DNA of 64,000 nucleotides from a virus, in the IMG/VR virus record IMGVR_UViG_3300021364_000015, positions 1 to 64,000 of that record, one strand, 5' to 3'. The position numbers and the translations under genes were made by a program. The notes beneath the pieces are model-generated. The model was not told the DNA's origin. It saw only the letters and a list, made by a program, of their open reading frames with translations, and did not search any database. Positions 1 to 64,000 of this stretch are shown piece by piece (within the stretch, counting starts at the first letter, position 1; each line of letters begins with the position of its first letter).

Positions 1-35
1 TTCCGGTCCCAGCCGGTATAAGGTCGCTTTGCCAT
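1..35 (-). CDS. 5' end of a partial gene running off the left edge
   Basis: Reading leftwards, an ATG at 35 opens a frame that starts MAKRPYTGWDR and leaves the window. An AAGGAT-type ribosome binding site precedes it by about 9 bases. Too little is visible to name a function. It lies downstream of the lytic transglycosylase gene on the same strand, after a hairpin at 93-118. Confidence 0.6.
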   Translation of the reverse strand, partial: MAKRPYTGWDR

Positions 36-92
36 GTCGGGGAATCCTTTTCAGTAGAAGTTATGTAATCACTTATATTCTAGTAGGAATAG

Positions 93-118
93 TTAGCCAA
101 AATAGACAACTTGGCTAA
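93..118 (-). terminator. Hairpin after the lytic transglycosylase gene
   Basis: A perfect 8-bp inverted repeat (TTAGCCAA at 93-100, TTGGCTAA at 111-118) with a 10-base spacer lies just beyond the stop codon at 128. There is no clear U-tract, so it is either a weak terminator or an mRNA 3'-end structure. Confidence 0.4.
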
Positions 119-127
119 ATTAGGTAA

Positions 128-877
128 TTAGCACCAGTCGCCCGACATGTACCACGGCTGACTCCAGCAACCATAGTGTTTCTCGGCATAGTCTGCAATC
201 CACTTTGCCTGCACCAAATTAGTGTAGGCGTCCAACAGCATATCACGAGTGATACCAGCATCTGTAAGCCTACTACCGTGAGCAGCCCAGTTGATCTGAG
301 TCAAGCCGTAATCTTTGGTTCTGGACACCACATCGTGTGTACAGCGGCTTTCAGCGAACATGATTCGGCCCAACTTGGGTAGTCGATCTTCTGACCAGCC
401 AGCCGCCCTAGCAGTATCCCACCACTCAGTACACTGAGGCGTTGGATTCGGGTTGTACGAGATAGATGACCCCGAAGACGGTGCATCGGGAACGTTACTT
501 GTGCTCCACCCCATGCCCTCTAGGAGTTTAACATGAGCCGTTCGGGTCTGGGGGCCATAGTCTCCATCTACTGTAACACCCAAGAATGTTTGCAAAGACT
601 CTACGTTTTCTCCACTGCCCCAGTCATACTCATCTAGCATCACTTCAGATATCGGTTCCAATGCGCTTAAATCGAAAGGCGTGGGGGCATACGAATAGTT
701 TTCTACTACACCGGGGGCAGGAGGCGTAATCTCAACTTCCTGTACGACTTCAACAGGCGCAGGCAGGGGCTGCGTATCCGGCTCATTGACGGTGAGAGGG
801 TCATCGGCAGCACAACCTACAAGCGTCAGAACCGCTACAAGGGGTACCAAAAAGATTCTGGGGGGTTTGGGAAACAT
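128..877 (-). CDS. Lipoprotein lytic transglycosylase with peptidoglycan-binding domain
   Basis: 249 aa. The N-terminus is a lipoprotein signal: basic start, hydrophobic run and lipobox LVGC with Cys22, so the product should be exported and lipid-anchored. A Pro-rich linker follows. Residues about 90-122 resemble a peptidoglycan-binding helix bundle (DGDYGPQTR). The C-terminal half has an SLT/lysozyme-like fold, with the likely catalytic Glu176 in FAESRC and the motif YGLTQINWAAH; several cysteines may form disulfides. The role is probably cell-wall cleavage during lysis or entry. A lipid anchor is unusual for a phage muralytic enzyme. The gene follows the tail genes and has its own promoter. 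ATG at 875-877 is preceded by AAGGAG. Confidence 0.85.
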   Translation of the reverse strand: MFPKPPRIFLVPLVAVLTLVGCAADDPLTVNEPDTQPLPAPVEVVQEVEITPPAPGVVENYSYAPTPFDLSALEPISEVMLDEYDWGSGENVESLQTFLGVTVDGDYGPQTRTAHVKLLEGMGWSTSNVPDAPSSGSSISYNPNPTPQCTEWWDTARAAGWSEDRLPKLGRIMFAESRCTHDVVSRTKDYGLTQINWAAHGSRLTDAGITRDMLLDAYTNLVQAKWIADYAEKHYGCWSQPWYMSGDWC

Positions 878-911
878 GTTCGGCTCCTTAGGGTTGGGAA
901 CATATCTCTTT

Positions 912-939
912 AGTCTACCAGACTGTCGGTATGTGTCAA
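912..939 (-). promoter_or_regulatory. Promoter for the lytic transglycosylase gene
   Basis: TTGACA (934-939), 16-base spacer, TAGACT (912-917) on the minus strand. A leader of about 30 bases with an AAGGAG site then leads to the ATG at 877. Confidence 0.65.
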
Positions 940-966
940 TACCTGAATATATAAAGTTTAACTAAA

Positions 967-3954
967 TTATTCTGTAGGTTCCTCTGGCTCAATAGGCACA
1001 TTTGGTGGAGGAATAACCACTGGATTTGCTACCGTATAAGCAGCGCCAGCATCAAAAACAGCCTTCTCATCGTCGCCACGATCTGACGGACGAGGTTGCG
1101 GAGGAGTCCAGTCTGGATGAGCGTTTCGATACAGTTCTTCAACCATGCCATTCAGCCGCTGAATCTCAGCAACAAGATGAGGTACCAAAGCCTCAGGAGA
1201 ATAAGAGATTAATTCACCATTTCTATCATAATACGTCAACTCTGGAGCAACCTCGTGGACTTCCTCAGCAATGAAGCCGGGAATGTACTCACCTCGTGTC
1301 GTCGCTGTTTCTTGATTCTCGTGGAACAAAATGGGGCGTAGGTCGTGAAGTAGTGAACGCTCATTCAAGGAACCCAAAACGCCATTAATTTCCACAATGT
1401 CAGTCTTGTGCTCGGCCAACGAAGTGAAATGCATAATGTGGCCATTAGAGGTGTTATATCGGCAAGTGTTGTACGAGCCGGTACCGTCCATGTTAGGTAC
1501 CCGAACCTGTCCGCCTGCCACAACTTCGTTGTTGTCCACTCTCACAACTAATGGCCACTCGCCCTGTGTGGTCTGCCACGTTGTCGAATCGTTACCCGAA
1601 GCCCTCAACACATAAAAGATGTTTGAGTTTTGGTGAAGCATCCCCGCCCGATTGTTAGTGTCTCTCATATAAATTGTTGGTGAACTGTTTCGGATGTACA
1701 GGTTGTTGCTTTGCGTCGTTGATGTTGTGATAAACGCTGAAGCCTGATTTCCGTCTAGCAGATCAGCATCTAGCCCTGATCCTGAACCATCATTACCGGC
1801 GTGCCAAATCTTGTTGCTGGTGCTGTTAGCGTACAGCACGCTCTTGTTGAAGTAGAACGAACCACGATCAGTATAAATGTGGCAGTAGGTAGTATTCTTA
1901 GGGCCGATGTCGATATAGCCGCTGTCTGATGTAACCCGAAGCGAGCCATCAGTCAGCGGTGACAGGTGAGTTTCATCACGACCAGCCCAGCCAGAAGCCC
2001 AGTTATCAGGGGACGTGACAAGATTAATGTTTCCCTCAGCACCGAGCCACAGGTGTTCGCCGCTGATGTTGCCAGCCATCTTGTTAGCCGTCTCACCAGC
2101 ACCGATACCAAGATCGTCGCCACCCGATGTCCCGATAAGGTCAGTGCGTACTCTGCCAGTAGCACGGATATCGCCAGCGACATCTAACTTGTACGACGGT
2201 GTGGAATCGTTGATGCCGACGTTGCCATTCTCCAGAATCCGCATCTGCTCCACATACGACCCGCCGCTGTAATGACGGAACACATGGTCACCCGTGCCAC
2301 CAGTCTCAGGATCAGCGGTGTAGTAGAACCGACCATCGGTAAACGGAAAGTGCGTGTTGCCAACGCCAGTATCGCTACTGATCGTTACCGCACCATTGAC
2401 ATGAAGCAAGGTGTCAGGATTACTTCGACCGATACCGACATTGCCCTCAAAGTGATGGTTACCAAATGCGCTACCCGTCCAGTAGCCATACCTCATGACA
2501 TTTGTAGAAGCATCTGCGGCAAGGAACCCGTACTCCGAAACTGTGCCGGTATTAGATGAAATCCTGATCTGATCTACTGAGTTGCCTGCCCCAAACAAGT
2601 GCAGAGGTGAACCGGGGGTGGTTGTACCGATACCAAGATTGCCAGACGAATCAAGACGCATACGGGTTACACTGTCAACCCTCATCGAAATACCGGAATC
2701 TGCAAGATCGTTACCTTGGTCAGCGGCCAACACCAAAGAACCATCAACCGAATCATGCTTAATGAAAGACTCAGAAGGGGTTACCGTGTCCTCAAAAATT
2801 AAATATGAGTCATCATCCTTGCCGATGCGTATGTCACCGATCACATTCAATTTCTCCGCAGGTGACGTTGTACCGATACCGACACGATCTGTTGAAGCAT
2901 CTACAAACAACGTATTCGTATCAACTACAAAATCAACCGCCCCAATAGTCCACGCATCAGCGGACTCATCCCACAAAAACGACACATTACTAGAAGAACC
3001 ACGCTCAACCTCAATACCAGCATCCAAAGACGGAGTACCAGTAACATTAGAGTTAAGAACAATAATGTTATCTTCAACAGTCAAAGTTTCGGTATTCAAC
3101 GTAACCGTGGTGCCATTGACAGTCAAGTCACCACCAACAGTAACATCACCACTAGTAGTAAACGAGTTTGGAACATCGTTAGTACGACCAGCGCCCTGAA
3201 CCAAAATCTCGCCAGTATTCTGCTGAACACGAATAACTTTACCGATCTTCTGAACCAACTGAGAAGACCCCGTAGGCCGAGTCGTTGTCAAACCACCAGA
3301 CGCCGCAACGTACAACTCGTCACCCACACTATAACCCGGAGTGTCGGTATCAATGTGCTGCAAAACACCAGAAACAACAACGTCGCCCTGACCATTATTT
3401 GCCAAGTCCTGATCCAACAAACCCATAGCAGGCATCGTGGAACTAGTCCCAGCCAAAGACGCTTCAACTTCCACAGCCCCAGAAGCGCCAACAGCGCCCG
3501 TAGCATACACAGGGGTACCCTTAGCCAGAGAGCCGCCACTTACATTCTTTACAAGAATATGGATAGCGCCGTACAACTCGCCGTAAAAAGCGTCAGCCGT
3601 CACCGAAGACAACGTGATATCGTCGTCAAGATTAACCGTGATCGAACCGCCCGTGCCGCCACCATTCAAGTTCGTGCCAGCAACAATCTCCGTAATATCA
3701 GTACTTGTATCTCCAGCACCAACAAACGCCAACAAATGCGAAGCCCTGCCCTCTACGAAAGAAACCCACACACGGTCACCCACAGCAGGGGAGAACCCAG
3801 TAAACGGCACATTCTCATAAATGTTATTCAAGCCTAAACGAGAAACTTTTACCGAAACATACTCTCCGCTAACCGCAACAACTTCAGCACGAAAAAACCC
3901 CGAAGGGGCCATACCGCTAGTGTAATTATTATTTCTGCCTGTTCTGCGTGACAT
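967..3954 (-). CDS. Tail fibre/spike with C-terminal peptidase S74 chaperone
   Basis: 995 aa. Residues about 20-80 look like an OB-fold baseplate domain (PAVGDRVWVSF). The middle carries at least four copies of a VGIGTT-x-P-x3-L-x-V-x-G repeat typical of trimeric phage spikes and fibres. The C-terminus is an S74 intramolecular chaperone: Ser845 and Lys850 have the Ser-x4-Lys spacing of the self-cleavage dyad, followed by the coiled-coil-forming stretch EALVPHLVAEIQRLN. The chaperone should trimerise the fibre and then cleave itself off. A Pro-rich tail follows, which is unusual after an S74 domain. The start overlaps the stop of the baseplate hub gene (TAATG). It is the likely receptor-binding protein. 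Confidence 0.85.
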   Translation of the reverse strand: MSRRTGRNNNYTSGMAPSGFFRAEVVAVSGEYVSVKVSRLGLNNIYENVPFTGFSPAVGDRVWVSFVEGRASHLLAFVGAGDTSTDITEIVAGTNLNGGGTGGSITVNLDDDITLSSVTADAFYGELYGAIHILVKNVSGGSLAKGTPVYATGAVGASGAVEVEASLAGTSSTMPAMGLLDQDLANNGQGDVVVSGVLQHIDTDTPGYSVGDELYVAASGGLTTTRPTGSSQLVQKIGKVIRVQQNTGEILVQGAGRTNDVPNSFTTSGDVTVGGDLTVNGTTVTLNTETLTVEDNIIVLNSNVTGTPSLDAGIEVERGSSSNVSFLWDESADAWTIGAVDFVVDTNTLFVDASTDRVGIGTTSPAEKLNVIGDIRIGKDDDSYLIFEDTVTPSESFIKHDSVDGSLVLAADQGNDLADSGISMRVDSVTRMRLDSSGNLGIGTTTPGSPLHLFGAGNSVDQIRISSNTGTVSEYGFLAADASTNVMRYGYWTGSAFGNHHFEGNVGIGRSNPDTLLHVNGAVTISSDTGVGNTHFPFTDGRFYYTADPETGGTGDHVFRHYSGGSYVEQMRILENGNVGINDSTPSYKLDVAGDIRATGRVRTDLIGTSGGDDLGIGAGETANKMAGNISGEHLWLGAEGNINLVTSPDNWASGWAGRDETHLSPLTDGSLRVTSDSGYIDIGPKNTTYCHIYTDRGSFYFNKSVLYANSTSNKIWHAGNDGSGSGLDADLLDGNQASAFITTSTTQSNNLYIRNSSPTIYMRDTNNRAGMLHQNSNIFYVLRASGNDSTTWQTTQGEWPLVVRVDNNEVVAGGQVRVPNMDGTGSYNTCRYNTSNGHIMHFTSLAEHKTDIVEINGVLGSLNERSLLHDLRPILFHENQETATTRGEYIPGFIAEEVHEVAPELTYYDRNGELISYSPEALVPHLVAEIQRLNGMVEELYRNAHPDWTPPQPRPSDRGDDEKAVFDAGAAYTVANPVVIPPPNVPIEPEEPTE

Positions 3955-5279
3955 TACTGCACCTTCAGATTCTGCGCCCGACGAACGTCTGCATCTACAA
4001 TCGGTTCGCTACTATTGTTATTTAACCAAGCAATCCATTCACGCATTGCACTCACAATTACTTGATAGCCGGTGTCGTCATCAGGATTCCAGTTCCCGTT
4101 ATTCCACGGGTACGGTAGCGGTAACTGTTTATTAGCCCGAACGTACTCCCAACCCTTACTTTTACTAATACTTTTAGGTGCAGGGAACACGTCTGAAATC
4201 GTTACTTTTTTAACAGGAGCAGTATAACTAGACTTGAAACTTGAGGCAGGGCGAACATAGTCACCTTTTATCTTAGCCCAATCGTCTGCATCCCAAATAC
4301 CATTAGCAGGCAACCCGTTCTTTCTTTGAAAGTCTAGCACATATCGCTGAGTCACTGGACCCCAGTAACCGTCTGCCGTTGTCCCAATCGCCTGCTGAAG
4401 TCTTTTAACACAGTCACTCCCTCTAATGCCTTGTTTGAACGTCTGAAGTTCGCATGTCAACTCATCAGAGTCTTCAGGCGACGTTCCTGAAATAGAAACC
4501 AATGCATTAGGTGATGCAGAATATCGGACTTGATCTACCATAAACTTATTAAAATGCTCTATCCCATTTAACTCTACAACTGCACCGGGATAAATGGACT
4601 GAGAAGAACTATTCTTTATAAGTTGAGCCTGAAACTTTGCGGCACTACGGCCATCCGTCGTCCGTCGTGCAGATACCGAAACGCCAAAAAAGGGATCAGT
4701 GTCACCAGACGGCACGTTTATAACAAGCGAAGCCTGCTCTTCAATGATTTTTGATTCTGAGGCGAAAAACAAAATACCTTTAGCCTCAAAACACATAAAC
4801 TCCAGTTCCCTGCAAAGCCTCTGCAAGACATCCATAGTGGATTCGTCTTTATTTTCCGTGGACTCACGAACAATAGCCCCATCCCTAGGAGAATCCTCTC
4901 CGAAAAACTGTAATCCAACCCTAGCCGCCGCAGTCTGCGCAAAAACCGTAGGAGAAATGTTGCCAAAGTTTTTCTGCCCCGTTTCTCGTCTCAACTTTTG
5001 AGATGCCTCTAACCTAGCAGTAAAAACGCAAGAGTCTTGCTGCCCATGTTTCACTTCTACAGCAGAAATCTCGTAGTTAACTTTATCATACACAACCCTA
5101 CGGCCAATCATAAAATAATTGTTATTATGCATTTTAAAGTCGGGATCGTGGACAGTAACTTGTATTTCGCTTACAGCGTTAGCGCTCAAAGCGTACCTCA
5201 CGTCGATCACCGACTCACGGATTTCAACGTTCTTTTCTCCGACCTCACCGACCGTAATTGATTCAACTAAAAAACTCAT
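3954..5279 (-). CDS. Baseplate hub protein (gpD-like) with peptidoglycan-binding domain
   Basis: 441 aa. The N-terminal ~270 residues have the layout of a late-control gpD/T4 gp27-like tail hub. It lies between the baseplate adaptor and the tail fibre. Residues about 284-338 form a peptidoglycan-binding domain (ADGYWGPVTQ, then DFQRKNGLPANG), which would position the hub on the cell wall during injection. The C-terminal 100 residues are unassigned. Assignment of the hub portion rests mostly on context and fold-like pattern, while the PG-binding domain is clear. Confidence 0.7.
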   Translation of the reverse strand: MSFLVESITVGEVGEKNVEIRESVIDVRYALSANAVSEIQVTVHDPDFKMHNNNYFMIGRRVVYDKVNYEISAVEVKHGQQDSCVFTARLEASQKLRRETGQKNFGNISPTVFAQTAAARVGLQFFGEDSPRDGAIVRESTENKDESTMDVLQRLCRELEFMCFEAKGILFFASESKIIEEQASLVINVPSGDTDPFFGVSVSARRTTDGRSAAKFQAQLIKNSSSQSIYPGAVVELNGIEHFNKFMVDQVRYSASPNALVSISGTSPEDSDELTCELQTFKQGIRGSDCVKRLQQAIGTTADGYWGPVTQRYVLDFQRKNGLPANGIWDADDWAKIKGDYVRPASSFKSSYTAPVKKVTISDVFPAPKSISKSKGWEYVRANKQLPLPYPWNNGNWNPDDDTGYQVIVSAMREWIAWLNNNSSEPIVDADVRRAQNLKVQ

Positions 5280-5294
5280 TATCTAGCACCATCT

Positions 5295-6074
5295 TTAGTA
5301 AAAGAACATCGGCTGCGTTGAAGCGGCCTGCTGGAAATATTTTCTGTCAGCACTTTGAGCAGCCGCATAGTTACGCTTTCTTTGCTCTTCATACGCACGT
5401 TCACTTGGAGGAAATACGGGTCTTTGTCTTAATTGGCTATCAGCGACTGGTCCCTCTGCTTTATCCTGTGTGTTGCCGCCGCCACCGCCGCCGCCGCCAC
5501 CGCCGCCGCCTTTAGAGTAAGTTTGCGTTGCAGCAGGAACAGTCTTAACGACAGCCTTCAACTCCAAAACATCCTGATTAAACACAGGAGTCTCAGTCAA
5601 CTGAATACTCGCTTCAGCCCGCAAAGGCTCACCAGCACCATTACGATAAGAAACAGTAATATTTAATCTTGTGATAACCACGTTATACGACAAAGAAGTC
5701 AAACCATAAATAAACGAACAAGGTAAAGACGTAGCGGCCAGAGTCTCCAAATTATCTATTATATCTGTAATCGGCTTCGTTCCGCCACTAGCCTTATCGG
5801 CAAGCACAGCATCAAACGAAACTGTCCGCAACTGCTCATTTTCATGGACCAGCAAAGGCTTACGCCCCGGACGAGAAATGCTCGCAGTGACCCCTTCCAA
5901 AGTAGCATGATCTACATTCTGTGGGCCAAACGGAAATAGCACCTCAATGACAGTACTGTCTTCTTTCGTGGGAATATTCGCCAACTTCGCTCGGGCAGGT
6001 CGGCTAGACCTGAAGCCCTGCGGATTAACAACACTCCCACTAACTGACTTAAATGATTTAACAATTTTAGGCAT
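5295..6074 (-). CDS. Baseplate/tube adaptor protein (CIS tube / XkdP-like)
   Basis: 259 aa. The pattern resembles the contractile-system adaptor that joins the inner tube to the hub: an FPFGPQ-type start of the core, then a TVSFDAVLAD strand and the ITRLNITVSYRNG hairpin, ending in a RAEASIQLTE strand. No LysM domain is seen, unlike many relatives. The C-terminal region contains an uninterrupted run of about a dozen glycines (near 5470-5511), followed by an Arg/Gln-rich tail. The gene sits between tape measure and hub, as expected. The start has an AAGGAT site 7 bases upstream. Confidence 0.6.
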   Translation of the reverse strand: MPKIVKSFKSVSGSVVNPQGFRSSRPARAKLANIPTKEDSTVIEVLFPFGPQNVDHATLEGVTASISRPGRKPLLVHENEQLRTVSFDAVLADKASGGTKPITDIIDNLETLAATSLPCSFIYGLTSLSYNVVITRLNITVSYRNGAGEPLRAEASIQLTETPVFNQDVLELKAVVKTVPAATQTYSKGGGGGGGGGGGGNTQDKAEGPVADSQLRQRPVFPPSERAYEEQRKRNYAAAQSADRKYFQQAASTQPMFFY

Positions 6075-6083
6075 AGTTTATCC

Positions 6084-9000
6084 TTAATTCCTGTTTGCGG
6101 CTGCGGAGTGCGGGTGCGGCTTTCGACCACTGGAGGTGCTGCTGGTGCTGGTGCTGTCAGTACCAACAGCCTGAATGGTTAACAAAAGTTGTGCCCCATT
6201 TGTTGAAGTCTCTGAAACATCACCAGTAATATTAAACGTGGCGGGCTGAGCGGTATTAGTAATAATTTCCGATAATTTGCCAATTATCTCCTGATCACTT
6301 CCATCAACTTGTGCCATAAAGTCTTTAGTGGCCTGCTCTGCGCCGCCCTCGTAGTTTGCATCAATATACTCTTGGATGCTCTCCACATCACCTGCTGTAA
6401 ACGTGCCCACCGCCGACGCAAATTTCCCCGGAGCGGTCAAAAAGTCGCCAACGCTGTCCTTAGGTATGTCCTTTATAATCTCTCTCAGCATGAATTGCCT
6501 AAAATCAGCCATCATGTCAGGACCCATAGCCTCAGCAAAATCCGGTATATTACCGCCAAGAATCCCAGACCTCATCATTTCACGAGACTTATCCTTCCCA
6601 GCAATAGTATCTTCCAAACCCATAATATCAAAGCCACTATCCACATAACCTTGATACAGCGATGCTGCATCCAAGCCATGCGCCGCTGCAATCTGGTTAA
6701 TAACTTGCCGCTCCATATCAGCAATATTGAACTTCTCTAAAATATCCGGCGACAAATTCCCAAGAGCAATTTCCTCACGAAGTTCAAACAAACCACTAAG
6801 GCCAGCAATATCAGCATTCATCCCACTAGCAATTTCAGCAGCAGCAAACCTATCCACAAAGTCTGAAACCGTAGAAGCATCAAACACGCCTTCACTGGTC
6901 TCACCTATCAAAGTGTTTAACACAGCAGTAGCACTATCAAACCTATTTTGTACGCCTGCCTCAGAAGTACTAAAATCTGGAAGGAAAAGTTGACTTCTAT
7001 CCATCTGAGGGCTTTCCAATAAAGCAAGCATAGCAGCAACGCCACGTTCACTGTAATCAGTCATGGGATCAATGCCTAAAATTTCTAATCCCGCCATAAT
7101 CTGCTCTTGAGACATTTGCAACGCTGATGCCATGTTATCAACCTGCTCTATCATGAAATTGCTAGCCTCTTCAAGCGCATCCATTATGTCTTGCTCAAAG
7201 CCACCAGTGGCCAGTTTTTCAATCAGTTCGTCTCGGTGTACACTTGTGGGATCAATGCCGAGCATCTGTAAGAACGTGTTAAACTCACGAGTGTCACCTT
7301 CTGTAACTCTACCTGTCTTCACGTCCATACCAGCCGACGCAGCCGCTTGGAATTGAGTCAATATATCTTGTTGCTGAGCAATCGCTTCTGAACCGGCTCC
7401 GACAAGGTTTAAAGCCTCTGAGGTTTCCAGCATTTTCTCAGCCCTCTTCTTGCTTTCCTCTTTCTTTCTCTTGTTACCAAAATAGGCGGCAATTGCTTCT
7501 GTGGCATAACCAACCCCAAAACCGATAACTGCGCCAACGACTGTACCTACACCGGGAGCAATCATGCTGCCAATCGTAGCACCAGTCAAAGCACCACTCA
7601 CCATACCAGAACCGGTGAACTCACCAGTTTGATAGGCATTATACCCAGTCATGCCCACATCTAGTACACCCAGACCAGCACCAAGAGGCCCTAAAGCCTT
7701 TCCGAATTTAGCAAACTTACTCACACTGCCCATTGCGCTCATGGCCCCTGAAGTTGCCCCTGCACGCTGAGTAGCCGTAGATATAGCGCCGGTCACAGCA
7801 CGACCACGGCCCATGACGCTCAACCCTTTGCTTCCACGGAAAGCGCCATACCCTGCTCGCCCTTGCCGCATAAGTAAACCGCCGTATGATGAAGCCCTTG
7901 CGCCCATTGTGACAGAACCTGCTGCCCTTGCGCCCGCTGCTGCACGCCCTCCACCTGCGACGGCTCTAGCACCTCTACCGAAAACGCCTAACTTGCGCCC
8001 ACCCATGTACAGTAACCCCAAGCCCAGCAAATCGCCAAGACCGCCACCGCCCGGAATCATTCCCCCTATGCCACTCACAACGCCAATCAGAGTATCAACC
8101 ACTGCAACCAGATTGCCGATAATTGGAGCAATCATATTTAGCACAGTAGCCAAGCCCTCCAACGCTCCCGGTAGACGCTCCATAAGAGGAGCGAACTGAT
8201 TGAAGACATTAAACAACGCAGGGATAACATCCGACGCCAGCGTATCAAAAATGTCAGACAACAACGGCAACTTATTGAAGAAGCCCATCTGGCCACCAGA
8301 CAACTGATCAAACAGTGCGCCGAAAACATTACCAATCGAAGTACCAAACTGAACAAACGCCTCAGCATTCTCAACAACCAAAGCGTTGAACTGCTGGAAC
8401 AGACCACGCCCACCAGCCGCATCACCCATCGCCTTAAACATTTCAATAACAACATCAGCCGCAGGCTCTAACTTTACAAGGTAACCACCAATAGCATCAA
8501 AGAAATCACGAACGCCTTTAAAGAAGTTGACGAACGACTCCCCCATCTCCTCAACACGCCCCATATTATTTACGATGTTAGACCGAACAAACTCACTAAT
8601 TTTGTCAACCACAGTAACCAGCGTGGGAGCGAACGACTCGGCACCAAACTTCTGAAGAACTGCGGTCATCGAAATAATGTCTTCCCGCAAAATGCGAGAA
8701 ATTTGTAAGAATGACTCACGGAACGGGGCAAGCAGCGGCTCACCAATATCCGCAAAGATGCCTCTAAGACCGGCAAACTCTGTTTTCAGCGTACCAATCA
8801 TGGTGGTCGCCATCGTCTGAGCAACCCCTTGGAAAGCGTCAGAAGTCGCACCGCCACCAGCAACGGTGCTCATTAAGCCCGCCATTGAAGTCACACCGCC
8901 AAGTGAATCTTTTCTGAATCCAGCAGCACCACGCACAGCGGAACGGGCCTGAGTAAAGTCACCAGAAGCGAAGGCCGCAGCAAGGCTTTGAGCAGCCTTC

Positions 9001-9635
9001 GCATCACCACCGGTAATATTAAACAACTGTCGGGCTAGCGCATTAGCCTGATTTCCTCGGACACCTGCACGAGCAAACGAACCTGTAATAGCACCAGTTG
9101 CCTCACTGCCAAGTAGACCAGTCATTCGTGCGCTGATACTCCGGTTTAAGGTAGCGCCTCGTGATCGGCCCGCCTGACCACCGCCCAAAAATGGGCTAAG
9201 TTGAGCCTCTTGGAACTCACGAATAGCAGCCGCAGCAACCGCCATAGCAGTGGCCACACCTGCTGCAACCACAGACAAACCACGCAAAGAAGCCTGATAT
9301 GCGGATACCGCTGCACGGCCTGTTACCAGCGCTGCCTTCGCAGCAAGCAACCCTGCTGTAAACAAGCCAATCTGACCCGCCAAAGCAATAAAACTAAACT
9401 TTGCAAGCGTAGTTAAAAACTTACCAAAAACTCCGGTGATGCCCTTAAGCGCACGCTGCATCTTATCAAACCGACGAGTGACCTTATCAACACTCTGATC
9501 CATGTCACGGGTCTGGCGATTGAACGCACGGGAACGACTTTCTAAAGACTTGAGGCGACGTTCAACTCCAAGAAGGTCATTGCTGATATCAGCATCAACC
9601 TCTACCTTAATTACAACTTTTTCTTCGACAGCCAT
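6084..9635 (-). CDS. Tail tape measure protein
   Basis: 1183 aa, the longest gene of the tail module. The N-terminus is coiled coil (about 15-70), then hydrophobic helices (about 75-135). Further on come long alanine/glycine-rich stretches, a glycine-zipper-like hydrophobic segment (APGVGTVVGAVIGFGVGY) and an extended helical C-terminal half. It sets tail length and is thought to leave through the tube during DNA delivery. It lies directly downstream of the frameshifted tail assembly chaperone, its usual partner. The start has AGGGGC upstream, and a strong hairpin terminator lies between the two genes. Confidence 0.9.
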   Translation of the reverse strand: MAVEEKVVIKVEVDADISNDLLGVERRLKSLESRSRAFNRQTRDMDQSVDKVTRRFDKMQRALKGITGVFGKFLTTLAKFSFIALAGQIGLFTAGLLAAKAALVTGRAAVSAYQASLRGLSVVAAGVATAMAVAAAAIREFQEAQLSPFLGGGQAGRSRGATLNRSISARMTGLLGSEATGAITGSFARAGVRGNQANALARQLFNITGGDAKAAQSLAAAFASGDFTQARSAVRGAAGFRKDSLGGVTSMAGLMSTVAGGGATSDAFQGVAQTMATTMIGTLKTEFAGLRGIFADIGEPLLAPFRESFLQISRILREDIISMTAVLQKFGAESFAPTLVTVVDKISEFVRSNIVNNMGRVEEMGESFVNFFKGVRDFFDAIGGYLVKLEPAADVVIEMFKAMGDAAGGRGLFQQFNALVVENAEAFVQFGTSIGNVFGALFDQLSGGQMGFFNKLPLLSDIFDTLASDVIPALFNVFNQFAPLMERLPGALEGLATVLNMIAPIIGNLVAVVDTLIGVVSGIGGMIPGGGGLGDLLGLGLLYMGGRKLGVFGRGARAVAGGGRAAAGARAAGSVTMGARASSYGGLLMRQGRAGYGAFRGSKGLSVMGRGRAVTGAISTATQRAGATSGAMSAMGSVSKFAKFGKALGPLGAGLGVLDVGMTGYNAYQTGEFTGSGMVSGALTGATIGSMIAPGVGTVVGAVIGFGVGYATEAIAAYFGNKRKKEESKKRAEKMLETSEALNLVGAGSEAIAQQQDILTQFQAAASAGMDVKTGRVTEGDTREFNTFLQMLGIDPTSVHRDELIEKLATGGFEQDIMDALEEASNFMIEQVDNMASALQMSQEQIMAGLEILGIDPMTDYSERGVAAMLALLESPQMDRSQLFLPDFSTSEAGVQNRFDSATAVLNTLIGETSEGVFDASTVSDFVDRFAAAEIASGMNADIAGLSGLFELREEIALGNLSPDILEKFNIADMERQVINQIAAAHGLDAASLYQGYVDSGFDIMGLEDTIAGKDKSREMMRSGILGGNIPDFAEAMGPDMMADFRQFMLREIIKDIPKDSVGDFLTAPGKFASAVGTFTAGDVESIQEYIDANYEGGAEQATKDFMAQVDGSDQEIIGKLSEIITNTAQPATFNITGDVSETSTNGAQLLLTIQAVGTDSTSTSSTSSGRKPHPHSAAANRN

Positions 9636-9645
9636 AATTGCCCCT

Positions 9646-9697
9646 AAAACAAAGAAAACCGGGAATCCCTATAGAGATATTCTACAGAAATTCCCGG
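9646..9697 (-). terminator. Terminator or attenuator between tail chaperone and tape measure
   Basis: Minus strand: outer stem CCGGGAAT / ATTCCCGG (9690-9697 with 9659-9666), inner stem CTGTAG / CTATAG, then a U-rich tract TTTTCTTTGTTTT (9646-9658). It begins 4 bases after the frameshift product's stop codon and ends just before the tape measure ribosome binding site. Confidence 0.65.
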
Positions 9698-9700
9698 CTC

Positions 9701-9897
9701 TCAGTAGCCACCTTGCGCACCTCTTCGCTGCCTATCACGCTCAGCGTGATCGTGAGCAAGGGCCTTAGCGGCGGCTAATCTGATCAACCACTCATCGTAA
9801 TCAACGTTTAACAACTGAATAGGATCGCAATGGAATGCTTCAGCCAAGCGTGCAACCGAACGAATCCGAATATCTTGGGCTAGTTCTTCTACTAGCC
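9701..9897 (-). CDS. C-terminal extension of tail assembly chaperone, reached by -1 frameshift
   Basis: In the -1 frame relative to the upstream chaperone gene, a 64-codon open stretch reads LVEELAQDIRIRSVARLAEA through to a TGA at 9701-9703. This matches the gpG/gpGT arrangement of tailed phages, where a minority longer product helps assemble the tail around the tape measure. The shift must occur in an 18-base window (about 9895-9912), because the -1 frame has a TGA just upstream and the zero frame stops at 9892-9894. No canonical X_XXY_YYZ heptamer lies in that window. The candidate sites are C_CCT_ACG and slippage on GGC before the TAG. There is no independent start codon. Confidence 0.75.
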
Positions 9898-10407
9898 CTT
9901 CGTAGGGTCCTCAGCGTCAACGTCGTCACCATAACCGGCGTAATCCAGAATCTTTAGAGCGACAGACTCAAGATGAGGATCAACCCCGTAGAACGCCCGA
10001 ATAGCATCCGGCAACGGGCGATCCGTTCCCGTCATCTCCATCATAACCGGAGATGCAAACGTAATGATGTTACCAGAGTCATCTAACGCTAGTTCGTCAT
10101 TGTAGTAGATGCCAGTAACGGTCTGACCCACGACATAACAAGAAAACTTGATGGAGTCAAGTTCATCAGTCTTACGGTTCGTGGAGTTACGCCTCCATGA
10201 CTTCAACTGCTCATTAGTGATATTGGGAGAAAACCGCACCGTAACACCCCGACGCTCAGGGACGGCCATCTCAATCTCAGGACGAGTAACTTCCTTAGAA
10301 ATTTCTTCCTTCAACTGATCAAGCACGGTAAGTTTCGTGCCCTTCTTCTTTGCGGGGGCCGTATTATCAGCGCCAGCAACTTCGATAATTTCTTCTGTAG
10401 TATCCAT
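9892..10407 (-). CDS. Tail assembly chaperone (gpG-like)
   Basis: 171 aa, acidic and Lys-rich N-terminus, followed by a compact domain that includes RRNSTNRKTDELDSIKF. Identified by its position immediately before the tape measure gene and by the -1 frame extension that overlaps its 3' end. There is no ribosome binding site. Instead the ATG at 10405-10407 lies 7 bases after a -10 box, so the mRNA is probably leaderless. Confidence 0.75.
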   Translation of the reverse strand: MDTTEEIIEVAGADNTAPAKKKGTKLTVLDQLKEEISKEVTRPEIEMAVPERRGVTVRFSPNITNEQLKSWRRNSTNRKTDELDSIKFSCYVVGQTVTGIYYNDELALDDSGNIITFASPVMMEMTGTDRPLPDAIRAFYGVDPHLESVALKILDYAGYGDDVDAEDPTKG

Positions 10408-10414
10408 ATTTGAT

Positions 10415-10444
10415 ATGATAGTAATTTCTTTGAAGACCTGTCAA
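10415..10444 (-). promoter_or_regulatory. Leaderless-type promoter for the tail chaperone
   Basis: TTGACA (10439-10444), 18-base spacer, TATCAT (10415-10420), 7 bases to the ATG. This spacing puts the expected transcription start at the start codon. Confidence 0.7.
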
Positions 10445-10458
10445 CTAATCCAAAAAAA

Positions 10459-11196
10459 TTAGTCCACTAACGCAGCCCACGTCTTAGGGCCAACAACCCC
10501 ATCAACGGCTAAACCCTCGTCACGCTGGAACTGCTTCACAGCCTTCAACGTCTTCGGACCAAAATCGCCATCAACACCAGAATTCTTGCGAGGGCGAGAA
10601 GTCAACTTGTAACCGTTCTTATCAAGCATCTTCTGAAGGAACTCAACAACCGGCCCCTTGTCGCCCTTACGGACAACCGTCTCCAAGCAAGCAGCAATGA
10701 ACTCAAGCGCCTGCGCCTGCTCAGACTTAACTGAAGCAGCCTTAGGGACCTTGATGTCGCCCTTAACCGGGAACCAGTCCATCTTAGAACCGCTCACACG
10801 GCACGGCTGGTGATGCCACCATTCTGAAGCCACCGTCTTGCGAATACCATACTCTTCAGCAATCTTATTCACCTGCGTGGTAGAAATAGAACCCTTCTTG
10901 ATGATACGGAAGTCAACCGCATAACCATATCCATCAAACTTTGGCTGGCCCATATGGTACGAACCCTGAAAGCCTGCTCTGTTCACACGGTCAGGGTTAG
11001 CGGCTAGATTGAAACCGGGCTTACGGCTCTTATAGCCGTCATACAGGTACTTCTGCTGCTGATAGGTGCGGACGCCGGAAACAACCGACACCTTTCCCTT
11101 GATCCGTGGATCGGCAAAAAATGCCTCTAGCCGAGCCTTAAACTTAGGATGCAAGTCCTTAATGTTCACCCGACTACTAACTGTTGGAATACTCAT
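10459..11196 (-). CDS. Endolysin: M15 (VanY-like) peptidase plus peptidoglycan-binding domain
   Basis: 245 aa. The N-terminal domain has the D-Ala-D-Ala carboxypeptidase/L-Ala-D-Glu peptidase M15 signature: SGVRTYQQQ near residue 40, and zinc ligands His81 (SYHMG), Asp95 (YAVDF) and His128 (SEWWHHQ). Residues about 175-245 are a PG_binding_1 domain (DGDFGPKTLKAVKQFQ). It cleaves peptide bonds in peptidoglycan at lysis. No signal peptide is seen, so a holin is needed; candidates lie at 55.7-56.4 kb, far away. It sits between tube and chaperone genes and has its own terminator-bounded promoter region. GAGG precedes the ATG. Confidence 0.9.
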   Translation of the reverse strand: MSIPTVSSRVNIKDLHPKFKARLEAFFADPRIKGKVSVVSGVRTYQQQKYLYDGYKSRKPGFNLAANPDRVNRAGFQGSYHMGQPKFDGYGYAVDFRIIKKGSISTTQVNKIAEEYGIRKTVASEWWHHQPCRVSGSKMDWFPVKGDIKVPKAASVKSEQAQALEFIAACLETVVRKGDKGPVVEFLQKMLDKNGYKLTSRPRKNSGVDGDFGPKTLKAVKQFQRDEGLAVDGVVGPKTWAALVD

Positions 11197-11228
11197 GATT
11201 TGACCTCATGTAGACAATATGTATATTT

Positions 11229-11257
11229 ACAATACAACAATATGTCTGAAAATGCAA
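11229..11257 (-). promoter_or_regulatory. Candidate promoter for the endolysin
   Basis: TTGCAT (11252-11257), 17-base spacer, TATTGT (11229-11234). It lies between a strong terminator and the endolysin start, where a promoter would be required. Confidence 0.45.
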
Positions 11258-11262
11258 GAACT

Positions 11263-11294
11263 GCAAAAAGAAAAGGCGCTACCGAAGTAGCGCC
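11263..11294 (-). terminator. Intrinsic terminator after the tail tube gene
   Basis: Perfect 8-bp stem (11275-11282 with 11287-11294), TTCG tetraloop on the minus strand, followed by TTTTCTTTTTG. A textbook rho-independent terminator closing the sheath-tube transcript. Confidence 0.9.
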
Positions 11295-11327
11295 AATTCT
11301 CACTCTCTTTTTGTGTGTTATATTAGA

Positions 11328-11777
11328 TCACGCAGCAGGGCTGACCTGACTCACTGCAAAGGTCAGTGAGAAAGAAGCCGGAGCGCCTGAAGAAGCATCA
11401 CCGTCAGGCTCAGTTAAGCCAACAAGAAGCACCTTCGGATAAACTCGCTCTGACCCAACCTCACGCAACTCACAGTTAAGTGTGACAATCGTAAGGTCAT
11501 AATAAGTCATGCCGACCAGCGGACGAATTTGTGCAAGTTTGGGGATATCATTATCAGGGTCGAAGAACCGACTGATCGTAATGTCGCCAATCTCAGCAGG
11601 AGCGCAAAGCACCTCTGGGAACGTGCTGTTACCATCGTATACTTTTTCAACTGCGGCACTAATTTCACCACCGCTGACCGTAGCAAAGTAGTCGTCCCAG
11701 TTTGGGCCATTACCATGACCCACGTCGTTACGTGCTACGATTTCTGCTACAATCTGTCTCTGAGTTGCCTTAGCCAT
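11328..11777 (-). CDS. Tail tube protein
   Basis: 149 aa, the usual size for a T4 gp19-like contractile tail tube subunit. Beta-rich, with segments AEIGDITISRFFDP and YYDLTIVTLNC, and it lies directly after the sheath gene with an 11-base gap. AAGGAG precedes the ATG at 11777. It should polymerise inside the sheath to form the DNA conduit. The strong terminator at 11263-11294 ends the transcript, consistent with high-level expression of sheath and tube together. Confidence 0.8.
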   Translation of the reverse strand: MAKATQRQIVAEIVARNDVGHGNGPNWDDYFATVSGGEISAAVEKVYDGNSTFPEVLCAPAEIGDITISRFFDPDNDIPKLAQIRPLVGMTYYDLTIVTLNCELREVGSERVYPKVLLVGLTEPDGDASSGAPASFSLTFAVSQVSPAA

Positions 11778-11788
11778 TTATAATCTCC

Positions 11789-13291
11789 TTAGATAATGGG
11801 AGCCGACAAGTTGCTCTTGGTGATAACAATATCAATCAAATCAGCAACGCCTGAAACTCGCACGCCGACCTGAGCCTTGACAACCCCAGTTGCCAATTGA
11901 GTTGCAGGGTTAATGTTTGAGTTAACCACAACGTTGTAACCGGGGTCGATTAGAACACCGTCATCGTCGTAGGCTTCAAAAAGGCCACCTGCAACACGAA
12001 TCGGATCAAGGAAGCCCTTAATTGAGCCTCTGATTCGACCAAACAGTCCACCTCTACCATCAATAGTTGAGAAGACAAAACGCTCCATGCGGGTCTCCAC
12101 TCCATCAATGATGTAGTTCAAGGTGTCTTGCTGGGTAATGTAGCGCCAGTTGGCTTCATCGTTTGAGGCTGACCTTGCACCATAGACCCGAATTGAGTTA
12201 CCAATCTTGCGAAGGGCATTGATTCGGGCAGCGTCAAGAGCGTCACCAGTAGCAGGCGTCACGTCCTGTGCGAGTGCAACAATTGTACTCGCTGCTGAAA
12301 TTTGACCAGCACCTGCACGCCACGGGCCACCAGCCGCCTGAACCGCACGAGAACGAGCGGCAGCAGCGTAGGCTTCTGGCGTAATAGTAACTGTGCTACC
12401 CTGCACACTGCTTACACCTGTTGCCAGTTCCGAAACATTTGGTGCCGGTACCTTAACGCTAGGCCAGTAGAAAGCCATGCTCTTCGCATTAGCATCTGCG
12501 TAATAAGAAGATGCAGCAATCTTGGCATTAGCAGCACTTGTACCAGAAGCGAAGGAAAGAATTGCAATTCGCTTGTTAGCCGCCGCATGATCACGCAAAC
12601 CTTCCCACACCGTAGTAGAAGTCTGACCCGGAGCACAAATAGCGCCCGGACCAAGGTTAACGCTCACGGAATCCAGCGCCGCAACAACATCAGCATCATC
12701 AACTGCATCGCCATCGTCGCCTGTTGTTTTCGTGTTAACCGCCTGCTTGGCATTCTGGGCTTCATCAGGATCGTTGCTGCTTGTCTCATTGTCCGAAGCA
12801 ACAAGAAGGTGACTAACCTCTGATGCGTTCAAAACGTTGATCGCATCTGTGGTTGACGTTAAGTCACGAGTGCGGAGAAGAAGTAGATCGTCTAGATAAA
12901 CTTCAATACGGAAACCAGCGTTATCAGCCGCAATAACATCAACATCTAAGTTCGCTGACCAAGCGCCAGCATTCTTTGCGGTAATTGTCATTGTCGCTGA
13001 CCCAGCCGAGTCAACTAGATCAACGGAACCTGCGGCGCTATTTGAGCCGAGAACACGCATCACCTGACAACGGCTACCACCCTCATCGAAAAAGGTCTTT
13101 ACGTGCGAGTAAAGGTTGCCTGCCTTGTAGTTTCCGTAGTAGGTCGTGTAATCGCTGAAAGACCTAAGAAGCGTAGGCTCGTCCAAAGGACCACGCTCAG
13201 CCTCACCAACCATAAACACCTGACCTGATGCAATGTCGCCAGTACCCACAGGACCAGTGCGCACTGCGGTTGTAATATTAACTCCCGGCAT
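11789..13291 (-). CDS. Tail sheath protein
   Basis: 500 aa. The N-terminus (MPGVNITTAVRTGP, then FMVGEAERGP and SFSDYTTYYG) and the C-terminal IRIKGFLDPIR-like region followed by a strand-rich end match the phage tail sheath family; here the latter reads GSIKGFLDPIRVAGG. It forms the contractile outer tail and defines the virus as a myovirus. GGAGG lies 8 bases upstream of the ATG. A highly structured leader of three hairpins precedes it. Confidence 0.92.
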   Translation of the reverse strand: MPGVNITTAVRTGPVGTGDIASGQVFMVGEAERGPLDEPTLLRSFSDYTTYYGNYKAGNLYSHVKTFFDEGGSRCQVMRVLGSNSAAGSVDLVDSAGSATMTITAKNAGAWSANLDVDVIAADNAGFRIEVYLDDLLLLRTRDLTSTTDAINVLNASEVSHLLVASDNETSSNDPDEAQNAKQAVNTKTTGDDGDAVDDADVVAALDSVSVNLGPGAICAPGQTSTTVWEGLRDHAAANKRIAILSFASGTSAANAKIAASSYYADANAKSMAFYWPSVKVPAPNVSELATGVSSVQGSTVTITPEAYAAAARSRAVQAAGGPWRAGAGQISAASTIVALAQDVTPATGDALDAARINALRKIGNSIRVYGARSASNDEANWRYITQQDTLNYIIDGVETRMERFVFSTIDGRGGLFGRIRGSIKGFLDPIRVAGGLFEAYDDDGVLIDPGYNVVVNSNINPATQLATGVVKAQVGVRVSGVADLIDIVITKSNLSAPII

Positions 13292-13315
13292 GTTTAGCCT
13301 CCATATTCGTAGATT

Positions 13316-13366
13316 ACAATACCAGTATTGTCTGCCCTGCGGGCAAAACGCTAAAGCGTCTGCTCT
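13316..13366 (-). other. Structured leader upstream of the sheath gene (three hairpins)
   Basis: Three consecutive inverted repeats: 13348-13359 (ACGCT..AGCGT), 13333-13345 (TGCCC..GGGCA) and 13316-13331 (ACAATAC..GTATTGT). They are preceded on the minus strand by a tRNA D-arm-like stretch, AGTTGATAGAGCAGAC. It is not a complete tRNA (no acceptor stem, no normal T arm). It could be a 5' UTR structure controlling the sheath gene. Confidence 0.45.
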
Positions 13367-13435
13367 ATCAACTATTATATTACCACCAAACGTCTAGCAG
13401 TCGCAGGAACTATAGTATTACTTGACCACCTTGTA

Positions 13436-14311
13436 TTAACTAGCCGCTGGTGTTGCGACCACAGATGGAGCAGAATAGTCACTCAAGCCCGCCTGATTTA
13501 CTGCCGCAACCCGGAATTTATAACCGGTCCCGTTGTTTAATCCCGTAACGACATATAGCGGATCGGTAGAGTCTGTGTTGGGGGTTATTTGAGTCCACGT
13601 AGTGCCACCGTCTGTAGACTGCTGTATGGCGTAACCAGTAAGCGGATGAATACCCCCATTCCATGTAGACTCATCCCAAGTCAGTGTCACTTGGGCATTA
13701 CCCGCCACAGCAATCACATCAGTAGGTGCATTTGGCGTAATAGGCATCTTCGACACCGTTGCTTCACCGTCTTGCATGACACCCAATGCACTCACATCAA
13801 TAACTTCGTTCAAAGACAAATCATAAGCAATATAAGCGCCAGCGAGTAGCCTCTCGCCTTTAATAAGAGTCAAGTCTGAAAACTCTTCACGGATAGTACC
13901 TTCATCAATTTTTGCGTAGCACGGAACTGCCGAATCGTGGGCAGATAAAGAAGGTCCATCCATTAAAGCCTCACGGACAACCGTGGTTAGGTTGTCTCTC
14001 TGCTCCGTAACTGTTTCCGCTCCATTTGCTCGTGCCCACACATACGTCCGCATCTCATACGTTACCCTGTAGTTTGGGTCAGCATCAGACTCGTAACCAT
14101 CCCTCGTAACAGACCGAGTATTGATAACCAAAGTGATAACCGTAGGCCACTTATCCAGCGCAAAAGGCTCATAACTCAAGTAGCGGACAGGCGTGGGTAG
14201 TTGAGATGCACTAAGTGACCAGTGGTTTCGATAAGTCAGCAACCGGTCTGGTAGATCGTTCGCTAAATAGTTTGAAACATAGTTTTTCGCTAATCTGGGT
14301 CCTGACATCAT
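13436..14311 (-). CDS. Tail terminator/neck-like protein with C-terminal fibronectin type III domain
   Basis: 291 aa. The first ~190 residues lie where tail terminator/completion proteins lie (between the gpS-like protein and sheath) and have the look of one (YRVTYEMRTYVWARANGAE). Residues about 195-291 form a fibronectin type III domain (PNAPTDVIAVAGNAQVTLTW, LTGYAIQQSTDGGTTW, YKFRVAAVNQAG). FN3 and Ig-like domains on virion proteins are thought to stick weakly to cell-surface sugars. The function of the N-terminal part is inferred from context only. Confidence 0.65.
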   Translation of the reverse strand: MMSGPRLAKNYVSNYLANDLPDRLLTYRNHWSLSASQLPTPVRYLSYEPFALDKWPTVITLVINTRSVTRDGYESDADPNYRVTYEMRTYVWARANGAETVTEQRDNLTTVVREALMDGPSLSAHDSAVPCYAKIDEGTIREEFSDLTLIKGERLLAGAYIAYDLSLNEVIDVSALGVMQDGEATVSKMPITPNAPTDVIAVAGNAQVTLTWDESTWNGGIHPLTGYAIQQSTDGGTTWTQITPNTDSTDPLYVVTGLNNGTGYKFRVAAVNQAGLSDYSAPSVVATPAAS

Positions 14312-14312
14312 A

Positions 14313-14819
14313 TTAAATCACAAACCCTTTCATTGCGTCCGTGTACCGAACACCTACCGAACCATGAACAATATATTCACCAACTGTCGTAGCCGTATTC
14401 AAAGCCATCAGCCGAGGAACAAATACGGGCTTGCGCTGAGCCATATTAGTGGTACCCGTTTGATGAAACTTTGCATAAGGAATTCGTGTACCAAACTCAG
14501 CAGTCCGCAAACCTACATCTCTCACAGCCCCACGACCGCTATTCATTGTCAAACTGTTTTCTAAGTCACCTTCCCGCACAAGAATCCCTTTCGCACCGTA
14601 GTTCTCTAACTTCCACGAAGCGTATTGAGGGTCTAACGGACTCCAAGGGAAACCCGACGAAGCGCCTTGCGACCTAAAGTTCTGTCGGTGGGCTTTTTGC
14701 AATTCTTGCATAACCCAGCGGAACACCGGCCTAAAATCCTGAGAACGACGAGTCATCGCAGCGAAACGCTTACGAACGGCGCTTGTATCTACTTTGGTAA
14801 TGCGTACTTTTACACCCAT
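14313..14819 (-). CDS. Virion morphogenesis / tail completion protein (gpS-like)
   Basis: 168 aa. Basic N-terminus with FRPVFRWVMQELQKAHRQNF, then SGFPWSPLDPQYASWK and a YAKFHQTGT motif typical of Mu gpG/P2 gpS-like head completion proteins. It acts at head-tail joining. The next gene starts one base after its stop. AAGGGTGG precedes the ATG. Confidence 0.75.
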   Translation of the reverse strand: MGVKVRITKVDTSAVRKRFAAMTRRSQDFRPVFRWVMQELQKAHRQNFRSQGASSGFPWSPLDPQYASWKLENYGAKGILVREGDLENSLTMNSGRGAVRDVGLRTAEFGTRIPYAKFHQTGTTNMAQRKPVFVPRLMALNTATTVGEYIVHGSVGVRYTDAMKGFVI

Positions 14820-14820
14820 A

Positions 14821-15462
14821 TTAGGCCACCCTTACTCGGCGGTACCTTCTGATACTCTGCAACTCTCTTTCTGAAAACCCAGTTTCTAACGGAGCGACAT
14901 TACGGGTATCCAATTCTTTCAGACCCACGACATCATCATGCATGTTTTGCATTTCCCGAGTCGCTGCACGCAGCATCAACAACTTAAATGCTTTAATGTT
15001 CGTCCCGTCCAACCCAGCAGTATACGTAATGGCAATCCGATCATTTGCGAAAGCGTTGAATAAGTCAATCCCGTAGTCCCTCGTAATATAGTCTCTCTCA
15101 GCAACTTGAGCAGTTGCAGTAGCCCCAGCAGACGCCGGAGTGATGGTTACTGAAGAAACCGAAACCACAGGGCTGTTTTCTAAATACAAAGTGTGCATGG
15201 GGGTGTAAATAACACCCGGAGAGGTTAAAGTCGAAGACGGCTCTGTTGTGTAGTTATGGTAATACTGCTGATTCACAATACCACGCCCAACATCAGGGAC
15301 CCGATAAGTCTCCGTGAACGATGTCTGCTCCACGGGACGCCGAAGATAAGCCTCCAACTCAGCCTGTAAGCCATCAATGATAAACTGAGCGGCGTCTTCC
15401 TGAACGTTAGTTAACGTGATGTCCATGTATGTTGTTATATCAGAAACTGTGATTAGCGCCAT
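14821..15462 (-). CDS. Head-tail connector (gp6-like adaptor)
   Basis: 213 aa. Pattern of the helical connector family: VSDITTYMDI at the N-terminus, AQFIIDGLQAELEAYLRRPV, then a strand-rich middle and C-terminal helices with ERELQSIRRYRR. It should form the dodecameric adaptor under the portal. GAGGTGG precedes the ATG. It overlaps none of its neighbours but is spaced by only a few bases. Confidence 0.7.
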   Translation of the reverse strand: MALITVSDITTYMDITLTNVQEDAAQFIIDGLQAELEAYLRRPVEQTSFTETYRVPDVGRGIVNQQYYHNYTTEPSSTLTSPGVIYTPMHTLYLENSPVVSVSSVTITPASAGATATAQVAERDYITRDYGIDLFNAFANDRIAITYTAGLDGTNIKAFKLLMLRAATREMQNMHDDVVGLKELDTRNVAPLETGFSERELQSIRRYRRVRVA

Positions 15463-15482
15463 AACGCCACCTCAACTAAAAC

Positions 15483-15635
15483 TTAAGACCTGTTGCGGCC
15501 ACGCCGTAAACGGTTAGCCCCACGACGAAGCCCACGGGCCAAACCACGGCGAAGACGGGTAAGAAGGCCCGGACGCCGAGCAGACGCATCTTCGTCGTCA
15601 AGTTCAACATCATCCACATCAATTGGTTCTGGCAT
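15483..15635 (-). CDS. Small acidic-then-arginine-rich protein (50 aa)
   Basis: An ATG at 15635 with a perfect AGGAGG site 7 bases upstream opens a 50-codon frame. The first 17 residues are acidic (MPEPIDVDDVELDDEDA). The remainder is almost entirely Arg, Leu and Gly (RRPGLLTRLRRGLARGLRRG, then ANRLRRGR). Function unknown. The charge split suggests a nucleic-acid or capsid-binding peptide packaged in the head. It lies 21 bases before the connector gene on the same strand. Confidence 0.7.
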   Translation of the reverse strand: MPEPIDVDDVELDDEDASARRPGLLTRLRRGLARGLRRGANRLRRGRNRS

Positions 15636-15705
15636 AATAACCTCCTAGGCAACGTCTGCTACTTATATATGATACCGTACCTTGACGGGGTACACAGATT
15701 ACTCT

Positions 15706-16200
15706 TTAGTCGAAAGAGGTCAGAGGGAAAAAGAAACTGCCGTCCAGTAGCATCATACCAATCACTGAGTATCCCACAATATCAAGATACGTGTCGTGAA
15801 GACTTTCATTTTGGGCTTCCCGCCCCTGCGAGACTAAGTTCTCTAAACGGGCCACCTTATCATGTAGCCGCAGAAGTAGCCCGGAATGTCCAAATCTGGC
15901 AATATTATTTGGCCCGTAGTCTCCCTGCTTCATGCACAGTGTCGAAACTGTCTCGTTTTCATCAAGTTGACCGCTCGCTAAAATAGCCAAACTACCCAAC
16001 CCCAACCAGTCTACAGGGGTGGGTGTCAGATCGCTGCTGTCAAAATAGGTGTCAATCATATTGTCCAGATGAATCCGAAGGCGCTTATTATAAGCCCCCG
16101 CAGACTCGTCAAGACGGTTATGCGCTACCCTAAAGATTTCCTCAGTATGCTGAGCAGCGTAAGCATCCCACGTGGGGACGCAAGACTCAACTGTTGTCAT
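15706..16200 (-). CDS. Nmad1-like (DUF1599) all-alpha NTP pyrophosphatase relative
   Basis: 164 aa. The C-terminal half has the nucleotide-modification-associated domain 1 signature: KQGDYGPNNIARFG, then LRLHDKVARLENL, ESLHDTYLDIVGYSVIGM. This family is related to MazG/dUTPase-like helical pyrophosphatases and is often found near phage nucleotide metabolism genes, but its substrate is not established. Its start overlaps the upstream membrane protein by 14 bases. Confidence 0.75.
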   Translation of the reverse strand: MTTVESCVPTWDAYAAQHTEEIFRVAHNRLDESAGAYNKRLRIHLDNMIDTYFDSSDLTPTPVDWLGLGSLAILASGQLDENETVSTLCMKQGDYGPNNIARFGHSGLLLRLHDKVARLENLVSQGREAQNESLHDTYLDIVGYSVIGMMLLDGSFFFPLTSFD

Positions 16201-16498
16201 TACTTGACCCCACCGCTGAACTGATGCCGATCTTTAGTAGAAATAGCACCCAAACTAATCCGCTGAATGCGAATGCATCAACATACCCAATACCGGGCTG
16301 AAAAGCCTCAATGTTCTCCCATACACGGTTTACTGTACTGTTAAGTACCATAACCGCAAGCGCTGAAATGGCATTAACAAGAATAAACGCTAAAATTCCC
16401 ACAGACGCTGCTCCGGTCTGTGACGATGACTTTTCATTTTCTGATGTCAATTTACTGAGCACCTTTTCCCAATCCTGATCTTTATCTGACTTAGACAT
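16187..16498 (-). CDS. Small membrane protein with two transmembrane helices
   Basis: 103 aa. The first 27 residues are hydrophilic, then come a transmembrane helix (about 30-52: VGILAFILVNAISALAVMVL), a short polar loop, and a second helix (about 72-94: VDAFAFSGLVWVLFLLKIG). Family not recognised. AAGGAG precedes the ATG, and the start overlaps the stop of the HTH gene by 8 bases, so translation is coupled. Confidence 0.7.
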   Translation of the reverse strand: MSKSDKDQDWEKVLSKLTSENEKSSSQTGAASVGILAFILVNAISALAVMVLNSTVNRVWENIEAFQPGIGYVDAFAFSGLVWVLFLLKIGISSAVGSSNDNS

Positions 16499-16874
16499 AA
16501 TTCTCCTTAACTATTTGATGTACTCTCTGTCTGGAAAGGCCATACCGCTTTGCAATCGACGCCAATGACATACCCGACTCGTGGAGTCGCCCAATATCAT
16601 TGTTTCGTTCAAGCACTTCATCCTTCGACTTTGGTCCGGGTCGAACCGGTCCCCATTGCCAACTGGTCAAACACTCTAACAGCACAACCCGTTCGTCGGA
16701 CAGCGCTCCTTGCTTGTAGCGGGTGCGCATATAACTAACCCAGTTACCCAAGTTAATTTCTTCACCATCCGGCAGGAACTCTATGTGTCCGCTGGGCGGC
16801 ATGGCGTCACCGTACCTTTCGCAGTACTGAACCAAAGCAGTGTAATGTTTCTTCCATCGCTCATGGTGATTCAT
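16491..16874 (-). CDS. Helicase-associated-domain protein with C-terminal sigma-like HTH
   Basis: 127 aa. Residues about 5-72 match the helicase-associated (HA) repeat (YCERYGDAMPPSGHIE, LGNWVSYMRTRYKQGALS, LLECLTSWQWG), a probable DNA-binding module. Residues about 93-124 form a helix-turn-helix of the sigma-70 region 4/resolvase type (GMSLASIAKRYGLSRQRVHQ). A DNA-binding regulator is the likely role. The start codon lies 6 bases after a -10 box, so the transcript appears leaderless. Confidence 0.75.
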   Translation of the reverse strand: MNHHERWKKHYTALVQYCERYGDAMPPSGHIEFLPDGEEINLGNWVSYMRTRYKQGALSDERVVLLECLTSWQWGPVRPGPKSKDEVLERNNDIGRLHESGMSLASIAKRYGLSRQRVHQIVKENYV

Positions 16875-16880
16875 AGAAGT

Positions 16881-16909
16881 ATGATAATACAGATACAGGG
16901 CAGTGTCAA
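16881..16909 (-). promoter_or_regulatory. Leaderless-type promoter for the HA/HTH gene
   Basis: TTGACA (16904-16909), 17-base spacer, TATCAT (16881-16886), 6 bases to ATG at 16874. No ribosome binding site. Confidence 0.75.
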
Positions 16910-16916
16910 GCCGACA

Positions 16917-17270
16917 TCAGGATAACTCAATTTCTTTTGCCAAAGACCTCAACCGTTTGACTGTCTTTTCAGTACCTACTCGCTCAGACCATTCTACAAT
17001 GTCTTCAGCGACATCTAACTCAATAGCCTCCCAACATCGAATAAACTGCGCACGATACGGAGCGGGAACGGCTTCCAGTAAATAGAAAAAGTCGTCTACC
17101 TCTGGATACTTCGTGAATCCACAAATAGACGCCAAGGCAAAAGGTAGAGAAACGTTCCCCTCGGGAGTCAGAGGAACAGTGGAGGACAGCCCGTGAAACT
17201 GAATCATGTCAGCCAAATACGACAAGTCGATAAATATTTTATGGTCTTTGAACTCCCGCATAGAAGGCAT
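16917..17270 (-). CDS. Hypothetical protein, 117 aa
   Basis: 117 aa, soluble, mildly acidic, helical, with KIFIDLSYLADMIQFHGL near the start and a charged C-terminal helix (VKRLRSLAKEIEL). Family not recognised. The ATG at 17270 sits 6 bases after TAATAT, with the -35 box inside the loop of the preceding terminator, so it is probably transcribed as a leaderless mRNA independently of the peroxiredoxin upstream. Confidence 0.65.
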   Translation of the reverse strand: MPSMREFKDHKIFIDLSYLADMIQFHGLSSTVPLTPEGNVSLPFALASICGFTKYPEVDDFFYLLEAVPAPYRAQFIRCWEAIELDVAEDIVEWSERVGTEKTVKRLRSLAKEIELS

Positions 17271-17276
17271 ACACCT

Positions 17277-17306
17277 ATATTAAACGCCAAACGGGGTCTG
17301 GTGCAA
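17277..17306 (-). promoter_or_regulatory. Leaderless-type promoter embedded in a terminator
   Basis: TTGCAC (17301-17306), 18-base spacer, TAATAT (17277-17282), 6 bases to ATG at 17270. The -35 box overlaps the loop and first stem base of the hairpin at 17293-17319. Confidence 0.6.
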
Positions 17307-17319
17307 GTGACCAGACCCC
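17293..17319 (-). terminator. Terminator after the peroxiredoxin gene
   Basis: Perfect 10-bp stem (GGGGTCTGGT at 17293-17302, its complement at 17310-17319) with a 7-base loop. On the minus strand it is followed by GTTTGGCGTTTAA, a moderate U-tract. It separates the RNR-peroxiredoxin transcript from the genes beyond. Confidence 0.75.
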
Positions 17320-17346
17320 GCCTAGATAATTTGATTGCTAATCGGC

Positions 17347-17403
17347 TACCGGCTTAACCGATATCCACAATCTCCTCCTTCGGGGTTAGCCTACTTGCCG
17401 GTA
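17347..17403 (-). other. Structured non-coding stretch with a buried Shine-Dalgarno-like core
   Basis: A 7-bp outer stem (TACCGGC / GCCGGTA at 17347-17353 and 17397-17403) encloses a second TAACC/GGTTA stem. On the minus strand the loop holds AAGGAGGAGAT, nearly complementary to the 16S rRNA 3' end. Only a 4-codon frame follows it. It lies in the 195-bp gap after the peroxiredoxin gene. Confidence 0.35.
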
Positions 17404-17465
17404 CAAGTATTAATTTACACCCCAAACTTTCGCCAGATTGCAACTTTAGAAATTATAATACTGGG

Positions 17466-17978
17466 CTATCCAACAAAGTCGTCACCCGGATTCCACGAAC
17501 AACCGGTCAAACCACCTGCCCGTAGAGCCTTCAAGGTTCGGATAGTTTCGTCCACGTTTCGCCCAGTGTCCAACTCGTTCACTGTCACCGACCTGATAGT
17601 ATTGAACTCGTCAACAATGTAAGTAGCACGTAAAGCAACACCTTCAATAGTGTCCTCAATGCCCAAGAACCTAGTCAAATACAAACCAGTATCAGCGCCT
17701 AGCGTATGCTGAATGCTACCGATCAACTCATTAGACTGCTTCCAGTTCAACTTACAATGCTCATTATCCCCACTGAACCCGACAACGGCAACGTCTTCGT
17801 CTACGAGACGATCCATGTCTCTAATCTCGGTAGGGCAAATGAAAGTAAAGTCCTTCGGGTAGAAGTAAAATACCTTCCACATTCCGTCAAAGTCGTCAAG
17901 AGTGACATCCACAAACTCGTTGTCTGCGTTGACTCCGACCATACCAAAAGCAGGGAATTGTTCTGTTACACCAATCAT
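17466..17978 (-). CDS. AhpC/Prx-type peroxiredoxin
   Basis: 170 aa. A thiol peroxidase of the AhpC type: peroxidatic Cys in FYPKDFTFICPTEI (about residue 49) and a C-terminal resolving Cys in GCSWNPGDDF. It reduces peroxides in the cytoplasm using thiol donors and would protect the infected cell or the phage's radical-based reductase. It lies 51 bases downstream of the RNR gene, yet has its own leaderless-type promoter. It is close to full length for the family. Confidence 0.9.
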   Translation of the reverse strand: MIGVTEQFPAFGMVGVNADNEFVDVTLDDFDGMWKVFYFYPKDFTFICPTEIRDMDRLVDEDVAVVGFSGDNEHCKLNWKQSNELIGSIQHTLGADTGLYLTRFLGIEDTIEGVALRATYIVDEFNTIRSVTVNELDTGRNVDETIRTLKALRAGGLTGCSWNPGDDFVG

Positions 17979-17984
17979 ACAGAT

Positions 17985-18013
17985 ATATTACCTGCGCCGG
18001 AATAGATAAGCAA
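17985..18013 (-). promoter_or_regulatory. Leaderless-type promoter for the peroxiredoxin
   Basis: TTGCTT (18008-18013), 17-base spacer, TAATAT (17985-17990), 6 bases to the ATG at 17978. No ribosome binding site. Confidence 0.65.
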
Positions 18014-18028
18014 GCAGCACCCTAAACA

Positions 18029-19984
18029 TTATCGGATGGGACAGGCCCCAGTTGCACACTCAGCGTCGAACTCATCGTCAGACATGATCGTAGAACCGGT
18101 CAACTTCTCACCAAGCGGAGATGTGGTGCTAAGCACATGCTCGTACTCTTCCTTAGTCAACTCGCCCATCGGAGCCTGATCAAATCCATGCTCGCTGTGT
18201 AGCAAGAACGAAACAGACTTCATCTCATGCCAGTGCTCCGCAAGGTACTCACGGATACCGTCCAACTCTTCACTCTTGTAATAGACCGTCACAGAAATAG
18301 CGTTGTCAGCCCAAACCTTCTGCAAGCGACGAACAAGGTCCATCTGCTCAATCGCAGTCATGTCCTTAGCCTCAATCGTACCATCAGGGAACGCACACGG
18401 GAACTCAACAACAACCGTGCGATGATCCTCTGAACCATCAAAGTTGCGAAGAGGCTCAACATAGAAGCCCTTTGACCGGCAGTAGTTCACAAGCACGTCA
18501 CCCGAAGCCATACGCATACGCTTCACGAAGTACTGGCTGAAGCCGGGGTGAACGCCGGGAGTGACCCCCGGAAGAAGGCTGAGAGTGCCAGAAGGCTTGA
18601 TGGTTGTCAGACGAATTGACTCCGGCCAACCACGATGAGCCGACCATTCCGCATCTAGCGCACGCAATGAAACGTATGCCTGATCCAGCCAATCAATCTT
18701 GTCCATAGCCTGAGCCACGCCCGTAATGCCCAAGCCAAGACGCATGTTCTTAGAAGTGATCTTATCAGACGTGGGATCAAGATAACCTAGAGCAGCGGTA
18801 GCCTTCTGCACCTTGTAGAGCAGATGAGCGACATCTTCAAGTTCTTCCGGTGAATCAATCATCGGAAGGAAGATTTCGGAAAGGTTACACGACTCACGGT
18901 TAGCCAACGGGATTTCAGCACAGGGGTTAACGCCAACAATAGACGGATCATGACGCCGTTCGCCCATGCGACCAAACTGGCGAGAAGCCTCAAGGTTGAA
19001 GAAACCGTAAGGCTCGCCGTTGCCCTTGTAACCTTCCCAAATCATCTCAGGCATATCCTTCATCTGCTCAGGTGAAACAAACACGGTGTTGTTGGACATG
19101 GCACGCTCAATAGGAATGTCACCCAAGTCCCAACGCTTCGCCATCAAGTAGTCTTCGTCATCAAGACGGCCAACTGCAATCTCGGCGCTCCGACGAACGT
19201 TACCAGCAACCACGATTGAACCAATGATGTTCATACAGTCCAGAACTTCAACAGAAGTGAGGGTGCGGCCAACCGCACCATCCAGAACAGCACAAATCTT
19301 TTCGATACCCGAGATCAAAATGTCAGGACCAGAAGCGGTACCACCAAACGTCTTGATGGGTACACCAGCGGGCCGAATGAGATGAGTCGCATACGCCATG
19401 TACTGCGGTTCATCGTCGCCACCGAGGTAGCACTCAAAGACCTTGCGGATAACATTGCCCCAACCCTCACGAGTATCAGGAACAATAAAGTCAGCGTCGT
19501 TTGCGTCCTGATGGCTGACCCAAGCATCACGAACCACGCCTAGACGCTCCGGCCTATCACACGAGAAGCCCACGCCGCCACCAAGCATCAAACGCTCAAC
19601 AGCCCAAGAAAAGTCGGTCGGCTTCTGAACGTCTACGAACCAACAGTTCACAAGGCTATCGCCACCAAGACGCTGGTTGTTCTCGGTACCCAACTGCCAC
19701 AACATGCGGCCCGCAACTGAACCCTTCAGGTTGAACAAATAATCATACAGACGCTTTGCCTCGTCTTGGCTCAACTGAGCACCAATGCTCTGAGCACCAT
19801 TCACCACTCGCTGAATAGTCTCATGCCACTCCTCGGTACGTTCAATAATGTCTGTACCGGCTTCAAAAATGGGCCGAGCATAAGTTCTCTTATAAGTCAC
19901 ATAGCCCAAACCATTGAAGCCCCACGGGGGCATCTGGTCGGCATACTCGCTAGCAAAGTCGTCGGAAATGAAAAAAGGGTCCAC
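18029..19984 (-). CDS. nrdJ: Class II (adenosylcobalamin-dependent) ribonucleoside triphosphate reductase
   Basis: 651 aa, the monomeric RTPR type. Motifs: SLVNCWFV and NPCAEIPLANRESCNLSE (active-site cysteines and Glu), the glycine-rich GTLSLLPGVTPGVHPG, and a C-terminal redox tail ATGACPIR. It reduces ribonucleotides to deoxyribonucleotides without oxygen, using vitamin B12 from the host. It is somewhat shorter than the Lactobacillus enzyme. The frame starts with GTG at 19984, preceded by AAAGAGAG. Placed inside the virion gene block, it belongs with thymidine kinase and MazG as the phage's nucleotide supply. No cobalamin riboswitch was seen in the 134 bases upstream. Confidence 0.92.
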   Translation of the reverse strand: MDPFFISDDFASEYADQMPPWGFNGLGYVTYKRTYARPIFEAGTDIIERTEEWHETIQRVVNGAQSIGAQLSQDEAKRLYDYLFNLKGSVAGRMLWQLGTENNQRLGGDSLVNCWFVDVQKPTDFSWAVERLMLGGGVGFSCDRPERLGVVRDAWVSHQDANDADFIVPDTREGWGNVIRKVFECYLGGDDEPQYMAYATHLIRPAGVPIKTFGGTASGPDILISGIEKICAVLDGAVGRTLTSVEVLDCMNIIGSIVVAGNVRRSAEIAVGRLDDEDYLMAKRWDLGDIPIERAMSNNTVFVSPEQMKDMPEMIWEGYKGNGEPYGFFNLEASRQFGRMGERRHDPSIVGVNPCAEIPLANRESCNLSEIFLPMIDSPEELEDVAHLLYKVQKATAALGYLDPTSDKITSKNMRLGLGITGVAQAMDKIDWLDQAYVSLRALDAEWSAHRGWPESIRLTTIKPSGTLSLLPGVTPGVHPGFSQYFVKRMRMASGDVLVNYCRSKGFYVEPLRNFDGSEDHRTVVVEFPCAFPDGTIEAKDMTAIEQMDLVRRLQKVWADNAISVTVYYKSEELDGIREYLAEHWHEMKSVSFLLHSEHGFDQAPMGELTKEEYEHVLSTTSPLGEKLTGSTIMSDDEFDAECATGACPIR

Positions 19985-20118
19985 TGTTCTCTCTTTCTGT
20001 GTAGGCGTGATTTAGGTGGTTCTAGTATTCTAACGGCAACCCGACAGACGAGACTGTCAAGTTGTCGTGAGACTTGCAAGATTTAGTGGTTAAATGATAC
20101 CACTCACCCTGCGGGAAG

Positions 20119-20850
20119 TCAAACTGAAATATCAGCAAGTTTGCGAGCCATGTCAGTTCTACCAGAAAACAACAAAAACAACCCTGCGGCTTTTTCTTCA
20201 ATCGCAACTACCGCTTTGTCGTTTTTTCCTATTGTCACGTTCAGTAAACCAACTGCACACAATTTACGAACAACATCTACAAACTCAACTTCTGAATTAA
20301 TCCAAAGTCCAGACTTGGATGTTTTCTCCATAAGAGAACCTATGCTATCACACAACTTACCCTGAGTCAAGAGTGCGTTCAAAAGAACCGCTGAAATTTC
20401 TTCCCAGTCCCCAAACAAAGAAAGTGAAGGCCGAACGGTTGCATCGCACAGCATAGACCGTTCGTTCCCAGACAGACAAACTGCCGCCTCTAAAGCATAG
20501 TCATGCTCGCCGTGAATTGCTAGAAACAGAACGGCGTTATCCTGCAACTCCACCATCGACAAAACTTGATTCTCGTATACACAGTCTACTAAACAGAACT
20601 CACTCGCTACAGCCATCAGCCTTTCAGCGTCGTCAAACGAGTAATGATCTTCCGTAGAGTTAATAACAGACTGCACCACTAAAATCAAATCTAACGTGGA
20701 GTCGGCAACAATACCTTCACTGCTTATCAAAAATCCTAAAAAGCGTATGATGCCATCAACGTAATAGTCATCTACGGCATCCAAAACTGCCACGTCGTCT
20801 TTAGTCCAAGTTGGAATAGGGAAGTTCGACTCGCTCTCATATATAGGCAT
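20119..20850 (-). CDS. Hypothetical protein, 243 aa
   Basis: 243 aa, acidic and helical, with Leu/Val-rich segments (LDLILVVQSVINS, VLSMVELQDNAVLFLAIHG) and an arrangement near residues 190-230 that could be a winged helix (FVDVVRKLCAVGLLNVTIGK). No family recognised. It lies between the capsid terminator and the RNR gene. The ATG at 20850 is 5 bases after an extended -10 box and lacks a ribosome binding site. Confidence 0.6.
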   Translation of the reverse strand: MPIYESESNFPIPTWTKDDVAVLDAVDDYYVDGIIRFLGFLISSEGIVADSTLDLILVVQSVINSTEDHYSFDDAERLMAVASEFCLVDCVYENQVLSMVELQDNAVLFLAIHGEHDYALEAAVCLSGNERSMLCDATVRPSLSLFGDWEEISAVLLNALLTQGKLCDSIGSLMEKTSKSGLWINSEVEFVDVVRKLCAVGLLNVTIGKNDKAVVAIEEKAAGLFLLFSGRTDMARKLADISV

Positions 20851-20854
20851 ACCC

Positions 20855-20863
20855 TATTATAGC
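20855..20863 (-). promoter_or_regulatory. Extended -10 promoter directly after the capsid terminator
   Basis: Minus-strand TGC-TATAAT (TATAAT at about 20856-20861) immediately follows the terminator U-tract and lies 5 bases before the ATG at 20850. No good -35 box is possible, because that position is the terminator stem. Confidence 0.5.
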
Positions 20864-20890
20864 AAAAGCCCCCCAGCCGAAGCCGGGGGG
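20864..20890 (-). terminator. Strong intrinsic terminator after the major capsid gene
   Basis: Nine-pair stem with six consecutive C-G pairs (20869-20877 with 20882-20890), TTCG loop on the minus strand, then CTTTTGC. It closes the capsid transcript. Confidence 0.9.
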
Positions 20891-20940
20891 CCTTTGAACT
20901 AATCGCTAGGTTTCAGCGACCACTCAACTAATCTCTAGGA

Positions 20941-22245
20941 TCAGGGAGCGGCAGGTGCTGAGTCGAATGTGACCTTGACGAACGACTCTGGACGCTTCAC
21001 AGCGAGAGCCAGACGCTCTTCAGCAAGCACCACGATGGCGTTGCGGACGAAGAAGTCTGAATGCTGTTCCGAAATACGGATTGAAGCAGCCTCACGGTCG
21101 TACAACTGAGCACCAGTACCGAACGCACCAACGAGAGCAGTGCCCTCAGCGATGGCCGGAGTGTCGATGACAGGAATACGCCAGACACGTGACTCTGCAC
21201 CACCAGCAACTGACATGGCAAGAAGGTACGTGCCCTGTGAGTTCTTGGTGAGTTCAATGTCTTCCCAATCTGATGGGTGGACAATGATGCCAGTCGGCTC
21301 GTAGTAGGCGAGGTACGCAAGCGTAGCCGCACGACGAAGAGCGTCAGCCTTGGTGTCAACGACAGGTGTGTTTGCACCTGATGACCATGAGTAGGTCTGA
21401 ATGCCTGAAGTGTTAAGGATACCAGTAAGGTCCTCACCAGTGCCAGCACCGGAAAGAATCTGGTTGTCCTCGGTCAGACGAAGACCGTACAGGAGTTCGT
21501 TGTCGATGATCGAACGCAACTGCGGCTCGTCAGCGAGAACGTTCCGGTGAGCGGCTTCCCAGTGAGCAATCGTGCGAACAGGAGCCTGCTCGCCAACGAA
21601 AGTCATGCTTGACTGAGGCTTTGCGCCAAAGTTGTCAGGCGAGCCAGAGACGTACTCAGGCACAACTGAAGCGGCGTTTGTGAAGCCGCTCTGACGGAAG
21701 TACTCAATGACAGCAGCGTTGGTGGTGCGTGCCGGGAAAAGGTCACGAACACGGCTACGACGCTGTGCAATCGGAACGATGCCATCACGCTCAACAGCAC
21801 CGAAGGCTGAAGGGGTGCCTGAAGGCAGTCCTGAGTAGATGTCCTTGGTGTGAAGTGACTTAGCCTCAAAAGGCGCAGACATGTTCACACCGTTGCGTCC
21901 GCCCTGAAGTGACTTGAACTCGGCTGAGTTGAGGAACTGATCGCCAACCGAACCACGGCTAGCGGCAACCTCGGCCTCAACGCCCGCAGCAACCTCAGCA
22001 GCGACTGACTTGAACTCAGCCTCTGATGACCATGCTGACACATCACGAAGGGTGGTCATATCTTCAATAAGACCCTTGATCTCACGAATCTGGGTCATGT
22101 TGTTCTGGAATGCTGACTTCTTCTCGTCGTCAGCGATGAGGGTATTATCCTCAAACTGCATCGAATCAGCGATCTGCTGCTGCTCTGACATTTTCTCGTC
22201 TAGAGCGCTCTTCAGTTCGTTGAGCCGACCTTCATCAAAACTCAT
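20941..22245 (-). CDS. Major capsid protein (HK97 fold)
   Basis: 434 aa. The N-terminal ~110 residues are a charged coiled-coil delta-domain/scaffold (LNELKSALDEKMSEQQQIAD). The remainder has HK97-fold features: DGIVPIAQRRSRVRDLFP, then FGAKPQSSMTFVGEQAPVRT, and a C-terminal TFDSAPAAP. It forms the icosahedral shell, the N-arm probably being removed by the prohead protease. It is preceded by AAGGAG and followed by a very strong terminator, as expected for the most abundant product. Confidence 0.9.
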   Translation of the reverse strand: MSFDEGRLNELKSALDEKMSEQQQIADSMQFEDNTLIADDEKKSAFQNNMTQIREIKGLIEDMTTLRDVSAWSSEAEFKSVAAEVAAGVEAEVAASRGSVGDQFLNSAEFKSLQGGRNGVNMSAPFEAKSLHTKDIYSGLPSGTPSAFGAVERDGIVPIAQRRSRVRDLFPARTTNAAVIEYFRQSGFTNAASVVPEYVSGSPDNFGAKPQSSMTFVGEQAPVRTIAHWEAAHRNVLADEPQLRSIIDNELLYGLRLTEDNQILSGAGTGEDLTGILNTSGIQTYSWSSGANTPVVDTKADALRRAATLAYLAYYEPTGIIVHPSDWEDIELTKNSQGTYLLAMSVAGGAESRVWRIPVIDTPAIAEGTALVGAFGTGAQLYDREAASIRISEQHSDFFVRNAIVVLAEERLALAVKRPESFVKVTFDSAPAAP

Positions 22246-22441
22246 GTTAGTCTCCTTAAGGTTTGAGTTTCACATACTGTTTAATGACAGGCGACCCAAC
22301 ATTTAAAAAACAATGGTGGCGACACCAGTCACTTATTATGCTAGCACCAACGTAAAGAGAATCACGGGAACTTTTGTAATAATCTGTTTATGCGGCACTA
22401 GGTACTAGTGTAATGTATATCACTCAGTTAGATCAAGGAGT
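22246..22441 (-). other. 196-bp gap upstream of the capsid gene with a perfect palindrome
   Basis: No gene found. It contains CACTAG-GTA-CTAGTG at 22396-22410, a perfect 6-bp inverted repeat with 3-base spacer that could be an operator. AT-rich stretches on the minus strand probably include the capsid promoter, but no convincing -35/-10 pair was identified. Confidence 0.4.
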
Positions 22442-23953
22442 CTACTTACGAGTAGACCGTGGATGCTTCTTCGGGAGCAAATCGTTATCAGTCGTATACT
22501 TGGAATTAGAAGGCTTACCACTAGACACGAGTTTTAAGAATGCATTGACACGGCCCATAGCCCACTGCTGGCGACCCATGCCCGGACGGTGCGTAGCAGA
22601 AAACGCTCCAGCACCTCGCCGCCAAACTGCCTTCAACATCCCTAAAGTTACCTTACGCTCAGGCTTATTTCGCTTCATCATCTTCTCGTTGTGCTCTTTC
22701 ACTTTGTTTTTTAAAGAAGCCTCAACTTGAGCCGAAAGTTTAATACCACCACGGGTTCCAGAAGCCGTCCCCGGCTTGTTCCGGCGAGAACCCCGAATAC
22801 GCTCAGAAGGTTTCGCCGGAGTCTTGGGATCATTAGGCCCATACTTGCGAGCAGCCTTGGAACGAGTCTTCCAATTATCAGGGATCAGATCAGTCCGCCC
22901 TAAAGAACGTGCCCGCTTCATGATATGACGCTTAGCCGCCTCTCGGTCCTTGCCGAGACCATAAGCCTGAATAGCATTTCGTAAATCACCTACATCACGA
23001 ATTGGGTACGAACCGTCAGGAAGGGCTAGTCCCCGCTTAGCATAATCCATGCGGCGAGCACGAGTGTAAAACCGCTTCTCTTCGATAGAATCAAAAGACT
23101 TCTTAGTTCCCTCCACCCGCTCAACAATGTCTTTGGCCCACGTATATCCCGCATCGCCGCCCCAAAGTGCCCAAGCAATACGGCCATTAGACGGGAAACC
23201 CTTCTCCCCCGGACGGTAACCCTCAGCCTTAGAATCGCTCTGATGACGATCAAAATACGCCTTCACTCTCTTAACTGTTCGATAGGGAAGGTTTTTACCG
23301 TTTGCAATATCACGAGCACGAGCAATTCCGACCATCGTTCCACCACGACCAGTCTCCCGTCGCCACTTCAGACCCTTCTTGGCTTCCTCAACCATGCCCG
23401 CCGTGGGCTTAAACGAGTCGCTTACATCGGCCTTACCCGAAACCAGCCCGCCTCCCGGCAACGTCTCAATTCCACGTGGGCCACGTTCACGCAGATTCTC
23501 CCACGTGCGCTGGTTAACAACAACACGGCGTGCCGGTCGCTGCGCTCTCAAAATACGAGAACGACCAGCGCCAGCATTGCCGTGTGCCGCATTATGTTCT
23601 TCGGGCGTAGCACAAGGTGCCCACACGCCCTGACGGACCTGATGAGCACCACTACACCCTAAACGCACAGCCGCCATTTCTGCTTCGCTGCGGTTCTTGA
23701 AAACCCCTTTAGTGCGAGCGGCCTTCATGTGCATAATATCCATGACTGCCTTCTTCCGAGTTTGGTTCTTTTTCCAATCACGAAATGCAGGATTTCCCAA
23801 CTCAATTAGTTTCAGTAAATCCCGTGGGGATTCGCAGGGACCCCAAGCATCGTCACCAACTCGGTGCGACCCCGAACAGCCGAGAATACGAGATAGTTCC
23901 TCCGCCAGTTTCTTTGTTGGTACCGTCTGCTCAAGCAAGGGGTCCTTCGCCAT
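22442..23953 (-). CDS. Head-cluster modular protein with two Cys-His-Cys motifs and a DUF6582-like segment
   Basis: 503 aa, strongly basic. Two copies of a Cys-x3-His-x9-Cys motif (Cys26/His30/Cys40 and Cys100/His104/Cys114). Next, at about 190-290, comes a conserved phage domain (RETGRGGTMVGIARARDIA, FPSNGRIAWALWGGDAG). At about 315-365 is a segment LPDGSYPIRDVGDLRNAI ... HIMKRARSLGRTDLIPDNW, also present in the acidic protein at 32.6-34.5 kb. The C-terminus is Lys/Arg-rich. Position next to the capsid gene suggests a virion or assembly component. Function unknown. GGAG precedes the ATG. Confidence 0.65.
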   Translation of the reverse strand: MAKDPLLEQTVPTKKLAEELSRILGCSGSHRVGDDAWGPCESPRDLLKLIELGNPAFRDWKKNQTRKKAVMDIMHMKAARTKGVFKNRSEAEMAAVRLGCSGAHQVRQGVWAPCATPEEHNAAHGNAGAGRSRILRAQRPARRVVVNQRTWENLRERGPRGIETLPGGGLVSGKADVSDSFKPTAGMVEEAKKGLKWRRETGRGGTMVGIARARDIANGKNLPYRTVKRVKAYFDRHQSDSKAEGYRPGEKGFPSNGRIAWALWGGDAGYTWAKDIVERVEGTKKSFDSIEEKRFYTRARRMDYAKRGLALPDGSYPIRDVGDLRNAIQAYGLGKDREAAKRHIMKRARSLGRTDLIPDNWKTRSKAARKYGPNDPKTPAKPSERIRGSRRNKPGTASGTRGGIKLSAQVEASLKNKVKEHNEKMMKRNKPERKVTLGMLKAVWRRGAGAFSATHRPGMGRQQWAMGRVNAFLKLVSSGKPSNSKYTTDNDLLPKKHPRSTRK

Positions 23954-23967
23954 ATTTTTACTCCATG

Positions 23968-24321
23968 TTAGTAAGCATAAATAGAATTAGAATTCTTCAC
24001 ATAACTATTATATGCGCCTGTATAGATTGCGTAAGTCTCCTTCACGGAATCATCGAAGAATCCCGACCGGTGAAGGTGACTCTTAAAGTCCGGGTATGTG
24101 ATCGAAGAAAGTAGGTACTTTCCGATAACTTCCCAATCCGCCTTGTTAACCACAATGCGGAACTCGTAGTCTCGTGTGGGGGTGACAATGATTTCGTGAG
24201 AAACCTCTGCCGCCTCCATCAAATTTTCAAGATACTGGCGATGACGGGTGCGAATCACCATCTCATTTCCAGAATCGTGTTCAACAATCGAATAAGCGCC
24301 ATGCTTTGTGTACATCCACAT
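23968..24321 (-). CDS. Conserved protein of the bacterial 'MW-x-[FY]-T-x-HG' family
   Basis: 117 aa. The start MWMYTKHGAYSIVEHD, the central IIVTPTRDYEFRIVVNKADW and the end of the domain TYPDFKSHLH resemble a widespread uncharacterised family of ~110-aa bacterial proteins. No function is known to me. It has its own strong promoter and an AAAGGAG site, so it is separately expressed within the head cluster. Confidence 0.65.
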   Translation of the reverse strand: MWMYTKHGAYSIVEHDSGNEMVIRTRHRQYLENLMEAAEVSHEIIVTPTRDYEFRIVVNKADWEVIGKYLLSSITYPDFKSHLHRSGFFDDSVKETYAIYTGAYNSYVKNSNSIYAY

Positions 24322-24349
24322 ACTTTTCTCCTTTCGTGTGAATCTTACA

Positions 24350-24379
24350 ATTATAGCACGACCCTCACTTGCTTGTCAA
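24350..24379 (-). promoter_or_regulatory. Strong promoter for the 117-aa conserved protein
   Basis: TTGACA (24374-24379), 18-base spacer ending TGC, TATAAT (24350-24355) on the minus strand. The leader of about 22 bases carries AAAGGAG. Confidence 0.8.
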
Positions 24380-24703
24380 CTTAACCCACTTCAAGTCTTT
24401 GAATAGGTCAGCGTCCTCAACATATTGGCGGATAAATCTAGAGTTCACAGTACCCCGAGCAACAATCTCCCATTGTTCAGCAGGAGACCGATCCCCAAAG
24501 TCTGCTTTAAACCGTTTGTGCTCTCGGGAAGCAAACGACTCAGGCTTTAAAAACACCTTTAATGTCTCAGTCTTCGGGTCCCACGCCCAAACTCGCTCAG
24601 CCGCTAACGGACTGAAACCCAACTTGTCTCTATCGGCAGGGCGTGCCCGCTCCAAAGCCATAGCCCGAACAGGAGTGATTGGGAGATCAAAAGCAAAAAT
24701 CAT
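24365..24703 (-). CDS. Hypothetical protein, 112 aa
   Basis: 112 aa, basic, with a beta-alpha look (MIFAFDLPITPVRAMALERA, VWAWDPKTETLKVFLKPES). Family not recognised. GGAGG precedes the ATG, and the gene abuts the 148-aa gene (2-base gap), so the two are co-translated. It probably encodes a minor head-cluster component or accessory protein. Confidence 0.55.
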   Translation of the reverse strand: MIFAFDLPITPVRAMALERARPADRDKLGFSPLAAERVWAWDPKTETLKVFLKPESFASREHKRFKADFGDRSPAEQWEIVARGTVNSRFIRQYVEDADLFKDLKWVKLTSK

Positions 24704-24705
24704 AT

Positions 24706-25152
24706 TTAATCGTCCTCCTCGCTAGCCGTAACTACTCGTAACTCTTCCGTGGAGAGAGGCGACACGACCATTTTTGTAGCGGGGTCACCAATAGGAGTTG
24801 TACCTTCCCCAACCATAGTCAAAGTAATGTCGTCTCCGTCTACTTCAGATTCCATAACAGCAGCATCAGTTAAATACCTAACATCGTATTCATCGTTTGA
24901 GTTGGTCCGCAACCTAAAATGCTTAGGGTTAGAAAGATCAGTCACCATAAATCCGTTGATGACCATAGCGTCATCTTCAGGGACAATCATTCTATCTTTC
25001 ATCTCATCAGGAAACTCAATAGACCCATAAGGGGTCACTTGCTTATCCAGTAAGAAAAACTTTACTTTAGCAAAAGTGTTGAAGCGTAGATAGCCTTCTT
25101 CAACCTTTGCGTTTTCCTGAACCCATGTGGGGAGTGTCTGTAAATCTAGCAT
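24706..25152 (-). CDS. Hypothetical protein, 148 aa
   Basis: 148 aa, acidic, beta-rich (YLRFNTFAKVKFFLLDKQVT, GDDITLTMVGEGTTPIGD), with an acidic tail EEDD. Family not recognised. AGGAT precedes the ATG. It follows the giant protein gene by 9 bases and belongs to the same transcript. Confidence 0.55.
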   Translation of the reverse strand: MLDLQTLPTWVQENAKVEEGYLRFNTFAKVKFFLLDKQVTPYGSIEFPDEMKDRMIVPEDDAMVINGFMVTDLSNPKHFRLRTNSNDEYDVRYLTDAAVMESEVDGDDITLTMVGEGTTPIGDPATKMVVSPLSTEELRVVTASEEDD

Positions 25153-25161
25153 TTTTATATC

Positions 25162-28100
25162 CTACCCTGATGTTCCACTAAATCCAAATACGGATGCAGC
25201 GTCGGTCTCGGCAATTTTAAAAGTATCTAACTTGCCCGTAATTTTAGCAGATGGGATGTCAGCACGCTTAACTTGTGGACCTAACTTCATTACCGGTCCG
25301 TTTGGACCGGCCTCCCACACAATAAAACGGAAAGTGCTACCGCCCGCAGCAGAGGGGTCCAGCACAATTATGTTCCTACTGTTTAGGACGGACAAATCAA
25401 TTTGACTGGCCTGAATATCGGATTGAAGTGCTTCAAGGTTCTTGGTACCCATCGGCCCACCTAAGTCCCCAAGGTTAACAACCGATTCGGTCCACGGCAC
25501 CTGATGAGGTATATAAACTTCATCACCACCACCCCCGAGACTACCATTCACAAACGTCTGCCAAGGCCCGCCCGAATTGTCCCACTTACTCACAGAAGTG
25601 TTGTGCGGATTACCCCACACATCCGTAGATGCCCATTGAGCATCCAACTTGCTAACAATATCGTCAGAAAACATAATTACGCCCGAACTCGTGCTTAACT
25701 GGGTCGCATCATCCTTGGTGCGAATATACATACCATCCCCGGCCTGATGTGCTGGATCAGTGTCTCCCGAGGCCCCTCTAAGTCTATGTATGAAAGACGT
25801 GTTGCTTTGTGCTTTTTCAGCCCTATCTAAAGACCCCGTATGAGAGCCGTCCGCAAACAACCGACGAATAAACGTACTACGCCCAGACTCATCCGAAACA
25901 GATAGACTTTGGCTAGAATAAAATGCTGGAACTTTAGGAGCGCCGTTACTGTGAGTATCAGTTACACCTTTCTTCCCTGAGCGTCGCTTACCTAGTTCAA
26001 TTGCTGCCCGTTGTGCAGCCTCGGGTGTTAGAACAACGTGGGCTTTGCCTCCAGCCAAAGAGTAAGAAATATCTTCTGGTTTAATTCCGTACTCCGCTAA
26101 ATGAGTAAGCACTGATTGCATCGTAGCAGGGCTACTGTAATCTGTACCATAACCACCATGGTAAGATGGATCGACGTTACCTGCTTTCAAAGAGGTGCCT
26201 TTTGCCAACAAATCTCTAGCCAACTGATCTCGGATTTGAGTTTCAGTGGGCGGAGAAGCATCCACACCAACCTTAGCAAACACGCCTTCTAATGTTTCTT
26301 GCGCCCTTGTTGGGTCTTTCATGGCTTCCCTAGTATCGCCACTAACAAACACACGGACCCTTCTATTCAAACCGTGTTCGGCACCACCATTATTTGCAAC
26401 TTCGGGATAAACCATAACTTTCACATCCCCGAAATCTACAACCCTAATGGAAGTGCCCCCAGATGGGTCGGACGGGAGAAACTTTGAACTGCTGTCAATT
26501 GGGCCGTCACCAGACGACAACGTAGTATGACCTTCACTCGCAAAGTCGCTTACGTTTTTGGATGTCCCGTCAAGGGAAGAATCGACCTTCAACGTAGGCA
26601 TAGTATCGCCAGCAAAGTGGAATACCTTTTGATTACCGCCTTCAATATAATAGTGCGGATCGGTTCCTGCATCAATCTGCTCAAGAAGTTGAGTATGTGC
26701 TTCAGGAGACAAATTGAACGATAACTCTGCGTTCTTCACAAACTTGGCTTCACCTGAACCAACACCGCCCTCATTCACAAAATGGCCGGGAGTAAACGAT
26801 ACCTTCTGGCCTTCTAACGCAGGTCCGTCTATAGAGAGTTCGTTGACAATCGGCAAAGGCGCATCTATGCTATCGTCTTTTGCGTCAATGTCCGAAGGAC
26901 TGTTCATAGCCTTAACAACTCCCTCCGTCGATGACTTTTGAATAGCAGTAACATCGGTGGATGAAAGCGTCAACTGAGGGGCCAGTAGACCAACGCCTTC
27001 AGCATAGGTAGCAGGATCACTCGGATCACCATTAGGATCAACAATCTTACCGAACTTGCCAGATGACGCAGGTGGGGTAAACATCTTTATAGACGCTGCC
27101 GCATCCGTCAACTCTTCATCGGTCAAAACATCATCAGCAAAATCTTTCCCAAGCGCATCCTTCCATCCGGCGTGGCGCTGAGCAACGAAATCAGACATCT
27201 CTAGCAAACGGCCAGCCTCTTCGTCAGTAAGATTACCGACTTCGACCTGACCACGAATTCGTTTCTGAGAAGCATCTACATCATAAGCCTGCAACGCTTT
27301 TTGCGCTTCTACGATAACAGCCTTACGATCTTCAGCAGGGAGACTACTGATGTATTGTCCAAATTTTGATCCGAAGAACTCTTCTGCACCGTCAGCCTTT
27401 TCCGTGTCATATGGGACGAACGCTTTACCAGCATCGAAAGCAAAAACTGATCGCTTACCGTTAGCGTCCACCATACTGATTCTGTTCCACTCACCATTAT
27501 CAGGCTCACCAATTAAGTACTGCTGGGCAAGCATAGCGCCCAACTGCTGATGATTGAGTGCAGTCCCACTGTGACTCTTCTTCATGTCTAGAACATTGCC
27601 GACAGGCTGAATAATCATCGGACGATTAGTTGTGTCTACACCATCCTTGGTAATAGTATCTGATCCGTTGGGAAGCATCTCTGCGCCACTCTGGAAATAC
27701 GTATCGCCCGCAAATGTTACATCGGGGACAGGTAGACCCAAATCCTGTGCAACAATCGCTGCTGACGATTCTGACAAGTGTTCTTTATCGTTACGGGCAG
27801 GCTTCTTTAGAACATAAAAGTTACCTGTTACTTCATCACGGAACATCCGGGTTGGATAACCAATCGTAGCATTAATGCCTGCGTCGCCTACAGATGTTTC
27901 AACATACCGGTCAACAGAGCCACTACTAATCGCATCAAAAATTTCATCATTCAGATCAAAGTCAGTTACCATGAACTCTGGATCATTTAGCGCATCAACA
28001 ACCCCAACATCTGCTAACAACTCTGCCGCAGCCTCACGCTTTGCAGGTTCGTTGACATCAACCTTAGCCGCAACCTGCTTAAGAGGCAAACCTGTCTGCT

Positions 28101-31100
28101 TTGACTTCTTTAGCATCTCTTCATTATCGAAAAGCGACGGAGTGTGCTTCGTGGGAGGAACAACATCTTTAGGAATTCCCCCGGAGCCTTTAGTCGGACC
28201 AGAGTCAGGACTCGTCATATTCTTAAACATGGCATTATAGTACGTGTTACCCGTTGTATCGCCGTTGACGCCGCCGTTACTGACCCATAAATCTAAATCG
28301 GCGGCGATCTGCAAGTCACGGGCTTTACCAGTTGCAGTTGTTGTGTCTTTATCAATGAATCCCGGCACCATGTCCGCAGAAACAAAGTCTACAGCGTCTG
28401 TTTCGTCATTACCAGCAATGTTAACTTTATTGAGACCGCCGCTAACCTGTGCGATGAAGAAGTAGTTCTTGCTGGTGTCACCACCGTAAGACCCCGGTAG
28501 GGCACCAACGACCTGAACATCATCTGGTGACAATCCTGTCTCTTCAGCCAACTCTCGCATAGCAGCGCCGTAAGCAGTTTCACCGTTGTCGATTCCACCC
28601 TTACTGAAAGTCCAGCCGTAGCCACCATAGTTACCCTTTGTGTGGCGCATCAAAACCTTACCGGTGTCAGTGTCCACAACTAGCACGCCAACACGAGTCG
28701 TTGGATCGTCAATGTCAAAATCGGGGTCATCAAAAACCTCTGCTGGATCAGCCTTAGCAATTTGTTCTGGCGACCACGGATTAGAATCATACACTTTTTC
28801 ACGATAATCCTTGCGACTCGCTGGAGGCTTAGGACCTGAAAGGCCATCTGCGCTATTATTGATCACATCGTCTGGAACATCCGTGGTGTCATTCAGATCA
28901 GGGTTGTTTACAACGTCTTCAATCTTGCTGTTCGGATGGAACCCATCGGGATCGGGGTCGCCCATTTCTAGATCGGCATTATCTACCAAACCATCTTGCT
29001 TAGCCTTTACTTCTCGGTTTGTCACCTCAGCCTTAAGTCTATCCAACGTTGTTTGGTTAACAGGAGAAAGCGGAGGAGTGCTCGTATCGGCTGCTTCCTT
29101 ATTGAAAGCATCAGTGTAGGCGTTCAGTTCTTCGTCGGTAAGCGATTTGATAAATTCTGCTTCAGAAGGCGTAAATCCATCGGCGGATTCAGTTTCCGTG
29201 TAGAACTTGTTCCGCTCTTTACTAAAGCCCGTAAAAGTCAAATCCTTAGTAGACGGCGGCTCTTTAGACTCGCCACGCTTTTTAGCACGGGCACCCTGAA
29301 TCATGTTGATCGCAGTAACACGATCTTGAAGAACCTTACTAGGAGGACTACCAGCGGCCTCAAGCGCAGCAATCTCAGCAATATGAGCCTGCTTATAGTT
29401 CTCTAAGTCGTCATCAGATAAACCCATCAAGAATTCATTAGTAGGCGTGGAGCCACGTGCTACTGCGAAACCTTCTGGCGAATAATCTACGCCGGGAGAA
29501 GATAACTCGTCAGCAGGGGTCTCAATGTCTACCGCACCAGCGGCACCGCCAGCATCACCCGGAGGATCAACGGGAGGCTTGATCGAATTTACGATAGACT
29601 CACGACGGTTCGGCGCAAGCCGACCCACGAAATCTTCGTAATCCCCATCAAACGACCCGTCATCTTGGGCACGCTTCAACTCGTTAAGTTCCAGCCAATC
29701 GTTATACCGACGACGCTCAACACGGACATCTTTGCTATTCTTGTTAGCCTTTAGATACTTCTTGATATCCTTTTCAGAGAAATCGTTGATACCCTTACCC
29801 AAGCGGTTTGCCCAAAACGCTGACAACTCGTTAAACTCTACTTGGATAGCGTTATCTACCTTGCTCTTATCTTCGTCAGACAAATCCCGAAGTTCAGGAA
29901 CGTCTACCTTCTTACGGCGACCGCCAATCGAAAGTTGACTAAAGTTGTCTAGTTTCTCAGGTTTACGTGGAGAATCAAACTTCTTCGGAGCCTTCGGGGC
30001 AGTTGCAGCAGGAGCAGCGGAAGCAGCAGGACGGCGCTCACGCCGATCACGGCGAGAAGTGTCAGGATCGACAAAGTTCGCCAGTCGATCCATAATGCCA
30101 GCAATAGCATCAAGAATACGCCGACCAATGCTACGGTCCTTTTCATTCTTAGGAGGATTATCAGTAAGACGGCCAGCCTCCAAACCAGCAGCCTTTTCAA
30201 CAGCCTTATAAGCCTTTTGAATCTCAGGGATATCGGGGTCCTTGAAATCCTGATCATTCAATACGTTACTCAAATTGTCCAAAGCATCCGCCAAAGGCTC
30301 GCCGCCAAGCAAATCCTTATCCGCATCAGTCAACTGAGCAGCATTACGTCGCTCTGCAATGCTCGGACCAATACGACCCGGACGCTTGTCTTCAGTCTTA
30401 TCCAAAACATTAGCGAGTTTATCCATGACATCGGCAAGACCGTTCAAAGCGTTATCATACTTTTCCTTGATTGCTGCACCAAGACGCTCACGGCGAGAAC
30501 CCCGCTCAAGCCTACGCTGACGGCGCTTCTCCATAGCGTCTTCAATACGGATACCAAGATCAACAAGACTATTTACAACAGTGCGTGGAAGAGAGTAGCC
30601 ACAGTTACGCCCGAACTGATCGGTGATGCGCCCGCCGTAACGAGTGCCGGGAGGGCACCGATATCGGTTCAAACCGGGGTCGAACAGAGCACGAGCACGA
30701 CCTCCGCCACGGCCACCCCGTTTAACTTGAATGTTTTCTCGGCTTTCCGCAAAAATTGCAGCCCGAACTTCAATCAACTCGTGATAGTTAGCGGTTCGGT
30801 GTGTGAGAGAGGTAATCGTCTTGGTGGATAAGAAAAAAGGGTTAACCGCTTTTCCCTCCGAAACAATTTCAAAAACGGGAGCGTCCTTCGCACGGCGAGG
30901 AGCAGACCGAGACAAGAACGTCTCATAAACCCACTGGGGAACCGTCAAAGTTTTACCACCAGCAGTCTGAACACGAATTAACTCGTTCTTGTTAGCATTC
31001 ACTTCAAACTTGTTATTCTTTAGTTCCCCAAATTCAACAGTCAGCCTACCGTCTGTACCATCGGCATAATTGCGAATAGCCGCACTAGGGTCAGGCAGGT

Positions 31101-32454
31101 CTGCCGCCCGTCGTAAAGAGGTTGGGAAAACACGACGCAAACTTTCAACCTCGGTCGGAGACAACTCTCCACCAACTCTACTCACACGGACAGCACCAGA
31201 CTCAGGGATGTCAACATAGACATCACGGAGACCGGTAGAGAAAGCAGGAACAATATCTTTACCAATCTGTCCGCTTTCATAACGATCAATCAGTGTACCA
31301 TCAGCCAAGTCGTCAAACTCATCAAGTTTACCAAGAGCCTGTAATGAAACCACAGGTTCAAGAATAACACCATCTCTACGAACAGCACGAACTGAAAAGT
31401 CTTGCTCATCCGTGCGAGCAAGAACAGTGTTAATTGAAATCTGACGGCGAGTGGGGCTACCCTTCTTGGGGGCAACAGGAATCTGAGCCGCACGGATAAT
31501 ATCATATGGATTACGGTTGCGGCGCAAGTCGCCAATCTCCCGAACCAGTGAAGCATCACGAGCCAAAGCAGCCAAAGCCCTCTGCGCTCCAGACGAAGGA
31601 GACCCTACGCCTTTACCGGGAATACCCAAAATCTGAGCACCACAAGTACTGAACTGCGCATTAGTGAAAGTACCGCCCTTTTGGAATCCGGGCGGACACC
31701 TAAACTTATTGCGAGCGCCACGACCCCCAGCACGCCCACGACGGGCTAACCCGCCAACAAGTCGTCTAGCACTCGGAAGTCCCCGACCGCCACCGGGAGT
31801 CAAAGTTTCGTAAATCTGCGAACGGATAGGGCTACGGATATCTGAAATATCGCCCGGAAGGATAATAGTGCCTACGGCTTGAGCGGCCTGACCAGCACGG
31901 CTAGAACTGCCAAAAATGCCAACACGCTTTTCGCTAACTTCACCGTTAACTCCAACCTTTGCCGCATACGAAGAAAACATTGCCGCCTTCATATCAACAG
32001 CAGACTGACGGCCAGCAATAGGCTGAACTAGCACGCCACCAAAGTCCCTAGATTCACGAACAGCAATCCGCAAAGGCGAAACTTCAATTATTTCGTTCTG
32101 AGAAAGCAACTCACCCGACTTCGCTCTGCGGGCAGCACTTCTAACACGGCGAACACTCCGACTACGGCGTTTACCGCCACGCCCACGCCCACGCTTACCT
32201 TTACCCTCGTTGGGCCACTTGCCTGTAAGTTCGTGGTGAAGCCACGCACAGATGCGCTGAGGTTTGCCACCAAACTGCGGTTTATCCATAAGGATAACAA
32301 CACAGCGGCGAAATCCACCCGGCTTCTTCATGATAGGACGCCAGTACTTTAAAAGTTCCTCAAGATTGCCACGACGAGGACCACGACCACGAGTAAGGCT
32401 AGTTAAAGCATCTGCGTTAGGGCCGACTTCTGGTCTTTTAATTTCAGTCAGCAT
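25162..32454 (-). CDS. Giant multidomain ('polyvalent'-type) virion-cluster protein with NUDIX and kinase-like domains
   Basis: About 2430 aa. ATG at 32454 is preferred over a GTG four codons upstream because GTGGGG is correctly spaced before it. Order: a short domain with RRCVVILMDKPQ and ICAWLHHELTGKWP (to ~85); an Arg-rich linker; two CPPG-x4-GG repeats ending in CG (about 252-272 and 599-619); amphipathic helices; two similar ~60-residue helical repeats (about 1006-1060 and 1100-1155). A NUDIX hydrolase domain follows (about 1254-1390) with a perfect GX5EX7REUXEEXGU box. Next is a kinase-like domain (about 1525-1770: FYVLKKP, HLSESSAAIVAQDLGLPVP, GEPDNGEWNRI, FAFDAGKAF). The C-terminus is about 650 uncharacterised residues. 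Its place between protease and capsid genes suggests packaging and injection with DNA, as proposed for phage polyvalent proteins. Confidence 0.75.
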   Translation of the reverse strand: MLTEIKRPEVGPNADALTSLTRGRGPRRGNLEELLKYWRPIMKKPGGFRRCVVILMDKPQFGGKPQRICAWLHHELTGKWPNEGKGKRGRGRGGKRRSRSVRRVRSAARRAKSGELLSQNEIIEVSPLRIAVRESRDFGGVLVQPIAGRQSAVDMKAAMFSSYAAKVGVNGEVSEKRVGIFGSSSRAGQAAQAVGTIILPGDISDIRSPIRSQIYETLTPGGGRGLPSARRLVGGLARRGRAGGRGARNKFRCPPGFQKGGTFTNAQFSTCGAQILGIPGKGVGSPSSGAQRALAALARDASLVREIGDLRRNRNPYDIIRAAQIPVAPKKGSPTRRQISINTVLARTDEQDFSVRAVRRDGVILEPVVSLQALGKLDEFDDLADGTLIDRYESGQIGKDIVPAFSTGLRDVYVDIPESGAVRVSRVGGELSPTEVESLRRVFPTSLRRAADLPDPSAAIRNYADGTDGRLTVEFGELKNNKFEVNANKNELIRVQTAGGKTLTVPQWVYETFLSRSAPRRAKDAPVFEIVSEGKAVNPFFLSTKTITSLTHRTANYHELIEVRAAIFAESRENIQVKRGGRGGGRARALFDPGLNRYRCPPGTRYGGRITDQFGRNCGYSLPRTVVNSLVDLGIRIEDAMEKRRQRRLERGSRRERLGAAIKEKYDNALNGLADVMDKLANVLDKTEDKRPGRIGPSIAERRNAAQLTDADKDLLGGEPLADALDNLSNVLNDQDFKDPDIPEIQKAYKAVEKAAGLEAGRLTDNPPKNEKDRSIGRRILDAIAGIMDRLANFVDPDTSRRDRRERRPAASAAPAATAPKAPKKFDSPRKPEKLDNFSQLSIGGRRKKVDVPELRDLSDEDKSKVDNAIQVEFNELSAFWANRLGKGINDFSEKDIKKYLKANKNSKDVRVERRRYNDWLELNELKRAQDDGSFDGDYEDFVGRLAPNRRESIVNSIKPPVDPPGDAGGAAGAVDIETPADELSSPGVDYSPEGFAVARGSTPTNEFLMGLSDDDLENYKQAHIAEIAALEAAGSPPSKVLQDRVTAINMIQGARAKKRGESKEPPSTKDLTFTGFSKERNKFYTETESADGFTPSEAEFIKSLTDEELNAYTDAFNKEAADTSTPPLSPVNQTTLDRLKAEVTNREVKAKQDGLVDNADLEMGDPDPDGFHPNSKIEDVVNNPDLNDTTDVPDDVINNSADGLSGPKPPASRKDYREKVYDSNPWSPEQIAKADPAEVFDDPDFDIDDPTTRVGVLVVDTDTGKVLMRHTKGNYGGYGWTFSKGGIDNGETAYGAAMRELAEETGLSPDDVQVVGALPGSYGGDTSKNYFFIAQVSGGLNKVNIAGNDETDAVDFVSADMVPGFIDKDTTTATGKARDLQIAADLDLWVSNGGVNGDTTGNTYYNAMFKNMTSPDSGPTKGSGGIPKDVVPPTKHTPSLFDNEEMLKKSKQTGLPLKQVAAKVDVNEPAKREAAAELLADVGVVDALNDPEFMVTDFDLNDEIFDAISSGSVDRYVETSVGDAGINATIGYPTRMFRDEVTGNFYVLKKPARNDKEHLSESSAAIVAQDLGLPVPDVTFAGDTYFQSGAEMLPNGSDTITKDGVDTTNRPMIIQPVGNVLDMKKSHSGTALNHQQLGAMLAQQYLIGEPDNGEWNRISMVDANGKRSVFAFDAGKAFVPYDTEKADGAEEFFGSKFGQYISSLPAEDRKAVIVEAQKALQAYDVDASQKRIRGQVEVGNLTDEEAGRLLEMSDFVAQRHAGWKDALGKDFADDVLTDEELTDAAASIKMFTPPASSGKFGKIVDPNGDPSDPATYAEGVGLLAPQLTLSSTDVTAIQKSSTEGVVKAMNSPSDIDAKDDSIDAPLPIVNELSIDGPALEGQKVSFTPGHFVNEGGVGSGEAKFVKNAELSFNLSPEAHTQLLEQIDAGTDPHYYIEGGNQKVFHFAGDTMPTLKVDSSLDGTSKNVSDFASEGHTTLSSGDGPIDSSSKFLPSDPSGGTSIRVVDFGDVKVMVYPEVANNGGAEHGLNRRVRVFVSGDTREAMKDPTRAQETLEGVFAKVGVDASPPTETQIRDQLARDLLAKGTSLKAGNVDPSYHGGYGTDYSSPATMQSVLTHLAEYGIKPEDISYSLAGGKAHVVLTPEAAQRAAIELGKRRSGKKGVTDTHSNGAPKVPAFYSSQSLSVSDESGRSTFIRRLFADGSHTGSLDRAEKAQSNTSFIHRLRGASGDTDPAHQAGDGMYIRTKDDATQLSTSSGVIMFSDDIVSKLDAQWASTDVWGNPHNTSVSKWDNSGGPWQTFVNGSLGGGGDEVYIPHQVPWTESVVNLGDLGGPMGTKNLEALQSDIQASQIDLSVLNSRNIIVLDPSAAGGSTFRFIVWEAGPNGPVMKLGPQVKRADIPSAKITGKLDTFKIAETDAASVFGFSGTSG

Positions 32455-32623
32455 CGAAATCCCCACACCTCTCTAACGGCCTAAACTCGTAAACTTCGTC
32501 GTCAACCTCTAAGTATTCTACCTCGTCCGCATTATACGTTGAGCCAAGAAACACTCTGGAACCGACATTGAACAGGGCTTCATTGGCAAGGCTAATCCTT
32601 TTCCCTACTTCTGAGGGTTTCAT
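32444..32623 (-). CDS. Small acidic protein (59 aa) between the acidic and giant genes
   Basis: ATG at 32623 opens a 59-codon frame (MKPSEVGKRISLANEALF...) ending TGA at 32444. It overlaps the giant gene's start by 11 bases (ATG-x5-TGA), a common coupling arrangement. GGGGGGTAGG lies upstream. Acidic, with DEVEYLEVDDEVYEF; function unknown. It fills a gap that otherwise has no gene. Confidence 0.65.
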   Translation of the reverse strand: MKPSEVGKRISLANEALFNVGSRVFLGSTYNADEVEYLEVDDEVYEFRPLERCGDFDAD

Positions 32624-32640
32624 AGCAGCCTACCCCCCAA

Positions 32641-34506
32641 TCAGGAACCTTCGCCCTCCATGAGAGCACGGAACTCATCTAGCGCAGAAAGGAAATCGGC
32701 GTCATCTGACTTTTCGCCGTCAGCCTCAGGGGCCGCTGCTTCGGCAGCATCCCCAAAGCCTTCAGGAATCATCTCTTCAAGACCAAGTTCTTTAGCCCGC
32801 TTCATGATATGTGCCTTTGCGGCATCGACATCCTTAGCACGCTGATGAGCCATAATAGCATTCTTCAGATCAGCCTCATCAGCAATCGGGAACGACCCGT
32901 CTTCCATCGCCTCGCCCGACTCAGCCATTGCTTCACGCTGCTCACGTGAATACATGCGCTTAATTTCAAGTTCGGCCTCAAGAGCCTTGATCTCTTCCTC
33001 TTCGCTCATTTCGTACTCAACGTCATCAATCATGTCGTATTCGTCGTAGCCCAAAACCTTACCCTCTACTGAAACGTAGAAATCAAAACTCTTCTGGTCA
33101 GAATCAACTTCAACAACATAGACATCTTCATCAGCGAAAATATCAACCATGATGCCCATGACTTCGCCCTTAGCATCAAGTTCCATTTCATCAAATGCCT
33201 TAACAGCGACTGCTTCAGCATCTGAAGAAGAAATGATGTTCAGTTCTTCGGCAGACTTGCCTTCTACTAGACTTTCGTCAACTCGCAGCCAGCCAAGTTC
33301 ATCGCCCTCACCTGACAGGAATACTTCAATACAAGTACCATCGTCACACTTGACATCTACAACAAACATGTCATCAGTGGAAGAGTAACCTGATCCAATG
33401 ATTTCCCCCGGATGGACGCTCTTAACTACCGACTCAATATCCGCAAGACCGGGAAGGCCGTCTTCAGGAGCGCAGCCGCCCTGACAGAAGTCGCACGGCT
33501 GTGCGACAGACTTGCGTTGGAAGCCACACAGGAATTCTTCAGACTTTTCACCATCTTCAGGCTTAGCAGCAGTCAACTTTTCCCATTCATCGTGGGAAGC
33601 GCAAGGCATGAACTTGTCACCAGCACCATGTGTACCTTCGCAACCAAGGGCAGCAGCACGCTCAAGGGCCTCTTCTTCAGTGTCGAACATGTCAGCCATG
33701 CCTTCGGCCTTTTCCTGAACCTCTTCGGCATCTTCAGACTTCTCATCGTCTTCGTCTTCCATGTGACCGCCCTTACGCATGGAGTTGACTTCAAGAGGAC
33801 TGCGGCGACGGTAGCGCTTACCATATCCCTTGCCAGAGCCTTCTTCGTAAACGTCAACAGCCTCGTAGGAGTCCTTGGCGTCTTCATCAAGATCAGCGTA
33901 CTTCTCTTCTGTGATGAGATCGTCGTCGGCTTCCATCTCTTTAAACCGGGCGTCGGTCATGAACATTGAAGGGGTTTCATCTTCGTCGTCTTCAATACGA
34001 GACATCTGCATCATGATAGAAGCAGCCTTGGCTTCTATATCACCGGACTCTTCAGGGTCTTCAGCGTCTTCAGGAAGTTCACCGTCTTCAGCCTCAGCCT
34101 CAGCCTCTTCAGCGTCAGCCTCTTCAGCGTCAGCCTCTTCAGCGTCGTCAGCGTCAGCCTCTTCATCGTCGTCAGCGTCAGCCTCTTCATCGTCGTCAGC
34201 GTCAGCCTCTTCGGCATCCTCATCGTCGTCAGCATCCTTAGTCTCAGCCTCTAGCGCTTGAGCAACCTTTTCAACCATGTCTTCGGCCTCAGGTTCGTCA
34301 GCCTCTACAGCCTCAGCCTCTTCGGCGTCGTCGGCCTCTACAGCCTCCACCTCTTCGGCGTCGTCAGTTTCTACAGCCTCAGCCTCTTCGGCTTCATCTA
34401 CTTCGTCTTCAGTGTCGTCTTCGGCGTCAGCGCCCTTTTCCTCAACAGAAAGAAGCGCCTCAATATCCTCAAACTTCTGAAGATCGTCATTCATGTTTTC
34501 ACTCAT
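32641..34506 (-). CDS. Very acidic head-cluster protein with Cys-His-Cys and DUF6582-like segments
   Basis: 621 aa. The first ~160 residues are almost entirely Asp, Glu and Ala in short repeats (EEADADDDEEADADDDEEAD). In the middle is a Cys-x3-His-x8-Cys motif (LGCEGTHGAGDKFMPC), then a second Cys cluster (CDFCQGGC). The C-terminus has the DGSFPIADEADLKNAI ... HIMKRAKELG segment shared with the 503-aa protein. Position between the protease and the giant gene, together with the extreme charge, suggests a scaffold-like or internal head protein. That is inference. AGGAG precedes the ATG. Confidence 0.6.
   Translation of the reverse strand: MSENMNDDLQKFEDIEALLSVEEKGADAEDDTEDEVDEAEEAEAVETDDAEEVEAVEADDAEEAEAVEADEPEAEDMVEKVAQALEAETKDADDDEDAEEADADDDEEADADDDEEADADDAEEADAEEADAEEAEAEAEDGELPEDAEDPEESGDIEAKAASIMMQMSRIEDDEDETPSMFMTDARFKEMEADDDLITEEKYADLDEDAKDSYEAVDVYEEGSGKGYGKRYRRRSPLEVNSMRKGGHMEDEDDEKSEDAEEVQEKAEGMADMFDTEEEALERAAALGCEGTHGAGDKFMPCASHDEWEKLTAAKPEDGEKSEEFLCGFQRKSVAQPCDFCQGGCAPEDGLPGLADIESVVKSVHPGEIIGSGYSSTDDMFVVDVKCDDGTCIEVFLSGEGDELGWLRVDESLVEGKSAEELNIISSSDAEAVAVKAFDEMELDAKGEVMGIMVDIFADEDVYVVEVDSDQKSFDFYVSVEGKVLGYDEYDMIDDVEYEMSEEEEIKALEAELEIKRMYSREQREAMAESGEAMEDGSFPIADEADLKNAIMAHQRAKDVDAAKAHIMKRAKELGLEEMIPEGFGDAAEAAAPEADGEKSDDADFLSALDEFRALMEGEGS
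34060..34400 (-). repeat. Short degenerate tandem repeats encoding Asp/Glu/Ala tracts
   Basis: Repeating units of about 24 bases, built on cagcctcttc-atcgtcgtcagcgt, occur within the acidic protein gene. All are multiples of three and in frame, so copy number change would alter tract length without frameshift. Confidence 0.7.
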
Positions 34507-34533
34507 TTTGAACTCCTATTACTCTTGAGTATT

Positions 34534-36114
34534 TTACTTGACGCCGCTGTCGGTGTCAACGGGCTGGGACACGGAAATTTCAGGGTCAAACTCTAAGCCA
34601 GCCAGAGCCGTAGCAACCTTCTCTAGTAACTCCTCATGCTCAACCTTGGTTGAGAAATGAAGATCAACCCCATCTTCCGACTTGAACGTAAACACGGGAA
34701 CACCCGAAACGGCAGCGCTGACATCAAAGGCTTCAGTTTCTTCACACTTAATGTGGACAACAAAGCCTGATGTGACCTTTTCGCCTTGTTCCATTGGGCG
34801 AGACATCGGCGCAGAAGTTAAGAACTCTTCAAGTTCATTAATAAGAGCAAGGGTGGCTTCACGCACCTGTCCAGCACCCCGAACCTTCAGCATCTCGTTG
34901 TATGCCATAAGAAGCAAGGCCATAGGGTCCTTCAAGTAATCGGGCTTCTGACGACGCATCATGTGGCCCTTTTCCTCAGTCTCGCAACCGCAAGACGCAT
35001 CCTTGGCTTCCTCTACTTCAACACCTTCAAGGTAGTTATTATGTGAATTGATGTTAGCGTTGTCATCAAACTTTTCAAGCGCTTCCATGTACTCTTCATG
35101 AGTATCACAAGGCAGGTACCCACCACCATGAGAGTGGTAGCCAGAACAACCAAAAGTCTTTGACCATGCTAAAGCAATGTCTGGAGTAGCCCAAGTGCCC
35201 TGCTCTGGATTCGCATCACGGACACCTTCTGGCTCTTCAGCATCTTTCTCATCTGGGTCCTTCACCATCATCGAAGTAGGTGCAGCGTCCCCCATCGGAG
35301 TATATGTAGTCATGGGCTTGACACGAGTGGGCTTGCCGAGAGTAATCTGCTGCCCTTCACGGTTGAATGTTGCCATCCACACCATGTTTTCACCGGTCTG
35401 GAACACAACGCTATTATCATTCATCTCTAGAATCTGCACAGGCTTACGTAGTGCCTGCGACAACATACGCCCCATCATTGCAGACATTGCATCTGCTCTA
35501 TTAGCAGGAGCGTCCTTATCATCATCCATATCGTACATTCCGCCCTTATCAGAGGTGCCCTCGTTGTCGTCTTTAACAGAAATCGTACCAGTCAACTGGT
35601 TAGCACCATGAAGTACTGGAGAAATTTCGTATAATTCTACTTCCTTCAGCATATTTGCCTGACGGCCTGCGTCAAAATCGGCCATAATGGTCTTGTAGCC
35701 AATTGACCATTCTTGATCCATGCCGTAAAATGCAACGTTTGCAAACGCCTCACGTCCACGCTCGGTGTTAAGATTGAACTGGACCTTGGCAAAGAGTCCA
35801 CCAATACCCGCCTGTTTCATCTTCTCTGGTAGGCGAGGGTCGGACTTAGGAACTTCGTAGATTTCAAGAACTTTACCAATCGGCTGGTTCCAGTCGTGGC
35901 CCCACACTACACGAGGCTTACGGCGCTTAAGTGAACCGTTGAAAGCCCCCGTGACGACTACATCGCCCACGGAATCTTTATTACCAATGCCTGAAACAAA
36001 GGCTTCAACAATGCCCTGCGCCTTGTCAATACCGATCTGACCAGAAATTGCTTTAAAATCAAAAGCGGGATCAGTGTCTTCAACGACATCTGCATACTCA
36101 ACTAAAGTAGTCAT
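34534..36114 (-). CDS. Prohead protease (HK97/S78-like) with long C-terminal extension
   Basis: 526 aa from ATG 36114, which has AAGGAG at the right distance; an in-frame ATG six codons upstream overlaps that site. The protease domain covers about 20-175. Catalytic His73 is in VVWGHDWNQPIGK and Ser137 in DQEWSIGYK, followed by ELYEISPVLHGAN. It matures the capsid by cutting scaffold and capsid N-arms. The C-terminal 350 residues are unusual for the family. They include a Cys-x3-His-x8-Cys motif (FGCSGYHSHGGGYLPC), as in two neighbours, and a DASCGCETEEKGH segment. Confidence 0.85.
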   Translation of the reverse strand: MTTLVEYADVVEDTDPAFDFKAISGQIGIDKAQGIVEAFVSGIGNKDSVGDVVVTGAFNGSLKRRKPRVVWGHDWNQPIGKVLEIYEVPKSDPRLPEKMKQAGIGGLFAKVQFNLNTERGREAFANVAFYGMDQEWSIGYKTIMADFDAGRQANMLKEVELYEISPVLHGANQLTGTISVKDDNEGTSDKGGMYDMDDDKDAPANRADAMSAMMGRMLSQALRKPVQILEMNDNSVVFQTGENMVWMATFNREGQQITLGKPTRVKPMTTYTPMGDAAPTSMMVKDPDEKDAEEPEGVRDANPEQGTWATPDIALAWSKTFGCSGYHSHGGGYLPCDTHEEYMEALEKFDDNANINSHNNYLEGVEVEEAKDASCGCETEEKGHMMRRQKPDYLKDPMALLLMAYNEMLKVRGAGQVREATLALINELEEFLTSAPMSRPMEQGEKVTSGFVVHIKCEETEAFDVSAAVSGVPVFTFKSEDGVDLHFSTKVEHEELLEKVATALAGLEFDPEISVSQPVDTDSGVK

Positions 36115-36212
36115 AACTCTCCTTAAGAACATTGCAACACTGCTATATTACACTCTACAGCCAGTAGGATGAAGAGGGTTTATATAAAAATCCTGCAAAG
36201 GCGTTTATATAT

Positions 36213-37007
36213 TTATCTTGTAAACTTCAACACACAACGACAGTTAATTGTCAACCCCGGAGGGGCCAAGGGGTCTTTCGGGAAACGGATAGGTACCCCG
36301 TCAACAAAAAATGGGCTTCCAACAGGGACTTTATCTCCATTTAATTGCCTGTGACTAATACGCACACGCTCATCTTTTAGCGAAACCCACTGCTTGTTCA
36401 CTCCGGCATCAGCATTTGAAGCGGAGTCGAAAAGTCCTTGATTGTATGGACCAAGAACTGCGGAATCTACAATCATATCCTTGCGGTTACTACGTAATTT
36501 ATTGAAAACTGCTTTGACGAGTACCGTAGCAAGAATAACCTTAAAGGCTATATTTAAATCTACCCCATCTCTATCCCGCCCCAGCGAAGCAGCAGCAAGT
36601 GCCTCTGCAACTTGGTTTTGCGTCGTGGTATTGAAATTATTGACGGTTGCGAGATGTTCTGAAACGGCAGCGTCTGCTTGCTCAGAAGTCACGGGCTGAC
36701 CATAGCCTTCTTCGATATTATCAGAAATGGCCTGCTGATAGATATCTTTCATGCCCGCTGTAAGTGGTGCAGTGCTAACAGACAAAGCAGCAATAGGAAC
36801 TATAGAAGCAAAATTAGCGTCCTCGCCTAAAGACAGGAGAGCAGACGTTGCTGGAGTATTAATCGCTTCTAAGACTTCTTGTTCTTGAGCATCAATGATT
36901 GCATCTAACTGCTGAGAAACTTGATCCTCTAACGACTCAACCCGGTATAGTGCTTTATCTTCCCAAGAGGTATATTTAGAAAGATCACCAAACTTTAGAT
37001 TTGCTGA
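36213..37007 (-). CDS. MuF-like head morphogenesis domain, in -1 frame after portal
   Basis: 264 codons from the frameshift point. The C-terminal part (VNKQWVSLKDERVRISHRQL ... GSPFFVDG ... PGLTINCRCVLKF) is the SPP1 gp7/MuF signature. The N-terminal 74 codons (SANLKFGDLSKYTSWEDKAL...) are coding-like but contain no ATG, GTG or TTG. The first possible start is a TTG at 36785, with no ribosome binding site. The frame opens just after a -1 frame TAG and overlaps the portal's 3' end, where a C_CCT_TTT heptamer lies. The likely product is therefore a portal-MuF fusion of about 748 aa. An alternative is TTG initiation, giving 190 aa. Confidence 0.75.
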   Translation of the reverse strand, partial: SANLKFGDLSKYTSWEDKALYRVESLEDQVSQQLDAIIDAQEQEVLEAINTPATSALLSLGEDANFASIVPIAALSVSTAPLTAGMKDIYQQAISDNIEEGYGQPVTSEQADAAVSEHLATVNNFNTTTQNQVAEALAAASLGRDRDGVDLNIAFKVILATVLVKAVFNKLRSNRKDMIVDSAVLGPYNQGLFDSASNADAGVNKQWVSLKDERVRISHRQLNGDKVPVGSPFFVDGVPIRFPKDPLAPPGLTINCRCVLKFTR

Positions 37008-38458
37008 AAAGGGGCACTCTTCCTACCCTCCGCTTCGTCATCCTGCAATTCACTTGCAACTGATGCGGCGGAGGCTTCGATATTCTCGGTACCTGTTACA
37101 GTACCGGCCTCAACAAAGCCACCTTCTTCTGGACTGAACTCTGTAACTACTGACTGCTGAGCATTCTGAGCCTGAACATCTAGAGGTACGCCGCCCTCAA
37201 CGTTGGTTTCCTCATTCATGGCCTTTTCTGTATTTGCGATTGGGGTCTGATTAGGGTTGGAAAGGAGTGAGTCCGCAATGTCGGAAACAACCTTTTTCCG
37301 GCCAGATGCTTCCCTATACTCATTTGCGCTTATCAGGCCCGTCTGGAACTCTGTTAGATTATGTCGCTCACGCTCCTGCTTTGCGAGTACTAGGATTGGG
37401 ACGTTAGAAACATCAAAGTCAATAAAGAAGGAATCGTCAATCTTGTCAAATGAACGGGCAATAAGGTCAAGGTGCGGAGACATTGTTTCCATCCAAAACA
37501 CCTTACCCTCTTCCATAGCGTTAGAGAAAGTACGGTTAGACGAGTTACCAATAATTGACTCAGGGACACCAAAAGCAGCAAGAATTTCTTCCTTGGTGAC
37601 AGTTCTCATCTGAATATATGCAGCATCACGTGGGCTAGCAGCCGTATCTACGAAGTCAGCACCGTCATCTGAAGAGATCACCCCGACAGAACCTGCACGT
37701 CCAATGTTGCCACGGAAACGAGAACGAAGTTCTTCTTTGTCCTCATCTGCAATCTCGCTCCGAAGGACTAAGAGACCACCCGGTCGGCCATCGTTAATCA
37801 AGAAGTTTCTGTTATAAATCTTCGCTAAGTTTTCAAGTTCAATGGCAACGCCAGCGGCTTCCATTGGCGTCATAGAAAGGTAAGGGTCTAACGGATGAGG
37901 GCGACGAATCCAAATAACATTCTCGGGCTTGATTGTACGCTTCTCTTGTGCGTTGATCTTTACCTCAAAGCCTTTGACAAACTTAGTGACATCTGGAATT
38001 GGAGACGTACTCTGCGGAGGCAACAAGTGCAGTGCAATTGGCTGACCGCCTCGGCCTCTAACAATTTCCACAAAAGCGCCACGGCTACTCATAAGTAACT
38101 GTGATGAAAGACGGTATCTGAAGGCAAAAGCGTTCTCACCGTCGTTGGCCGTGTTGTTGAAAAGTTTCAACATGCTGTGGTCACTGACAACCTCACCGAA
38201 AGGATTGTTGTCTTTGCGGAACATCATGGGTAGGCGGGCCTGATTAGAAGCAATCACGTCAATGCATCGAAATACCCAAGTGACCTTAGAAACGCCCTCT
38301 TTGTACGCTTTAACAATATCCCAGCCGTCGTGGTAACCCCGACTTTCACCCAGTGATGGGCTATATGAAACTGGAGCACCTACTGAAATAGAGGCTGCTT
38401 TCTGCTGACCAGCAATTGCATCTTGAATAGATTTGTTTGAACTAGAGTTCCACGCCAT
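36995..38458 (-). CDS. Portal protein (HK97 family)
   Basis: 487 aa. HK97-type portal features: VTWVFRCIDVIASNQARLP near the N-terminus, LHLLPPQSTSPI, ENVIWIRRPHPLDPYLSMTPMEAA (quoted in part), RPGGLLVL and LAAFGVPESIIGN. It forms the dodecameric DNA gate at one capsid vertex. The acidic C-terminal tail (about 400-487) is low complexity. The start overlaps the stop of the upstream 52-aa membrane protein gene (TAATG). A canonical -1 slippery site lies 10 bases before its stop codon. Confidence 0.92.
   Translation of the reverse strand: MAWNSSSNKSIQDAIAGQQKAASISVGAPVSYSPSLGESRGYHDGWDIVKAYKEGVSKVTWVFRCIDVIASNQARLPMMFRKDNNPFGEVVSDHSMLKLFNNTANDGENAFAFRYRLSSQLLMSSRGAFVEIVRGRGGQPIALHLLPPQSTSPIPDVTKFVKGFEVKINAQEKRTIKPENVIWIRRPHPLDPYLSMTPMEAAGVAIELENLAKIYNRNFLINDGRPGGLLVLRSEIADEDKEELRSRFRGNIGRAGSVGVISSDDGADFVDTAASPRDAAYIQMRTVTKEEILAAFGVPESIIGNSSNRTFSNAMEEGKVFWMETMSPHLDLIARSFDKIDDSFFIDFDVSNVPILVLAKQERERHNLTEFQTGLISANEYREASGRKKVVSDIADSLLSNPNQTPIANTEKAMNEETNVEGGVPLDVQAQNAQQSVVTEFSPEEGGFVEAGTVTGTENIEASAASVASELQDDEAEGRKSAPFQQI
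37007..37013 (-). promoter_or_regulatory. Programmed -1 frameshift heptamer C_CCT_TTT at the portal/MuF junction
   Basis: In portal frame the minus strand reads GCC CCT TTT CAG CAA ATC TAA. A -1 slip re-pairs as CCC TTT, with a perfect match in the A site. The open -1 window is only about 35 bases and contains this one canonical heptamer. Confidence 0.75.
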
Positions 38459-38616
38459 TATTCAGCCCCTAATAGATAGCCGTAAATTCCACAAGCGAAG
38501 CCAGCACTTGCCAGACCCCACCCCAGACTGAGTATACTAATACCAAAGCCTATTAGTAGTATACCAGCGCCCATGAGAATATGGGCAACGGCAGAACGAT
38601 TTAGAATATTCTTCAT
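38458..38616 (-). CDS. Small membrane protein (52 aa) upstream of portal
   Basis: ATG at 38616 opens a 52-codon frame ending in TAA that overlaps the portal ATG. After a short basic N-terminus (MKNILNRS), nearly all of it is hydrophobic and glycine-rich (AHILMGAGILLIGFGISILS), enough for one long or two short membrane helices. Function unknown. It is the first gene of the head transcript, with a leaderless-type promoter 6 bases ahead. Confidence 0.7.
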   Translation of the reverse strand: MKNILNRSAVAHILMGAGILLIGFGISILSLGWGLASAGFACGIYGYLLGAE

Positions 38617-38622
38617 AGGTAT

Positions 38623-38651
38623 ACTGTACCGTTTATTTGTCTAGGAGACAA
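38623..38651 (-). promoter_or_regulatory. Leaderless-type promoter for the head-gene transcript
   Basis: TTGTCT (38646-38651), 17-base spacer, TACAGT (38623-38628), 6 bases to the ATG at 38616. It lies in the 41-bp divergent gap with the terminase gene. Confidence 0.6.
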
Positions 38652-38657
38652 GCAAAT

Positions 38658-39974
38658 ATGTCCTCACAGAACCCGGACTGGGAAAAAATCAAAGAGTATT
38701 TAGAGCCTAAGCGGTCTGACTACTGGGTCGAAGAACCGTCCCTAACTCAAAAAGTTTTCCTACGGTCGGAAGGTCAAGAAGTCATGTTCGGCGGCGCTGC
38801 TGGCGGAGGTAAGTCTTCGGCGCTTATCATGGCTGCTTTGCAGTATGTGGATATTCCAAACTACAGTGCTATTCTCTTCCGTCGAACATACGCCGACCTT
38901 GCCCTCCCCGGCGCTCTCATGGACCGCTTCCGAGAATGGATTATGCAGTTTGACGATGTTCATTGGAACGCAAACCAATACACTGCAACATTCCCCTCCG
39001 GTGCCAGAATCACATTCGGTTATCTGAATAACGTAAATGACTATCTCCGTTACAAAGGTTCGGAATTTCAGTTCATCGGCATGGATGAGGTTACCGAGAT
39101 TAGAGAGTCTGACTACAGATACATGTTCTCCCGGCTTCGTCGTCCTGCGTCTGGCCCTCTATCGAAAGTTCCCCTAAGGATGCGGTGCGCTACCAACCCT
39201 GCACCTAACTGGGTCCGTCAAAGATTCTTAGTTGAAGGTGCAGATAATGGGAGAATCTTCATTCCTTCAATGCTTACAGACAACCCCGGAATTGATCCCA
39301 CATCATACCGTGCCATGCTTTCGGAACTTGACCCAATCGAACGTAAACGCTTAGAGTTCGGTGACTGGTGGGCTACCACCCTTGGCTCCATGTTCGATAG
39401 AAACAACTTTGAAATTATCGAACCTAGTGAAGTACCTGAACTCAGTAAAGATACAACCGTAGTGAGGTTCTGGGACTTGGCCGGAACGGAACCCTCAAAC
39501 TCTAATCCCGATCCTGACTGGACAGTTGGTTGTTTGGGTGCTTTCGATAACGGTATATTTTATATTCTAGACGTTCGCCGCATAAGAGCAAAGGGAGAAA
39601 AGGTCGAACGGTTTGTTAAAGAAACTGCTGAAGAAGATGGTGCCGAAATAATGATTCAGATGGAACAAGAACCCGGATCGGCAGGTAAAAACCTAATTGA
39701 CCAATACGCAAGATATGTTCTTCCGGGTTACAACTTTTCTGGGCAGAGAGCAACTGGCGATAAAGTGACTAGAGCAAAGCCTTTTGCCGCAGCCGTGGCT
39801 AACGGAAATGTTAAACTAATTAGAGCAGCATGGAACACAGACTTCATTGACGAAGTATCGTCATTCCCAGAAGCGAGAGTTCACGACGACCAAGTTGATG
39901 CTGCTACCCATGCATTCAACCTTTGTGCAGGACTAGGTATGGGAATCAGACGTAAAATCGAAATCATCATTTGA
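38658..39974 (+). CDS. terL: Terminase large subunit
   Basis: 438 aa from ATG 38658; an in-frame TTG seven codons upstream overlaps the AGGAG site. ATPase: Walker A GGAAGGGKS near residue 46, Walker B QFIGMDE near 130, then CATNPAPNWVRQRF as coupling motif. Nuclease: RFWDLAGTEP (first Asp), a middle acidic residue and HDDQVDAATHAFN at the C-terminus. It packages DNA and cuts the concatemer. No small subunit was recognised nearby. It is transcribed divergently from the portal operon, an unusual arrangement. Confidence 0.92.
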   Translation: MSSQNPDWEKIKEYLEPKRSDYWVEEPSLTQKVFLRSEGQEVMFGGAAGGGKSSALIMAALQYVDIPNYSAILFRRTYADLALPGALMDRFREWIMQFDDVHWNANQYTATFPSGARITFGYLNNVNDYLRYKGSEFQFIGMDEVTEIRESDYRYMFSRLRRPASGPLSKVPLRMRCATNPAPNWVRQRFLVEGADNGRIFIPSMLTDNPGIDPTSYRAMLSELDPIERKRLEFGDWWATTLGSMFDRNNFEIIEPSEVPELSKDTTVVRFWDLAGTEPSNSNPDPDWTVGCLGAFDNGIFYILDVRRIRAKGEKVERFVKETAEEDGAEIMIQMEQEPGSAGKNLIDQYARYVLPGYNFSGQRATGDKVTRAKPFAAAVANGNVKLIRAAWNTDFIDEVSSFPEARVHDDQVDAATHAFNLCAGLGMGIRRKIEIII

Positions 39975-39983
39975 GGAGAAAAT

Positions 39984-40250
39984 ATGAAAGTGTGGATCGA
40001 CCAAGATTTGTGTACGGGAGATGGGCTGTGTGCGGAAATTTGCCCTGATATCTTTGAGATGCACGATGACGGCTTAGCATACGTCAAAGAAGTACCGTGG
40101 CCGAACATTAAAGGCCCCAACGGTGATGCAGAGGGACCTGTTTACCAGATGGCAGAAGGTCAGGCAGAAGTTCCTGAGAACTTACTTGCTGACACTATTG
40201 ATGCCGCTGAAGAGTGCCCCGGCGAGTGCATCTTTATTGAAGTCGATTAG
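39984..40250 (+). CDS. Ferredoxin (3Fe-4S/4Fe-4S type)
   Basis: 88 aa. Motif Cys-x5-Cys-x3-Cys-Pro (CTGDGLCAEICP) and a distal CPGEC that supplies the remaining ligand, as in small actinobacterial ferredoxins that feed cytochromes P450 and other oxygenases. Acidic overall. GAGGAG precedes the ATG, 9 bases after the terminase stop, so the two share a transcript. The partner enzyme is not evident. The iron-dependent oxygenases at 40.8 and 46.5 kb are 2-oxoglutarate types that do not normally need it. It ends tail-to-tail with the FkbM gene, their stop codons overlapping. Confidence 0.88.
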   Translation: MKVWIDQDLCTGDGLCAEICPDIFEMHDDGLAYVKEVPWPNIKGPNGDAEGPVYQMAEGQAEVPENLLADTIDAAEECPGECIFIEVD

Positions 40251-40837
40251 AGAACATCCCAGCGCAAGTGTGGGCGGTACACATCGGGGTGTACAGCAGT
40301 AGGGTCTACCCACCAATCTTCATGAATCGTTCTAACGACAAGCGTATACCCGAGAGCGTCTAGAATCTCTCGTTGAGCATCACGAATAGAATCGTTCCTG
40401 AAATACATGTTCGCATCATGTTCAAACGTAATGACCGAGAAACGATACGTGGTCAGAGGTAACGAAATAAGCCCCAATAGGGATGTATACGCACTGCCTT
40501 CAGGGCGCATAGCCTCATCATAGCCATTGTCAATATCTACTTGTAGAAAGTCAATCTGCTTAGGCCATTGGCCCTCTTTGAAAAATTCGCTATAGTCAAA
40601 GGCTAAGGCATCTCCATAGCAGGGGTTGGAACGATTGTCAGTAAACTGCTCTCGCCGCTTATCGTCAATTTCAAATGAAACTCCACGCCACCCAAAGTCT
40701 TGCTCCAACACACGAGTGTTGCTACCATCATGAGAGTGGAAAGCGCCAAGTTCTACATAGTGTCCAGCCTGCTTCATTTGCGTCATTTCAATAACAAAGT
40801 TTTCTTGCTCGCTATGACTAAACTGCTGAATCTGCAT
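40247..40837 (-). CDS. FkbM-family methyltransferase
   Basis: 196 aa. The SAM-binding start GHYVELGAFHSHDGSNTRVL and the later IDFLQVDIDNGYDEAM fit FkbM-like methyltransferases, which commonly methylate sugars or small molecules. GGAGAG precedes the ATG. The start overlaps the end of the oxygenase gene by 20 bases. It may act on a glycan made with the nearby glycosyltransferase; the substrate is unknown. Confidence 0.75.
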   Translation of the reverse strand: MQIQQFSHSEQENFVIEMTQMKQAGHYVELGAFHSHDGSNTRVLEQDFGWRGVSFEIDDKRREQFTDNRSNPCYGDALAFDYSEFFKEGQWPKQIDFLQVDIDNGYDEAMRPEGSAYTSLLGLISLPLTTYRFSVITFEHDANMYFRNDSIRDAQREILDALGYTLVVRTIHEDWWVDPTAVHPDVYRPHLRWDVL

Positions 40838-41381
40838 TTTTATCTCTCCAAAATTTAGTAGACGACACCTTTATGCCGTTCGTTGCTGGGTTACCTCTAT
40901 GCTTGTAGTGGCAAGCAAACAGTAACATCATATTTTCTTCAGGGGTGATTGTGAGATCAATATCAGGAAACACTAACTCTCCACCGTCGTAGTCGTCATT
41001 CAAGTAATGCACAGAACTAAAAACATGAACGTTTTCCCGCTTAGCAGGGTCGTCTGAATTGTGGTAAAGATCGTCGTGTAACCCCATGCCACACCCTTCG
41101 GGATACACCACCGCAGGTAAAGCGTTGTTTACCACAGCGTCAAAGTCAAACCCTTCTTTGAGCGCATCCGCTATTGACTGGGAGTAGGTCAAGATGATTT
41201 GATCTTCCACGTTGTCTGGGCTTCCCCCGTCAATAACATGCCGAGTAAAAAAGTTGTAGCACCGGTCGTGCATCTCCATAATCTCGCCCTTACGGGGAGT
41301 CCTCACCATGTGGAGTAGATCGCTGCAATGTGGCGAAAAGTTATAGATAACAGCAAAATCGTCGCTTATGAACTCAAGCAT
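40818..41381 (-). CDS. 2-oxoglutarate/Fe(II) oxygenase, prolyl-4-hydroxylase-like
   Basis: 187 aa. The iron-binding His-x-Asp is in GMGLHDDLYHN, followed by VFSSVHYLNDDYDGGELVFPD, and the distal His with the 2-oxoglutarate-binding basic residue in HYKHRGNPATNGIKVSSTKF. It hydroxylates an unknown target, probably a protein or sugar. GGAAG precedes the ATG. The start overlaps the 3' end of the DUF932 gene. Confidence 0.85.
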   Translation of the reverse strand: MLEFISDDFAVIYNFSPHCSDLLHMVRTPRKGEIMEMHDRCYNFFTRHVIDGGSPDNVEDQIILTYSQSIADALKEGFDFDAVVNNALPAVVYPEGCGMGLHDDLYHNSDDPAKRENVHVFSSVHYLNDDYDGGELVFPDIDLTITPEENMMLLFACHYKHRGNPATNGIKVSSTKFWRDKNADSAV

Positions 41382-42307
41382 TTGTGAACTTCCAATTTTA
41401 ACCGATGGCTAAAGTTATCAATCTCTAAAGCGTGCTGTGCTGCTTCATTGCTATCAATGTTTCTGTGAAAGTCAATATATTCACTCATGGCATTTAGCAG
41501 CGCCCACTTAGATGAGCCATACATTTCGCTATTGCGCTTTGCAGTAAACAACTCCCGAACAGTCTCATGAACAGACTCTAAGTGTTCTCGCTTCTTGGCT
41601 GTACTTGCACCTGACAAGGACCAGACTTTATCCAATGTCTCAGTTATTTCACTGTCAGTGATCGGTACGCACAAACTAGAAACGGTGTCTATGACATGCT
41701 GAGACCAGTTTTTCCGCATATTCATTACTTCCTTAGCCTCCCCATCAAGGTTTGCCTGACTGGGAGTATGGCGCTTCCTAATACTAAAATCACACGTACT
41801 CACTTCATTGAAACGGTACGTAGTGTTGGTACTGCGCCGACTGTCCAAACTGTAGTAACAAATAGGTATACTTCCATCGTGGGATGACATAACAACGATG
41901 TAGTTGTCGATGGTGTCAGTCTCCCCATTGATGGCCTTTATGCTTAAAGAGCCAACATGCAGAACCGCAAAAAACTTTCGCCCTTGGTCTAAAACCCCAC
42001 AGCCTTTAAGTACTGCTAGTTCACCATACTTATTCAACAGGTTAGTCGCCCTTTGTAAAATCTTATCGTTCTGCTCTATAGCATAACGCTCTTTAACAAC
42101 TTCCCAATTTTCAAGCCGCTCGTCCACTTCTCTGCCCGTGACATACCGATTGGGGACTTGAACAAACGAGTCTATGAATCTGTCATAAACGTAAACTTGG
42201 TTTGCAACAACAGAGTAGTCTGCGCTTGCTGCATTTAACAACTCATCTGTTGAGAGGCCACTATTGTCTATACCCGTAAGCAGGGTGAGCCATGACTTAT
42301 CGGTCAT
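41366..42307 (-). CDS. DUF932 / phage-plasmid-like protein
   Basis: 313 aa from ATG 42307; an in-frame upstream start lies deep in the MazG gene. Motifs SADYSVVANQVYVYDRF and VPNRYVTGREV, then HVGSLSIKAINGETDTIDNY, match the DUF932 family found on phages and plasmids, which is of unknown biochemical role and often near recombination genes. Overlaps the MazG stop by 11 bases. Confidence 0.75.
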   Translation of the reverse strand: MTDKSWLTLLTGIDNSGLSTDELLNAASADYSVVANQVYVYDRFIDSFVQVPNRYVTGREVDERLENWEVVKERYAIEQNDKILQRATNLLNKYGELAVLKGCGVLDQGRKFFAVLHVGSLSIKAINGETDTIDNYIVVMSSHDGSIPICYYSLDSRRSTNTTYRFNEVSTCDFSIRKRHTPSQANLDGEAKEVMNMRKNWSQHVIDTVSSLCVPITDSEITETLDKVWSLSGASTAKKREHLESVHETVRELFTAKRNSEMYGSSKWALLNAMSEYIDFHRNIDSNEAAQHALEIDNFSHRLKLEVHKCLSS

Positions 42308-42623
42308 CTCCCGATCCGCCAATCTTGCCCCGTTCAAAACGACTAGACAACTTTGTGATATTTGCGTCAGCAACCTCTGTTAGCGAGAAGCCCAGTTCCC
42401 AAGCGAGACCAGACACGTACCATAAAACATCGCCTAGTTCCTTCTTGATTGATTCACGAGCCTCATCGGAGAAAACTCCTCCGCTATCCCTAATAATCTT
42501 CTTAACCTTGTCCGCTACCTCACCGGCTTCACTCGCTAAACCTAATGTTGTGTAAACAACGCCCTGATCTGCCGGAAAAACTGCCGTCTCCTTTGCGGCG
42601 GCTTGGTATGCATTCATGTCCAT
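42297..42623 (-). CDS. mazG: MazG-like nucleotide pyrophosphohydrolase
   Basis: 108 aa. MazG signature: GLASEAGEVADKVKKII and then KKELGDVLWYVSGLAWELG, giving the EExxE...ExxD metal-binding helices. It hydrolyses (d)NTPs, or possibly ppGpp-like alarmones, and would shape the nucleotide pool of the infected cell. AGGAG precedes the ATG. Confidence 0.9.
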   Translation of the reverse strand: MDMNAYQAAAKETAVFPADQGVVYTTLGLASEAGEVADKVKKIIRDSGGVFSDEARESIKKELGDVLWYVSGLAWELGFSLTEVADANITKLSSRFERGKIGGSGDDR

Positions 42624-42632
42624 CTTACTCTC

Positions 42633-43154
42633 CTATGCTTGCTCAGCATGACCCGTAGGTCGTTCAATATAAATATCTTCTCCGGTCTTTGATTCAATCG
42701 GAACCCAAGCCGGAGAATAAGTATGTTGCTTAATCTTTCTCATCTTAAGCAACGTACCATCTAACAAAACGTCAAACTCGTCGTAAGTCATGCCTAGCCG
42801 TTTCCGCAACTCTTCCTCTGTGAAGCGTTTAGACTGCATAATACGCTGCATCAAACGGGAAAGATATTTGGCAATAACAATACCACGGTATCTATTCATG
42901 TCGATGTGTAATAGCATGGCTTCAACATCGTCACACTTCACCACAGTCACAGGAACCTTTTTAATATTCAACTCGTTAGCAATTATCCATCGGTGGTAAC
43001 CGTCAATGATAGTGCCGTTCTTCTGAATAACAATAGGGCTGAGAATGCCGTATGCGCTTATTGAGGAAGACAATCGTTTATAGTCAGGCGCAACTATATA
43101 GGACGAAGACGACCACTTTGCTGGAGCCAAGTCAGACGTTTTACAATAATCCAT
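42633..43154 (-). CDS. ParB/Srx-fold protein (IbrB-like), first copy
   Basis: 173 aa. The ParB N-terminal-like fold is shown by YGILSPIVIQKNGTIIDGYHR followed by WIIANELNIKKVPVTVV. The C-terminal part is helical and basic. ParB-like proteins next to PAPS-reductase-family proteins recall the IbrA/IbrB pair known from enterobacterial prophages. It lies immediately downstream of the PAPS-reductase-like gene (9-base gap). It may bind DNA or act as a nucleotide-using switch. A role in chromosome partition is unlikely, because there is no ParA. Confidence 0.75.
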   Translation of the reverse strand: MDYCKTSDLAPAKWSSSSYIVAPDYKRLSSSISAYGILSPIVIQKNGTIIDGYHRWIIANELNIKKVPVTVVKCDDVEAMLLHIDMNRYRGIVIAKYLSRLMQRIMQSKRFTEEELRKRLGMTYDEFDVLLDGTLLKMRKIKQHTYSPAWVPIESKTGEDIYIERPTGHAEQA

Positions 43155-43163
43155 TAACTTACT

Positions 43164-44336
43164 CTACCTAGTGTCGTCTTGAATGTCAAGGCTGTCCGCA
43201 TCCATCAACTGCTGAGTTTCATCCTCTAACAGCGCAACTCGCTTATTATGCGCTTTGGTTTTAGGACCAACTGGGCTGGGAGAACCCATAAAAGAGTTTA
43301 ATAGCAAAGTTCGGATCAAATGATCTACGGGATAACCATACGCATCCGTGGCATGTTTTTTCTTAAACGTATTTGCGTAAACTAGTGCTGCTCTGTGAAG
43401 GCCCGGTGTTAATACATTATCGTCAATGCAGTGCTTGACGCCTTTCCAGCCTTCAGCGGCATAATAGTCAATAGCGGCCTCAATGTCATACTCAGCCCAC
43501 AACTGCCGCTGCGCTTCAATGCTGGGAAAGCATCTATACAGTTCATCGTAGAAATCTGGCTCTGTACGAAGTACATCAGATAACCGGCGAGCAGCAACAG
43601 AATGAAGTGGAATCCCAACCCGCTGATTCGCACCACTCATTGCGGCAAAGTCGTAGTAGTCACAATACTCACCGTCGTGCTCTTCATGGATAAACTTTAG
43701 CACGTCGTCGGAAGTCCAATCGTAAATGACTTTAGCAAACCGAAGAGGTATAGCCTTCGATAATTTGAAGGGTCGGTTAATATAGTTCTCATGCAATTTT
43801 TGCGTAACGGTGCGGTACCGAATCATTGACTCGTTTGCTCTCACCCCCGTAATGAAGGCGGTGCGTCCTTTCTTGCCCTGCATCGTATACTCGTCAATTT
43901 TACGAGGAATTGCTTTCTCAGGGTCAAGACCAAAGTGCTCTGCACGCAAAGCCTGCTCAGGGAAAGGCCGGAAGAGTCTACCACTGCGTTCCCTCTTCTT
44001 AGACCACAGTAACACATACTGTCTACGGCCTAGAACCCATAACTCTTGACCTTGCGGTAAGCAGTACCACTCCATGTCAACCCAGTCGTACTCGCTGACA
44101 CGCTTAACATAGTCTTCTACAGCAGGTGAAAGCATTTCTTCGTCACGGAAAATAGCCTTAACGGGGCCAAGGCCACGCTCTTCGTGAATCTCTTTTGCCA
44201 GATAAAGACAAGCCGTAGAGTCTTTACCTCCACTGAACTGAACACAGACCGTATCAAACGTATCGTATACGTGCCGAATGCGCTCTCTAGCGGCATCGAC
44301 ACAAGTCATATCCAAGAACATCCGACGCCTTGGCAT
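43164..44336 (-). CDS. PAPS-reductase-family (IbrA/DndC-like) ATP pyrophosphatase
   Basis: 390 aa from ATG 44336 (GAGG upstream); an earlier in-frame start lies inside the previous gene. The PP-loop SGGKDST is at about 35-41, and an RDEEMLSP segment and FITGVRANESMIRYR follow, the arrangement of phosphoadenosine phosphosulfate reductase-like proteins of the IbrA type. No reductase redox-Cys tail is obvious. It sits between two ParB-like genes. The chemistry (adenylation of an unknown substrate) is inferred from the family. Confidence 0.8.
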   Translation of the reverse strand: MPRRRMFLDMTCVDAARERIRHVYDTFDTVCVQFSGGKDSTACLYLAKEIHEERGLGPVKAIFRDEEMLSPAVEDYVKRVSEYDWVDMEWYCLPQGQELWVLGRRQYVLLWSKKRERSGRLFRPFPEQALRAEHFGLDPEKAIPRKIDEYTMQGKKGRTAFITGVRANESMIRYRTVTQKLHENYINRPFKLSKAIPLRFAKVIYDWTSDDVLKFIHEEHDGEYCDYYDFAAMSGANQRVGIPLHSVAARRLSDVLRTEPDFYDELYRCFPSIEAQRQLWAEYDIEAAIDYYAAEGWKGVKHCIDDNVLTPGLHRAALVYANTFKKKHATDAYGYPVDHLIRTLLLNSFMGSPSPVGPKTKAHNKRVALLEDETQQLMDADSLDIQDDTR

Positions 44337-44337
44337 A

Positions 44338-45129
44338 TCAACCTCGTGGAGAATGCTGAGCAATAAAGTCTAACAGCCGCTCTGAAGTAGTGTCACCGTC
44401 ATATGCTGGATTCTCTTTTAGCCATTTAAGGAAAGAGTACCACTTTGACTGCTGCTCAGCACTATCAAAAACAAGAGTGAACTGAATAGCGGCGTTACGT
44501 GTCCCTGAACTTTCTGTAACTGTACTACCCTGTGTGACAATGCTTTCGACAGAAGGAGGTGTTGCAGAAGTAGTCTGCTGACTTGATTCCGGTGCTGGGC
44601 TGGGGGCCGGGTCCGTAGACGTAGATGTTATGTCGTTGATAACAATTTCAGGAGCAGACCACCCGCCATTAGGATCAACCGCTTGCCCCATAGAGTCGCT
44701 GATAATAGTATTTTCGATAGCCGCAACAGAGAAGTCATCCCATCCTAAAGCGTCAAAGAATGCTTCATCATTCCCGATTACATCTGTAAGCATCTCATAC
44801 AACAGATCGCTGTCTGTCATGCCTAGTTCTGAAATCCTATTATCGGCTAAAGCAAAGGCAAGAGCGTCGGTTGTGGACATGTCAACAACCGAAACAGCAA
44901 TCTGCTGCCACCCTAGCCGCTTTGCTGCCTCTAACTGGTGGTTGCCCGCAATTACTGTCAGAGCGTTATTCTCATCCGCCACCGCAACAATCGGCTTGAC
45001 TTGTCCAAACTTGGCATATGAAGCCATAATTGCATCGACATCTCCCCGGCGTGCATTGTTCTCCAACGGACGCAACAACTCAATGTCTACTGCTAGGCTT
45101 TGAATGTTATCTGTAATGTTGTGAATCAT
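44338..45129 (-). CDS. ParB-like nuclease-domain protein, second copy
   Basis: 263 aa from ATG 45129, which overlaps the methyltransferase stop as ATGA. The ParB domain is at about 10-105 (PLENNARRGDVDAIMASYAK, VIAGNHQLEAAKRLGW, FALADNRISELG). It is followed by a Ser/Thr/Pro-rich linker (about 155-200) and a C-terminal domain FTLVFDSAEQQSKWYSFLKW that resembles a small substrate-binding module found on such ParB proteins. Functions with the adjacent PAPS-reductase-like protein are likely. Confidence 0.8.
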   Translation of the reverse strand: MIHNITDNIQSLAVDIELLRPLENNARRGDVDAIMASYAKFGQVKPIVAVADENNALTVIAGNHQLEAAKRLGWQQIAVSVVDMSTTDALAFALADNRISELGMTDSDLLYEMLTDVIGNDEAFFDALGWDDFSVAAIENTIISDSMGQAVDPNGGWSAPEIVINDITSTSTDPAPSPAPESSQQTTSATPPSVESIVTQGSTVTESSGTRNAAIQFTLVFDSAEQQSKWYSFLKWLKENPAYDGDTTSERLLDFIAQHSPRG

Positions 45130-45737
45130 TTGTCTACATACCCCATAACGGCACACTGCCACCACCAATAGCCAACAACGGGCCATCTAATATTTGTTCT
45201 ATCATCATACCAATTCACTCTGTTACCCGGCAAGCCTCTCTCAATTAGTGGTGAGTAAATACTCACATTAGAAAAGGATGTTTGCATAACCTTTTCTAAA
45301 CGATCTTCATGGCAATTCCAGTGATGTGCTGCACCATCCCACCAGTGTGGGGGTTTCTCTTCCAAGAGTGCGGTAATGTCTTGATGCTCCATCGTGGAAG
45401 CAACCATCTCCCACGGCTCTTGGTTTTTCGCCCAACGCTGAATTGTTTTATACACGTCTGGCCCGACAGCAAGAACTGGAGCACCCGGTTTGGCAATACG
45501 ATGCATGTCCGTAAGGAATGGGCTGACTTCAGGCCACGAAATGTGTTCTAGCACGTGCCCTAAGTAGATGGCGTCAAACGTATTATTGGACATGGGGTAC
45601 GGCTCCCCCACTTCAACTACTACATCTGGCTTCGTTTTTTCGTTGCGCCAAACATCTGTGTTGACCCAGCCTTCAGCATAATGATCACCGCACCCAACAT
45701 TAAGGTACGACTTTCCGCTCGGAATCATCTCTTTCAT
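45126..45737 (-). CDS. SAM-dependent methyltransferase (class I)
   Basis: 203 aa. The SAM-binding motif KSYLNVGCGDHYAEGWVNTD, then DAIYLGHVLEHISW and a PGAPVLAVGPD strand, fit type 11 methyltransferases that act on small molecules or glycans. No DNA-methyltransferase catalytic motif is present. No clear ribosome binding site; it starts 2 bases after the previous stop, so coupling is likely. Confidence 0.8.
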   Translation of the reverse strand: MKEMIPSGKSYLNVGCGDHYAEGWVNTDVWRNEKTKPDVVVEVGEPYPMSNNTFDAIYLGHVLEHISWPEVSPFLTDMHRIAKPGAPVLAVGPDVYKTIQRWAKNQEPWEMVASTMEHQDITALLEEKPPHWWDGAAHHWNCHEDRLEKVMQTSFSNVSIYSPLIERGLPGNRVNWYDDRTNIRWPVVGYWWWQCAVMGYVDK

Positions 45738-45739
45738 TG

Positions 45740-46090
45740 TTAAAACTTTGCTTGCGATCTAACGTTCGCTGCGATTGTACGAAGCGCATCACAAGCCGTG
45801 CGTAATGAATGTAACTTTTCACGCTTTGCCTTAACGAGTGCTTCTGCAACCATCGAATCATAATACAGTTCGCTGGTCTTATACCCAGCCCAACTCTCTT
45901 TCTGCTTGACCGCTCCTTCAGCAGCAAGGTACTCTTTGAACCACTGCTTCTTATAGGAGGCTTCTTTTTGCGCATGGTCTTTCGCCAAGACCTCAAACGC
46001 TTCTGTTTCTTCTTCAATCTCGCTAGTTAAGCGAATCAACTCACTCTCAACTTCTACCGGAGTGATAGGCTTATTTCGTACAGCATTCAT
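45740..46090 (-). CDS. Coiled-coil protein of recombination clusters, 116 aa
   Basis: 116 aa, helical and highly charged, with a coiled-coil appearance (VESELIRLTSEIEEETEAFE). The C-terminal LRTACDALRTIAANVRSQ resembles small phage proteins often found beside annealing proteins and Cas4-like nucleases. Function unknown. It has its own leaderless-type promoter located within the end of the upstream HNH gene. Confidence 0.6.
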   Translation of the reverse strand: MNAVRNKPITPVEVESELIRLTSEIEEETEAFEVLAKDHAQKEASYKKQWFKEYLAAEGAVKQKESWAGYKTSELYYDSMVAEALVKAKREKLHSLRTACDALRTIAANVRSQAKF

Positions 46091-46096
46091 AACGCT

Positions 46097-46125
46097 ATTC
46101 TATCCCACATCGCTTAAAGCGTCAA
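46097..46125 (-). promoter_or_regulatory. Leaderless-type promoter for the 116-aa coiled-coil gene
   Basis: TTGACG (46120-46125), 17-base spacer, TAGAAT (46097-46102), 6 bases to the ATG at 46090. The promoter lies partly inside the preceding coding region. Confidence 0.7.
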
Positions 46126-46480
46126 GAGCGGCTTGCAACCGGACAACTTCTGTACCCCAGTCAACCTTGACGCCCGGAACACCACGTTCCAGCAACTCGT
46201 CTAAAAAGTCTCTTCCTAATTCGGCTTCAAGCCATCTCGCCCAAACAAGCGGATTCTTTGACTGCGCCCAATGACATGACGCACAGAGCGCAACCGCATT
46301 ACGCTCGTCAGTCCTAGTGGCAGAGATGCTGCGAGAAATAATATGCGCACACTGAATCTGCTTACCGTTGCCCTTAGTCGCCCCACACCAACGACAAGTA
46401 AAATTATCTCTAGTGCGCACGTATAAACTGTGAAGTTTGGTAGCCTTCGCTTTAGCGCTTTTACCATAGTCCGCAGGCAT
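46100..46480 (-). CDS. HNH / NinG-like zinc nuclease
   Basis: 126 aa. Zinc Cys pair CRWCGAT, then QCAHIISRSISATRTDERNA and LCASCHWAQSKNPLVWARW. The arrangement matches lambda NinG/Rap-type and HNH proteins that act in phage recombination. It overlaps the end of the PhyH gene (TAATG) and has no ribosome binding site. Confidence 0.75.
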   Translation of the reverse strand: MPADYGKSAKAKATKLHSLYVRTRDNFTCRWCGATKGNGKQIQCAHIISRSISATRTDERNAVALCASCHWAQSKNPLVWARWLEAELGRDFLDELLERGVPGVKVDWGTEVVRLQAALDALSDVG

Positions 46481-47379
46481 TACAACGGAATGTTTTGATT
46501 GATAGGGAAGTACCAGCCGCCATCATTGTGCTGAAGTGCGACAGGCATATCAGGACGATGATTGACGCCAGAATAATGAAGGATCGCTGCCTCACGCCAA
46601 AGATCAGGATCGTTCGGAACAGTGCCTCTATGCATAAGCCGAGCGTGCCAAATAAGGACATCGCCTTTCTTTGCAATAAACTGCTCCTTCTCAAGTTCAC
46701 CACGGTTAATAATATCCTCAAACATGGGAGTTAAGAACTCCTCAGAATACCTAGGCCAGTTAGGATCATTTCGTAAACTGACAGGAATTCTCTGCTTTGT
46801 GGCTTCCTGCGTGATCGTAGGAAGGGTGTGACTGCCTCGCACGAACTCAAAAGGACCAGCATCTTCGTGGATATCATCTAGGGCTACCCATACTGCCAGA
46901 TAATGATCTTTGTTTGAGTCTGGGTTTAAGTAGCCGTCTTGGTGCCAGTTACGAGTGGTAGACTTCCAGCCAGTGAGATTCAAGTGGATGCCCATCTGAT
47001 CTCCAATGAGAGATTCTAATATTTCATGAAGTGGCTTATACGTTGCTAGTTCCATTAGACTAGGTACTTGGAAGTAAGCGCACTCGCCCGGATAACCCAT
47101 TGGCCTATCGTGGTTAATACGGTTGTGTTGAATCCATGCTTCCTTATACGCCTCAATAATGTCGTCGGGCATGAAAGAGTCCAAAATCAGTACACCGTCG
47201 TTGCGCCACTTTTGCTGCAAATCATTTAGGGGTGTATCGCCCGTCTCTTCTCGGTCAAGCCACGGAAGGTCATGATCAGCAAACCCTCCTGACAGTAAAC
47301 TAATTTGCTCCAGCAGGTCGGGACATTGCTCAATCGTTGAACCAAAAAGGTTCTGTAGCAGTTCCGTTTTTCCAGTCAT
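46480..47379 (-). CDS. Phytanoyl-CoA dioxygenase (PhyH) family oxygenase
   Basis: 299 aa. Fe(II) ligands: His and Asp in NWHQDGYLNPD and the distal His in WHARLMHRGTVPN, followed by the basic 2-oxoglutarate ligand in WREAAILHYS. Upstream is QKWRNDGVLILDSFMPDD. It hydroxylates an unknown substrate; many relatives act on lipids, sugars or natural products. It starts inside the last 50 bases of the HNH gene, with GAGTGAGAA before the ATG. Confidence 0.85.
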   Translation of the reverse strand: MTGKTELLQNLFGSTIEQCPDLLEQISLLSGGFADHDLPWLDREETGDTPLNDLQQKWRNDGVLILDSFMPDDIIEAYKEAWIQHNRINHDRPMGYPGECAYFQVPSLMELATYKPLHEILESLIGDQMGIHLNLTGWKSTTRNWHQDGYLNPDSNKDHYLAVWVALDDIHEDAGPFEFVRGSHTLPTITQEATKQRIPVSLRNDPNWPRYSEEFLTPMFEDIINRGELEKEQFIAKKGDVLIWHARLMHRGTVPNDPDLWREAAILHYSGVNHRPDMPVALQHNDGGWYFPINQNIPL

Positions 47380-47788
47380 TTCTCACTCGTTTCGCTTCAT
47401 CAAGGTGCTCATCCGTCTTGCACCAACTTTCTAAATGCAGGCCAAGTAACTCAGCCTCTTTGGGATTAATCGTTATCCTAGTGTGGCAAAGTCGGCAAAC
47501 CGCTAGAAGATTATTAAGGTCTAAAATGCTTCCGCCTTGAGAACGATTAATTAATTCGTGAATATCTACAGAATAGTTTACCCCAACTACACCCGTTTTG
47601 CCATCCTTCACTGAAAAGATCACACACGCTTCACAGAACGGGCGCTGGCCCAATAAGTCAACTACTAGTGCCCTGCGATCCACGTACTTATCTTGCATCT
47701 TCTTTGAACGCTTTTTTAAAGGCGTCCGCTTTAATTGGCTATCTCCACGCTTTAATGGGGTGCGCCGAAGTGGTTTACCTCTTTTCAT
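47330..47788 (-). CDS. HNH endonuclease
   Basis: 152 aa. A basic N-terminus (PLRRTPLKRGDSQLKRTPLK) is followed by the HNH core: CEACVIF, VDIHELINRSQGGSILDLNN, VCRLCHTRI. It could be a homing-type or packaging-associated nuclease, but it lies in the recombination cluster, not beside terminase. Overlaps both neighbours. Confidence 0.85.
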   Translation of the reverse strand: MKRGKPLRRTPLKRGDSQLKRTPLKKRSKKMQDKYVDRRALVVDLLGQRPFCEACVIFSVKDGKTGVVGVNYSVDIHELINRSQGGSILDLNNLLAVCRLCHTRITINPKEAELLGLHLESWCKTDEHLDEAKRVRNDWKNGTATEPFWFND

Positions 47789-48890
47789 CCCAAACCCTTT
47801 GATGCATATCTTTAATTGTCCTGTAAAGTTTATCTGCCCCTACTGACACATCAAAGCGCTTTGCTTTTTTCTTGATGTCAGCAGCCACCTTATTCCTGTA
47901 GCGCTCATTTTTAAGGTCCTTCAACAACTCTACGTACTCCGAAGGCTCAGTTGCCATAAACCCAATACCATACTCCGAGGTTAACTCTTCATACTGTGGC
48001 GACCAAGAGCAAACAAACGGCACCCCTGCCGCAGCATATTCCAAGCCCTTAATATAAGACTTTGCATGATTAAAAGGAATGTCAGTCAGCGGAACGATTC
48101 CGGCCTGAAACAAAAATCCATCCTGAAGTTGGTAGGGAGGTAAAAACGGTGAAGTAGATACAATGCCACCGCTAACCCCGATTTGTCTATTGAAATTGGG
48201 AAACGTGTGATGATTAATGTGCCCCGTGTGATGAAACACACTAAACTCAGAAATTTTGTTAATGTATGGCCGTAAAATTTCAAGGTCTCCGCTTCGATGC
48301 GCTGTAGACCCCATCCAGCCGACGACCAACTTGCCTGCGGGGGAGTCAGTAAATGGTGGCACATTCGCATACTGCTTAGTATTCACATAATTCGTATGCA
48401 AAGCCACACGGTCATTCCACTCAAGCATACGATCTCGTAGGAACGGGGTAGACGCAATAACTCCGTCCGAGGCTTTTATAATCTTCTTATACCATTCCGT
48501 ATTCTCCACTGGGTTCTTAAGAGGATTGGAAATATGATATGCAGCATTCTTTTCACTAAGGCCCCAATACCAGTCGTCTACGTCTTGAATGATTATTTGA
48601 CCACGACTCTGTGCTTTTTCCATGTCGGTAAGCACGTTCTTATGCATGTATCGCTGCATAACAATAACATCACAATCGAAGTGATCGCCAGAATTATCCC
48701 ATGAATGAATACCAAAAGTTCCGGTAGAACTGTTATGAGCCAGAATACCTAACGCAACCTGAATTCCCTTTTTCCGAATAGGTGCAATATACTGCCCTAT
48801 ACGAATGTGCCCTGACCCACCCATAACGGGCAGACCCGTGCTAGTCAGCATTGAGCGGGACCAATCGTTAGATGCAAAACCAATCTTCAT
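47775..48890 (-). CDS. Glycosyltransferase (GT-B, family 4-like)
   Basis: 371 aa. N-terminal Rossmann domain with GSGHIRIGQYIAPIRKKG. The C-terminal domain starts at KLVVGWMGSTAHRSGDLEIL and holds the donor-binding KSYIKGLEYAAAGVPFVCS. It transfers an unknown sugar. The start overlaps the upstream stop as TGATG. With the methyltransferases and hydroxylases nearby it could decorate virion proteins, the host surface or DNA; no sequence evidence chooses between these. Confidence 0.85.
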   Translation of the reverse strand: MKIGFASNDWSRSMLTSTGLPVMGGSGHIRIGQYIAPIRKKGIQVALGILAHNSSTGTFGIHSWDNSGDHFDCDVIVMQRYMHKNVLTDMEKAQSRGQIIIQDVDDWYWGLSEKNAAYHISNPLKNPVENTEWYKKIIKASDGVIASTPFLRDRMLEWNDRVALHTNYVNTKQYANVPPFTDSPAGKLVVGWMGSTAHRSGDLEILRPYINKISEFSVFHHTGHINHHTFPNFNRQIGVSGGIVSTSPFLPPYQLQDGFLFQAGIVPLTDIPFNHAKSYIKGLEYAAAGVPFVCSWSPQYEELTSEYGIGFMATEPSEYVELLKDLKNERYRNKVAADIKKKAKRFDVSVGADKLYRTIKDMHQRVWDEKR

Positions 48891-49348
48891 CAGAACTTCC
48901 AGACTCCATCAAGGGCAGCGTACAAGTAGTCGTCGCCCTCGGAATTAACTAAGCCATTATCCTCATGCCAACGTTTGTGCGCAATAATGGCATCACGAAG
49001 AAACGTGGCAAGTGACAAAGAGGGATCGGCGGGTTGCCCAAGTGTAATTAACCTATCTACTTCAGCAAGACGCTTCTCAGCGTAAAACCTAAAGCGCTCT
49101 GACTTGGTTTTCTGATCCTCCATACCCGCAGCAGGATCAATCACGAAATCAGGGTACGACGATCTCAGGGAATTAATGTCTGTTTCTAATTCACTTATCT
49201 TTTCAGAAACCGTACTAATGATTTCTAAAAGACAGTCTTTCCACAATTGAAGATTTTCAGGTAACCGAAGAAAATCTTTGTCTTGCTGAGAAGCGTTGTT
49301 CTTGATGTCCTCCGACACTATGATGGCAAAATTGTTTACCTGTGACAT
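48890..49348 (-). CDS. Conserved phage hypothetical protein, 152 aa
   Basis: 152 aa, helical, with coiled coil (LLEIISTVSEKISELETDIN). The C-terminal motif AHKRWHEDNGLVNSEGDDYL followed by YAALDGVWKF is distinctive. Family function unknown to me. It sits between the Cas4-like nuclease (3-base gap) and the glycosyltransferase. Confidence 0.6.
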   Translation of the reverse strand: MSQVNNFAIIVSEDIKNNASQQDKDFLRLPENLQLWKDCLLEIISTVSEKISELETDINSLRSSYPDFVIDPAAGMEDQKTKSERFRFYAEKRLAEVDRLITLGQPADPSLSLATFLRDAIIAHKRWHEDNGLVNSEGDDYLYAALDGVWKF

Positions 49349-49351
49349 GGG

Positions 49352-50140
49352 TTAACGCCCCCCGAACTCCGGGCAAATAGACTGATAGTCACACCAGTTG
49401 CAAAGAGGACCCGTCCTAGTTTCAAACTCTCCCGAGTCACACATGGTCCTTACTTGGTCCCAAGTCTTTCGGACTTCTACACGAACATCGTTTTCAAGTT
49501 TCTCATCTACGTCATAGCGTGCAAACTGTCCAGACTTCACATACAGTAACTCTGCACGTTCAACTTCCATGCCAGTCAACTCTTTAAGGAGAATGCTGTA
49601 GATAGTAATCTGCATCTTCTTCTCCCACTCATACTGCTTACGAGGCTTCTTACCGGTCTTATAATCAGATATAACTAACTTGCCGTCTTCCACTGTGTAA
49701 CGGTCGATAATGCCGAAGATCGGTACGCCATCAATATCTCCGTCCATCTTGGCTTCAATACCTTCAGCGTCAAAAGAAGTAGGGTCTTCCATCCCGAAAT
49801 AGTTTTCAATACACCACCACGCCTTCCAACGGAACTCGTTCTCTTCGCACTTCTCTTTAAGAGCGTGGAACTCTGCCGACCACTTACTGCTCCACAGGTC
49901 TCGTGCTAACTTGCGGGCGGTCGCTTCTGTACGCTCTTCACGGGGGTACGTGAACAACTCTTCCAACACCTCATGTACGAACGAACCTAGGTGCTGCGCT
50001 TCAGTTGACTCAGTAGGAAGTTTGTCAAGTTTTGAGAACTTAAACTTTAGAGGACATTGCTGAAACGTGCTAATAGAACTAGGCGACATGTACCTCGGGT
50101 AGTCGTATGACAGCGGACCTAAGTCAAGGCTATCCTGCAT
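49352..50140 (-). CDS. Cas4/RecB-like PD-(D/E)XK exonuclease with Fe-S cluster
   Basis: 262 aa. A Cys in FQQCPLKFKFSKL and a C-terminal trio in CNWCDYQSICPEF are the four [4Fe-4S] ligands. The nuclease core is FGIIDRYTVEDGKLVISDYK followed by TGKKPRKQYEWEKKMQITIY. It probably resects DNA ends to feed the Rad52-like annealing protein whose gene overlaps its start. Confidence 0.88.
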   Translation of the reverse strand: MQDSLDLGPLSYDYPRYMSPSSISTFQQCPLKFKFSKLDKLPTESTEAQHLGSFVHEVLEELFTYPREERTEATARKLARDLWSSKWSAEFHALKEKCEENEFRWKAWWCIENYFGMEDPTSFDAEGIEAKMDGDIDGVPIFGIIDRYTVEDGKLVISDYKTGKKPRKQYEWEKKMQITIYSILLKELTGMEVERAELLYVKSGQFARYDVDEKLENDVRVEVRKTWDQVRTMCDSGEFETRTGPLCNWCDYQSICPEFGGR

Positions 50141-50804
50141 TGGTATCTGATTCTACTGGCGTTTCACTATCAGCCGGAGTCATCGACTTGACAAACTCTA
50201 GCATTGACTTAAGTAGATCACGAGTTACATTTTCGTTAGCGAACTCTGCTCCGTTAGAAATTTCCGACCAATGGGCACGACACGCATCAATAGTATCCTG
50301 CGCCTGATTGTTTAAAACCTCTCGCAGTTTCTCAAAGTGATCTGCTGAGATAGGCTGGTCTGCTGTATCTTGAGCATATTCTAAGTTCATCGACTCTTCT
50401 GAACGGGCGAGGTACAAACCTACGCCAAAATGTTGCGCCGCCTTCTTTAGTGCATCAGACACCGCACCCTTCATCTCGTCGCCAAGATCAACGATGTCAC
50501 CGTTCTTAGTGCGCTTGATCTTCTGCCCACCAATACCATCCTTGGTAACTGTTAGCGCAGGTGCATCATTGGTCGGAACAAACGTTGCAGTAAGCCGAAC
50601 ATGGGCAACGACGTAATCGGGGTCCAAAGTATCACGGGTACAAGACAAAATCTCGTAAGACCACATGTCCACGCCGAGTACTCTGTTCAACCGAGTAATA
50701 ACCTCGCTTACTGGAATGTACGTAAGGCTTGCGCCACCCTTTTTAAGTTGCTTCTCAACAGAAGGATCAAAAGGCTCTGATAGGGCTGTTAACATATTAC
50801 TCAC
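50130..50804 (-). CDS. Rad52-family single-strand annealing protein
   Basis: 224 aa. Rad52/22-like core: YIPVSEVITRLNRVLGVDMW, then LGDEMKGAVSDALKKAAQHF followed by GVGLYL. It promotes annealing in phage recombination. GTG at 50804 is the likely start: AGGAG lies 6 bases upstream and it overlaps the preceding stop (GTGA). The Asp/Glu-rich C-terminus may bind partner proteins. Confidence 0.88.
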   Translation of the reverse strand: MSNMLTALSEPFDPSVEKQLKKGGASLTYIPVSEVITRLNRVLGVDMWSYEILSCTRDTLDPDYVVAHVRLTATFVPTNDAPALTVTKDGIGGQKIKRTKNGDIVDLGDEMKGAVSDALKKAAQHFGVGLYLARSEESMNLEYAQDTADQPISADHFEKLREVLNNQAQDTIDACRAHWSEISNGAEFANENVTRDLLKSMLEFVKSMTPADSETPVESDTNAG

Positions 50805-51313
50805 TTATCTCTCCTAATAACTAGACTCTTTTTTGCTTCTCCAACTTCACAGTAGTCGTCGGCATCCAAATGAAGTTCCTTCAACTTGGTTACCTTCCAA
50901 TAGGAAATACCTGCATACTGTAATGCCTCACGAATCATATCCGTGGGAGTCTTCACGACTTCACCCGTATTCAAATCGACACTACTATCAACAATGCGCT
51001 TACTAACATCATCAATAAGTGTCTTATGGTCCCACGTCTTCCGTGGTGAACCGGACTTAATTTCAACGGTTGCACCATCCACCACTACCGGAAGCGGAAG
51101 GTTGTCTAAATAGCCAGTGATCATAGACTGAAGTTCATTGAAAATCTCAGTCACATGCGACTTCATTAAATGCATGTCACTAGCAAACTGCAACAACTCT
51201 CCCTTATCGGTGGAATCAAAATCGTCACCAAGTTGCAGCATTTGCTTTTCAAGGGAAGCAATTAGGGCTTGTGCTTCGTGTAATGTCGAAGTGGCCTCAG
51301 GTAGTTTAGACAT
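50801..51313 (-). CDS. Conserved recombination-cluster protein, 170 aa
   Basis: 170 aa. Helical N-terminal half (LHEAQALIASLEKQMLQLGD), then a basic segment KSGSPRKTWDHKTLIDDVSK and a C-terminal ALQYAGISYWKVTKLKELHL. It is the first gene of the recombination operon and directly precedes the annealing protein. Specific function unknown. AAGGAG precedes the ATG. Confidence 0.65.
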   Translation of the reverse strand: MSKLPEATSTLHEAQALIASLEKQMLQLGDDFDSTDKGELLQFASDMHLMKSHVTEIFNELQSMITGYLDNLPLPVVVDGATVEIKSGSPRKTWDHKTLIDDVSKRIVDSSVDLNTGEVVKTPTDMIREALQYAGISYWKVTKLKELHLDADDYCEVGEAKKSLVIRRDK

Positions 51314-51344
51314 TCAGTCTCCTTAATAAATAGTAGATACTTCT

Positions 51345-51373
51345 ATTTTACAGACTTTTTACAAGCGAGTCAA
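51345..51373 (-). promoter_or_regulatory. Promoter of the recombination operon
   Basis: TTGACT (51368-51373), 17-base spacer, TAAAAT (51345-51350) on the minus strand, with a leader of about 25 bases and AAGGAG before the 170-aa gene. Confidence 0.7.
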
Positions 51374-51375
51374 GG

Positions 51376-51768
51376 TCATTCTTCCGTCTGGTTCAACAGT
51401 TGATATAGAGAGTAGTCAATGTTCAACTCTAGCGGTTCACGCACAGAAGATATTGCTTCTTCCGAAACCATCGTCAGTTTCTCCGAAAACAAACGAATCG
51501 CATGTTGCTTCACAGCATCTGTCATTTCTTCTTCCGACGCATTGTCACCGAGTATTGTTGTTAGGCCATCAACAATGAAGTTGTCTATCTCCCGGTTCAA
51601 GTACCTATCAGATACAGCAATAGTTAAATTATTAGCAGTCCACGATATCACAGAATAATCTTTACCATCAATACCCGTGTCTGGAGCATTAACGAAAGTA
51701 ATTTTGATATCACCTCGTTGTAAAACCGCTAATACGTCAGGGTCAAAGTCATCATACTCGTTCCGCAA
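51376..51768 (-). CDS. Hypothetical protein, 130 aa
   Basis: 130 aa, acidic (MRNEYDDFDPDVLAVLQRGD), with a beta-alpha organisation. Family not recognised. TTG start at 51768 with GAAGG 8 bases upstream; no in-frame ATG is better placed. It overlaps the WhiB gene by 17 bases and is probably translated together with it. Confidence 0.55.
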   Translation of the reverse strand: MRNEYDDFDPDVLAVLQRGDIKITFVNAPDTGIDGKDYSVISWTANNLTIAVSDRYLNREIDNFIVDGLTTILGDNASEEEMTDAVKQHAIRLFSEKLTMVSEEAISSVREPLELNIDYSLYQLLNQTEE

Positions 51769-52000
51769 GATCAGAACCTTCCAATAATCTAACTAAGTCA
51801 GGCCCAGTGTTTCCTCCCCAAACCCCAACAGTCACCCCGTTGCGTAAAGCAAACTGTAGGCAGTCTTCCCGATGAGTGCAAATATTATTGCATATGGAAA
51901 TAGCCATCTTGCGCCTAGACGGTTTAGAAGAAAAGAACAACCTATCTTCTCCGACGCACGGGGCGTCCTGAAACCAAACGGGTGCGTCTACATTGAACAT
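51752..52000 (-). CDS. WhiB-family iron-sulfur transcription regulator
   Basis: 82 aa. WhiB layout: Cys15 in DAPCVGED, then Cys37, Cys41 and Cys47 in ICNNICTHREDC, LQFAL and the turn GVWGG at 59-63. These proteins occur only in actinobacteria and their phages; they hold a [4Fe-4S] cluster and bind the primary sigma factor. Odd point: the central spacing is C-x3-C instead of the usual C-x2-C. The C-terminus after GVWGG lacks a strongly basic DNA-binding tail. GGAG precedes the ATG, and TTGACA/TTGATC promoter elements lie upstream. Confidence 0.85.
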   Translation of the reverse strand: MFNVDAPVWFQDAPCVGEDRLFFSSKPSRRKMAISICNNICTHREDCLQFALRNGVTVGVWGGNTGPDLVRLLEGSDLAERV

Positions 52001-52019
52001 TGTAATTTCTCCATGATAA

Positions 52020-52071
52020 GCGTATTGTATATAAACGCTGTCAAGCGATCAAGTCAAAAGTGGACTTGACA
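52020..52071. promoter_or_regulatory. Divergent promoter region between whiB and the 52-kb plus-strand unit
   Basis: Minus strand: TTGATC with 17-base spacer to TACAAT, overlapped by further TTGACA/TTGACT boxes. Plus strand: TTGACA at 52066-52071. The two TTGACA elements form an inverted repeat (CTGTCAAG ... CTTGACAG), so a dimeric regulator could bind between them. Confidence 0.55.
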
Positions 52072-52094
52072 GCCCCCGCCCATCCGAGTACCCT
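52066..52094 (+). promoter_or_regulatory. Promoter for the 52.1-kb plus-strand transcript
   Basis: TTGACA (52066-52071), 17-base spacer, TACCCT (52089-52094). An ATG follows at once (24-codon frame, 52095-52169); no longer gene begins for another 450 bp. Confidence 0.6.
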
Positions 52095-52546
52095 ATGAGC
52101 AAACTACAAGAGGAGCAAACTACCACAAGACTGAATCCGGGGAATCCCGATGACATAAACGTTCACTGAAGGACCGGTGGGTTACACTCGTTACGCAACT
52201 GGTACTTACACGACAAAGAGGGCACGCCTGCCCAAAGAGGAACGATTTGGATCACACGATACACTGGACACACATCCTTGACGGGATGCCAGTCACTGCA
52301 CGTAGAGCATCAAGCCTTGAGGAACAGGTTCGGAACAGGCAACAGCCCATGCGGTTCCGGCACACGGGCAACTAGAGCCATATCTAGGGAGAGTGGGCAT
52401 CGCTGAAAAAATAGGCGGTGTTTGGGGTCCATGAAGTGAACAGCCTTGAATAAACCAATTGGGTTCGTCCCAGCCTCTCGTGCGTTAGCGTCAACTACCA
52501 CACGAAAGGGTAGGTGTGCTATGTCAAAAACAGGTAAAATAACGGC
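52095..52546 (+). other. 450-bp stretch with no convincing gene; possible small RNA
   Basis: Downstream of a good promoter, only short frames are present: a 24-codon ATG frame (52095-52169), and an unstarted frame ending at 52375 that includes CPKRNDLDHTIHW. No start codon or ribosome binding site supports the latter. The stretch may be a non-coding RNA or a decayed gene. Confidence 0.4.
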
Positions 52547-53080
52547 ATGTACGAAAACATTAAACTGGAATGGAACGCCCACAATCTACAGCCCCTAAAA
52601 GGAAAGCCCGTCATGGAAGTCCTGCTTCGGGGGATAGAATTCTTAGATGAGTACTGGCTATCAGCCGGAACACTGCTTGGGCTAGAGCGGGACAACGGAT
52701 TCATCCCGCACGACACCGACTTAGACCTTGCTGTACTAGGCTATTGGGACAGAGCACGGTTACCCGACGACGAGTTCTTTGCTGGAAGAGTAGTAAGCGA
52801 CGGGGATAGGCCCATGCAAGCGGCTTACGTTCACAAAGAAACCCACATCATATTCGACGTTCTACACTGGTGGCCTCACCCCACGAACGATGAACTTCTA
52901 ATCAACATAAAAGAAGATGGTCATTTGATCAGACCAAAACACCTAGTCTCGCCACTATCGACAAAAACTTATCTAGGTCACGACTTTAGCGTTCCCAACA
53001 ATATTGATGGTTACCTCACCGACTGGTACGACACATGGCGTATTCCGCAACCGGGAGGTAAAACAACGTGGCTAAAGTAG
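52547..53080 (+). CDS. LicD-family nucleotidyltransferase-fold protein
   Basis: 177 aa. The LicD motif is WLSAGTLLGLERDNGFIPHD followed by TDLDLAV, with the paired acidic residues of the nucleotidyltransferase fold. LicD proteins add phosphocholine or related phospho-alcohols to surface glycans. No ribosome binding site; TAAAAT lies 6 bases upstream of the ATG, so it may be leaderless. It overlaps the next gene (a cytidylyltransferase) by 13 bases. Shorter than many LicD proteins. Confidence 0.75.
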   Translation: MYENIKLEWNAHNLQPLKGKPVMEVLLRGIEFLDEYWLSAGTLLGLERDNGFIPHDTDLDLAVLGYWDRARLPDDEFFAGRVVSDGDRPMQAAYVHKETHIIFDVLHWWPHPTNDELLINIKEDGHLIRPKHLVSPLSTKTYLGHDFSVPNNIDGYLTDWYDTWRIPQPGGKTTWLK

Positions 53081-53487
53081 CGCTGACTGCGGCAATCATG
53101 GACTTGTGCCACGAGGGCCACATAAACCTTTTGCAGAACATGCGAGCAAGCGCCGATGTGGTAGTTGTGGTCTTGCACTCTGATGAGTCCTGCTGGCGCA
53201 TTAAAGGAAAAATACCTATCCAATCGCTTGAGCAGAGAATTAACAATCTAAAGATAACAGGATTGGTAGATGAGGTACTAGTTACACACACGGACGACCC
53301 CGGAGTAACGTTTAAGAAGGCGCACAGTCATTACCCTAATCACGACTTCATATTCATAAGAGGGAATGACAATTACGAATTTCCGGGGAAGGCTACTATT
53401 ATCGACTTAGATATGCCGATCAAGTACACTGCGTACACAGAAGGTGTCAGCAGTACCCAAATAAGGAACGACCTACTGTGCGATTAA
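53068..53487 (+). CDS. Cytidylyltransferase (TagD/GCT-like)
   Basis: 139 aa. HxGH-type motif in DLCHEGHINLL and the C-terminal SSTQIRNDLL equivalent of ISTTxIxxRI. The family couples CTP to glycerol-3-phosphate, choline-phosphate or similar, giving the CDP donor that a LicD-type transferase would use. GTG start at 53068 with GGGAGG upstream. Confidence 0.85.
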   Translation: MAKVALTAAIMDLCHEGHINLLQNMRASADVVVVVLHSDESCWRIKGKIPIQSLEQRINNLKITGLVDEVLVTHTDDPGVTFKKAHSHYPNHDFIFIRGNDNYEFPGKATIIDLDMPIKYTAYTEGVSSTQIRNDLLCD

Positions 53488-53810
53488 TATGGCTTCTCGC
53501 CGCACACCATTTTGCAGACGTGGCACTCCAACCCGACTGGCTGATAAAACTTAAATCAAAAAGACTGTTCGCAATCTTTGAACATGTTATGGTCTACACG
53601 GGAGTTATATGTGCGACAATATACTGGCTAGGGGGAACTGTCACCCCTTGGTTGTTTGCGTATTTTGCTGTGGGGCACTGGCTTACAGATGCATTCTTTT
53701 ATCAGTATCTGCCTTGGAAAACCGGAAAACCCAAACCGTACTGGCACGTGTACCCAGACCAAGCCTTACACTACTTGCAGATAGTTATTTACCTTACACT
53801 AATCGCTTAA
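53478..53810 (+). CDS. DUF3307-like membrane protein
   Basis: 110 aa with three or four hydrophobic helices (HVMVYTGVICATIYWLGGTV, PWLFAYFAVGHWLTDAFF). The start LLAAHHFADVALQPDWLIKL matches DUF3307. GTG start overlapping the cytidylyltransferase gene by 10 bases. Its function is unknown; the context suggests a link to envelope modification. Confidence 0.7.
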   Translation: MRLIWLLAAHHFADVALQPDWLIKLKSKRLFAIFEHVMVYTGVICATIYWLGGTVTPWLFAYFAVGHWLTDAFFYQYLPWKTGKPKPYWHVYPDQALHYLQIVIYLTLIA

Positions 53811-54159
53811 CTTGTTGAGTATCTAAAAACACAGTTGCTGTTCCGTTAACAAGTTCCACTTGATCCATAGGGACTCCGACTCTAGAAGCAATCGCCGCAC
53901 GTATCCGAATATCTTCCATAGGGTCGTAAGAGTCTAAGAAGTCACGATCCCCTCTATCTTCAGACAAAACTTCCATAAGAGGAACTGGAGCAGGCGGATC
54001 GACACAAGTCTTGCAGCAGAGACGGTCTTCGTTGATCTTAGGTTTACGGGCACTATCCACAGCGTGCCCACACTCCAACTCAATGTGCCACTTAGTTTGT
54101 CCGTACTCACCCAAGCGAACTGCCTGAGTGACCAACCGCTTCGGTCCACGTTTACTCAT
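53794..54159 (-). CDS. Hypothetical protein with Cys-rich centre, 121 aa
   Basis: 121 aa from ATG 54159. The centre has a zinc-ribbon-like set (ELECGHAV ... RLCCKTC). The C-terminus, IRAAIASRVGVPMDQVELVN, looks like a small folded domain. Family not recognised. A TACGAT -10 box lies 6 bases before the ATG. It faces recA across a short divergent gap and converges with the DUF3307 gene, overlapping it by 17 bases. Confidence 0.6.
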   Translation of the reverse strand: MSKRGPKRLVTQAVRLGEYGQTKWHIELECGHAVDSARKPKINEDRLCCKTCVDPPAPVPLMEVLSEDRGDRDFLDSYDPMEDIRIRAAIASRVGVPMDQVELVNGTATVFLDTQQVKRLV

Positions 54160-54180
54160 ACAGATATCGTACCAGCACCC

Positions 54181-54209
54181 TTGACTCAAGACCAGCGAAA
54201 GCATAGAAT
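54181..54209 (+). promoter_or_regulatory. Leaderless-type promoter of recA
   Basis: TTGACT (54181-54186), 17-base spacer, TAGAAT (54204-54209), 6 bases to the ATG at 54216. No ribosome binding site. Confidence 0.8.
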
Positions 54210-54215
54210 ACACTT

Positions 54216-55190
54216 ATGGATAAATCTAAACTTCTAGAAGACGCACTCGGTCAAATCGAAAAGCAATTTGGCGAAGGCGCAATTATGCGGCTTGGTGATA
54301 ACGCTGCAATGGCAGTAGAAACAATCTCAACCGGGTCAATCGCATTAGACCTCGCATTAGGAGTTGGTGGGCTTCCACGAGGACGAGTGACTGAAATCTA
54401 CGGACCTGAGTCATCAGGTAAGACCACGGTCGCACTTCACGTGATTGCAGAGGCCCAAAAGAATGGTGGGCAGTGTGCGTTCATCGACGCAGAGCACGCA
54501 CTAGACCCTGTGTATGCCAAGGCAATTGGATGCGATGTTGATTCACTTCTCGTCGCTCAGCCTGATACCGGCGAGCAGGCACTAACCATCACAAACAAGT
54601 TGATTGAGTCAGGTGCCCTAGACGTTGTGGTCGTGGACTCTGTAGCAGCGCTTACCCCCCGTGCTGAAATTGAAGGCGAGATGGGGGATAGTCACGTTGG
54701 CCTACATGCACGACTCATGTCTCAGGCTATGCGAAAGATTGTCGCAAACCTCAACAACTCAAAGACAACACTGATCATGATCAATCAGTTGCGTGAAAAG
54801 ATTGGCGTCATGTTCGGGTCACCGGAAGTGACAACTGGTGGCAAGGCTCTAAAGTTCTACGCATCTGTTCGACTAGATATTCGACGCATTGAAACGCTAA
54901 AAGATGCTTCTGAAGCAGTGGGCAACAAGACCCGTGTTAAGGTGGTCAAGAACAAGGTTGCTCCCCCCTTCCGGCAGGCAGAGTTTGAGATTGCTTACGG
55001 TGAAGGTATCAGCCGAACCGGAGACATTGTAGACATCGCTGCACAAATGGGAATTCTTGATAAGAAGGGTGCATGGTACGCCTACAAGGGTGAAAACATT
55101 GGGCAGGGTAGAGTCAATACAAAGGCATTCCTTGACGAAAACGTTGACATCCGAGAAACTATTGCAGACACTATCTACGCCTCTATTTGA
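54216..55190 (+). CDS. recA: RecA recombinase (bacterial type)
   Basis: 324 aa, close to full length without the long acidic C-terminus of many bacterial RecA proteins. Walker [10 protein letters not shown] at 63-71, the [17 protein letters not shown] segment, [10 protein letters not shown] as Walker B, loop L2 with [20 protein letters not shown]. It is much more like host RecA than phage UvsX, suggesting acquisition from a bacterium. It catalyses strand exchange and could also trigger LexA cleavage. It complements the separate Rad52/Cas4 system. Confidence 0.95.
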
Positions 55191-55215
55191 CAGGCGCTAG
55201 CATATGTAGTATCCT
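55187..55215 (+). promoter_or_regulatory. Promoter overlapping the end of recA
   Basis: TTGACA (55187-55192, containing the recA stop codon), 17-base spacer, TATCCT (55210-55215). A leader of about 19 bases with GAAAGGA leads to the ATG at 55241. Confidence 0.75.
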
Positions 55216-55240
55216 TGGAAGTCCAAGAAAGGATACAGTA

Positions 55241-55558
55241 ATGGCTAGAACCAAGACCGTTAAATCAACCAAAGCGCCTGTTGGACCGCCTCCCGGCTGG
55301 ATAGTAACAGACGTGTATCAACTCTCGCCCCAAATTACACTTTCAAAAGGCGACGAATGCCGAGTCAAAGGCGAGCAAGGCAAGTACAAGTTCATCCGCC
55401 ACGTGACAAACACCAACCTAAACCCGCAATCAGAATGGGTTGACTTATGGGGAGGATCACATGGTCATGAGCAGTGGAGATCGGTCAGGGTAGATCGACT
55501 TAAGCACGTTCCTAAGAAACGCTCCCGCAAAAAGAAAGAACCCCAGTCACCTAAGTGA
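55241..55558 (+). CDS. Small basic hypothetical protein, 105 aa
   Basis: 105 aa from ATG 55241 (an upstream TTG frame start would overlap the promoter). The middle resembles a small beta-barrel (LSKGDECRVKGEQGKYKFIR, WVDLWGGSHGHEQWRSVRVD). The C-terminus is Lys/Arg-rich (KHVPKKRSRKKKEPQSPK), suggesting nucleic-acid binding. Family not recognised. Confidence 0.65.
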   Translation: MARTKTVKSTKAPVGPPPGWIVTDVYQLSPQITLSKGDECRVKGEQGKYKFIRHVTNTNLNPQSEWVDLWGGSHGHEQWRSVRVDRLKHVPKKRSRKKKEPQSPK

Positions 55559-55566
55559 CCGGGGTT
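55527..55566 (-). terminator. Bidirectional-looking terminator between converging genes
   Basis: Stem AACCCC-A-GTCAC / GTGAC-C-GGGGTT (55539-55550 with 55555-55566), loop CTAA. On the minus strand it is followed by CTTTCTTTTTG, so it terminates transcripts coming from the holin genes. It also overlaps the 3' end of the 105-aa gene on the plus strand. Confidence 0.75.
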
Positions 55567-55671
55567 CATTCCCTGTTAGGGAAGGACACAAAAGGAGCAA
55601 AAGCCTATCCGCTAACAACCATATACTACTACATCACTTGATGGTTGATCAAGCGATGTGGGGCACTACCC

Positions 55672-55869
55672 TCAGACGAGAGAAGCCGTTGAGTGGTCGC
55701 CAACCTTGGTAGCAGCGAATGACTTCACTACTGAAAGGGCAGCGGCAACAGCAGCCGTAGCAGCACCCTTGGCTGAAGCCATGTCAGTCACGACAAACAT
55801 TGCCAGAAATGTCTGGGCGAATGTCATAAGGGCACGTTCTCCAACCTGCTTGTAGATGCTAATATCCAT
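55672..55869 (-). CDS. Holin-like membrane protein (r1t type)
   Basis: 65 aa. The arrangement YKQVGERALMTFAQTFLAMF ... AATAAVAAALSVVKSFAATK resembles the phage r1t holin family of small proteins with two hydrophobic helices. It would open the membrane for the M15 endolysin. AAGGAG precedes the ATG. Confidence 0.7.
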   Translation of the reverse strand: MDISIYKQVGERALMTFAQTFLAMFVVTDMASAKGAATAAVAAALSVVKSFAATKVGDHSTASLV

Positions 55870-55899
55870 ATATATTCTCCTTGTTAGGGGATTAGGGTT

Positions 55900-55921
55900 G
55901 AGACAATCTTGTCATTGTCTC
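55900..55921. other. Perfect hairpin upstream of the holin gene
   Basis: GAGACAAT / ATTGTCTC stem of 8 bp with a 6-base loop. On the plus strand it coincides with a TTGAGA-N18-TATAAT promoter-like pair (55898-55927). Confidence 0.5.
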
Positions 55922-55980
55922 TATAATAGTGTACCACACCCATTGTGATTGCGTAGGAGCACATTTATGTAAAAGTTATC

Positions 55981-56235
55981 TCAACTTTTATCTTGGGTCA
56001 GTCTAAATGCTGCGTCAATCTCATCAGCAGTCACCACACCATCATCAGCATAGGCAGCGGCCAACTTCTGCAAAACAGTAGCAGTCGCCGTTACACCAGC
56101 CAGAAATGCAGCCTTCCACGGCTCAATACCGCCAATCACGCTAGCGCCACCAATAATAGCCATAGCGTTCATTACGAAGACCGCAAAGATGCGACCAACT
56201 GTGTTAACAATAAGTTTGCGAGTCTCATTCTTCAT
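55981..56235 (-). CDS. Holin-like membrane protein with DGxxTxxE tail
   Basis: 84 aa from ATG 56235 (AGGAAAG correctly spaced; an in-frame ATG seven codons upstream is less likely). Two hydrophobic stretches (VGRIFAVFVMNAMAIIGGAS, WKAAFLAGVTATATVLQKLA) followed by ADDGVVTADEIDAAF, a short EF-hand-like tail seen in several phage holins. Overlaps the preceding gene by 11 bases. Confidence 0.65.
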   Translation of the reverse strand: MKNETRKLIVNTVGRIFAVFVMNAMAIIGGASVIGGIEPWKAAFLAGVTATATVLQKLAAAYADDGVVTADEIDAAFRLTQDKS

Positions 56236-56449
56236 CAGAATCACTTTCCTTTTCATCGTCTAAATAATCCAAAACGGTTCCCAGCAAATGCAGCCCTAAT
56301 CCTGCAAAAGCAATGTAAATCCCTCTCTGTAATGTCGTGGATGAAAGAGTGATAAGTACCATGCCAGTTCCCGCTAAGGTCCAGCCGAGGTAAAGCATCT
56401 CTCTCCCCATCCGCTTAATAGCACCAATTGTAGTTTTAAATAGTTTCAT
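56225..56449 (-). CDS. Small membrane protein, 74 aa
   Basis: 74 aa with two hydrophobic helices (LYLGWTLAGTGMVLITLS, GIYIAFAGLGLHLLGTVL), a basic N-terminus and an acidic tail (DDEKESDSDEE). Together with the next two genes it forms a cassette of small membrane proteins, probably lysis functions (holin/antiholin). AAAGGAGG precedes the ATG, overlapping the end of the Thr-rich gene. Confidence 0.65.
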   Translation of the reverse strand: MKLFKTTIGAIKRMGREMLYLGWTLAGTGMVLITLSSTTLQRGIYIAFAGLGLHLLGTVLDYLDDEKESDSDEE

Positions 56450-56460
56450 TATGCCTCCTT

Positions 56461-58929
56461 TCAGCGAGACTGTCTTCTTCTAGAACTTTTACTTCCGCCA
56501 CCAGAATCCCCACTTCCGCCACCACTGGGTCCTCCACCTCCACCAGAAGGGCCACCGCCTCCGCCGCCGCCCGCAGGACCGGCAGAGGTTGCAGCAGTTG
56601 CCACCGTAACGGCTGCGGCAGCAGCAACCACAGTACGGCGAGTTTCGGTGTCCACGGTTGAGCCATCGGCCACATACTCGTTGTACGCTTCATCTTCAAA
56701 GATGTTAACGGAGTCCTCAAACTCTTCTTTAACTTCACCGTCAGCGTCGTTCAATGCGTCAACGAGAACTTTTTTACCGTCTTCTGGAATTTCATCAAAG
56801 TTGTCTTCAGAAACAAGTGCTTCAATTTCTTCGACGGTGACTTCACCGTCAACTACATCCAAGAAGTCTTCAGCGAGTTCTTCGTCCAAGGCATCAAGTT
56901 CTTCAACAACTTTTTCTTCAGCGGCGTCAACTTCGGACAACTCCACACCCTCAATATCAAGACCAAGGCTGTTTAGTTCCAGCGCTAATTCTTGTTCTTC
57001 TTCCTCAACGTCAAACTCTTCAAAGAACTCGTCAACGGTTAACGCTTCGCCTGTATCTTCGTCAACAAACTCAAACTCAATTTCCTCACCATCTACGGTA
57101 ACGATCTCTGGTTCAGGCTCCGGCTCAGGTTCCGGTTCCGGGGGAAGAGTTGTCGTTGTCGTCGTTGGAGGCAACGTTGATGTGGTGGTTGTCGTGGTAG
57201 TGCTTGTAGTTGTAGTGCTTGTCGATGTAGTCGTAGTCGGGGTTACCGTAGTCGTCGTAGGCGGTACGGTTGTCGTTGTCGTTGATGGCGGTGCCTCCGT
57301 CGTTGTAGTTGTAGGCGCTACCGTCGTCGTAGTTGTAGGCGGCAACGTCGTTGTTGTCGTTACAGGTATTGTACTAGTTGTTGTTGTTGTCGGAGGCAAG
57401 GTCGTAGTAGTTGGAGGTAACGTTGTAGTAGTTGTTGTTGGTGGAACGGTCGTCGTCGTTGTGGTCGGCGGAACGGTCGTCGTGGTCGTTGGTGGAACGG
57501 TCGTCGTGGTCGGAGGGGTAGGCTCCTCTACAGTCAGCGTCACTTGGGTAGACCATCCAGAATAGACACCTAGAGTGTCATTGTCGGCACGCACATCAAA
57601 GACGTATTCTTCTCCGAGTCCTCCGGTGCCTTCAAACAAGTCGTAAGACAGAGTATATTCGGTAGTGAGAGCATTTTCGTCACCCACATTTCCAGTAGCG
57701 ACACCCCATCCAGCGTCGGGGGGTATACTAAAAGAGATGGCGTAGCGTTCGGGATCGACATTTCCGGTATTTGGCTCATCCCAATCCAAGAAAACGCCGT
57801 TAGCGGTCAACTCGCCGGTAAGGTTCATCGGCGGGCCAAGTGTCTGCGGAACGGTAGTCGTTGTGGTAGTGGTCGGTGGAACCGTTGTGGTTGTCGAAGT
57901 CGTCGTTGTGGTCGTCGTTGTGGTCGTCGTTGTGGTTGCAGGTGTAGCCCAAGTCCAAGTGTTTTGAACAAAACCACAAAGTGTAGAAGAAGTCAAACCT
58001 TGACATGTGTCCCACGAAGCGTTAGACGACCAGCCATTCGGTGCAGAGTTGCTGTTGATGGAGTTGAACTGAGGATTAGTGAGCAGGTTGGTGAGGTCTG
58101 TCCATTCGGTGCTCCCATCAAGTTTTGCTTTGAAAGCGACTTCTTTGATTTCGGTTCCGTAGTTCCCTCCCGAACCTTCGCCATCTTTTGCCCAGATACG
58201 AATCTTAACTGTGTCCCACGATGTTGAATCTTGCACATTCGTAGAGGTAGACGCTGAGAACCAAAAGGAAGGAACCTCAACCCAAGATGTTGGAGCAGAT
58301 GATGTCAAGTTGCCTTGCAGTAGGTTACCTGCCGAGTCGTAAGCGGCATACTGGGTCGCCACGTAATCGTTAACATCGTCGGACCGTTTAACAAGAGGGG
58401 TCACAACAATTGAATCAATCTCTCCCGCATACGAAGAAACGTCAATTGTTTGCTCAATGTATGCGGGGGTGTAAGAGAATCTGACCCCGTTGTAGGTGCT
58501 GAAGTTTGTTGCAAGCGTCAGGTCAGTGACGAGTGCGTATTCACCATTTTCGTAACCCGGACCAACCTGACCGGGGTAGTAGCCCGCCCTAAGGCGGTAA
58601 ACGCCTGCATCCAGCGTGGTGTCAATCTTTGCTGATACACACTGGTCTTGAGCGTTGTGGTTGCCGTCATCATTTCTGGTAATCATCGTGCCTGACAGGT
58701 CGTACAACCACAAGTACGGGTCAACCGTTACCTCATTACATGACTGATTGCTGTTGCCGTAGATAACGACATGGGTAGTGTCCTGCGAAACTTCAAAATA
58801 CCAGTCAGATTCTTCAGTAACTGTGTACGAAGCGGCGGCTGCTGGGACAGGAGCAAACCACGCTAGTGCAAAAACCCACACAAGCGCTGCTTTAGCCATT
58901 CTCTTGTAGGTTCTGCCCTTGCGCAGCAT
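56461..58929 (-). CDS. Secreted Thr-rich mucin-like protein with FN3 domain and acidic C-terminal region
   Basis: 822 aa. A signal peptide (about 1-33, hydrophobic ALVWVFALAWFAPVPAAAA) starts it. Next is a beta-rich domain (about 34-150), a second domain with a WVEVPSFWFSA segment (about 150-330), a first Thr/Pro/Val tract, an FN3 domain (about 370-470: PPMNLTGELTANGVFLDWDE, VFDVRADNDTLGVYSGW), a second long Thr-Pro-Val tract (about 475-600), a very acidic Leu-rich region (about 610-760) and a Gly/Ser tail ending in basic residues. TTTVPPTTTT-type tracts are common in surface proteins of Acidimicrobiia, so it looks host-derived. It precedes the holin cassette. AGGGGAC precedes the ATG. Function unknown. 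Confidence 0.75.
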   Translation of the reverse strand: MLRKGRTYKRMAKAALVWVFALAWFAPVPAAAASYTVTEESDWYFEVSQDTTHVVIYGNSNQSCNEVTVDPYLWLYDLSGTMITRNDDGNHNAQDQCVSAKIDTTLDAGVYRLRAGYYPGQVGPGYENGEYALVTDLTLATNFSTYNGVRFSYTPAYIEQTIDVSSYAGEIDSIVVTPLVKRSDDVNDYVATQYAAYDSAGNLLQGNLTSSAPTSWVEVPSFWFSASTSTNVQDSTSWDTVKIRIWAKDGEGSGGNYGTEIKEVAFKAKLDGSTEWTDLTNLLTNPQFNSINSNSAPNGWSSNASWDTCQGLTSSTLCGFVQNTWTWATPATTTTTTTTTTTTTSTTTTVPPTTTTTTTVPQTLGPPMNLTGELTANGVFLDWDEPNTGNVDPERYAISFSIPPDAGWGVATGNVGDENALTTEYTLSYDLFEGTGGLGEEYVFDVRADNDTLGVYSGWSTQVTLTVEEPTPPTTTTVPPTTTTTVPPTTTTTTVPPTTTTTTLPPTTTTLPPTTTTTSTIPVTTTTTLPPTTTTTVAPTTTTTEAPPSTTTTTVPPTTTTVTPTTTTSTSTTTTSTTTTTTTSTLPPTTTTTTLPPEPEPEPEPEPEIVTVDGEEIEFEFVDEDTGEALTVDEFFEEFDVEEEEQELALELNSLGLDIEGVELSEVDAAEEKVVEELDALDEELAEDFLDVVDGEVTVEEIEALVSEDNFDEIPEDGKKVLVDALNDADGEVKEEFEDSVNIFEDEAYNEYVADGSTVDTETRRTVVAAAAAVTVATAATSAGPAGGGGGGGPSGGGGGPSGGGSGDSGGGSKSSRRRQSR
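57130..57960 (-). repeat. Codon-degenerate Thr/Pro/Val coding repeats
   Basis: Two low-complexity blocks (about 57140-57525 and 57850-57945) of repeated gtcgtcgttgtngg-type units on the plus strand encode Thr-Thr-Thr-Val-Pro-Pro runs on the minus strand. The codons for Thr and Val vary, so the repeat is older or more selected than a pure microsatellite. Confidence 0.8.
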
Positions 58930-58940
58930 AAAAGTCCCCT

Positions 58941-58959
58941 ACCGTACCACTAACACCTA
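58941..58959 (+). repeat. 19-bp repeat, copy 1
   Basis: ACCGTACC-A-CTAACACCTA, matching 63029-63047 with one mismatch. It lies between the start of the Thr-rich gene (minus) and the promoter of the FmdB-like gene (plus). Confidence 0.6.
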
Positions 58960-58983
58960 CTGTTATTGTATCGTTGTGGGGAC

Positions 58984-59011
58984 TTGCCAAGTGTCAATCA
59001 AGCGGTATAAT
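58984..59011 (+). promoter_or_regulatory. Leaderless-type promoter of the FmdB-like/TK operon
   Basis: TTGCCA (58984-58989), 16-base spacer, TATAAT (59006-59011), 7 bases to the ATG at 59019. Confidence 0.75.
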
Positions 59012-59018
59012 AAGACAC

Positions 59019-59252
59019 ATGCCGACGTATACATACAAATTTGTTGAAACTGAAGAAACTATAGACGTGTACCAGTCTTTTTCTGATGATACCTTGACAG
59101 AACTAGAGCATCCTGAAAATGGTACAAAGATGCGAGTTAAAAAGGTGTTCCACTCGCCAGCGGTGACCGGTGTAGAAAACGTACCCAAAACCGTGTCCCC
59201 CACCTATCGGGCCGACCGATCTGCGGTCTGGAACAGCGCACAACAGGAGTGA
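59019..59252 (+). CDS. FmdB-like small protein lacking the zinc cysteines
   Basis: 77 aa from ATG 59019. MPTYTYKFVETEETIDVYQS and then FSDDTLTELEH ... VKKVFHSPA follow the FmdB zinc-ribbon pattern, but every Cys of that family is missing (replaced by E, T, P and N). It may be a structural relic or a metal-free variant. It precedes thymidine kinase by one base and is the first gene of the transcript. Confidence 0.65.
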   Translation: MPTYTYKFVETEETIDVYQSFSDDTLTELEHPENGTKMRVKKVFHSPAVTGVENVPKTVSPTYRADRSAVWNSAQQE

Positions 59253-59253
59253 C

Positions 59254-59868
59254 ATGGGACGCCTAACTTTTCTTGTGGGAACAATGTCATCCGGCAAAAC
59301 TACACATCTTCTACAAACACACTTCAATGTTGAAGACGCATTCCCCGGTCAAGTTTTGCTTGTAAACAAAAATGACCGCTCTGGTGATTCAGTCTGTTCA
59401 AATCGGATGGGCGGCATGTCCATCTCGTGTGGCGTAGACGACAATACTAATCTAATTGATCTCGTTTCTGACACAGAGAAAAAGAATGAAGAAAAAATTC
59501 TATACATGTTTGCTGATGAGGTACAATTTTTTTCTGAGGAACAGATTGAACAAATGGCGCACCTCTGTGATGTAAATGACATGACCATCAATGCATACGG
59601 TCTTCTAACGTCTTACAAAGGAGAATTGTTTAAAGCCACTAAGAGGCTGATCGAACTAGCCGACAGGATTGTCCAGATCGGTAACGGTATGCGGTGTTGG
59701 TGCGGTGCTATGGCCACGCACAATGGTTTGTATTTAAACGGGATGAGTGCATCAGCAGGCTCAGATACTGTCGTAGATAATGAGTCAACCGTAGATTACC
59801 GGGTCATGTGTCGCAAGCATTTTCTAGAACACATCGGCTTCCGCTCAAAGAGCGACCTGCACCTGTAG
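59254..59868 (+). CDS. tdk: Thymidine kinase (TK1 type)
   Basis: 204 aa. P-loop GTMSSGKTT at about 9-17, DEVQFF as the Walker B/catalytic region (Asp-Glu), the lasso loop, and zinc cysteines in CWCGAMATHN and VMCRKHF. It phosphorylates thymidine for DNA synthesis and complements the RNR. AGGAG precedes the ATG. Converges with the gene at 59845-60051, overlapping by 24 bases. Confidence 0.93.
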   Translation: MGRLTFLVGTMSSGKTTHLLQTHFNVEDAFPGQVLLVNKNDRSGDSVCSNRMGGMSISCGVDDNTNLIDLVSDTEKKNEEKILYMFADEVQFFSEEQIEQMAHLCDVNDMTINAYGLLTSYKGELFKATKRLIELADRIVQIGNGMRCWCGAMATHNGLYLNGMSASAGSDTVVDNESTVDYRVMCRKHFLEHIGFRSKSDLHL

Positions 59869-60051
59869 TACGCCACCATCCTCGGAAAGCACAGTAAGGT
59901 CAAGTCCTTCAAATAAAATATTGGCAACCTGCATCATATCGTCCACAGCCAATTCCCGGTCTTCGTCATCAGGATCAGACAGGTCCACTAGCGTGTCCAC
60001 GAAGTAGTTAAATAATGCCATTCTGGCTTGTTCAATGTTTTCTTCAGACAT
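59845..60051 (-). CDS. Small acidic hypothetical protein, 68 aa
   Basis: 68 aa, acidic and helical (EQARMALFNYFVDTLVDLSD), no family recognised. The start codon lies 6 bases after TAGAAT with TTGCTC 17 bases further up, a leaderless-type promoter. It is a single-gene minus-strand unit between plus-strand replication genes, which suggests a regulator or inhibitor. Confidence 0.65.
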   Translation of the reverse strand: MSEENIEQARMALFNYFVDTLVDLSDPDDEDRELAVDDMMQVANILFEGLDLTVLSEDGGVLQVQVAL

Positions 60052-60057
60052 GCTGTT

Positions 60058-60086
60058 ATTCTAGTGCCAGAAAATTTTCTGAGCAA
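60058..60086 (-). promoter_or_regulatory. Leaderless-type promoter of the 68-aa gene
   Basis: TTGCTC (60081-60086), 17-base spacer containing the palindrome AGAAAATTTTCT, TAGAAT (60058-60063), 6 bases to the ATG at 60051. Confidence 0.65.
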
Positions 60087-60092
60087 GCAGTC

Positions 60093-60121
60093 TTGACAGC
60101 ATGTGACGGGTCGATTATAAT
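60093..60121 (+). promoter_or_regulatory. Consensus promoter of ssb
   Basis: TTGACA (60093-60098), exactly 17 bases, TATAAT (60116-60121). A leader of about 50 bases with AGGAGAAGAA precedes the ATG at 60178. Confidence 0.9.
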
Positions 60122-60177
60122 ACCATTACTGCTTGAGAGAGCAGCATCTGTACATAGCGAATATGATAGGAGAAGAA

Positions 60178-60612
60178 ATGAGCAATGCAGATATTACAGT
60201 AAGCGGAAACCTCACAGTGGACCCGGAACTTAAGTACGGTGCCAACGGCAACGCACGGCTATCGTTCTCGGTAGCGTCAAACAAGCGTTTTCAGGTCAAC
60301 GGTGAGTGGCAGGAAGAAACATCGTTCTTCAACGTTGTTGCTTGGCGAGGAATCGCAGAGCAGGCTGCTAACGTGCTTGAGAAGGGTATGCCCGTGATCA
60401 TCAAGGGCCGTCTTGAGCAGCGTTCGTGGGAAAACGCAGAAGGCGAGAAGCGCTCAACGGTAGAGATCGTTGCAGACGCTGTTGCTGTCAACACGTTTGG
60501 TATTGAGAGCCTTGTACGTCGCCGTGGTGGCGGAGGTGGAGGCGGTGCAAGCCGACCTGCTCCTCAGCAGAAGGCAACGGTTCCCGAACGTGATCCTTTT
60601 GAGGACTTCTGA
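60178..60612 (+). CDS. ssb: Single-stranded DNA-binding protein
   Basis: 144 aa from ATG 60178 (AGGAGAAGAA upstream; a TTG frame start 15 codons earlier is unlikely). OB fold: ITVSGNLTVDPELKYGANGN, RLSFSVASNKRF, SFFNVVAWRGIAEQAANVL, VIIKGRLEQRSWENAEGEKR. A poly-Gly linker leads to an acidic tip DPFEDF that should recruit replication proteins. Close to bacterial SSB in layout. Confidence 0.95.
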   Translation: MSNADITVSGNLTVDPELKYGANGNARLSFSVASNKRFQVNGEWQEETSFFNVVAWRGIAEQAANVLEKGMPVIIKGRLEQRSWENAEGEKRSTVEIVADAVAVNTFGIESLVRRRGGGGGGGASRPAPQQKATVPERDPFEDF

Positions 60613-60634
60613 TCAAACACACGAAAGGAGATCG

Positions 60635-60662
60635 GCCCCCCGAAAGGGGGGCTTCTTCTTTT
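60635..60662 (+). terminator. Intrinsic terminator after ssb
   Basis: Stem of G plus six C paired with six G plus C, GAAA loop (60635-60652), followed by TTCTTCTTTT. Textbook structure. Confidence 0.92.
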
Positions 60663-60668
60663 CTGGGA

Positions 60669-60697
60669 TTGACAGATGATCGAAAGGAGGCTATGCT
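60669..60697 (+). promoter_or_regulatory. Leaderless-type promoter of the replication operon
   Basis: TTGACA (60669-60674), 17-base spacer, TATGCT (60692-60697), 6 bases to the ATG at 60704. The AGGAGG in the spacer lies upstream of the expected transcript start, so it cannot serve as a ribosome binding site there. Confidence 0.75.
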
Positions 60698-60703
60698 TAT
60701 CTC

Positions 60704-61165
60704 ATGGAAAAGACTGAATGCAAAGCAGTCGTTGAACTGCTAAGCGTAACTTGGGACAAGTCACTAGACACCGCATCCCTAACTGTGCGAGCAAAGGGAT
60801 ACTGGGAGTTCATCCACGACTTGCCCTACGAAGAAACGAAAACAACTATCAAGCGTATGGGGATGGCTGGACGCAAGTGGCTTCCCAAGCCCGGAGAACT
60901 GCGTATCGCCACGCTATCCCACATGAAAGGCGAAGAACTTCCGCCCGAGCCTGAAGAGGCGTGGACCATTCTGCAAGCCATCGGGCAGAAGATTTACAGC
61001 GGCACTTACGACTATGTAAAGCCGCATCCCGTCCTTGCGCAAACCATTCGCAGGCTTGGTACAAACGCCACGGCCTTGACAACCAACTCAGATCGTGCTA
61101 TGTTTACCTCCTTGTACGAGAAGACTAGAGAGGCATATATTTTGGAGCATTATGGAACCGATTGA
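60704..61165 (+). CDS. Helicase-loader-like protein (G39P/DnaC-associated type)
   Basis: 153 aa. The N-terminal pattern YWEFIHDLPYEETKTTIKRM and then KWLPKPGELRIATL resembles phage loader/inhibitor proteins of replicative helicases (G39P-like). The C-terminal part is helical. It directly precedes and overlaps the primase-helicase gene by 14 bases. The loader role is inferred from the motif and position. Confidence 0.65.
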   Translation: MEKTECKAVVELLSVTWDKSLDTASLTVRAKGYWEFIHDLPYEETKTTIKRMGMAGRKWLPKPGELRIATLSHMKGEELPPEPEEAWTILQAIGQKIYSGTYDYVKPHPVLAQTIRRLGTNATALTTNSDRAMFTSLYEKTREAYILEHYGTD

Positions 61166-62957
61166 TAACGTACTAGCACGAGTCAACCACACATCATCAG
61201 GCAAGAATCAGTGGGACGCTACATGCCCCTGCCGCAGCGACGACGACAACCCTTCTTTGCGGGTGTCAGTTGGCAAGCAAGGTCAGGTTCTCATGAAGTG
61301 CCTGCGTGGTGGCGGATGTGAACTAGGAGAGATTTGCGAGTCTATCGGCCTAGATGTTGGCGACCTGTTCCCCAAGGACGCACCTAAGCCCAAGAAGACC
61401 AAGTTAGACCTTGTTGACACATACAAATATTTCTATGCAGACGGCACTCTGGCAATGGAAGTGTTGCGCTTTGTCGATGACAACGGTAAGAAAACTTTCA
61501 GGCAACGTCGCCCCGATGGAGACTCGGGAGGCTGGAACTGGTCAACTTCAGACATTGAGAAGCCTCTGTACCGCCTCCCTCAAGTTATCCACGCCAAGGA
61601 AGAAGGCCGTCCGGTCTACGTCGTAGAAGGCGAGAAAGACGTACACAGCCTAGAGGCTTTGGGCAAGACTGCCACGACCAATCCGGGCGGTGCAGGTGCA
61701 GAGGGCCAGAACAAATGGATGCCTCATCACACTGAAGCGCTTGCTGGGGCGAACATCATTATCATCTGCGATAACGATGAAGCGGGCTATCTGCACGCAC
61801 GATCAGTTAACAATATGCTCACCGAAGCGGGATGCAACGTCAAGGTTTTTAAGCCCGGAAAGTACAACGACGTTTCCGATCTTATCGACGCTGGCGAAGA
61901 GTTAGCGGATGCGCTTATTCCGTTTGATGATACGGCCATTCCTGAAACTGACGAAACGGACGACACTGCGCTGAACAAACTGATCAGTAATCTTTCCGAC
62001 CTGCAAGGACAGGAGATGAGCGAAAGCCTTCTCATGGGGCGGGTAGCATCACACTTTGATTCCTTCATTAGCACTAAAGACCGTCAACACGAAGATGGCG
62101 GTAATCTTGTTGAGTGGTCACCGTTCCTAGAGACAGACGTAGACCTCTCGTATGACTGGGTAATCCCCAATGTACTAGAACGTCAAGAACGTGTCATCGT
62201 TGTCGCTGCTGAGGGTGCCGGTAAGACTACCCTCGCCCGACAGGTTGCGCTCATGTCATCCGCAGGTATTCATCCGTTTCGCCGTGATGTAATGCCTAAG
62301 GTGCGTACTCTTATGATTGACCTAGAAAACCCTGAGCGAATCATTCGCCGCACATCCTTGCGCATCTATGACAAGATCAAGTGGTTTGGTAAGCATGAAG
62401 ACATGGACGCACACCTGCTGATGAAGCCTGACGGCGTTAACCTGCTGACACCCAAAGACAAGGCGCTCATTGAAGAGCATGTGGCTATGGTTCAGCCCGA
62501 CATTGTTTTCTTCGGGCCGCTATACAAGGCATTCATTGATCCGGGTGGACGCACAGCAGAATCGGTCTCAATCGAAATCGCTAAGTTCCTAGACTACATC
62601 AGGCATACATACAACTGTGCGCTCTGGATTGAGCATCACGCTCCGCTAGGCTCAGGCGGTCAGCGAGACCTGCGCCCGTTCGGTTCCGCCGTATGGTCAC
62701 GGTGGTCAGAGTTCGGTCTTGCGCTTGCACCCGACCCCACTGATCCTGAACTGATTGAGTTCAAGCACTACCGTGGACAACGAGAAGCCCGAGAATGGCC
62801 TGCTCTCTGTAAACGTGGTGAGTCATGGCCGTTTGAAGTGGTTGAGTTCTCACAGTACCAGAACAGTGTCGCACCTCAAGGGTCCGGGCGAACTGATGAA
62901 GAATTGAACGAAGCATACCAAAACGAAGAGTTTGATGATGAAGTGACACCTTGGTGA
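61152..62957 (+). CDS. Primase-helicase (TOPRIM plus RepA/RecA-like ATPase)
   Basis: 601 aa from ATG 61152 (GGAG upstream; an upstream frame start lies deep in the previous gene). Zinc-binding start CPCRSDDDNPSLRV ... CLRGGGCELGEIC. TOPRIM domain at about 155-250: YVVEGEKDVHSLEALG and IIIICDNDEAGYLHA. RecA-like ATPase at about 340-560: Walker A AAEGAGKTTLARQV, TLMIDLENPERI, PDIVFFGPLYKAF and IEHHAP. It makes primers and unwinds DNA at the phage fork. Confidence 0.9.
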   Translation: MEPIDNVLARVNHTSSGKNQWDATCPCRSDDDNPSLRVSVGKQGQVLMKCLRGGGCELGEICESIGLDVGDLFPKDAPKPKKTKLDLVDTYKYFYADGTLAMEVLRFVDDNGKKTFRQRRPDGDSGGWNWSTSDIEKPLYRLPQVIHAKEEGRPVYVVEGEKDVHSLEALGKTATTNPGGAGAEGQNKWMPHHTEALAGANIIIICDNDEAGYLHARSVNNMLTEAGCNVKVFKPGKYNDVSDLIDAGEELADALIPFDDTAIPETDETDDTALNKLISNLSDLQGQEMSESLLMGRVASHFDSFISTKDRQHEDGGNLVEWSPFLETDVDLSYDWVIPNVLERQERVIVVAAEGAGKTTLARQVALMSSAGIHPFRRDVMPKVRTLMIDLENPERIIRRTSLRIYDKIKWFGKHEDMDAHLLMKPDGVNLLTPKDKALIEEHVAMVQPDIVFFGPLYKAFIDPGGRTAESVSIEIAKFLDYIRHTYNCALWIEHHAPLGSGGQRDLRPFGSAVWSRWSEFGLALAPDPTDPELIEFKHYRGQREAREWPALCKRGESWPFEVVEFSQYQNSVAPQGSGRTDEELNEAYQNEEFDDEVTPW

Positions 62958-62983
62958 CATTTATCATCTAAGCGCCATAGGAG

Positions 62984-63012
62984 TTGACTACAGGTGACCA
63001 ATTTACTAGAGT
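62984..63012 (+). promoter_or_regulatory. Promoter of the nucleotide-sugar dehydratase gene
   Basis: TTGACT (62984-62989), 17-base spacer, TAGAGT (63007-63012), then a leader of about 90 bases carrying a 19-bp repeat and a hairpin. Confidence 0.65.
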
Positions 63013-63028
63013 ATTAGCAAGTCGCTTC

Positions 63029-63047
63029 ACCGTACCGCTAACACCTA
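63029..63047 (+). repeat. 19-bp repeat, copy 2
   Basis: ACCGTACC-G-CTAACACCTA, one mismatch to 58941-58959, same orientation. It lies in the transcribed leader. Confidence 0.6.
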
Positions 63048-63063
63048 GGTACTCTGAGCGCCG

Positions 63064-63089
63064 GTTAGCCCCTCACATGAGGGGTTAAC
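63064..63089 (+). promoter_or_regulatory. Leader hairpin just before the dehydratase ribosome binding site
   Basis: Eleven-pair stem (GTTAGCCCCTC with GAGGGGTTAAC, one G-U pair) and an ACAT loop, ending 8 bases before AAGGAG. No U-tract follows, so a translational or processing role is more likely than termination. Confidence 0.55.
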
Positions 63090-63107
63090 TCATTTCTAAG
63101 GAGAAAA

Positions 63108-64000
63108 GTGAGTAAACGAGTACTACTAACAGGTGGACTAGGATTTATTGGTTCCCACACTGTTGAACATTGGCTAAAGAACACGGATTGGGAAATTGTT
63201 GTCTTGGATTCCCTCCGGTTCTCGGGACGGGTAGAGCGCCTAACTGATATTGATGGTTACGACCCAAGTAGAGCAACCGTGCTGTGGCACGACATGCGTG
63301 CTCCCTTCCACGACCAGATCAAGCGTCAAATTGGCGATGTAGACTATATCGTAAACATGGCGTCCGACTCACACGTAGATCGGTCAATCACCGAACCAGT
63401 AGACTTTGTACAAAACAACGTAAACCTCGTACTTAACGCTTTAGAGTACGCACGAGAAGTCAAGCCTGAAAAGTTTATTCAAGTCTCAACAGACGAAGTA
63501 TACGGTCCAGCGCCCGCAGGTCACGACCACGCAGAAGGAGAGGCCCACCGACCCTCCAACCCGTACTCTGCTTCCAAGTCCGCACAAGAATCAATCGCAT
63601 ACTCCTATTGGCGAACCTTTGACGTACCCGTCATCATCACCAACACGATGAACAACTTTGGCGAGCGCCAGCACCCAGAAAAGTATGTACCGATGGTAAT
63701 CAAAAAGATTATCGCCGGAGACAAGATTGACATTCACAGTAAGCCAAACCAAGACGGCAGTTGGGAGATCGGCTCACGAGTATGGCTACACGCCAGAAAC
63801 CACGCTGACGCTATCCAACACATCATTGAAACCGTGGATGTTGACTACTACATCGACAGTATCGCCACACCCGACCTACAGCGATTCAACGTAGCAGGAG
63901 AACAAGAGATCGACAATCTCCAAATTGTAAAAATGATCTCTGACATCATAGGCCAAGAACCAGTATACGAACTTGTTGACTTCCACTCAAGTCGCCCCGG
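63108..64000 (+). CDS. NAD-dependent dTDP-glucose 4,6-dehydratase-like protein (partial, runs off right edge)
   Basis: At least 297 aa. GTG start at 63108 with AAGGAG upstream. Motifs of the short-chain dehydratase/epimerase family: TGGLGFIGSH (NAD binding), MASDSHVDRSITEP, STDEVYG, YSASKSAQE (catalytic Tyr-x3-Lys), FGERQHPEKYVP. It makes a 4-keto-6-deoxy nucleotide sugar and probably opens a sugar-biosynthesis gene set beyond the window. The frame has no stop before 64000. Confidence 0.9.
   Translation, partial: MSKRVLLTGGLGFIGSHTVEHWLKNTDWEIVVLDSLRFSGRVERLTDIDGYDPSRATVLWHDMRAPFHDQIKRQIGDVDYIVNMASDSHVDRSITEPVDFVQNNVNLVLNALEYAREVKPEKFIQVSTDEVYGPAPAGHDHAEGEAHRPSNPYSASKSAQESIAYSYWRTFDVPVIITNTMNNFGERQHPEKYVPMVIKKIIAGDKIDIHSKPNQDGSWEIGSRVWLHARNHADAIQHIIETVDVDYYIDSIATPDLQRFNVAGEQEIDNLQIVKMISDIIGQEPVYELVDFHSSRP

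Follow-up and report, generated by a model that had tools for sequence, protein, structure and literature searches.

The IMG/VR virus record IMGVR_UViG_3300021364_000015 is 68,530 bp long, and the window, which is the whole stretch of 64,000 nucleotides analysed here, lies within it. The minus strand of the window carries a portal gene whose end overlaps a long open reading frame in the -1 frame, followed by other genes of the head region:

38458..36995, minus strand: portal protein ORF (zero frame, 487 aa), with the TAA stop at 36997..36995.
37022..36213, minus strand: -1 frame ORF of 269 codons, the putative C-terminal extension of the fusion, with its stop at 36213..36215 and a Phage_Mu_F domain at the end.
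36228..36488, minus strand: Phage_Mu_F domain (PF04233), from a profile match.
36786..37006, minus strand: start-less 5' part of the -1 frame, free of ATG, GTG and TTG, in which the protein motif W-E-x-K-x-L-Y-x-V-x-S-L-E is conserved.
37007..37030, minus strand: whole conserved recoding cassette, GAGGGTAGGAAGAGTGCCCCTTTT, delimited by conservation across relatives.
37013..37007, minus strand: slippery heptamer C_CCT_TTT, with CCT as P-site and TTT as A-site codon, the sole in-phase canonical heptamer in the frame overlap.
37023..37025, minus strand: TAG stop of the -1 frame, 12 nt 5' of the heptamer; all of 29 representatives have TAG, TAA or TGA at this place.
37027..37031, minus strand: internal Shine-Dalgarno-like GGAGG, 13 nt 5' of the heptamer, which overlaps the invariant GAGGGT.
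36132..34534, minus strand: prohead protease (PF04586), the next gene after the portal/MuF region.
22245..20941, minus strand: HK97-type capsid protein (PF05065), further downstream of the protease.

The 3' end of the portal ORF reads AGT GCC CCT TTT CAG CAA ATC TAA, and the -1 ORF opens at 37022, directly after the TAG at 37025..37023. The initial annotation of this DNA had placed one canonical heptamer in the overlap, at 37007-37013, which the sequence bears out, and had described a MuF frame that lacks a start for 74 codons; the first possible start in the -1 frame is indeed TTG 36785, 74 codons past the slip site. Its expected products of 487 and about 748 aa agree with the portal ORF and with the predicted frameshift fusion product, which is computed as 748 aa, while the overlap of the two frames is 28 nt and not about 35 bases as given there.

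In profile searches, the portal ORF matches the HK97-type portal model PF04860 (E=3.6e-55, 187.8 bits against a cut-off of 39.1), and it also matches the HK97-type portal 6te8/6tba in the PDB (E~9e-22). The PF04233 match has an E value of 2.9e-9 and 38.1 bits against a cut-off of 29.6, and covers positions 34-111 of the 112 of the domain; a PDB sequence search for a solved MuF structure gave no match. Both ORFs match PHROG 2662, a single family of 717 positions, the portal ORF at 14-459 and the -1 ORF at 485-706. The two matches are colinear, with the profile almost gap-free between them, and the best stretch of the -1 ORF is 28-266. The window does not hold a one-frame portal-MuF fusion gene, since the two frames differ by -1. 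No tRNA genes were found in the window. The small Cys/His motif DUF3721 (PF12518) is present in three head-region proteins (22442-23953, 32641-34506 and 34534-36132) and is weak in the prohead protease, and a 2434-aa protein with a NUDIX domain (25162-32466) is encoded between the capsid and protease genes.

A search of IMG/VR with the portal retrieves 80 relatives with 65-93% identity, and the first set of relatives, the window counted in, contains 76 complete portals. C_CCT_TTT or C_CCT_TTA is found near the portal end in 55 of the 76, in each case in phase and with the long frame in -1; all 55 complete portals of this set with MuF in the -1 frame have C_CCT_TT(T/A) at the same point. Codon-level tests use 29 representatives, which have less than 95% nucleotide identity to each other and of which 25 have C_CCT_TTT and four C_CCT_TTA, while L207, a representative added later, has C_CCT_TTC. 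The full cassette, with up to two mismatches allowed, occurs once in the window against 0 expected, and of the 12-codon stretches in these portal genes, just 2.3% contain an in-phase X_XXY_YYZ (Y is A or T, Z is not G), whereas the slip site stays unchanged among deeply diverged relatives. At the site 37023-37025, the GG combination that would yield TGG is absent from all 29 representatives.

The conservation of the heptamer at the nucleotide level exceeds the constraint on the protein. The 29 representatives have 240 degenerate portal columns in which the amino acid never changes; the codon is fixed in just three of these (GAG, GGT and CCT), all inside the cassette. Every other invariant proline is encoded by at least two codons, mostly by all four. 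The codon that precedes CCT is NNC in every representative, though its residue is A, L, V, D or R, and where it is Leu (21/29 representatives) the codon is always CTC, the rarest Leu codon, which accounts for 4% of Leu in these genes. For 15 representatives less than 80% identical, each treated as independent despite relatedness, the NNC pattern has a log10 P of -17. The change from F to L inside the heptamer (TTT to TTA) retains the X_XXY_YYZ pattern. Counted from the first base of the CCT codon, the distance to the portal stop varies from 9 to 42 nt, and the short tail in between is not conserved.

From the portal stop to the first possible start, substitutions among relatives number 135, 85 and 319 at positions 1, 2 and 3 of the -1 frame codons. 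The pN/pS ratio of the -1 frame upstream of any ATG, GTG or TTG is ~0.11, which indicates purifying selection. This selection and the conserved W-E-x-K...SLE motif argue that the start-less segment is made as protein despite the lack of a start. In the -1 frame of the representatives, no ATG, GTG or TTG for MuF is conserved, and the earliest candidates lie at scattered places, 17 to 77 codons downstream. For a gene caller that relies on start codons, the initial 74 residues of the MuF extension would go undetected, and the other members of the clade would likely lose a stretch of similar length. The initial annotation had proposed a portal-MuF fusion by -1 frameshift at C_CCT_TTT and a comparison of related phages for the heptamer and the start-less MuF frame; this comparison gives a clear result in favour of the proposal, with both conserved and the heptamer in phase in 55/55 complete portals that have MuF in the -1 frame. 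Not part of that annotation were the invariant Shine-Dalgarno-like element upstream, the probably ancestral in-frame state, and the lineages in which MuF is separate or absent.

The motifs C_CC.U_UU.U and C_CC.U_UU.A shift in Escherichia coli, which may not be the host, even without stimulators, and C_CC.U_UU.C is named a high-level shifter, likewise in E. coli (PMC4066793). Shine-Dalgarno stimulators of -1 frameshifting have a spacing of 9-14 nt (PMC5009743). Relatives with GGTGAG variants have a GGGTGA that ends 9 nt before the heptamer, and both this spacing and the 13 nt of GGAGG are inside that range. Pairing with the anti-Shine-Dalgarno 3' end of the 16S rRNA is from -7.6 to -14.1 kcal/mol across the family; most clades have -10 to -14, L051 has -8.5 and the subclade of L069, L075, L077 and L078 has about -7.6. 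The stimulator is probably this internal Shine-Dalgarno-like GGAGG, judging from its position and pairing, and the site of the cassette is not the strongest of its kind in every portal gene. The conserved stop 12 nt before the heptamer may be a block on early shifts or a by-product of the Shine-Dalgarno-like element. Simple folds without pseudoknots, computed for 14 representatives, show no conserved 3' stem-loop and are generally no better than shuffles (z mostly near 0), and the efficiency of frameshifting may therefore be modest; such 3' structures are not always present in prokaryotic frameshift sites (PMC4066793).

The portal gene very probably encodes two proteins by programmed -1 ribosomal frameshifting. 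The majority of ribosomes would terminate at the TAA at 36995 and produce the 487-aa portal. Some would pause with CCT in the P site and TTT in the A site, when GGAGG, as the putative stimulator, pairs with the 3' end of the 16S rRNA. Both tRNAs would then slip back by one base to pair with CCC and TTT, and reading would continue in the -1 frame to give the 748-aa portal-MuF protein. A portal ring has about 12 subunits, which are usually treated as identical. If both portal forms join the same ring, the slip rate would set the number of MuF domains anchored in the head, and a frameshift of, say, 5-25% would give about one to three MuF domains per ring of twelve. A ring that mixes plain and MuF-bearing subunits in a fixed proportion is plausible.

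In the sister and outgroup lineages (L223, L224, L226-L230 and about 70 loci of L250-L328), portal shares one frame with MuF or with the N-terminal part of the extension, and the cassette is absent. The same is found in the nearest cultured phages, which are actinophages of Gordonia, Brevibacterium and Streptomyces; no cultured phage with the same recoding was found, the closest cultured relatives being in-frame fusions. The single-frame fusion of the sister lineages has 748-755 aa and its alignment is continuous through the junction, and the in-frame protein of L228 has 748 aa, equal to the predicted frameshift product of the window. In the outgroup portals L271-L316 (679-701 aa), the MuF extension consists of its N-terminal part only, and the C-terminal Phage_Mu_F motif is missing. 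On the tree of the portal core, which has some long branches and an unsure deep root, the frameshift lineages form one clade (91/99). Two lineages are nested in this clade. In L022-L027, MuF is in the +1 frame and has its own ATG, which overlaps the portal end. In L032, L034-L045, L050 and L056, there is no MuF between portal and protease, and a PF04233 search of the 41-66 kb contigs of this lineage gave no match. Both have lost the EG-KSxPF tail and the heptamer. Since close relatives encode the long protein in one unbroken gene, an obligatory fusion seems to have been replaced by a dosed one, and the simplest reading of the tree is that this happened once, the dosed fusion being afterwards split or lost. 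The family retains the series of states from obligate fusion to dosed fusion, separate gene and no MuF, which opens the role of MuF, and the evolution of recoding from a plain fusion, to study.

Programmed -1 frameshifting is by far the best explanation of this locus, because the codons of the cassette are invariant, the start-less frame is under selection, the sister lineages have a single frame without the cassette, and the lineages in which MuF is lost or separate are also without it. What the sequence shows is the frame overlap, the heptamer, selection at the codon level, translation of the start-less frame and homology to single-frame portal-MuF proteins. It is very unlikely that MuF is instead translated on its own, through internal initiation or through re-initiation close to the portal stop (non-standard starts included), with the heptamer being incidental. 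A separate MuF is tolerated in L022-L027 and the GGAGG is present upstream, but no start is conserved, the candidates lie within conserved protein, the codons 5-10 nt past GGAGG vary and are not start-like, and the invariant CCT and NNC codons are left unexplained. A good ATG for MuF in relatives, which the initial annotation had named as a finding against its proposal, is present just in these derived L022-L027, in the +1 frame and where the heptamer is lost. Conservation of the cassette for the peptide motif EG-x-K-S-x-P-F, and not for frameshifting, is highly improbable. This motif is well conserved, and similar EGE(K/Q)RxPF peptides are present in other phage proteins, but a peptide does not need fixed codons (GAG GGT ... 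NNC CCT), the change from F to L is allowed provided the heptamer stays, and the third-base C is retained while the residue before P varies among five.

Fusion of the frames by transcriptional and not ribosomal slippage at the C/T run is hardly credible. The window has the run CCCCTTTT, but the runs in the family are of merely 3-4 bases (CCC TTT T/A), which is too short for typical transcriptional slippage; in addition, Z may be A, and conservation tracks the codon phase X_XXY_YYZ together with an anti-Shine-Dalgarno-pairing element at the right distance. The chance that the two frames are really one, through a sequencing or assembly indel or a decayed fusion gene, is negligible even though single-frame fusions exist in relatives, as the same frame relation and heptamer are found in 55 complete portals (29 of them less than 95% identical) from many metagenomes, with portal stops at different positions and the -1 frame under purifying selection, and an indel artefact at the site, the other objection raised in advance, is rejected by this comparison of dozens of independent, diverged contigs.

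Phages are well known to use frameshifting in capsid, tail-tube and tail-chaperone genes, and to make in-frame portal-MuF fusions. In the lambda-type G/GT system, the -1 slip occurs near the end of the gene of the tail assembly chaperone, which is absent from virions. The window family shares with it a -1 slip near the end of a gene of the structural module and a dosed C-terminal extension, but the genes are different, a chaperone and a portal. In-frame portal-MuF fusions of PHROG 2662 are found in Gordonia phages GMA6, Chidiebere and DalanDe, in Brevibacterium phage Cantare, in Streptomyces phage Gilgamesh and in the Microbacterium EA/EB clusters (PMC7302621). Such fusions, which have 748-923 aa in uncultured and cultured relatives, share the domain order of the predicted fusion and are homologous to it in both the portal and the MuF part. 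They carry MuF on every portal subunit, from one ORF, whereas in the window family the fusion requires a -1 shift and plain portal would therefore also be made.

Frameshifted virion proteins include gp10A/10B of T7/T3, the capsid protein of phage A2, those of Listeria PSA, and gp17.1/17.1* of SPP1 (PMC5009743, PMC6316719). They resemble the proposed system in that the frameshift rate determines how much of a virion protein is made in a minority form with an extended C terminus, but they are many-copy major capsid or tail-tube proteins with an often Ig-like extension, and in the window the portal ring and a MuF domain are involved. In SPP1, gp7, a protein of the MuF type, binds the portal gp6, which takes a small number of copies into the procapsid; assembly is normal when gp7 is missing, but only about 25% of virions are infectious (PMC6316719). 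In both systems a MuF-type protein would be brought into the procapsid by the portal, from separate genes and by non-covalent binding in SPP1 and by a predicted covalent fusion dosed by recoding in the window family. By analogy, the portal-MuF fusion may be a covalent form of MuF targeting to the procapsid, a cis version of SPP1. A general remark that MuF/VIP2 pairs might use frameshifting has been made (PMC10885494), and no earlier description of a phage portal gene with frameshifting was found in the open-access literature, subscription papers being outside the search. A frameshift that is conserved and dosed leads one to expect rings in which a minority of the subunits bear MuF, and so the covalent placing of a few MuF domains at the packaging vertex. 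It would link a measurable recoding rate to the stoichiometry of the portal vertex, which is testable.

The cassette pattern is found in 76 IMG/VR stretches, and in 65 of them the portal family of the window is upstream. Prokaryote genomes (257 Gb) contain five matches, which is chance-like, and none of these resembles the window phage. The remaining viral matches are 11, about 8 of them independent, and the cassette is read in the same frame in 10 of the 11. Three independent matches outside the window family fall in other portal genes, in L087, L101/L123 and L115. The portal of L087 (L087:949-2921) is of the PHROG 2662 type and has a -1 ORF of 212 codons; a MuF-like Cys motif can be seen in this ORF by eye, but no family match is convincing, one contig having been found for the L087 family. 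In L101/L123, Phage_portal_3 and Acb1 are in one ORF, and a -1 slip meets an immediate stop, near where the ORFs of relatives end; in L115, the portal ORF has 1595 aa and a -1 slip terminates after 15 codons. L104/L114 have a -1 ORF of 126 codons, and L089 is like a tail-chaperone pair by size and overlap alone, with no family match. Perhaps, although this is doubtful, phages use the cassette GAGGGT-RRG-x-AG-x-G-NNN-CCCTTTW as a recoding module that they have put independently into unrelated portal genes, each time at the C-terminal border, where it would set the share of subunits with an extra domain by adding a domain (window family, L087) or by removing one through termination (L101/L123, L115).

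In L123 (L123:3-2024), the ORF of the Phage_portal_3 portal also encodes an Acb1 (anti-CBASS) domain at its C-terminal end (PF23474, 9.5e-41), and the relatives of this portal, L232-L243, extend through the same region. This arrangement suggests that the virion portal of the L123 group may incorporate an anti-defence enzyme.
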